Below, piece by piece: positions 1 through 25,726 of a stretch of DNA of 25,726 nucleotides. The notes beneath the pieces are model-generated. The model was not told the DNA's origin and did no database searches. It saw only the letters and a program-made list of their open reading frames with translations. Origin of the DNA: a virus. The stretch covers positions 1-25,726 of IMG/VR virus record IMGVR_UViG_3300030116_004137, one strand, 5' to 3'. Positions within the stretch are counted from its first letter, which is position 1; every line of letters starts with the position of its first letter. Both the position numbers and the translations under genes were made by a program.

Positions 1-264
1 ACAGGAGATGCCGTCGACTTAATGGCGTATGTTTCTGGACGGGCGAGCTGGGAGTTGAACCTGTACGATGACATAGCGGATGCAATGAAAGAAGCAGCTG
101 TGCGAGAAGGCGTTAAAATTAGGTGGGGCGCGGCATGGCATATAGACGATTTTCGTGATTGGGACGGAACAGCAGAAGAAGCTATGAACGCTTATATAGA
201 CTTACGTCGTTCTCAAGGGCGTCGTCCATTTATAGACGGGCCACATTTTGAGCTTATGGATTAA
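1..264 (+). CDS. M15-family endolysin (L-alanyl-D-glutamate peptidase type), 3' end only
   Basis: The reading frame is open from base 1 (Thr-Gly-Asp-Ala-Val-Asp-Leu...), so this is the C-terminal 87 residues of a gene that starts left of the window; the ATG at 22 is probably internal. GDAVDL at the extreme left matches the GxAxD zinc-ligand block of M15/VanY-type peptidases, and GPHFEL near the end matches their second metal-binding histidine motif. The intervening Tyr-Asp-Asp-Ile-Ala-Asp-Ala-Met-Lys-Glu-Ala-Ala and RWGAAW segment is typical of phage endolysins in this family. The upstream SxH half of the zinc site is cut off. Such enzymes cleave peptidoglycan cross-bridges to lyse the host. 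Family assignment rests on motifs; the exact bond cleaved is inferred. Confidence 0.85.
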   Translation, partial: TGDAVDLMAYVSGRASWELNLYDDIADAMKEAAVREGVKIRWGAAWHIDDFRDWDGTAEEAMNAYIDLRRSQGRRPFIDGPHFELMD

Positions 265-275
265 AAGGAGGCATA

Positions 276-1901
276 GTGGCGGTTTTAAATTTAAAAAGTT
301 TTGGAGGAATAGCACCAATTGTTCCTCCTAGATATCTTGAAGAAACCCAAGCGCAAACAGCATTAAACTGTCCTGTATTTCAAGGTAGTATTCAATCTCT
401 TTCTGATCTTGGGAGTTCTGTTGCAACTCTTGATAAGTCCGGCACTATCCAAAGTATTTATAGATTCGGGCAAGATACATTATCTGATAGTCAACATTGG
501 TTTCATTGGACAACCGACGTCGATGTTGCGCGCAGCCAAATCGCAGGCGACACCTCTGAATGGACTTTTTTTACTGGTGACGGTATTCCTAAAGCTACAT
601 ATGCAGCTATTGGTACATCGGGCGGTACAATGCCAACAGTATCAAGACCGTTAGGATTACCTGCACCTACTACAGCTGTAACAGCTACAGCAAATTCATT
701 TTCAAACACTAACGAAACAAAAGAAACACGTGTTTATGCTATGACTTTTGTAAATAAAGAATCAGGGTTTGAGTTTGAATCTGCTCCTTCTCCTGCATCA
801 AACTCTGTTGACGTATTTACGGGTCAAACAGTTGAACTAACAAATTTTCCTGCTGTTCCCGGAGGTGATTACATTGTTAGTCACCGTCGTATCTATCGTG
901 CTGTAGCAGGAGTATTTTTGTTTGTAGCAGAAGTAACTGTTGCAACATCTTCTTTTACCGACAACGTTGCTGCAGATTCTCTTGGAGAAGAACTACCTTC
1001 ATTGTTTTACACACCACCTCCAGCTGGATTGAAGGGTCTTATAAATTTACCAAATGGAATATTAGCAGGGTTTAACGGAAGAGATGTTTTCTTTTCTGAT
1101 CCGTACAAACCTTATGCTTGGCCCGAAAGTTATATCCAGACTTTAGATTTTCCTGTTGTGGGGCTTGGGCGTATGGATACAACACTTGTTGTACTTACAA
1201 AAGGCACACCATATTTTATACAAGGGACGCATCCTAGTAATATGGCAGTAGTTAAATCTGATCTTGAGCAAGCCTGTGTGTCTAAAAGAAGTATTGTTAG
1301 TTTGATGGGAGGGGTTTTATATGCGGCTCCTGACGGGCTAATGTTTCTATCAGGTGGGGGATCAAGGATAGTTACTGAAAATTTATTTGATTTTTCTCAA
1401 TGGCAAACATTTTTTGCGCCAGCTTCAATTCATGCGTACCAGCAAGATAATCAATATATTGGTTTCTACAATAATGGATCTACTTCAGGAGGGTTTATTT
1501 TTGATGTAAGAAGTGGGCAATTCATACTACATGACATCTATGCTAATGCAGGATACCACGATCTTTTAGCAGACAAATTATACGTAGCTGTAGTTGACAG
1601 CGGAAATAAAATAAAAATTTTTGGAGATGGTAGTTCAAAAACATATACATGGAAGTCTAAGAAATTTACAATGCCGCAAATTATGGGGTTTTCATGCGCG
1701 CAGTTAGAAGCAGAAGCTTACCCAATGACGTTGAAAGTTTATGCAGATGGTGCGTTAGTTCATACGCAAACAGTCCAAAGCAGAGATCCATTTAGGCTTC
1801 CTTCTAAAGTAGGACGTGATTGGGAAATGCAGATAGAAGGTTCTAATGAAGTTTTTGCATTATCAGTTGCAAATTCAATGTCGGAGTTAGCAGGTGTCTA
1901 G
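276..1901 (+). CDS. Probable tail nozzle / tail tubular protein (T7 gp12-like)
   Basis: A 541-aa protein that starts at GTG 276 with a strong ribosome site (AAAAGGAGG, 263-271). Its N-terminus has the pattern GGIAP-x-x-PPRYL...Q...A.NC....GS...L, which resembles the start of podoviral nozzle proteins such as T7 gp12 (Gly-Gly-Ile-Ser-Gln-Gln-Pro then an Arg, a Gln and an Asn-containing block). The rest is beta-rich with repeated Gly-Gly and short hydrophobic strands, including FNGRDVFFSDPYKP and ALSVANSMSEL, consistent with a propeller-like virion protein. No signal peptide or membrane segment is seen. It is shorter than T7 gp12 (about 790 aa). It overlaps the next gene by 8 bases. That it is a virion structural protein is fairly secure; the nozzle role is inferred from the N-terminal pattern and gene order. 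Confidence 0.5.
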   Translation: MAVLNLKSFGGIAPIVPPRYLEETQAQTALNCPVFQGSIQSLSDLGSSVATLDKSGTIQSIYRFGQDTLSDSQHWFHWTTDVDVARSQIAGDTSEWTFFTGDGIPKATYAAIGTSGGTMPTVSRPLGLPAPTTAVTATANSFSNTNETKETRVYAMTFVNKESGFEFESAPSPASNSVDVFTGQTVELTNFPAVPGGDYIVSHRRIYRAVAGVFLFVAEVTVATSSFTDNVAADSLGEELPSLFYTPPPAGLKGLINLPNGILAGFNGRDVFFSDPYKPYAWPESYIQTLDFPVVGLGRMDTTLVVLTKGTPYFIQGTHPSNMAVVKSDLEQACVSKRSIVSLMGGVLYAAPDGLMFLSGGGSRIVTENLFDFSQWQTFFAPASIHAYQQDNQYIGFYNNGSTSGGFIFDVRSGQFILHDIYANAGYHDLLADKLYVAVVDSGNKIKIFGDGSSKTYTWKSKKFTMPQIMGFSCAQLEAEAYPMTLKVYADGALVHTQTVQSRDPFRLPSKVGRDWEMQIEGSNEVFALSVANSMSELAGV

Positions 1902-2955
1902 GGATCTTCCAGCAGTTACGTCTCCGCTACCTCGTGATCTTCAACAGTTTGTTCAACGGGTTAGAGAAGCTTTAGACTCTGGTGGAGATGATGCAGTTGT
2001 AACCGCACGACAACTGATTGTAGCAGGTTTAGCGTCTACTAACTCTGCAGGACATTTAACAACTGTCGTTGATAATACTATTCAAAATCCATCTGCACCT
2101 ACAAACTTGAGCGCATCAGGAGCAACTGCAAATATTATAGTAAGCTGGAATGCACCTACATATACGGGTCATGCCTATACTGAAATCTGGGCGCATACTG
2201 GGAATACTCTCGGTAACGCTGAACTTGTTGGTATGACAGCTGGTAATAGTTTTTCACATAACATTGGCGGTACAGCAACACGATACTATTGGGTACGAAA
2301 TATAAATCAAAATGGACTTGCTAGTGCGTACAATGCAGTCAGCGGAGTAGTTGGTTCTACATCTTCTAGTCCTAACTTTCTTATGGAGTTGCTTGTTGAA
2401 ACTTTCGGAACAAACTCTCAATCTCCTTTTTTTCAGATAGATACAACGACAACAATTAATGGAGTGCAGGTTCCCGCAGGAACTTATATGAAAAACGCGT
2501 TCATACATAATGCTTCGATTACAAATGCTATGGTGCAAGACGCAGCTATCGACAGCGCTAAAATAGCTGACGCAACGATTGTAAATGGTGATATTGCGAA
2601 CGCAACAATTCAAGGTGCAAAAATAGATAGCGCAACTATTGAAGGCGCAAACATTGCTAGCGGTACAATTACAAGTGCAAACATTCAAGACGCTACAATT
2701 CAAACAGCAGATATAGCTAATGGTGCAATTGAAAATGCTAAGATTGGCAATGTTATACAATCTTCAAATTATGCTTCTGGAACTGCAGGCTGGAAGATAG
2801 ATAAAACAGGGCAGATAGAAGCAAATGATGCTACGTTTCGTGGAACATTAGATGTAGCTAACGCATCATCAGGTAGCAGGTTGAAGATAACTTCTACAAA
2901 AATTGAAGTATTTGACGGGTCAACTCTTCGAGTAAAAATAGGAGATCTGTCGTAA
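1894..2955 (+). CDS. Tail tip / fibre protein with fibronectin III domain and pentapeptide-repeat stalk
   Basis: A 353-aa protein starting at GTG 1894, with a GGAG at 1883-1886 inside the preceding gene. In order it shows: a helical N-terminus with LQQFVQRVREALDS (16-30); one fibronectin type III domain (about 67-155; NPSAPTNLSASG...IIVSWNAP...RYYWVRNIN); a short region like the DUF1983/phage J C-terminal region (about 160-205, FQIDTTTTINGVQVPAGTY); a regular A-x-I-x-x repeat with Ile or Val every fifth residue from 209 to 284; and a C-terminal beta region (GWKIDKTGQIEANDATFRGTLDV) typical of phage host-specificity proteins. The likely role is a host-contact tail structure. The repeat should form a narrow right-handed beta-helix. 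Phage tail identity is secure; which part of the tail it forms is not. Confidence 0.75.
   Translation: MSRDLPAVTSPLPRDLQQFVQRVREALDSGGDDAVVTARQLIVAGLASTNSAGHLTTVVDNTIQNPSAPTNLSASGATANIIVSWNAPTYTGHAYTEIWAHTGNTLGNAELVGMTAGNSFSHNIGGTATRYYWVRNINQNGLASAYNAVSGVVGSTSSSPNFLMELLVETFGTNSQSPFFQIDTTTTINGVQVPAGTYMKNAFIHNASITNAMVQDAAIDSAKIADATIVNGDIANATIQGAKIDSATIEGANIASGTITSANIQDATIQTADIANGAIENAKIGNVIQSSNYASGTAGWKIDKTGQIEANDATFRGTLDVANASSGSRLKITSTKIEVFDGSTLRVKIGDLS
2512..2751 (+). repeat. 15-base-period coding repeat (pentapeptide A-x-I-x-x)
   Basis: In this stretch of the tail protein gene, Ile (once Val) recurs every five codons for 16 consecutive turns (residues 209-284), usually two residues after an Ala. 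Typical units read AKIAD, ATIVN, GDIAN, ATIQG, AKIDS, ATIEG, ANIAS. At DNA level this is a degenerate 15-base repeat. The related Ala-(Asp/Asn)-Leu-x-x pentapeptide repeats are known to fold as a square right-handed beta-helix. Confidence 0.85.
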
Positions 2956-3227
2956 TGGCGTATGGAATACAGGTTGATGGTTTAAATATTACTAATAGTG
3001 CTTTTAGTGTAATAACTAAAGGCGTTTTAACTTCCGCAACAACAGTAACACTAACCAAAAGTGATTACGCAAACGTAACAGAGTTCAAGGTAATTTTTAC
3101 GCCTACTGGAATAAGAGACACTTCTTTAGAAGAGCTTCGTCCTACTAGCTCTCAAACTTCTACAAATATAACTATAACTCAACCCTCTAACGGATCAAAC
3201 CATCAGTATTTGGTATTAGGTCGATGA
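2955..3227 (+). CDS. Small putative virion protein, unknown function (90 aa)
   Basis: The ATG overlaps the preceding stop by one base (TAATG) and has a good ribosome site (TAGGAGAT about 9 bases upstream). The product begins MAYGIQVDG and is rich in Thr, Ser and Val in an alternating pattern (VTLTKSDYANVTEFKVIFTP), suggesting a small beta-sandwich. No known domain is recognised. The next gene starts MSYGIVAYG, so the two may share a short N-terminal motif. Lying between tail genes and translationally coupled to both neighbours, it is most likely a tail accessory or fibre-associated protein. That role is inference from context only. Confidence 0.6.
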   Translation: MAYGIQVDGLNITNSAFSVITKGVLTSATTVTLTKSDYANVTEFKVIFTPTGIRDTSLEELRPTSSQTSTNITITQPSNGSNHQYLVLGR

Positions 3228-4318
3228 GTTACGGTATTGTTGCATATGGCACTGACAATAAGATAGCATTTCATAGTGACTATTCGTCCGTCGTTTATGC
3301 AGGCCAGATGTCAACGACGACAAGTGCGGTGCAACCAACTTATACAGGCGATCATCATGTCGCTATTAATGCAAGCACTCGATCAAGTAATTATGATATG
3401 GGGCATATTATACAATATGACATCACTTTAGATGTTGATTTTTTTATACCTTTTTACTGCCCAAACCACAACAACCAAGAAATTTGTATAATGGATGTTG
3501 TTAACGAAGGTTCAAAGTGGGTCGTTAACCTGTTATTCAGTGGCAACTCAAATCAAGCACCTGCTGTTTACGCTTTTGCGCCACTAACTGAATTGCCTAG
3601 TTCTGCTGTAACGTTAAGCGATAATGGCATAGCTGTATTTGATGGTAACTCAGATCTTGTGTTTACAGACAGTAAACGTCCTCTTCGTGTTGACGATGTT
3701 GTAACAATTACACACCCGTCTTCTATAAAAACAAACTCAAAAGGTTCAGTTTCACTAGGAGCAAACAGTTACACAACTACTCAACATGTAAATTTTACAG
3801 CTAATCAAGAAAGTTCATTTTCAGCTTCTGTTAATAATACATCAAACAAACTATATAGTATTGTGCCTTCTGCCTATGGAGGATTAGCGTATATAAACAA
3901 CGGATCAGGAACTATTGTCTGTGCTCAAATTTTTGGAATTGTTATATCTAGCAAGCAATATGCGTTTGAGTATAAATCTTGGGCGTCTTTTCGTGGAGTT
4001 TTACGACATCCACAAAATCAAGCTACTCAAATAGCTACTTGGAAAGCTGATTTTGGAGGAGCAGCCTATCAATATGTAGATACAAGTTGTGGTATTGGAG
4101 GGCTTCTTGGAGCAATATTAGGTATTATTGCAGTTGTTTTTACCGGAGGTGCTGCATTAGCTGTTATTGGTGGGGCTCTTGCAGGATTTGTTATTGGTGA
4201 GATGACTGTTGGTACTATGCCATCTATAAAAGCTTACGATCAAGATGAAATATTTGATCAAACCAGTAGACCTGTAAATCTTATGATAACGGATAAGTCT
4301 TACTATGGAATTACTTAG
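3224..4318 (+). CDS. Putative virion/tail-associated protein with C-terminal glycine-rich hydrophobic segment (364 aa)
   Basis: The start overlaps the preceding stop by four bases (ATGA). The N-terminus (MSYGIVAYGTDNKIAFHSDYSS) is like starts I recall from small structural proteins of marine phages, and it echoes the upstream gene. The first 280 residues are beta-rich with many Ser, Thr and Asn and no recognisable catalytic motif. Residues about 290-326 form a long Gly/Ala/Ile/Val run (GIGGLLGAILGIIAVVF followed by TGGAALAVIGGALAGFVIG). It has small residues spaced like glycine-zipper membrane helices. A hydrophilic tail of about 38 residues follows. The role is unknown; a tail or capsid component that contacts membrane is one possibility. 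An alternative is a fibre whose hydrophobic stretch packs in a trimer core. Confidence 0.55.
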   Translation: MSYGIVAYGTDNKIAFHSDYSSVVYAGQMSTTTSAVQPTYTGDHHVAINASTRSSNYDMGHIIQYDITLDVDFFIPFYCPNHNNQEICIMDVVNEGSKWVVNLLFSGNSNQAPAVYAFAPLTELPSSAVTLSDNGIAVFDGNSDLVFTDSKRPLRVDDVVTITHPSSIKTNSKGSVSLGANSYTTTQHVNFTANQESSFSASVNNTSNKLYSIVPSAYGGLAYINNGSGTIVCAQIFGIVISSKQYAFEYKSWASFRGVLRHPQNQATQIATWKADFGGAAYQYVDTSCGIGGLLGAILGIIAVVFTGGAALAVIGGALAGFVIGEMTVGTMPSIKAYDQDEIFDQTSRPVNLMITDKSYYGIT

Positions 4319-4326
4319 GAGAACAA

Positions 4327-4668
4327 ATGGCGTATAAAAGAGAATTTATTGTTACTAAAGTATATAAAGTAGAAGAATTTGCTAGGTTTCCAAATGTCAT
4401 TGTTCGTATAGAAGCTTATTGGAAAATTACAAATGATCAGCACCCAAAAGGTTTTAAAAATTACGATTTGAGCAAAGATATTAATTACGTTTGTAGCAAT
4501 GATACGTTTATAGATATTGATAAAGTAACAGATGCAGACCTTGAAAAGTGGTTGACTAAAGATATGACAACACAAGATATACTTGATATTGAAATAGATT
4601 CTCAACCAGAACTTATACGTACAGACATGATGGATAGTTGGATAGTACATTATGATAGAAATGCTTAA
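4327..4668 (+). CDS. Hypothetical protein (113 aa)
   Basis: ATG 4327 follows a clear ribosome site (TTAGGAGAACAA), and the gene sits 8 bases after the previous stop in the same direction. The protein is mixed alpha/beta and Lys/Asp-rich (MAYKREFIVTKVYKVEEFAR...), with no recognised domain. Its C-terminal half has an acidic helix (DADLEKWLTKDMTTQDILDIEID). A reading frame on the opposite strand covers almost the same bases; the + strand version is preferred because of its ribosome site and its place in the operon. Function unknown. Confidence 0.65.
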   Translation: MAYKREFIVTKVYKVEEFARFPNVIVRIEAYWKITNDQHPKGFKNYDLSKDINYVCSNDTFIDIDKVTDADLEKWLTKDMTTQDILDIEIDSQPELIRTDMMDSWIVHYDRNA

Positions 4669-4721
4669 ACTTTTTCTAGTTATTGAACTGTTAACGCGTT
4701 AGTATGTTGGAGATATTTTTG

Positions 4722-4886
4722 ATGACGCAACTTATGATTCAGGAAACACAACAAGAAGATGTGATGTATATGAATAAATTACCTCCCTATATGCCGCCTC
4801 CGCTTGATCGCCCTGACATGTGGAGCTGCACACGACGACCAACGCTTTGTTTGAAAGGAGAAGAGGATGGCTCGCAAGAGAGATAA
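4722..4886 (+). CDS. Candidate small proline-rich protein (54 aa)
   Basis: An in-frame ATG at 4704 exists, but ATG 4722 has the better ribosome site (TTGGAG, 4707-4712, nine bases upstream), so I start it there. The product has Met/Gln-rich first residues, a proline cluster (LPPYMPPPLDRPDMW) and two Cys in a basic C-terminal half. Its last 20 bases overlap the next gene, whose ribosome site (AAAGGAG) is inside it. No family is recognised. Support is only the ribosome site, the spacing and the filling of an otherwise empty 200-base gap, so it could be spurious. Confidence 0.4.
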   Translation: MTQLMIQETQQEDVMYMNKLPPYMPPPLDRPDMWSCTRRPTLCLKGEEDGSQER

Positions 4887-5151
4887 TATGCCAAAGCGCA
4901 ACAAAAAGAACTTCCGTCCTACTAAAGCAGGTGCGGGAATGACACGAGCGGGTGTTGCTGCATACAGGCGTAAAAATCCCGGCTCTAAACTCCAAACAGC
5001 AGTAACGGGTAAAGTAAAACCGGGAAGTAAAGCGGCTAAAAGGCGTAAATCATTTTGCGCAAGATCAGCAGGACAGATGAAAAAGTTTCCAAAAGCAGCA
5101 AAGAATCCTAATTCTCGTTTACGACAAGCAAGAAGAAGATGGAAGTGTTAA
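4867..5151 (+). CDS. Small basic conserved protein (94 aa), DUF6321-like
   Basis: Strong ribosome site (GAAAGGAG) before ATG 4867. The protein is extremely rich in Lys and Arg and carries the block KAGAGMTRAGVAAYRRKNPG, then SKLQTAVTGKVKPGSKAAKRRKSFCARSAGQM, ending RRRWKC. From memory this block recurs almost verbatim in proteins of marine phages and metagenomic contigs annotated as DUF6321. The function is unknown. High positive charge and co-location with three more basic small proteins suggest nucleic-acid binding, perhaps packaged with the genome or acting on host DNA. It is the first gene of a four-gene cassette. Confidence 0.8.
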   Translation: MARKRDNMPKRNKKNFRPTKAGAGMTRAGVAAYRRKNPGSKLQTAVTGKVKPGSKAAKRRKSFCARSAGQMKKFPKAAKNPNSRLRQARRRWKC

Positions 5152-5168
5152 CATAAGAAAGGGTTGTC

Positions 5169-5345
5169 ATGGCTACAAAGAAGAAAAAATCTACTAAGAA
5201 AAAATCAGGAGCAAGACCAACAAATCCTGCGTTATACGCAAGAGTAAAAGCTGAAGCTAAACGTAAGTTCAAGGTCTATCCATCAGCTTACGCAAACGGG
5301 TGGTTGGTTAGGACGTATAAGCAAAGAGGAGGAGGGTACGCATAA
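5169..5345 (+). CDS. Small basic protein (58 aa), conserved marine-phage type
   Basis: ATG 5169 follows GAAAGGG at a good distance, and the stop TAA overlaps the next start (TAATG at 5343-5347). The first 15 residues are nearly all Lys, Thr and Ser. The core reads RPTNPALYARVKAEAKRKF, then KVYPSAYANGWLVRTYKQRGGGY. This core resembles small proteins I recall from marine phages and large DNA viruses (variants of KFxVYPSAYANxWLVxxYKxRGG). No enzyme motif is present. A DNA- or RNA-binding role is plausible from charge alone. It is part of the cassette 4867-5775. Confidence 0.75.
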   Translation: MATKKKKSTKKKSGARPTNPALYARVKAEAKRKFKVYPSAYANGWLVRTYKQRGGGYA

Positions 5346-5632
5346 TGGCAAAGCCTTCTGGTGGATTAAAAGCTTGGTTTGGTAAAGGGCCCAAAGGTGA
5401 CTGGGTTGATATTGGTGCGCCCAAGAAAAACGGTAAGTACCAACCTTGCGGGCGTAAATCTGCTAAAAAGTCTAAGCGCGCTTACCCAAAGTGTGTCCCA
5501 AGAAGTAAAGCAGCTTCAATGACTAAAGCTCAAATCAAAAGCGCAGTATCAAGAAAACGATCAAAAGCTCAAGGAGTTGGAGGTAAACCAACAAATGTTA
5601 AAACTATTGTTAAAAGAAAGAGGAAGAAGTAA
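5345..5632 (+). CDS. Small basic protein with GLKAWF / DWVDI / PCGR / YPKCVP motifs (95 aa)
   Basis: Very strong ribosome site (GAGGAGGAGGG) and one-base overlaps with both neighbours. The motif order GGLKAWFGKG, KGDWVDIGAPKK, YQPCGRKSAKKSKRAYPKC and VPRSKAASMTKAQ matches a conserved small family known, as I recall, from marine phages, some bacteria and nucleocytoplasmic large DNA viruses; it may be the one called DUF5872, but I am not certain of the label. Two Cys (in PCGR and PKCVP) are conserved in that family. The C-terminus is a string of Lys and Arg. Function is unknown; nucleic-acid binding is inferred from charge. Confidence 0.8.
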   Translation: MAKPSGGLKAWFGKGPKGDWVDIGAPKKNGKYQPCGRKSAKKSKRAYPKCVPRSKAASMTKAQIKSAVSRKRSKAQGVGGKPTNVKTIVKRKRKK

Positions 5633-5775
5633 TGCCATATTCTAAGTATACTCCAAAACAAAAAAGACTTGCTGCAATGTACGGAAACAAAAAGAAAATA
5701 ACACGTGGTGATATAATTGCAGCAGCAAAAAAGAAGAAAACTGGCGGAAAAAGTGGAAAGACTAAGAAAACATAA
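5632..5775 (+). CDS. Very small basic protein (47 aa)
   Basis: The start overlaps the previous stop by one base (TAATG) and has an AGAGGAAG ribosome site inside the preceding gene. The product begins MPYSKYTPKQKRLAAMYGNK, then KITRGDIIAAAKKKK, and ends in Lys/Gly/Thr. I recall similar small proteins (MPYSxYSPKQKxLA...) beside the previous family in marine phages. Function unknown. It closes the four-gene basic cassette. Confidence 0.7.
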   Translation: MPYSKYTPKQKRLAAMYGNKKKITRGDIIAAAKKKKTGGKSGKTKKT

Positions 5776-5826
5776 AATGATTGTCAAATTACAGTCTAAT
5801 ATGATAACGTGTGATCAGGAGTAGTT

Positions 5827-6291
5827 ATGTCTACATCTCGATTAATATTTGATGATAAATATCGAGTTGGCGAATGGGTAGCCGAGCAGATGTCTGATGG
5901 CGCAAATTGGCATGATTACTACGCTATGGGCGCTGAAACTAAGGGCGATATAGTAAGTGGCATCGTATTTGAGAATATGAATGGTCATAATGCAAACGTC
6001 CACATTGCAGTCAGCAAACCCACCAAATTGTTTTTAGAGCTTTTAGATCACGCTTTTATTTACGCGTTTCAAGATTGTGGGCTTCAAAGACTTACAGGAT
6101 TGGTGGAAGTTGATAACACTAAAGCACTCCACCTAGACATACACATTGGGTTTCGTATTGAAGCTATAATGAAAAACGCCGGATCGTCCGGTCAAGATCT
6201 GTTAATACTCGTGCTTTGGCCCGAGAACTATATGAGAGGAAAGCGATTATGGGAAAAAATACCGTCCAAGCTCCCGACTACGCTCCACTAG
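5827..6291 (+). CDS. GNAT-fold protein in the T7 gp13 position (154 aa)
   Basis: Ribosome site CAGGAG six bases before ATG 5827. The C-terminal half carries GNAT-type signatures: a strand ending in a conserved aromatic/Leu block followed by FQDCGLQRLTGLVEVDNTKALHLDIHIGFRIEA, which matches the acetyltransferase motif A-B region (Arg-Leu-x-x-x-Val-x-x-x-Asn...GF). T7 gp13 and its counterparts in other podoviruses, 130-160 aa and encoded just before the internal core proteins, are also GNAT-related. That length and order match here. I infer a role in internal-core assembly or ejection rather than metabolism, but true acetyltransferase activity is not excluded. The last 43 bases overlap the next gene. 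Confidence 0.65.
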   Translation: MSTSRLIFDDKYRVGEWVAEQMSDGANWHDYYAMGAETKGDIVSGIVFENMNGHNANVHIAVSKPTKLFLELLDHAFIYAFQDCGLQRLTGLVEVDNTKALHLDIHIGFRIEAIMKNAGSSGQDLLILVLWPENYMRGKRLWEKIPSKLPTTLH

Positions 6292-7268
6292 CGGAAGCAT
6301 CTGCAGAAGCTGCGCGTATTCAATCAGAATTAGGGCGTGAACAACTAGCGTTTGCACGAGATCAATACGAACGAACAGCCCCAATGCTTGAAAGTATCGC
6401 TAACCAACAGATGCAAGCTCAAGCAGAACAAATGGATCAAGCTAGAGACTATTACAATTACCAAAGAGATGTTTTTCGCCCTCTTGAAAGATCAATTGTT
6501 CAAGACGCTCAAGATTTTAATACAGAAGCTTATAGAGAACAGTTGGCAAGTCAGGCTGCAGCCGATGCTGGACGGGCATTTGGTATCTCACAACAACAGA
6601 ATCAACGAGCTATGGCAGCAATGGGGATAAACCCCAACTCTGGTAGGTTTGCAGGAATGCAACAAGCCGCTGGTTTACAACAAGCAGCTACTCGAGCAGC
6701 AGCTATGACAGGAACTCGACGACAGGCAGAACAAATGGGATATGCTAGACAATTAGATGCAGCAGGACTTGGTCGTGGGTTAGCAGGAGCATCGCTTGGC
6801 GCATACGGCGGAGCAACAGGTGCAGGCTCAGCAGCAGGACAAAGTGCTCAATCTGCAGGGCAAAACTTTATGGGCAATATGGCACTTGGAGCAAACACAA
6901 TAGCTACTGGTCAAAAAATGAACTTGAGCGGGCTGAGTAACATACTCAATAACCAAACTAAAACTTACATCAATACATCAGGAAGTCTTCTAGGCGATAT
7001 TGGTGGAGCTCTTGGTGGAGCAGCTTCTGTGTATAGTGCTTTTTCAGATAGACGTATGAAAGAAAACGTAAAAGAAGTTGGAGTTGACCAACGCACAGCA
7101 TTAACACTTTATGAGTTTAATTATATTGGCGATACTACTAGACGATTTCGTGGCGTAATGGCTGATGAGGTTGAACTTGTCTATCCAGAAGCAGTTGAAG
7201 ATACAGATTTAGGTTTCAAAGCTGTTCGATATGATCTCTTAGGAATTGAGTTTAAGGAGGTAGCGTAA
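6249..7268 (+). CDS. Internal virion / ejection protein with C-terminal S74 intramolecular chaperone domain (339 aa)
   Basis: ATG 6249 is chosen over an upstream in-frame TTG at 6216 because AGAGGAAAG lies just before it. Residues 1-125 form a long Gln/Ala/Glu-rich coiled coil (LAEASAEAARIQSELGREQ). Residues 125-235 are Ala/Gly/Gln/Met-rich with small-residue runs, as in podoviral core proteins of the T7 gp14 class. From Ser266 there is a clear Peptidase_S74 domain: SDRRMKENVKEVG, LYEFNYIG, RRFRGVMADEVELVYPEAV, VRYDLLGIEF. S74 domains normally sit at the end of trimeric tail fibres, help folding, and cut themselves off near the Ser-Asp. Position two in a gp13-16-like block supports an internal protein. 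The domain pairing is unusual. Confidence 0.7.
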   Translation: MGKNTVQAPDYAPLAEASAEAARIQSELGREQLAFARDQYERTAPMLESIANQQMQAQAEQMDQARDYYNYQRDVFRPLERSIVQDAQDFNTEAYREQLASQAAADAGRAFGISQQQNQRAMAAMGINPNSGRFAGMQQAAGLQQAATRAAAMTGTRRQAEQMGYARQLDAAGLGRGLAGASLGAYGGATGAGSAAGQSAQSAGQNFMGNMALGANTIATGQKMNLSGLSNILNNQTKTYINTSGSLLGDIGGALGGAASVYSAFSDRRMKENVKEVGVDQRTALTLYEFNYIGDTTRRFRGVMADEVELVYPEAVEDTDLGFKAVRYDLLGIEFKEVA

Positions 7269-8818
7269 TGGCACGTAAATCACCGTGGCAGGAATTTGCT
7301 GATAACTTTAACAGTGTTTATGGCACATTTCAAAAAGTTGGCAGAGATATAGAAACCTCTCGTCTTATGGACGACGAAAAGTTTACAGCTGAAGGAGGGT
7401 TAGGTTTTGGGCTGGAGGGTGATGAGCTAGAAAAAGCACGATATAAGGCTCTTGGGGATGTATACACCAAATATGGGCAACCAGATAAAGGTCTAGCAGT
7501 TCGACAGTCACTTGCAAATTTAGAAGCAAAAGAAAGAGAAAATGTACTAAACAGAGCTATTTTAAACGAACAAATAAAACAAAGAGGAATTCTTGCGACA
7601 GCACTAGCAAACGCAAATATTGGTAATGTTCGAGCAAATACTGCTAACACTCAATCTATAACAAGTGAACGTGACGCGTTATTACCGGGCAAATTAGATC
7701 AACAATCCGCAACTCTTGATAGCACTAGAGCTGGTACTGCAGATACGATATCCCAAACTAAAAGACGTAATGAGTTATTGCCGGGTGAATTAGAGTCACA
7801 AGGTTTAAGTATCGATGCACAAGAAATAGCTAATAGAAGCGGCGAACTAGCAAATATAATGGATACACAAAAAATTGAAGCGGCAAACAGGCTTGTTGGG
7901 TTTCAAAAAATAGAAGATGATATAATTACATTAGTTAACAGCGAAAAGTATCGAAAAGATAACAATATAAACACCGTTGAAGAGGCACAAGCAGCTACTA
8001 TACGTTTGTACGAAAATGCTAACTTACCTCCAGAGCGTAAAGCTGCTGTTATAAAAACTATAAACGAGTACGGTCTTGATAAACTACAAAAACTTGCAGC
8101 TAAAACTGCGGCGGAAGCTAATATCGCGCTACAAAAAAACGGATTGCCGGGCTTAATTAAGTACTATGATAAAGTTGATGATGGTGCTGCTACATCATTA
8201 GAGTTAAAAGGAAACGAAGAGTCAGGTTTTACTCTTGTAAGAAAAGATGGAGATTCTGAATCTGTATTGTTTCGAGGGGCAAACGAAGCCGAAATAGAAG
8301 CTCAGTTGTCATCGCAGATTCAAAAACCCGGCACTGGGTTACAAGTTGCAGCTGATATACTAGCTAATAGACAAACTAAAGTAGGTATTAGTGCAGCTGA
8401 AAAAGGAATAGAAAAACTTGATGCGCAGATAAATAGTATCGAGGTAGGTATAGAAGCTCAAGAACTGGCAAATGACGTTGCTAAAATGAACGCACTATCA
8501 AAACAAAATCAGTTAATAGCAAGCACTGAACTTGCACAAGCACAAGCTAAAAAGATACTGCAACAGGTTGAAAGAGAAAAAGGCTTGACGTGGAATGATA
8601 TGAAAGCAAGAGAGGCTTTTAACAAATTTTTAACAAGTGACGATTATAAAGTGATAAGAGATGATTTTGGAGAAGATACTGTTGGACTTCAAACTTACAC
8701 AAATACAATACGATTAAATCTTGGTTTAATAAGCCAACCTCCAGCCGGTACTCCTCTTGAGGATTGGTTGAGTCTTAGTGATTCACAAAGAGAGCAAATA
8801 ATTGCAGCAGGTAATTAG
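7268..8818 (+). CDS. Internal virion protein, coiled-coil (T7 gp15-like position, 516 aa)
   Basis: Strong ribosome site (AAGGAGGT, 7254-7261) and a one-base overlap with the previous stop. The product starts MARKSPWQEFADNFNSVYGTFQKVGRDIE and is almost wholly alpha-helical, with many Ala, Glu, Gln and Lys. It has internal near-repeats: ERDALLPGKLDQQSATLDS (about 138-156) is echoed by RRNELLPGELESQGLSIDA (about 166-184). No catalytic motif is recognised. Long helical proteins directly upstream of the largest virion gene are typical of the T7 gp15 ejection protein. Assignment is by position, composition and length, not by sequence identity. Confidence 0.6.
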   Translation: MARKSPWQEFADNFNSVYGTFQKVGRDIETSRLMDDEKFTAEGGLGFGLEGDELEKARYKALGDVYTKYGQPDKGLAVRQSLANLEAKERENVLNRAILNEQIKQRGILATALANANIGNVRANTANTQSITSERDALLPGKLDQQSATLDSTRAGTADTISQTKRRNELLPGELESQGLSIDAQEIANRSGELANIMDTQKIEAANRLVGFQKIEDDIITLVNSEKYRKDNNINTVEEAQAATIRLYENANLPPERKAAVIKTINEYGLDKLQKLAAKTAAEANIALQKNGLPGLIKYYDKVDDGAATSLELKGNEESGFTLVRKDGDSESVLFRGANEAEIEAQLSSQIQKPGTGLQVAADILANRQTKVGISAAEKGIEKLDAQINSIEVGIEAQELANDVAKMNALSKQNQLIASTELAQAQAKKILQQVEREKGLTWNDMKAREAFNKFLTSDDYKVIRDDFGEDTVGLQTYTNTIRLNLGLISQPPAGTPLEDWLSLSDSQREQIIAAGN

Positions 8819-8820
8819 TA

Positions 8821-11800
8821 ATGAACGAGGCGCAACGTCAACTTTTTGAACAGTTTAAACAGGAAAACCAAGCAACAGTAGCTTCTATCTATGATGAAGA
8901 TGAAGATGATTCTGAACAGGGCGGTTTAAACAGAGAACAAAAACAACTGTTCAAACAGTTTATTGAACAGCGTGAAGGTCAAAAAAGAAGAGCTCAGATT
9001 GAGTCAAATACTCCAACAGGGCTTATTGATACAACTTACAACACTGTTCGTCGAGGGCTATCTAGGTTAGCAAACATACCAAATGTTATGATGACGGAGC
9101 AGTTCTCTGAACTTGCATCAGCTGAAAGAAAAAAAGAAGAGGAAGATGCCCGACTTGCCGCTGAAGGAAAAGAACGACCTTGGTGGTACAAAGCACTGTC
9201 GTGGCAAAGAGAAGGGGCTAAAAATACAGCTGATGAACTAGACGCATTAGCAGCAGATAAAGCAAAAGATGTTATTGAAAGGGAACTTTATACGCAAGAA
9301 AATTTTCCTATGTCTGAGTCTGCAAGGAAACAGTTAGAAAAAATAACATCGACGGATAAATTTTTTGGGCAAGAAGGTGCTATAGTACAGGCCCTTTCTG
9401 ATCCGTTAGCTACAGCTTCAGGAGCTCTTCAAGTTGCAGGAGAACAGATACCTACGCTTGCTGCCGTTCTAGTAGCAGCAAGAAAAAGTCCTAAACTAGC
9501 AGCATCAGTGATGGGGAGTTCTACTTTTCTTCAAGAAAGATTTGGACAACTTGTTTCAGAAGCGCAAGAAGCAGGGTATGATTTAAGTAACCCTGAACAA
9601 GCTCTTGCTGCTGTAAAAGATAAAGATTTTATGGCTGCGCAAGCGGATAAAGGTTTTACCCGTGGATCTATTATTGCAGCAACTGATTTAATATTTCTTG
9701 GTTTAGCTTCAAGAGCAAAATTTAACTTAAAGGGCATAGGAACTCAAACAGGAGTACAGGCTCTTGGCGGTGGTACTGGTGAATTTTTAGCGCAAGTTGC
9801 ATCAGGAGATGAAATTTCACCGGGAGATATTCTTATTGAAAGTTTAGCAGAGGGTGTAAGCGCTCCTGTTGATGTAGCTGCATTTGGTCTTAAAAAAGCT
9901 AGTGAAACGTTGAAAACTAGCCAAGGTACTGAAAACTCTGAAACTAGAATATCACCAGACGAGACTGAGTTGTTTTCAGCTCAAGATTTAGAAGATTTAC
10001 AAAATAAAAATGATGAAGAAGACGCAAAAGCTGCAGCCCTTTCTGAAGAACAGATGTTGGAGCAAGCTCGTGCTCGTATGCAAGCTGCTAAATCGTTTAT
10101 ATCTGACGAAAATTTTTTTAAACAAAGAAATCAAAAACGCAAAAATGATGCTTTGAACCCACAAACAGAGATTGGTAGAGCGTACGAACTATACAAAGCA
10201 AGATTACAAAAGTATCCTACTACACAAAAAGCGGAGAATGCTCTTCTCGATAAATTTTTAAAAAGTTTTATACCAAAAAACGATAAGGACGTTGCTATTG
10301 AAGAGTACAATACTGCTTTAGATGCTCACGCATCAGCTATTGCTGCTGGCACAATAACACCTGTTGATAATGATGCTAGAAGAACAAAACCAAAAACTGA
10401 AACTACTCCTGTTGAAACCACTACTGAAACAACTGAAACAACTGAAACACCTGTTGTTGAAACAACTGAGGTAAAACCTCCTAAACCCGAAGGAAAAGTT
10501 GTAGCTGCTCAACGTGCATACGCTGAAGAAAAACTTGGGGAAAATTGGGAAACAGTTGGTGGGTTATCTCAAGCATTTGAAAATAGAACTGGTTTTTACA
10601 AGAAAGATAAAAACGGTAAAACTGCGTTTCAAAACCGAGTTGACGCAGAAGTTGCTGCCAGGGACGAAGAAACGTCAACGGCAGCAGAGCCAGAAACTAA
10701 TGAAGCACAAGCTGATACTACTGCACTAACACAGCAAGATGTAAAAGATGTAGTGAATATCAGAGGACTATCTAAAGACCAAAAGAAAATATTTGATGTA
10801 TTATCTGATCATTTTTTCGGCGATAAGAAATTTGATATAGATGATGTGTATGCAGGAGGTAAGTTTCAACCTACTAAAATTGCAGAACTTGCAGGAGTTA
10901 AAAGCAAACAGGCTGTTAGCACTACAATAAATAGATTTCGCACTAAAATAGCGCAGGAAATGGGGATAATCCCAGAAAATGCAACCGCTGAACAGAAAAA
11001 AGAAGGGTTGAAATTAATTGGGGAACGTCTTTCAGCATTAGCTCAAGCTAGAAAAGCACCTGCTAGAACTGCTGAAACTGCTACAACTGATGAGTTAGCA
11101 GATACACAAGATGTAGTTGATCAACGTCCGGATTCGGATGAAGTTACCGACGATGACGTTGCTGATAATTCTATTTTTCAACAACAAGGGATAAGCACTA
11201 TAGCTTCTGTAGGACAAGGAGCGTTTACTGGTGTAAGCAAAGAAGATGTAGAATACACAAAAGCTCGATCAAATGAACCTGATCAATACGAGAGCAAAAG
11301 GCAAGAACTTGCTGACAAGACTCGAGCTGAACAAAATATTCAAATGGTTCAAACTTATGGACAAGAAGCTATAGCACAATGGAGAAGCACAAGGTCAGAG
11401 GGTGCTGTAGACGTAAGAGATCTCAGTAAAAAAGATTTACTTGAGTGGATTACTGTAGTTGAAGAAAATCGTGTTGGAGAAATTTCTGATTCTCAAATGC
11501 GACAAGAACAAAGGGAGATAGAGAAGAGATATGACGCAGAAACTAAACAACCAAGGGTCAACGAAGTACAAGCTGCCCGGGCTGTTGAAGGCCCAGAAGG
11601 CAGGGATACAACTGAACAAAGCGGAACTCAGGATAATCGAGAGACACAGCCCCAAGAAGGCGACCCAGACAGCTTCACCGCAGTCGAAGACCAAGCAGGA
11701 AAAGTAAAAGTTGAGTCTAAAAAACCAAAACGTCGCTTTTCAGTTGTACCTGATGACGTTGACCCTTTTGCAGAATTACAACAAGAAACTGATGAAAAAG

Positions 11801-14800
11801 AAGCAAACTTTGAGCAGGTTCTCAAAGATTTAACAGGCAAGAACACTAACTGGAGAGTCAAAACTTTTAGAGATGTTGGCGATATGATAGCCGCCCGACT
11901 CAGAGGAGACATTGATGTTGATGTGCCTAAAGAAAATTTTTACGCATTTACTCAACCAAATGATAAAGGCGTTCCAGTTACTTACGTAATTTTAGATAGA
12001 ATACCAAAAGGACGTGAGCGTGGTGTATTTTTACACGAAGTTGGAGGGCATCAAGGTCTTGATGATTTTATTTCTTTAGACGAACAAGCAAAACTAGGGG
12101 AAAGAATTAAAGAGTTTGCAGACAAGAATGATAACTCAATTGAAAGTGTTGTAGCTAATAGAGTTTTAGATAGAATAACAAGAGCAACCTTAGAAGTACC
12201 AGAAATAGAAACTAATAAAGAATTACAAAATAGTGAACTTATTGGGTATTTTCTTGAAGAAGCAACATTTGCAGGCGTTGAACCAAGTGTTCAAACACCA
12301 ATTGGTAGATTAGTACGCGATCTTTATGCTTTATTTAAAAGAGCGTTACGAAAAATCAACATGAATATTGACGCCATGACTGCCCAAGACATTGTTGATT
12401 TAGGTTGGGGAGCAGCACGGTTTAGTCTGTCAACGCGTAAACATGGTACAGCCGCTAGTTTTCAAAAGTTTGACCATAGATTTATGAGTAAAGGAGAAGG
12501 AGCTCAAGCGTACGGATGGGGAAGTTATCTTGCAGAAAGATTCGGTGTTGCTAGATTCTATCTACGAGCTGATGAAAGTAGAAAAACAGAAGCACAAGCA
12601 AAAGAAGATCCTGACAATCCTGAAAATTTTAAACTTTTTCTTTCTGCCCTGCCGGAACCATTACAGACAATATTACGAAACCCACCAAACAGTGTTGTAC
12701 GATCAGGCGCTATTTTTACAGATGATAGAGATGTTGCAACTCCAGAACCCGGAGTTAATTTACCAAAACCTCATCTAGTCTTTGATGGAAAACGAGGTAG
12801 TTATAGAGTTAAATACCCTAATCGAAGTGGTACTCAAATGATAACTAAAACAAGATTTGGCAAACCACTTACATTACAAACTATACTTGTAGAGGCGAAT
12901 AAGGGTTTTAGTTTAATACCTTTTAAACGTAACGATACAGCTAAAGCATTTGACCAAAAAAGAGATCTTTTACAACTTGCGCAAAAAGAATATAGAGCAG
13001 TTCAAGATGCTAATCGTGTTGAAGGCAGTTTTATGCACGTTGACACAACAGTTGCGGATGAAGAATTATTGCCTTGGGTTGATTTCGTTGGAAGCAATTC
13101 TCAAGTTAAAGATGCAATTGTTAAACTAATAAATGGAATGGAAAATATTGATATCTTTAGAATTCTTGAAGAAGTAACAAATAAAAATCAATTACCTAGC
13201 ACAAACAGAGAAAAAACTGTGCTTGATAAAGAAATAAATATATTAAAAGAATTAAGAAAACAACATGATGAAGCTTTTGATAAGTTAGATACAGGAGTCT
13301 ATGAAGGAATTTTAGATGTTTCAAAGCAATTAAATATTCCTGATGATCTTGTTTCTAATATAATGGATACAGTTTCTGGAGAGTCTTTATATTGGGCAAT
13401 GACGCAGTACAATTATATTACTGGACGACCCTATACTTATCTTACTGAAGAACAACAAATAAAATTACTTGATGCCCCCGAAGCTATACGTCCTGACCAA
13501 GTAGTATCTTTGCTTCTTGATAACGCAGGCGTTAAAGGAGTTATTTACCCAGATGCAGGTACATTAGGTAATTTTGCTCAAGATTCTGAAGGAATGGCTA
13601 ACAATGTAGTTATTTTTAACGAAGATAATCTTTTTGTAGTCGGCACAACTCCCGGCAAACAAGTTGGTAATAAGAAGAACAGAGTTGCAGAAATAAAATT
13701 TAGTATATCTGACGATCACGTAGATAACTCATATGGTAGTAAAGCAAAGGACGCTTTCATTGAAGCTAAAGAAATTGCTAGACAGGGTGCAGCATCAGCT
13801 GAATTTTTGCATCAGGTTATTCGACGAGTGCGAGAAAAGATGCCATCTTTGGGTCGATGGTATGAAGGAATGCTTAAAATTGACCAAACTCGTACAGAAA
13901 TAAGAAAAAGTTTTGAGGGTATTGCGTTACGAGCACGTGCCTTAAAACCTGAAAGACTAGCTCTACTCAACGACTTTTTAGGCAAATCAACATTCTTTCA
14001 AAAATGGGGGTACGACCCTGAAATAGATGGAAAAGAAGTTACAGTTGATCCTGTTTTTGAAAGGGCGTTTAACAAGCTGACTTCCGAAGAACAACAGATT
14101 GCCAAAGATGTATTCGCGCATGGTGAAAAAATGCGTTTACGAAAAATTGAAATAGCAAAGAAAGCTGGTGTGGAAGGGAAGTTTTTTACAGATGCTGCAC
14201 TGCAAGGGCCTTATGCTCCACTAAAACGTTTTGGTTCTTACGTAGCTGTCCTCAAATCACAACAGATGAAAGACGCAGAAGATGCAAGAAATGCAGAAGG
14301 TGCAACAAAAGAAGATAGAGAACGCTACAACAAACTAAGCCAAGATCCAAAGCATTATGTTGTAAGCTTTTTTGATACGTTTTCCAGAGCTAAAAAATTT
14401 ACGGATTCTAATCCACAATACAAGTTTAGAAGCGCTACAAAAAAAGCACCTGACCCTGATGAGGGCAGAGTATCTAACCCACAAGTATTTGAAAAGATTC
14501 TTGGTGCTTTGAATGCAGGTGAAGACTCAAATATAGATGGGCAAGCAAAACAAGCTTTTAAAAAGTTAGTACAAGACCTTTATTTTCAATCATTAGACGA
14601 ACGCAATGCTAGATTGTCAGGGTCAAAACGATTGAATCGTGCAGGATACGAAAAGAATATGATACGTTCTTTTATATCTCACGCTAAAGCAGAAGCAAAT
14701 CTTATCGCACAAATGGAAAATGCTGCAGAAGTTAATACTGCGTTTGCTGAAGCTGAGAAAGAAACACGCGTTGATGGTGTAAGAGATAAAGAAAGAAGTG

Positions 14801-16386
14801 ATGCTTTTGCGTTAGTCGCAGCTCATTATAGGCGCAACTTGAAAGGCGATGAAACACCAATACAAGACAGAATAAATGCAGCAAACTCTGTTTATATGCT
14901 TTTAACAAGTGTTGGTTATCATGTTACAAACGCTACACAGCCAACAATGGTTACTGTTCCAAAAGTTGCAGGTGATTTTGGTGATTATTCAGGTGCGTGG
15001 AATGGGCTTCTTAAAGGTTACAAACTAGCTATGGAGTTGGTAAGTATGTCTGCGCAAATGGAGACAAATGTTGATACCGACAGCGCACCTCCTGAATATA
15101 GAGATCTTCTGAAACGAATGGAGTTATCTCAATTACTTGACGTAGGTATGGAAGAAGACTTAACAAGTTTTGAACGATTTGATACTGGTTTTGATACGCT
15201 AAATGTAGCTACTGATACTCTTGGAAAAACAACACACAAATTGTATCAAGTTTCACGTTTAGTTGAAGCTGTTAATCGTATATCAGCCGCTATATCTGCT
15301 TTTGACATGGCAAAAAAGTATCCTGAACGAATTAGCGATATGAAGATGTCAGCTGAAGAATATGCTGTTTCTGTTGTTGAAGATACACAAGGTAATTTTT
15401 CTAGTTTAGATGCGCCTTTGTTAATCAAAGCTCTACCAAAAGTAATAACTCAATATCGTAAATATCAATTACTCATGGCTTGGCATTATTCAAGCGCATT
15501 CAAACAAATGTTCAAAGGAGAAACGGCACAATCAAGAGCCGCAGGCAAACGTATTTTAATGTACTCACTTGCTCATGCAGGTATTTTTGCAGGATCAGTA
15601 GGTCTGCCTTTATCTTCTACTTTGTTCTGGCTAGCAACATTTCTAGGAGATGAAGATGAACCTCAAGATCTTGAGCGTTGGATAAAAAAGAATATAGATG
15701 ATGGTTTATTTGGAGATGTTCTTTCAAGAGGTGTGCTTGGATTAGTAGGTATTGATTTGAGTGCTAAATTAAGCCAAAACAAAATTTTTCATCCACTACC
15801 TTACGTAGATTTTCAATTAGGTGAAGCTGGTTGGAAAGAAATAATAGCAGGGTCTGTAGGGCCTGCCGGAACCACAGCGGGTAATTTTTTTAGAGCAGCA
15901 GAATATTTCGCTCAAGGAGACGCAATAAAAGGTATTGAATACATGGTTCCCAAAGGCATACGAAGTGTACTAGAAAGCTATAGATTAGCTACTGAAGGCT
16001 ACACAATGAGAAACGGTGATATAGTTGTAGACCCTAGAGAAATAAGCGGGCTTAGTATCTTTTTAAATTCACTAGGTATTCCCGGCTCTGATATTCAAAA
16101 AATAAAATGGACAAGAGGGCAACAATTTGAGCTTGAACAATATTTTAGTAAACAAAGCGGAAGACTACGTAAGTCATATATTGAAGCATATAAAAATAGA
16201 GATACTGATTTAATGAGTGATTTACGTGGTGAATGGAAAGATCTTCAAAAAGCAAAAGACCGTGTTCGACCTTTCTTTAATGACGCGCCGGGAGTTTTAA
16301 ACAAACAACCAGTTTCAGACTTAATTAAAGCACCACGAGAACAAAGAAAAAGAGAGAAAAAAGCTAGAAGAAAGTTTGGTAATTAA
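8821..16386 (+). CDS. Giant polyvalent / ejected virion protein: zincin-like, ART-PolyVal, PLxRFG-type regions (2,521 aa)
   Basis: Starts two bases after the previous stop. Regions in order: duplicated QRQLFEQF / QKQLFKQF motif (about 4-47) around an acidic stretch; hydrophobic Ala/Gly-rich region (about 190-365); coiled coil, then a Thr/Glu-rich linker (about 526-552); HTH-like segment (about 686-717); low-complexity acidic region; zincin-like motif LHEVGGHQGL with His1072, Glu1073, His1077 and a downstream ELIGYFLEEA (about 1140-1148); ADP-ribosyltransferase-type domain beginning HGTAASFQKFD (His1208), GEGAQAYGWGSYLAE (1225-1239) and ending GVKGVIYPD...NNVVIFNE (about 1571-1605); PLxRFG signature PLKRFG (1800-1805); C-terminal helical region with a membrane-like segment (about 2245-2278). 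This matches phage polyvalent proteins and tail-700/PLxRFG proteins. It sits where T7 has gp16. Ejection into the host is inferred; no lytic transglycosylase motif was seen. Confidence 0.8.
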   Translation: MNEAQRQLFEQFKQENQATVASIYDEDEDDSEQGGLNREQKQLFKQFIEQREGQKRRAQIESNTPTGLIDTTYNTVRRGLSRLANIPNVMMTEQFSELASAERKKEEEDARLAAEGKERPWWYKALSWQREGAKNTADELDALAADKAKDVIERELYTQENFPMSESARKQLEKITSTDKFFGQEGAIVQALSDPLATASGALQVAGEQIPTLAAVLVAARKSPKLAASVMGSSTFLQERFGQLVSEAQEAGYDLSNPEQALAAVKDKDFMAAQADKGFTRGSIIAATDLIFLGLASRAKFNLKGIGTQTGVQALGGGTGEFLAQVASGDEISPGDILIESLAEGVSAPVDVAAFGLKKASETLKTSQGTENSETRISPDETELFSAQDLEDLQNKNDEEDAKAAALSEEQMLEQARARMQAAKSFISDENFFKQRNQKRKNDALNPQTEIGRAYELYKARLQKYPTTQKAENALLDKFLKSFIPKNDKDVAIEEYNTALDAHASAIAAGTITPVDNDARRTKPKTETTPVETTTETTETTETPVVETTEVKPPKPEGKVVAAQRAYAEEKLGENWETVGGLSQAFENRTGFYKKDKNGKTAFQNRVDAEVAARDEETSTAAEPETNEAQADTTALTQQDVKDVVNIRGLSKDQKKIFDVLSDHFFGDKKFDIDDVYAGGKFQPTKIAELAGVKSKQAVSTTINRFRTKIAQEMGIIPENATAEQKKEGLKLIGERLSALAQARKAPARTAETATTDELADTQDVVDQRPDSDEVTDDDVADNSIFQQQGISTIASVGQGAFTGVSKEDVEYTKARSNEPDQYESKRQELADKTRAEQNIQMVQTYGQEAIAQWRSTRSEGAVDVRDLSKKDLLEWITVVEENRVGEISDSQMRQEQREIEKRYDAETKQPRVNEVQAARAVEGPEGRDTTEQSGTQDNRETQPQEGDPDSFTAVEDQAGKVKVESKKPKRRFSVVPDDVDPFAELQQETDEKEANFEQVLKDLTGKNTNWRVKTFRDVGDMIAARLRGDIDVDVPKENFYAFTQPNDKGVPVTYVILDRIPKGRERGVFLHEVGGHQGLDDFISLDEQAKLGERIKEFADKNDNSIESVVANRVLDRITRATLEVPEIETNKELQNSELIGYFLEEATFAGVEPSVQTPIGRLVRDLYALFKRALRKINMNIDAMTAQDIVDLGWGAARFSLSTRKHGTAASFQKFDHRFMSKGEGAQAYGWGSYLAERFGVARFYLRADESRKTEAQAKEDPDNPENFKLFLSALPEPLQTILRNPPNSVVRSGAIFTDDRDVATPEPGVNLPKPHLVFDGKRGSYRVKYPNRSGTQMITKTRFGKPLTLQTILVEANKGFSLIPFKRNDTAKAFDQKRDLLQLAQKEYRAVQDANRVEGSFMHVDTTVADEELLPWVDFVGSNSQVKDAIVKLINGMENIDIFRILEEVTNKNQLPSTNREKTVLDKEINILKELRKQHDEAFDKLDTGVYEGILDVSKQLNIPDDLVSNIMDTVSGESLYWAMTQYNYITGRPYTYLTEEQQIKLLDAPEAIRPDQVVSLLLDNAGVKGVIYPDAGTLGNFAQDSEGMANNVVIFNEDNLFVVGTTPGKQVGNKKNRVAEIKFSISDDHVDNSYGSKAKDAFIEAKEIARQGAASAEFLHQVIRRVREKMPSLGRWYEGMLKIDQTRTEIRKSFEGIALRARALKPERLALLNDFLGKSTFFQKWGYDPEIDGKEVTVDPVFERAFNKLTSEEQQIAKDVFAHGEKMRLRKIEIAKKAGVEGKFFTDAALQGPYAPLKRFGSYVAVLKSQQMKDAEDARNAEGATKEDRERYNKLSQDPKHYVVSFFDTFSRAKKFTDSNPQYKFRSATKKAPDPDEGRVSNPQVFEKILGALNAGEDSNIDGQAKQAFKKLVQDLYFQSLDERNARLSGSKRLNRAGYEKNMIRSFISHAKAEANLIAQMENAAEVNTAFAEAEKETRVDGVRDKERSDAFALVAAHYRRNLKGDETPIQDRINAANSVYMLLTSVGYHVTNATQPTMVTVPKVAGDFGDYSGAWNGLLKGYKLAMELVSMSAQMETNVDTDSAPPEYRDLLKRMELSQLLDVGMEEDLTSFERFDTGFDTLNVATDTLGKTTHKLYQVSRLVEAVNRISAAISAFDMAKKYPERISDMKMSAEEYAVSVVEDTQGNFSSLDAPLLIKALPKVITQYRKYQLLMAWHYSSAFKQMFKGETAQSRAAGKRILMYSLAHAGIFAGSVGLPLSSTLFWLATFLGDEDEPQDLERWIKKNIDDGLFGDVLSRGVLGLVGIDLSAKLSQNKIFHPLPYVDFQLGEAGWKEIIAGSVGPAGTTAGNFFRAAEYFAQGDAIKGIEYMVPKGIRSVLESYRLATEGYTMRNGDIVVDPREISGLSIFLNSLGIPGSDIQKIKWTRGQQFELEQYFSKQSGRLRKSYIEAYKNRDTDLMSDLRGEWKDLQKAKDRVRPFFNDAPGVLNKQPVSDLIKAPREQRKREKKARRKFGN

Positions 16387-16589
16387 TGGAAGTACATTTC
16401 AATAGTTTTTCCCCCCACAAAAAACTTGCGAAACCAATATACTGTTGTCTTTGTAATAGAGAAATAAACAACATCATGGACGCTCATGATCCTGAACCAT
16501 TAGCTGATAAACCAAACAAAATTTGTAACAAATGCAATGAACACGCCGTAAATTTAAGGTTGACAAAGATTAGAGAAAGCGGCTTATAG
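16386..16589 (+). CDS. Small zinc-ribbon-like protein (67 aa)
   Basis: The start overlaps the giant gene's stop by one base (TAATG); the ribosome site is weak, so translation is probably coupled. The product has two CxxC pairs, Cys20-Cys23 and Cys47-Cys50, with a His at 34 and 53, and an AHDPEPLADKPNKIC segment between the pairs. This spacing suits a zinc ribbon. No specific family is named. It is the last gene of the rightward arm, just before the terminator. Possible roles are DNA binding or a virion accessory factor; the sequence does not decide. Confidence 0.65.
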   Translation: MEVHFNSFSPHKKLAKPIYCCLCNREINNIMDAHDPEPLADKPNKICNKCNEHAVNLRLTKIRESGL

Positions 16590-16646
16590 TAGTGTAATAC
16601 CTCCCAAGTCGGCACACTTTACTGCTCTTGCCTGCATACGTGCCAC

Positions 16647-19502
16647 TTAAACTGCCCCTGACACATCCTCCGTTGGGGGCTTTTTTTCTACATCTTCAAC
16701 AATCGGTGTTGTAGCTAATCCCACACCTACACCGTCCATAAGTTTGTGGTAGTTGAGTTCGTAGCAACGAGCCATACCACTTGGTATTGTAGAACCTTGA
16801 CCAATATACATACGTTTGTTGGGCTCTCCCGTTGGTTGCATAATTAAATACCCTGCATTATCGAGTTCTTCACGTATAGATGCAGGCGTAACAGAGTTTT
16901 CTTTACACCAATCCGTCATAGACTTGACCGTTATAAATGCTTTCTTGTCCTCAGTACACAGACGCCCTGCGGGTACGCTACGTAAAGGCATAGATGTATC
17001 TTCCTTGGTTGTATTTGCTGAACCAAGGCGTTTGGTAACGATGAGTCGTCCATGCAGAGTAGCAATAAACGCGGCTAGATGCTCTTGAACGCTTGTATTT
17101 ACCTCACGTCTACTCTCACGCATCTTGATTACTTGTTCTGATGCCCACCTGCCCATTGCATTTATGTCAAACGATACAAGTCCTATCTTCTCTGCAATTT
17201 TGCCTGCAACTAGCGCAGTAACGATCGTGTCGCGGTAGAAACGTTCTTTGTTATCGTCGTCGCTTTTTGGGTTGAACTTGGTGCGCGCAGCTACCAGTTG
17301 TCGACGAACCCAATCACGATGTTTGATCACGAACCTTATGTACGGAAGACACGCTTCCCCATACACGTTATCCATATGGTTTTCTACAAACTCTTGGGTA
17401 ATATCAGGGAACACAGCTGTTCTATAGTCTTGGGGTAGTGATACCTCAAAGAAGCGTAACTGAGTAGCTTCAACCTTATATCCCGCCGGAAGTTTGGCTA
17501 TAGACTCCAAAATTGAGTCATTGGAGGTGATGAAAGAGTTTTTGAACCACTGACCACCCACTGTAGCGAACCGACCGCTAGAGGACAGTCTTTCCTTGTC
17601 TCGTCCGTTGGCGAGTGCATAGCCCGTACGTGTCAACTCCTCCGACGTTCTACCAGAAAACTCGTCAAGGAGTAGAGGAACAGAACCCATGATAGCAATA
17701 CGTTTGATTACGGCGTTGAGTGTAGCACCTTGGTCGCCAGTTTGCCTTTCCATATATTCGGGGTTTCCATAGAACCCACAAGCAATTTTTGCGGCTGTTG
17801 ATTTACCAGTACCGCCATGTCCAGTAAATGCTAGAGGTAGCCCATGCCAGTTTGACGAACCCATCAACTCTACAAGAATACTTCCCATAGAATGACAGAG
17901 TGCAAATTGGAAAGGTTCAGCATCTTTTCTATTGTATAGAGTATCAATGTTTGAAATCCACTCTTCTAGTGTGCCTTTACGCCCAAAGTCTACTGCCACG
18001 TCTGTAGGCACGTTGGGGTCACACAATACTTCTTGTGAACCTTTCTCTGTAATCATTTTAGTGCCAAGTACAAATCCCTTACGATCTTCTGTCCAACCGA
18101 ACTGTCCGTAAGTCTTTGTCTCAACGCGAAACCTTTGTAGTGTTTCGATTAATGTTTCAGCAAATTCTGCCATATCATTCCTCGCGTTTCTTGTTCTTGT
18201 TAAAAATACTTCGTGGCTTGAAAAAGTCTCAGACATCTGTGCAGGAATAGCCAACTCAGATGTTGGCATAAAGAACTCTCTCCAACTACCGTTTTTCTCT
18301 TTGGCTCTCCAATGAATAACCCATGTGCCTTCGCTGTCTTTAATACGATTGATTGGGTACACAAAGCTTTTGCAAAAAGGTTTCCAAGATACTGCACCGT
18401 CGTCGTCGGTGTAGGCCCGGGAAAGCGCGACACCGTTCCACCTAAACAGTTTGTTGTTCCAGTAAGGTATAGTTTGCCCTTCAATCACTGTCGCGTTATT
18501 GGTTTGTTTACCGTCATCGTCGTCGTCACCTGCTGCGGCCGCATTCTGCGCGACGGAAGGCTCAATCTCTGGTGGACAGAAGCCTTTGCTCCTTGCACCA
18601 TCAATCATCTTCTGTACCTCAGCGCGTGTATCTTCTTCAGAGTACCCCTCAAGTATAAGGTCTTTTGCTAGTCCATGTATCTCTGCATCTGTGTTACCTT
18701 TTGTAACCCATGAAGCTACTAGCTTCAGCATATTGTTGTGCCATTCTTCGCCATTCATTACCGCTTCACGTGCTTGGTTGCGGTCTAACTTTTCTCCGTA
18801 CTCAACAAAGTCTCCAAATCCGCCCTTTTTGACGGCTCGTTGTATATTGTTATCTTCTATAAACTTCAGCATGGTTGAACGTAAGTGTTCAACTGAATAA
18901 CGTTTTCCCTGCTTGAGCATCTTTACGGGTATGGGCGTACCATACTTTTTATTATGTGTGCCAACAGGTCTTAATACACGTGCAGAATCCAAGTCTACAG
19001 CGCGATCTATTTTCATGTTGAGAAATGTTGTTATGTCTCGTTTAAGTGTTGCTAATTCTATCCATGTAGCTTTATCTACTTCTTCATCTAAATGAAAGTA
19101 TGTGTGGTATCCTCCACCACTATCTATAACTGAAGGCGTCAGTCGTAAGGCGCTGGCCAACTTTGCAACGTCGGCTATGGCTTCTTTCTTGTCCTTGTAT
19201 TTTTTTGGGTCACTAGCATCAACGTCATAATCGTCATACAAGGACTTGCACCACGCAACGTTGTCTTGCGTACGTATTCTAAATCGGTCTTGTTTATCTT
19301 TGTACCAGTCTCCAAATGAGTTGATTGCGACGTAGACTTCACTGTTCGCATCCAGTTTAACAGCTTCAGAAGCCGCTTTTGCAATCGTCGCAAACTTTCT
19401 GTTCTTCCACCAAGATCTGCCATGCTCATTTGTTTCTGGAACACCAAGCACAATGTGCCCTTTCGAGGGCAGTAGCCACTCGAAAAACTCTAAGGTGTCC
19501 AT
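16647..19502 (-). CDS. Primase-polymerase / DUF927-type helicase fusion (951 aa)
   Basis: I choose ATG 19502 over the in-frame ATG at 19514, because a GGAGGT ribosome site lies between them (19512-19507). The N-terminal part is an archaeo-eukaryotic primase (prim-pol): LYDDYDVDASD (about 88-98) supplies the metal-binding acidic residues, SGGGYHTYF (128-136) is the conserved Gly/His block, and DRAVDLDSARVLRPVGTHNK (166-185) the third motif. A PriCT-like helical domain follows (about 248-305), then an Asp-rich linker, then a DUF927-type ATPase with Walker A GHGGTGKST (561-569) and Walker B LLLDEF (610-615). Such fusions prime and unwind at phage forks. It is the last gene of the leftward arm, after the ssDNA-binding gene. 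Domain calls are motif-based; the helicase direction is unknown. Confidence 0.85.
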   Translation of the reverse strand: MDTLEFFEWLLPSKGHIVLGVPETNEHGRSWWKNRKFATIAKAASEAVKLDANSEVYVAINSFGDWYKDKQDRFRIRTQDNVAWCKSLYDDYDVDASDPKKYKDKKEAIADVAKLASALRLTPSVIDSGGGYHTYFHLDEEVDKATWIELATLKRDITTFLNMKIDRAVDLDSARVLRPVGTHNKKYGTPIPVKMLKQGKRYSVEHLRSTMLKFIEDNNIQRAVKKGGFGDFVEYGEKLDRNQAREAVMNGEEWHNNMLKLVASWVTKGNTDAEIHGLAKDLILEGYSEEDTRAEVQKMIDGARSKGFCPPEIEPSVAQNAAAAGDDDDDGKQTNNATVIEGQTIPYWNNKLFRWNGVALSRAYTDDDGAVSWKPFCKSFVYPINRIKDSEGTWVIHWRAKEKNGSWREFFMPTSELAIPAQMSETFSSHEVFLTRTRNARNDMAEFAETLIETLQRFRVETKTYGQFGWTEDRKGFVLGTKMITEKGSQEVLCDPNVPTDVAVDFGRKGTLEEWISNIDTLYNRKDAEPFQFALCHSMGSILVELMGSSNWHGLPLAFTGHGGTGKSTAAKIACGFYGNPEYMERQTGDQGATLNAVIKRIAIMGSVPLLLDEFSGRTSEELTRTGYALANGRDKERLSSSGRFATVGGQWFKNSFITSNDSILESIAKLPAGYKVEATQLRFFEVSLPQDYRTAVFPDITQEFVENHMDNVYGEACLPYIRFVIKHRDWVRRQLVAARTKFNPKSDDDNKERFYRDTIVTALVAGKIAEKIGLVSFDINAMGRWASEQVIKMRESRREVNTSVQEHLAAFIATLHGRLIVTKRLGSANTTKEDTSMPLRSVPAGRLCTEDKKAFITVKSMTDWCKENSVTPASIREELDNAGYLIMQPTGEPNKRMYIGQGSTIPSGMARCYELNYHKLMDGVGVGLATTPIVEDVEKKPPTEDVSGAV
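16654..16687 (+). terminator. Rho-independent-type terminator at the convergence of the two arms
   Basis: GCCCC (16654-16658) can pair with GGGGC (16676-16680); alternatively CCTCC (16667-16671) pairs with GGGGG (16675-16679) over a GTT loop. Either stem is followed at once by seven T (16681-16687). It lies 65 bases after the last rightward gene and inside the 3' end of the leftward primase-helicase gene, so it should end the late transcript while being read through as codons by the opposing gene. Confidence 0.6.
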
Positions 19503-19506
19503 CATT

Positions 19507-19512
19507 ACCTCC
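19507..19512 (-). promoter_or_regulatory. Ribosome binding site that sets the primase-helicase start
   Basis: GGAGGT on the - strand sits inside the longer possible frame. It is five bases (counted from GGAGG) before ATG 19502 and only one or two before ATG 19505, which favours 19502 as the true start. Confidence 0.65.
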
Positions 19513-19533
19513 ATAATGTGTTAAAGTATTAAT

Positions 19534-19558
19534 GGTAGCCGAAAAAGCTCCGGCTACC
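19534..19558 (-). terminator. Perfect 8-bp hairpin between the SSB-like and primase genes
   Basis: GGTAGCCG (19534-19541) and CGGCTACC (19551-19558) form a perfect inverted repeat around a 9-base loop. In the transcript (- strand) it follows the SSB-like stop by 19 bases and is trailed by ATTAATACTTTAA, not a clean T-run. It could be a partial terminator or attenuator lowering primase expression, or an mRNA-processing and stability hairpin. Confidence 0.45.
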
Positions 19559-19577
19559 TAGAAATTTTGAAGTTTAA

Positions 19578-20333
19578 TTACTCATCGAAATCAAGGTTTT
19601 CGAGAGCCTCAGTGACCTCGTCGTAGTCCTCAACCTTTTTAGTATTTTTAGTTTCAGTTGTACTATACGTGGACTTCGGTTTTGCCTTCACCGCAGCCTT
19701 AGTTTTACTTGGCTTAGGTGCTTCATCAAACTCATCTGCTTCAGCAGCTTTATCCGCAGGAGTTTCAATATCAGTTGCAAAACCCTCTACTGTGGAGTTG
19801 AATCCTCCCTCAATAGTATCAAAAGCAGACCGCGTTTTCATCTCTGCTAAGTCGATAACCTGTACCTGACGCAATCGTAAGGATATACCAGAGCCATTTT
19901 TTGGGTCGTAGACAACAAGCGATACAAGCACGTTGATTTTAGACCCCGTTGTTAACATGAAGTCACTCGGTAGTTTGTTATTGCTAGAATCAAATTGAGC
20001 AATAGATGTAGGTTCGCCGTTAAACGCACCTTTGAGTTTAGTTCTAGCAATGTACTCGCCATTTTCATTGCGTTCAAAAACCTCGTCACTGGGAGGAAAC
20101 TCCTTCCATTTGGGGTCTTTGCCCTCATTGTACGCAGTTTTCATAGCGTTATACAAAGGAACAGCCTGCTCTTTTGTCAAAACAAGGCTCATGGTGTACT
20201 CAGCACCGTCGTCAGTTGGGGCGCAAGGCATACGTCCATTATTCTCAAATTTGTAAGTTTTATCAATTCGAGGATATAGAGCGGTAGCTCCCGTCACGAT
20301 ATAAGACGTAAATTTTGGTTTTTTATCAGTCAT
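19578..20333 (-). CDS. Single-stranded DNA-binding-like protein with acidic C-terminal tail (251 aa)
   Basis: ATG 20333 is preferred to an in-frame ATG at 20345, since GGAG (20343-20340) lies six bases before it. The first 170 residues are beta-rich (KFTSYIVTGATALYPRIDKTYKF, ...YIARTKLKGAF..., INVLVSLVVYDPKNGSGISLRLRQVQVIDL), consistent with an OB fold like those of T7 gp2.5 and DUF2815-type phage ssDNA-binding proteins. A disordered Lys/Thr/Ser/Pro linker (about 195-235) leads to the acidic tail EDYDEVTEALENLDFDE. Acidic tails ending in an aromatic or Phe-Asp-Glu are how such proteins recruit polymerase and helicase. It is encoded just before the primase-helicase. The OB-fold assignment is from pattern, not from strong identity. 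Confidence 0.65.
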   Translation of the reverse strand: MTDKKPKFTSYIVTGATALYPRIDKTYKFENNGRMPCAPTDDGAEYTMSLVLTKEQAVPLYNAMKTAYNEGKDPKWKEFPPSDEVFERNENGEYIARTKLKGAFNGEPTSIAQFDSSNNKLPSDFMLTTGSKINVLVSLVVYDPKNGSGISLRLRQVQVIDLAEMKTRSAFDTIEGGFNSTVEGFATDIETPADKAAEADEFDEAPKPSKTKAAVKAKPKSTYSTTETKNTKKVEDYDEVTEALENLDFDE

Positions 20334-20339
20334 GATAGT

Positions 20340-20343
20340 CTCC
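20340..20343 (-). promoter_or_regulatory. Ribosome binding site that sets the SSB-like start
   Basis: GGAG on the - strand lies six bases before ATG 20333; the upstream in-frame ATG 20345 has no comparable site. Confidence 0.6.
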
Positions 20344-20353
20344 ATTTTAGTGA

Positions 20354-20866
20354 TTAATAAATATATCCGCTTGTCTTTTCAAACTGCGGTCGAACAGTTT
20401 TAGACACACGAACGATTGAATTAAGTTCGATCTCTTTTAGAAAGCGACCGACCTTGAAAGTTAGTAGATTATAGTTCTCAAGTGGGCGTACATTTATATG
20501 TGTTACTACGTTCTTAAGACCGTATCCTCTACTAGAAAGTGACTTCTTATATTCTCTGAAAGATCGTAAAGAAGTCGATGGTACACGTAACATACAACGA
20601 CTAGGCTCTTCTAAAGTAATAAGTTTCAAGGTCGCATACTCAGTACAAGCCTTAGCACGTTTTCCGTTAGGTGTAATTCGTGAACCCCAAGATGATTGGG
20701 GGCATACAGCACATTGTTTTGCTTGTGGTACAGAACTGTTTTTTATTGGTGTAATACCATCGCCAGATGTACAAATAACTGTTTCATCATCTGAATAATA
20801 CGCTCTCATTTTGTCAAAAGCATTGACAATAACAGCGTCTATAGGGGGTTCTGCAAACTCAAACAT
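20354..20866 (-). CDS. Conserved phage protein with Cys cluster, unknown function (170 aa)
   Basis: The start overlaps the previous stop by one base (TAATG). Cys52-x2-Cys55 (QCAVCPQSSWGSR), Cys74 (KACTEY) and Cys91 (SRCMLRVPSTSL) suggest a metal-binding knuckle followed by a beta/alpha domain with PSTSLRSFREYKKSL and VVTHINVRP. From memory, a family with the same outline (CxxCPxxxWGS...GKACK...LxxTSLKxFxxY) occurs in many phages near ssDNA-binding and recombination genes, without an assigned role. A replication or recombination accessory factor is inferred from its place directly before the SSB-like gene. Confidence 0.65.
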   Translation of the reverse strand: MFEFAEPPIDAVIVNAFDKMRAYYSDDETVICTSGDGITPIKNSSVPQAKQCAVCPQSSWGSRITPNGKRAKACTEYATLKLITLEEPSRCMLRVPSTSLRSFREYKKSLSSRGYGLKNVVTHINVRPLENYNLLTFKVGRFLKEIELNSIVRVSKTVRPQFEKTSGYIY

Positions 20867-21282
20867 TACTTACGCCGAAAGTTTACAACTTGCGTTTCGC
20901 TGTATTTTGTGCCGGGAACAAGTTCGCCGTGGTGCTCTTGATAGTCTTGGCAACTTTTCTTCTTAGCACGTACATCTAGTAATTCCCATGCTTTGTTGGA
21001 AGTTACGTGGTTCATAAATGTATCGGGGTCTTCGACGGTCACGGATGATCGTGTTGAACGATACGCAGTACCGTGCTCACGGGAAGACACGTTATCTATA
21101 CCACGTTCGTTGAACCGACGCAGAAACTCTATCTCAATCAATAGCTGTTTATCTTTGTCGCTTGCATCATCGGCTTCATAATCAGCCTTACGCTTTGCTC
21201 GTCGATCACGTAAACCAATAAATAATTTTAGAAGTGATGCGTCATCAACATCCGACACTTTCATTTTCGCCTGCATATTCAA
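20866..21282 (-). CDS. Conserved phage protein, N-terminal coiled coil, unknown function (138 aa)
   Basis: The start is probably TTG 21282, seven or eight bases after AAGGAG; the ATG at 21276 is a close alternative. Residues 15-65 are a charged helical region (LLKLFIGLRDRRAKRKADYEADDAS...LIEIEFLRRFNERG). A compact C-terminal domain follows, with REHGTAYRSTRSSVTVEDPD, AWELLDVRAKK, and a basic end VVNFRRK. I recall the same architecture (LRDxRAxLKxxFE...GTxYRSxxxSVxVxDWDxF...VVNVRRK) in phage replication clusters with no known function. It overlaps the HTH gene by 38 bases and is coupled to the downstream Cys-cluster gene. Confidence 0.65.
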   Translation of the reverse strand: MNMQAKMKVSDVDDASLLKLFIGLRDRRAKRKADYEADDASDKDKQLLIEIEFLRRFNERGIDNVSSREHGTAYRSTRSSVTVEDPDTFMNHVTSNKAWELLDVRAKKKSCQDYQEHHGELVPGTKYSETQVVNFRRK

Positions 21283-21463
21283 TTTTACTCTCCTTCTTTT
21301 TTGTTGTTAGCCATTTTTCAATGTCTGTTTCGTCCCATCTTAAAATCTTTTGAGACACTTTGATGGGCGCGGGGAAACTAGCCTCTCTTCGACGCAGTTG
21401 ATGTAACGCGCCTTTAGAAAGACCAAGTTTTTCAGATAGTTGTGTTGTATCGAGAAGAACCAT
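21245..21463 (-). CDS. AlpA/excisionase-like helix-turn-helix protein (72 aa)
   Basis: Ribosome site AGGTG before ATG 21463. The first 53 residues have the AlpA/Xis (MerR-like winged helix) layout: LLDTTQLSEKLGLSKGALHQ as the helix-turn-helix, RREASFPAPIKVSQKILRW as the wing, and DETDIEKWL as the closing helix. Residues 54-72 are an extra charged tail that overlaps the next gene. Such proteins act as transcription regulators or excisionases. With no integrase in the window, a regulator of the replication genes is more likely. It opens the second half of the leftward arm. Confidence 0.75.
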   Translation of the reverse strand: MVLLDTTQLSEKLGLSKGALHQLRRREASFPAPIKVSQKILRWDETDIEKWLTTKKKESKIEYAGENESVGC

Positions 21464-21525
21464 TATTCACCTATTTTAAGTTATATGTATTAACATGTAA
21501 ACACATAAACACTTTTTTGTAAAAA
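21464..21525 (-). promoter_or_regulatory. AT-rich gap, possible promoter before the HTH gene
   Basis: On the - strand, TTTACA (21501-21496) and TAAAAT (21478-21473) are 17 bases apart, a sigma70-like arrangement, but initiation there would leave almost no leader before ATG 21463. A second TTTACA (21523-21518) and near-repeats of GTGTTTA/GTTTACATG lie upstream. The gap could hold an operator for the HTH protein. No terminator is seen after the helicase gene. Confidence 0.25.
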
Positions 21526-23097
21526 TCAAGCTATAAGTTTTGTTTGATGCGCTTTTACTTCATCAAGAAGTGCGCCTTGCAGTCGTTGCTTCTTCTGCAG
21601 CCGATTGTAGACGCGGTGTTCAACTGGCGAACCTTCTAGCATTATAATAAAATTATTCATCTTTTGGCCGGGGCGATTGATTCGTCCGTTGGCTTGTTCA
21701 AATATTTCATTACTCGTTACACAACTATACCAAATAATTGTACTCGCGGCTGTTAGAGTTAAGCCGTGAGACATAGCCGCAGGTTGTGCGACTAATACTT
21801 TTGGGTCTTTTGCTGATTGAAACGCTCTGAATATTCTATCGCGTTCAGCTTTCTTTACGCCACCGTGTATAACTTCTACACTAAAATCGGCGCTAAGTTC
21901 TTTCGCAACCATGTTCACAGATGATACGTAAGGTACAAATACAATGACCTTGCCCTCTGCGGATTCAATGATTGAACGTGTTTCGTCAATACGTGGCGAT
22001 GAAGGTATAGATACTTCTGTACCATCGTTAGCATACACTACACCACAAGCTATCTGTATCAACTTACCCATCTTTACTGCTTCGTTAACTGCTGTAATCT
22101 CTCCTTCTTCTGCTTCTGTACGTAGCTTTGTAAGCATTTCTTTATATGCTTTGTTCTGTTCGGTTGTTAACTGCACAGACCTTGTTTCAAACATAACTGG
22201 CGGTAAGTCCAAACATTCATCACGTGTAAACCGCACTGATGGTTGCATAACTCTACGAACAATATCTGTTGCTTCTGGTCTAGGTAGCCATTGAAATTGT
22301 GTTATCTGTTTCATTACTTGGTTCTTAAACCTACCAAAATAAGGTGGTACGTTATCAGGCGATACTAGTCTACACTGCGCCCAAGCATCTGTAGGGTTGT
22401 TAGGTGTAGGCGTTCCCGTCATTGCCCAACATGCGCGTGGTTCTGCATGACGATTAACTACCATATTGATAGCTTTCCACTTCGTCGTTCCTGCGTTGCG
22501 GGCACACTGAGCGACTTCGTCAACGATTACTAAATCAATATCGCGTCTGTGTTTTATGTAAGGTTCAATGATGTTTACTCCATCATGGTTAATTATATAT
22601 ACGTCATAGTCTTGTTCTAGTAACTGCAACCTTTTCTTACGGGTTCCATGTAACACACCAAAAGTTAAATGCGGAAAGTGATTAAAGAGTTCGTCGGCCC
22701 ACGTGCGTTCCAGCGTAGACAACGGAGAAACTACTAACGCCTTATTCAGTTGACCGACGCTCTTTAGATAGTCGTACGCCCATAAAGACGCTAACGACTT
22801 ACCCGTTCCTAATTCACTTAAATTAAATGCTCGTTTGTGTGTTGACAAAAATGCCGCCGCTTCCATCTGCGCTTTGAACGGCTTATACTGCCCCGACCAT
22901 TCGTAGTAAGTACGTATGGGGGCAGGCGCATTGAACCCTAAGTGCCGTAATGCAACGGTTTCACGCGTTCTATGCGGAACGGCTACAAACGGATTGCCTT
23001 TTACCTTAAACTGTTTTGCAGATGGTAATACATTGAGAATACGATCTGGATTTCTAGTTTTCAGTATCAACGCTTGTTTGTCTTGCCACACTAACAT
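21526..23097 (-). CDS. SNF2-type DNA helicase/translocase (523 aa)
   Basis: Ribosome site GAAAGG precedes ATG 23097, three bases after the HNH stop. Superfamily 2 motifs are in order: Q-like KPFKAQMEAAAFL (72-84), motif I SELGTGKS (94-101), motif Ia VVSPLSTLERTW, motif II VIVDEVAQC (DEVA rather than DEAH, 190-198), motif III AMTGTPTPNNPTDAW, then the C-terminal RecA lobe with KVIVFVPYVSSV, VIHGGVKKAERD, and motifs V-VI ending FEQANGRINRPGQ. Phage proteins of this kind are ATP-driven dsDNA translocases thought to act in replication, fork remodelling or recombination. The neighbouring VRR-NUC and HNH nucleases suggest a joint role. The N-terminal 60 residues match no domain I know. Confidence 0.9.
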   Translation of the reverse strand: MLVWQDKQALILKTRNPDRILNVLPSAKQFKVKGNPFVAVPHRTRETVALRHLGFNAPAPIRTYYEWSGQYKPFKAQMEAAAFLSTHKRAFNLSELGTGKSLASLWAYDYLKSVGQLNKALVVSPLSTLERTWADELFNHFPHLTFGVLHGTRKKRLQLLEQDYDVYIINHDGVNIIEPYIKHRRDIDLVIVDEVAQCARNAGTTKWKAINMVVNRHAEPRACWAMTGTPTPNNPTDAWAQCRLVSPDNVPPYFGRFKNQVMKQITQFQWLPRPEATDIVRRVMQPSVRFTRDECLDLPPVMFETRSVQLTTEQNKAYKEMLTKLRTEAEEGEITAVNEAVKMGKLIQIACGVVYANDGTEVSIPSSPRIDETRSIIESAEGKVIVFVPYVSSVNMVAKELSADFSVEVIHGGVKKAERDRIFRAFQSAKDPKVLVAQPAAMSHGLTLTAASTIIWYSCVTSNEIFEQANGRINRPGQKMNNFIIMLEGSPVEHRVYNRLQKKQRLQGALLDEVKAHQTKLIA

Positions 23098-23099
23098 TT

Positions 23100-23369
23100 T
23101 TACCCTTTCTTTGTATACATAGAGGGTCGTGTTTTACGCCAACCTTTGTTGACTTTCGCACTTACCACTCTGGTGTTTGATTTAGCTGTGCTACCTCCCG
23201 CGTCGAGAGGTACTTTATGATCTATATGTTTACCATCGCCTTTCTTTACACGTCCGTCGCGCATAGCTTGCCTCCGTGCTTTGTTGTTGACGACGCGTTT
23301 CTTTTGGACACTAGGTTTCTTATTGTATTTAGCTTTTGTCGCTAATGCCTTTTTAGATGTCTTTGTCAT
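23100..23369 (-). CDS. HNH-type endonuclease (89 aa)
   Basis: ATG 23369 directly abuts the VRR-NUC stop (TAAATG), with GGAGAG before it. The N-terminal half is strongly basic. The HNH core reads KHIDHKVPLDAGGSTAKSNTRVVSAKVN: His-Ile-Asp-His supplies the general base and metal ligands, and the GGS...SNTRVVS part is the usual loop and helix with the Asn. No zinc-binding Cys pairs are present, as in the short phage HNH class. It could nick or cut host or phage DNA or act in recombination. Not obviously a homing endonuclease, as it sits cleanly in an operon. Confidence 0.8.
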   Translation of the reverse strand: MTKTSKKALATKAKYNKKPSVQKKRVVNNKARRQAMRDGRVKKGDGKHIDHKVPLDAGGSTAKSNTRVVSAKVNKGWRKTRPSMYTKKG

Positions 23370-23657
23370 TTAGCTCTCCATTATCACTTTAACTTGGTCA
23401 ACCGAGTCTACCACATGAGCAGATCCATTAGCACGTATTATCTCCTCAATCTCGCGTTGTTGGTTTGGTGTGACGTTGTTGATCTTGCCGGGCGCTTTCG
23501 TCTCGAACGCGAAAAACTTACCATCAAAACACACAAGTATGTCAGGACAACCAGACCTACCCATGCCATTAGATACTGGCATATAATACCAAGCGCCAAT
23601 AGATTTAAGATATTCTTTTACCTTCCGTTTTACTTTTCCTTCGGGCGTTGTCGCCAT
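23370..23657 (-). CDS. VRR-NUC domain nuclease (95 aa)
   Basis: GGAG eight bases before ATG 23657. The stand-alone VRR-NUC fold is shown by EGKVKRKVKEYLKSIGAW (N-terminal helix with the conserved Glu), then GRSGCPDILVCFDG (catalytic Asp), FFAFETKAPG (the E-x-K pair) and TPNQQREIEEI (conserved Gln). Phage VRR-NUC proteins are structure-dependent nucleases of the PD-(D/E)XK superfamily, thought to cut branched DNA. Here it lies next to an SNF2-type helicase and HNH nuclease, a pairing common in phage replication clusters. All expected catalytic residues are visible. Confidence 0.9.
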   Translation of the reverse strand: MATTPEGKVKRKVKEYLKSIGAWYYMPVSNGMGRSGCPDILVCFDGKFFAFETKAPGKINNVTPNQQREIEEIIRANGSAHVVDSVDQVKVIMES

Positions 23658-23659
23658 AT

Positions 23660-24325
23660 CTATACTCCACAGAACTCATACAATGAACGTCCTACTGGAC
23701 ACCAATTTTTACAAAGCCCTGATGGTTTAGGTAGCCATTTGTCGTCGTTGTAGGAATGCGCAAGCCTTGACAGACGCGGTAGAAACTCATTCCATATGTC
23801 TGTTGCCTGTTCGCGTGTAAATTTTTCTTTGTCAAATTTTCTATCTTTTAGCCAGATAAAACCAGTTACCACGTTAGATATCCAAGGGTATATAGCAAAC
23901 GCCAAAGCCGCAAATAGCTTCAATTGATCGCTGTCGGGTCGATGTTTACCAGTCTTCCAGTCAAGCAGATACGCAGTGTCTGAACCAATAACACCTATGT
24001 CTATAACTCCTCGTACCCACACATCTTTCGCCATCCACGTCGTTTTGTGGAAGTTCTTCGTAAGCGCAACGCGTTCTTCAACAACACGTTTTCCTTCTAT
24101 GTTCTGTATCTTACGAACATACTTGCCGTAATCTTCTAAAGATTTAGGTAAAGGTTTCTGTCCTTTAGCAAACAGTTCCAACGCTTTGTGTACTTCGTTA
24201 CCCCACTTAGTTGCTTCATTCTGTGGTTCAACAACTTGTTTAGTAACTCTGGTAAGCTGATAACGCTTTGGGCATGTTTCGTATGCGGTTAACGCCGAAT
24301 AGCTCCAAGGGTGCTTTAGTTCCAA
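23660..24325 (-). CDS. PD-(D/E)XK nuclease, Cas4/RecB-like with likely Fe-S cluster (221 aa)
   Basis: The start is TTG 24325, six bases after the strong site AAAGGAGA (24338-24331). The protein has the RecB/Cas4-type core: EVHKALELF (active-site His), VRGVIDIGVIGSDTAYLLDWKTGK (catalytic Asp and the D-x-K pair), then DSDQLKLFAALAF (motif with Gln). Cys18 (YETCPKRY) and Cys205, Cys209 and Cys219 near the C-terminus match the four-Cys pattern that holds a [4Fe-4S] cluster in Cas4, AddB and related phage exonucleases. A role as exonuclease for recombination or end processing is inferred. It starts a run of three nucleases and a helicase. Confidence 0.85.
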   Translation of the reverse strand: MELKHPWSYSALTAYETCPKRYQLTRVTKQVVEPQNEATKWGNEVHKALELFAKGQKPLPKSLEDYGKYVRKIQNIEGKRVVEERVALTKNFHKTTWMAKDVWVRGVIDIGVIGSDTAYLLDWKTGKHRPDSDQLKLFAALAFAIYPWISNVVTGFIWLKDRKFDKEKFTREQATDIWNEFLPRLSRLAHSYNDDKWLPKPSGLCKNWCPVGRSLYEFCGV

Positions 24326-24330
24326 AACTG

Positions 24331-24338
24331 TCTCCTTT
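24331..24338 (-). promoter_or_regulatory. Ribosome binding site for the TTG-started nuclease
   Basis: AAAGGAGA on the - strand, six bases from GGAG to TTG 24325. No in-frame ATG is close, so this site decides the start. Confidence 0.6.
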
Positions 24339-24342
24339 GTTT

Positions 24343-24415
24343 TAGGTAGGGCGGTGGACTAATATTTTTAATTCCACTGCACGGAGAACCACCACCCTTA
24401 CACGGCCGTACCTAC
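24343..24415 (-). promoter_or_regulatory. Structured leader with alternative stems before the PD-(D/E)XK nuclease
   Basis: GTAGGGCGGTGG (24346-24357) can pair with CCACCACCCTTAC (24389-24401): eleven base pairs with one mismatch and one bulge. Two competing pairings exist: GTGGA (24354-24358) with TCCAC (24373-24377), and AGGTA (24344-24348) with TACCT (24409-24413). The structure ends a few bases before the ribosome site of the nuclease. No T-run follows in the transcript, so a simple terminator is unlikely. Confidence 0.4.
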
Positions 24416-24533
24416 TCGTCTGATCGCCACATCAGATAAACCCTAAAGTGTCTTACCACTTGTGTCACCTTTCTAAGAAACAGGAGTAACTTAAATCGAG
24501 TGCTACAAAGGCGTAGTACTGGGCGAGTATTCC

Positions 24534-24563
24534 TATATATAAACACATATATACACATTGCAA
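24534..24563 (-). promoter_or_regulatory. Possible promoter just after the DNA polymerase gene
   Basis: On the - strand TTGCAA (24563-24558) and TATATA (24539-24534) are 18 bases apart, like a sigma70 promoter. It lies in the 243-base non-coding interval 24326-24568 and would give a leader of about 200 bases before the nuclease operon. The rest of the interval holds the structured leader described separately; I see no convincing gene there. Confidence 0.3.
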
Positions 24564-24568
24564 GTATT

Positions 24569-25726
24569 TTATTTAGCTTCGCCGTAATTATTTCCGATGC
24601 TACCCTCACTCCACGTAACCAACTCGGGCCACCACTCTGGTGGGGTTCGCATTATTGATTGCACGTCGTTGAGTATTCCAGGGGCCGCATCTTCGTCGAC
24701 GACGTATACGAGCTCATCATGCACCATCAATGCAGGGTTCAAACCAAGTTCGCGTTGTACAGTTAATGCGTTGTCGGCGATTACGCAGCGCGCGAGATGC
24801 TGAACGATGTTCTCGTCGATCTTCCCTGCATATATACGAGCGCAGTTACGACCACTGCCATACCAAAACTCTTGTTGGTTTCTTTCATCGTCGTATTGTA
24901 TACGCAAGTCTGGATATCGTATCATACCCTTGGGCGTACGCAGACCCCCCTCTACTGGAGTAACAAATCCCCAAGGATCAACTGATGCTCCTTCTGCGCC
25001 ACGCAGTATAGTAGGTAGTGCTTTATGGCAAGTTTTCCAACCCATACATATTTCGTTGTACTCATACCTCCACCTATCAACTATATCTCTACTCTCATCT
25101 TCTGTAATATCTACACCCCCCATTAGTTTTGCAACCTTCTGAAAGGTAACGTGACCCGCACCGAAACCTAGTCCTAGGTGCGCTACCTTACCAACTTGTC
25201 GTTGTTGCTTAGACACCTGATCAGGTGGTATGTCGTACAGTTTACTTGCAAAGTCTCTATACAAGTCAGCCTTTTCGGGGTCAGCTTGGTACATCTTCAT
25301 ACTAGATGGTACTTGCCACAAGAAGTGGTTGACGCGTAGCTCGATGCCGCTCAGGTCAGCGACGACGATCTTCTTCCCAGCTGGAGCAACCAACGACGAC
25401 CTTAGAGCATCAGATGGTTTTGGGTCATACGGATTTACACGTGGCAAGTTCTGTGGGTTATACCCCCAACCTGACCACCTACCAGTAGTATCAGCACCAT
25501 AGTACTTCAATGGTATTGGCACTTTTTTATTGGGGTGTGCATTTGCCGCGTCCATGAACGCTTGAATACGTGTCTGTAGAATAGTAGACTTTGCGTCGAG
25601 ACGTGCTGCAGCCGCTGTAGCGACGAGTGCGTTCTGGTGTCCTTGGAGGGAAAGGAACTCTTCGTCCGTCTTCGCTAACGCGGGAATTTCCTTACCAGTT
25701 GTGGGGGAAATCTTAGTCGGAACATC
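24569..25726 (-). CDS. Family A DNA polymerase, polymerase domain (5' end outside window)
   Basis: The frame is open to the right edge of the window (the first visible codons read Asp-Val-Pro-Thr-Lys-Ile-Ser-Pro), so only the C-terminal 385 residues are present; ATG 25555 is internal. Pol I motifs are in order: TTGRWSGW, motif A VVADLSGIELRVNHF (catalytic Asp at about 124 of the visible part), motif B RQVGKVAHLGLGFGAG (Arg, Lys, then Leu at the place of E. coli Phe762), and motif C LMVHDELVYVV (catalytic Asp-Glu, 337-338). It is the replicative polymerase of the phage, presumably working with the primase-helicase and SSB-like protein encoded downstream. Any 3'-5' exonuclease domain would lie outside the window. 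Confidence 0.93.
   Translation of the reverse strand, partial: DVPTKISPTTGKEIPALAKTDEEFLSLQGHQNALVATAAAARLDAKSTILQTRIQAFMDAANAHPNKKVPIPLKYYGADTTGRWSGWGYNPQNLPRVNPYDPKPSDALRSSLVAPAGKKIVVADLSGIELRVNHFLWQVPSSMKMYQADPEKADLYRDFASKLYDIPPDQVSKQQRQVGKVAHLGLGFGAGHVTFQKVAKLMGGVDITEDESRDIVDRWRYEYNEICMGWKTCHKALPTILRGAEGASVDPWGFVTPVEGGLRTPKGMIRYPDLRIQYDDERNQQEFWYGSGRNCARIYAGKIDENIVQHLARCVIADNALTVQRELGLNPALMVHDELVYVVDEDAAPGILNDVQSIMRTPPEWWPELVTWSEGSIGNNYGEAK

What the first reader, a model, noticed from the sequence alone, without database searches (positions are those of the whole stretch)
8821..16386. 2,521-aa polyvalent protein in the T7 gp16 slot: a candidate ejected toxin/effector
Seen: an ART-PolyVal-like block (His1208, GEGAQAYGWGSYLAE 1225-1239, closing GVKGVIYPD about 1571), a zincin-like motif, an HTH-like segment and a PLxRFG signature in one chain, encoded last in a gp13-gp14-gp15-like row. 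Known: polyvalent proteins of phages and conjugative elements carry ARTs and peptidases thought to disarm host defence or reprogramme the host. Inference: this phage delivers these activities with its DNA at infection. The combination and order of domains may be new.
Basis: partly seen in the sequence, partly recalled or inferred. Interest (0 to 1): 0.78.

Follow-up and report, generated by a model that had tools for sequence, protein, structure and literature searches.

The report
Phage giant protein carrying swappable ADP-ribosyltransferase
A phage gene encodes a 2,521-residue protein, probably injected with the phage DNA, in which an enzyme that tags host molecules with ADP-ribose sits in an exchangeable slot next to a built-in peptidase, and the repeated short sequences around that block look like the sites where the peptidase cuts it free.

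Summary
The 2,521-aa ORF, the ART blocks, HEVGGH and PLKRFG are all at the stated places. Only the HTH stays unproven. The ART is real: direct Pfam is sub-threshold (10.7 bits), but a profile built from unrelated ART-PolyVal domains hits the segment at E=7.9e-24, HHalign gives probability 100, and Foldseek finds viral ART-PolyVal models. The triad H1208-Y1236-E1601 is kept (30/30, 30/30, D/E in 29/30 aligned sequences). The tail is NCBIfam tail-700/PLxRFG (201.5 bits, cutoff 100). The ejection-gene order recurs in 41-49 of about 65 relatives. The concept (polyvalent proteins with ART and HExxxH zincin, probably injected) was published in 2017, so this is a known kind.

New here: (1) The ART lies in an exchangeable slot between zincin and tail. 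In 61 non-redundant proteins the slot holds a GEG-type ART (35), another ART (2), other cargo (8) or nothing (16). (2) A motif, [KRQ][FY][SG], recurs about 90 aa before HExxxH and just before the tail. The two sites switch S/G together, with different codons. Polyvalent proteins with HExxH zincins carry another junction motif ([FYNH]Q). I propose zincin-clade-specific cleavage sites that free a 74-kDa zincin-ART fragment. Cleavage and virion presence are untested.

The parts
8821..16386 (+). 2,521-aa polyvalent protein gene (P0001)
8821..11733 (+). N-terminal region, residues 1-971; conserved in family, no named domain
10765..10971 (+). HTH-like segment, residues 649-717; not confirmed by any profile above its cutoff
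11734..11742 (+). junction motif site 1, R972-F973-S974 (KRRFSVV), 100 residues before H1072
   Evidence: low pLDDT in model
11776..12417 (+). zincin-like metallopeptidase domain, residues ~986-1199
12034..12051 (+). HEVGGH (1072-1077), HExxxH active-site motif
12418..12426 (+). R1200-F1201-S1202 at the zincin/ART border; same triplet but not conserved at this border in relatives
12427..13656 (+). ART-PolyVal-type ADP-ribosyltransferase cassette, residues ~1203-1612 (H1208, Y1236, E1601)
13696..13704 (+). junction motif site 2, K1626-F1627-S1628 (EIKFSIS), just before tail
   Evidence: disordered in both models
13738..16377 (+). conserved all-helical tail, residues 1640-2519; tail-700/PLxRFG profile at 1796-2479
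14218..14235 (+). PLKRFG signature, residues 1800-1805
7268..8818 (+). 516-aa gene directly upstream (position of T7 gp15); no profile match, found next to the giant gene in 14 relatives
6216..7268 (+). virion/ejection-type protein (phrog_8003) with C-terminal Peptidase_S74 chaperone
5827..6291 (+). GNAT-type acyltransferase (phrog_4470), conserved neighbour
276..1901 (+). internal virion protein/stabiliser (phrog_511), shared with ~60-kb podophages

Best explanation
The gene encodes a virion-carried polyvalent effector of a short-tailed phage. It is made last in the ejection-protein row, packaged, and passed into the host with the DNA. Its ART domain transfers ADP-ribose from NAD+ to a host molecule early in infection. 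The HExxxH zincin cuts its own chain at two copies of one short motif (around 972-974, RFS, and 1626-1628, KFS; the exact bond is not known). This frees a 74-kDa zincin-ART fragment (about 974-1627) from the N-terminal part (107 kDa) and the PLxRFG tail (100 kDa). The slot between zincin and tail is an exchangeable cargo site. SHOWN by computation: domain identities, catalytic residues, conserved gene order, cassette exchange, the paired and co-varying motif, and its dependence on zincin clade. INFERRED: packaging, ejection, cleavage and its timing, and ADP-ribosylation of a host target.
For: ART: HMM of unrelated ART-PolyVals hits the window segment at 7.9e-24; HHalign probability 100, E 2.8e-44; 17/30 aligned sequences match PF18760 at E<=0.1, best 3e-6; Foldseek BFVD 13 hits E<=1e-3 including named ART-PolyVal proteins; triad H/Y/[D,E] conserved. 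Tail: NF032893 at 201.5 bits. Slot: gene order conserved; cassette tally 35/2/8/16; L171, whose GNAT and 6216-like neighbours are 83% and 75% identical, has no ART; other cassettes match MuF_C, LPD23 or another ART-PolyVal. Processing: [KRQ][FY][SG] at -100..-80 of HExxxH in 32/60 and at -40..-20 of the tail anchor in 36/61, background 4% per bin; S/G agrees at both sites in 31 of 32 proteins with switches in several lineages; codons differ between the sites and flanks are 33% identical, so selection acts on protein; HExxH-zincin proteins lack it and carry [FLYV][FYNHE]Q at -40..-20 in 16/24 against 5/74 for HExxxH; both sites fall in low-confidence linker.
Against: No experiment. The window ART is below Pfam's own cutoff (10.7 of 31.2 bits), and no PDB structure matches. 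Site 1 is not detected in about half of the relatives. The motif was noticed before the statistics were done, and relatives are not independent. The PLxRFG signature itself contains RFG, so the triplet is not unique to borders. The third catalytic residue is Glu here, Asp in most relatives. No sequence or fold link to T7 gp16 was found.
Confidence: 0.6

Rival explanations
1. Polyvalent ejected protein that works uncut: the zincin acts on a host or virion protein, and the F-[SG] motifs are only flexible or structural borders of the zincin and tail domains.
For: N4 virion RNAP and plasmid ArdC/TraC1 are transferred uncut although they carry such peptidases (Iyer 2017). Both motifs directly precede domain starts in the models, where conserved capping residues are plausible.
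Against: The two sites are not homologous in context (flank identity 33%), yet have the same motif and switch S/G together. HExxH-zincin proteins use a different motif at the equivalent border.
Confidence: 0.25
2. The motif marks recombination or cassette-exchange joints rather than peptidase sites.
For: Cassettes are exchanged at the site before the tail; one group has an ART flanked by PTPTVEAK repeats.
Against: Codons differ between the sites of one genome (15 of 29 identical; the window uses TCA versus AGT for Ser) and nucleotide flanks are near random. Several members without any cassette keep the motif.
Confidence: 0.07
3. The giant protein is a structural/ejection-tube part of the virion and the ART is a passenger or inactive relic.
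For: The ART is missing in 16 of 61 non-redundant family proteins and replaced in 8. No fold match to a solved ART.
Against: Catalytic H, Y and D/E are kept in 29-30 of 30 aligned sequences while the insert between the blocks drifts, as for an active enzyme.
Confidence: 0.08

Closest known systems
Polyvalent proteins of phages and conjugative elements (Iyer et al. 2017, PMC5512222)
   Same: Several unrelated activities in one chain, ART as a main enzyme, HExxxH zincin variant, injection with DNA proposed, autoprocessing proposed.
   Different: That paper's text names no processing motif (searches for 'linker' and 'conserved motif' gave 0 hits) and does not mention PLxRFG. The fixed cargo slot and zincin-clade-specific junction motifs are, as far as I could find, not described.
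Pfam PF18760 ART-PolyVal (Tox-ART-HYD2-like)
   Same: HGT and GEGxQAYGWGxY blocks, closing acidic block, H-Y-[D/E] triad.
   Different: ~400 residues because of a long insert between blocks; below the Pfam cutoff on its own.
NCBIfam NF032893 tail-700 / PLxRFG proteins; PHROG 10089 'DarB-like antirestriction' of ~60-kb podophages
   Same: Same C-terminal tail (201.5 bits; 2.1e-33) and related stabiliser protein (phrog_511).
   Different: Some of those records are annotated as DNA methylase or Snf2 helicase under the match; here the cargo is zincin and ART.
Phage T4 Alt
   Same: Works like it, if ejected: an ART carried in the virion and injected to modify the host.
   Different: Different ART family and a separate protein; membership not claimed.
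Phage P1 DdrB
   Same: Virion protein with C-terminal zincin, reported as processed to ~76 kDa (cited in PMC5512222); has LLKRFSYNPQ around 756, 116 aa before its HELGHH.
   Different: Cut site unmapped; a cut there would give 82.6 kDa, so only suggestive.

Membership tests
ART-PolyVal (PF18760) | Curated Pfam score cutoff | tested here: not met
   10.7 bits against 31.2; the unrelated reference member shown also falls short, 29.4 bits
ART-PolyVal (PF18760) | Profile-level homology to other ART-PolyVal domains | tested here: met
   HMM E 7.9e-24; HHalign prob 100; 17/30 aligned sequences hit PF18760
ART-PolyVal (PF18760) | Catalytic His, Tyr and third acidic residue | tested here: met
   H1208 30/30, Y1236 30/30, E1601 position D26 E3 A1
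ART-PolyVal (PF18760) | ART fold | tested here: met
   Foldseek viral library E 8.5e-7 and 3e-5 to named ART-PolyVal models, though these are predicted models; no solved structure
ART-PolyVal (PF18760) | ADP-ribosyl transfer | not testable with these tools
   needs assay
Zincin-like MPTase of polyvalent proteins, HExxxH clade | HExxxH and a downstream helix Glu | tested here: met
   H1072, E1073, H1077 and E1139 invariant in 30/30; variant described in PMC5512222
Zincin-like MPTase of polyvalent proteins, HExxxH clade | Match to MPTase-PolyVal profile (PF18818) or solved zincin | tested here: inconclusive
   1 of 30 aligned sequences at E 0.035; no significant PDB hit
PLxRFG / tail-700 (NF032893) | Curated NCBIfam cutoff | tested here: met
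   201.5 bits, cutoff 100
T7 gp16-type ejection protein | Position after gp14/gp15-like genes | tested here: met
T7 gp16-type ejection protein | Sequence or fold similarity to gp16 | tested here: not met
   no PDB match for the tail profile or model; so it is not filed as a gp16 homologue
Virion-ejected polyvalent protein | Presence in virion and transfer to host | not testable with these tools
   needs proteomics

The most novel reading that the evidence does not exclude
The zincins embedded in phage polyvalent proteins are sequence-specific self-processing peptidases, and each clade reads its own junction motif: HExxxH clades cut at [IVM][KRQ]F-[SG], HExxH 'FLHE[ST]GH' clades at [FLY][FYNH]Q. 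Phages can therefore exchange effector cassettes within a polyprotein by keeping the matching motif, much as viral polyproteins do.
Probability: 0.45. Interest if true: 0.8.

Novelty: new variant of a known kind. Interest (0 to 1): 0.57.

Why it matters
What the very common zincin domains of polyvalent proteins cut has been open since 2017. A paired motif that follows the peptidase clade turns it into one expression experiment with point mutants. If true, domain borders and released effectors could be read directly from thousands of uncharacterised giant phage proteins. The fixed cargo slot also gives a way to collect new phage effectors: whatever lies between the HExxxH domain and the PLxRFG tail.

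Tried and rejected
Direct Pfam scan of the whole protein: only sub-threshold ART. Single-sequence scan of IMG/VR with the zincin-ART region found no relative; alignments were needed. Foldseek of zincin+ART and of the tail against the PDB gave nothing at E<=0.001. Profile search of PDB sequences: nothing. HTH: best hits stay below cutoff, and one relative's sigma-70 region-4 hit (L170, 1e-4) did not align with the window segment. The idea that the motif is a general feature of all polyvalent proteins was rejected: 39 hits against 51 expected in 82 other GEGxQAYGWG proteins. The recombination-joint explanation was disfavoured by codons. The first S/G table had two wrong calls because a later RFG was picked; recounted. 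No paper found describes PLxRFG function, an ART-PolyVal assay or a zincin junction motif, in this open-access library only.

Full report
WHAT WAS CHECKED. The window is part of a 33.4-kb IMG/VR virus record. The ORF 8821-16386 encodes 2,521 aa, as reported. HEVGGH 1072-1077, HGT 1208, GEGAQAYGWGSYLAE 1225, GVKGVIYPD 1570 and PLKRFG 1800 are all present.

SURROUNDINGS. ORF 276-1901 is the internal virion/stabiliser protein phrog_511, shared with many ~60-kb podophages. ORF 6216-7268 is a virion/ejection-type protein (phrog_8003) ending in a Peptidase_S74 chaperone. ORF 7268-8818 has no profile match. Among about 65 relatives fetched from IMG/VR the order GNAT - 6216-like - (7268-like) - giant ORF, all on one strand, recurs: the 6216 homologue in 49, the GNAT in 41, the 7268 homologue in 14 (many loci are cut at the flank). 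So the 'T7 gp16 slot' is right as a position. No sequence or structural similarity to gp16 or any solved ejection protein was found.

TAIL. Residues 1796-2479 match NCBIfam NF032893 'tail-700, PLxRFG domain-containing protein' at 201.5 bits (cutoff 100) and PHROG 10089 'DarB-like antirestriction' (2.1e-33). The same tail ends giant proteins of podophages of Klebsiella, Erwinia, Rhizobium and others, some of whose records are annotated as DNA methylase or Snf2 helicase under the match. The model is nearly all-helical (pLDDT 73).

ART. A direct Pfam match is weak (E 0.95). I collected IMG/VR loci with GEGxQAYGWG (120 loci, read) and built two alignments: A6, the window's own family, and A5, 24 other polyvalent proteins of which 23 match PF18760. 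HHalign joins them with probability 100, E 2.8e-44. An HMM of A5 alone finds the window cassette at E 7.9e-24. In the 30-member alignment A3, H1208, G1209 and Y1236 are invariant, and the third catalytic position (E1601, in NNVVIFNEDN) is D in 26, E in 3 and A in 1. This is the H-Y-[D/E] arrangement expected of the Tox-ART-HYD2 group to which the polyvalent-protein paper assigns these ARTs. The AlphaFold model of 961-1679 (pLDDT 68) has no PDB match, but matches predicted viral polyvalent and ART-PolyVal proteins at down to 2e-10.

ZINCIN. HE[VIL]GxH is kept in all relatives aligned. This is HExxxH, the variant that Iyer et al. describe as a separate set of polyvalent MPTases.

CARGO SLOT. Relative L003 aligns to 57-638, 650-1231 and 1610-2519 of the window protein, with the last two pieces adjacent: the ART is simply absent. 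L171, whose GNAT and 6216-like neighbours are 83% and 75% identical to the window's, also lacks it. L239 is 52% identical over 1-1199 and then carries an unrelated segment of about 260 aa. Over 61 non-redundant family proteins (the window included) the segment between zincin and tail is a GEG-type ART in 35, another ART in 2, other material in 8 (MuF_C in L235, LPD23 in L181) and nothing or a short linker in 16. In a sister group with an HEMGH zincin, an ART-like segment before the zincin is present in L005/L006/L009 and absent in L007/L008, although L005 and L007 are 97.6% identical over the remaining 1,277 aa.

JUNCTION MOTIF. The triplet [KRQ][FY][SG], usually as [IVM][KRQ]F[SG][IVKL], occurs at two set places: 80-100 residues before HExxxH in 32 of 60 proteins, and 20-40 residues before the tail anchor in 36 of 61. 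The background is 4% per 20-residue bin. In the window these are KRRFSVV (972-974) and EIKFSIS (1626-1628). A third copy, AARFSLS (1200-1202), lies at the zincin-ART border but is not conserved there. Both conserved sites lie in low-confidence linker just before the first helix of the next domain. In proteins where both sites are found, S or G agrees at the two sites in 31 of 32 (24 GG, 7 SS, 1 SG). On a tree of the tails, S/S proteins fall in several separate places next to G/G relatives; the window is one, L140 another. The sites use different codons (15 of 29 identical at the third residue; the window has TCA and AGT) and their nucleotide flanks are 33% identical, so the match is kept at protein level.

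INDEPENDENT COMPARISON. In 82 other GEGxQAYGWG proteins the motif is not enriched (39 seen, 51 expected; a few members of the window family remain in that set). There many of the zincins are HExxH (FLHE[ST]GH), and a different motif, [FLYV][FYNHE]Q, sits 20-40 residues before the zincin in 16 of 24, against 5 of 74 HExxxH zincins. Another ART subfamily ends in QIKSAxGNxGxFDPxNP and continues either as NPDIRFSR or as NDPNILxQ. In ORFs found by scanning for these two strings, the accompanying zincin is HExxxH in 6 of 8 for DIRFSR, and HExxH in all 24 counted for NILxQ (Fisher p 3e-5). The counts include some near-duplicate contigs and the tests ignore kinship, so the p-values are guides only.

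MECHANISM. The simplest reading is that each zincin clade cuts its own chain at its own motif, and that the window protein is cut into 1-973 (107 kDa), 974-1627 (zincin plus ART, 74 kDa) and 1628-2521 (100 kDa). Phage P1 DdrB, a virion protein with a C-terminal zincin that is reported as processed, has LLKRFSYNPQ 116 residues before its zincin, but a cut there would give 83 rather than the reported 76 kDa. Whether the cut occurs in the head or in the host is open. The ART then probably modifies a host target early in infection, as T4 Alt does. That is analogy, not membership.

LIMITS. There is no experiment. The motif was noticed first and counted afterwards. Site 1 is not found in about half of the relatives. 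PLxRFG itself contains RFG, inside the tail. The HTH is unconfirmed. Literature was searched only in the open-access library.

VERDICT. The protein is a member of a published class. The exchangeable slot and the clade-matched junction motifs are the new and testable part.

Noticed in passing
L005, L006, L009 versus L007, L008: Near-identical sister proteins (97.6% over 1,277 aa) differ by a roughly 170-aa ART-like cassette lying between two PTPTVEAK repeats, before an HEMGH zincin: a recent gain or loss of an effector.
   Followed up: partly
L063, L099, L113 and other proteins with FLHE[ST]GH zincins: Domain borders carry ...IL[FYNH]Q or ...FYQ, often directly before HG[ST] of an ART or 20-40 aa before the zincin.
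   Followed up: partly
L157, L139, L155, L181: Proteins with extra cassette material carry an additional MKFG/MKFS copy inside the slot.
   Followed up: no
L297 (phage P1), DdrB residue 756: LLKRFSYNPQ lies 116 aa before HELGHH in a virion protein reported as processed.
   Followed up: partly
window 6216-7268: Virion/ejection-type protein ending in a Peptidase_S74 intramolecular chaperone domain, unusual outside tail fibres and spikes (recalled, not tested).
   Followed up: no
window 4867-5632: Two very basic small proteins (94 and 95 aa) between the fibre and ejection genes; the first is DUF6321.
   Followed up: no
window 5827-6291: GNAT-type acyltransferase kept directly before the ejection genes in 41 of about 65 relatives; possibly a virion-protein or host modifier.
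   Followed up: partly
L186, residues ~1460-1680: Cassette that looks like a GNAT acetyltransferase by eye; no Pfam match.
   Followed up: no
L002 8172-9347 and 11097-12116: Genes that look like a VWA protein and a MoxR-type AAA ATPase outside the window, reminiscent of the N4 gp24/gp25 pair (by eye and memory only).
   Followed up: no
L177/L236: Closest tail (74% identity) is split over two reading frames in the assembly; sequencing error or real break not examined.
   Followed up: no
L002 inside the DNA polymerase ORF 4570-6525 (window end): Four unread codons (XXXX in the translation): a scaffold gap at the end of the window.
   Followed up: no
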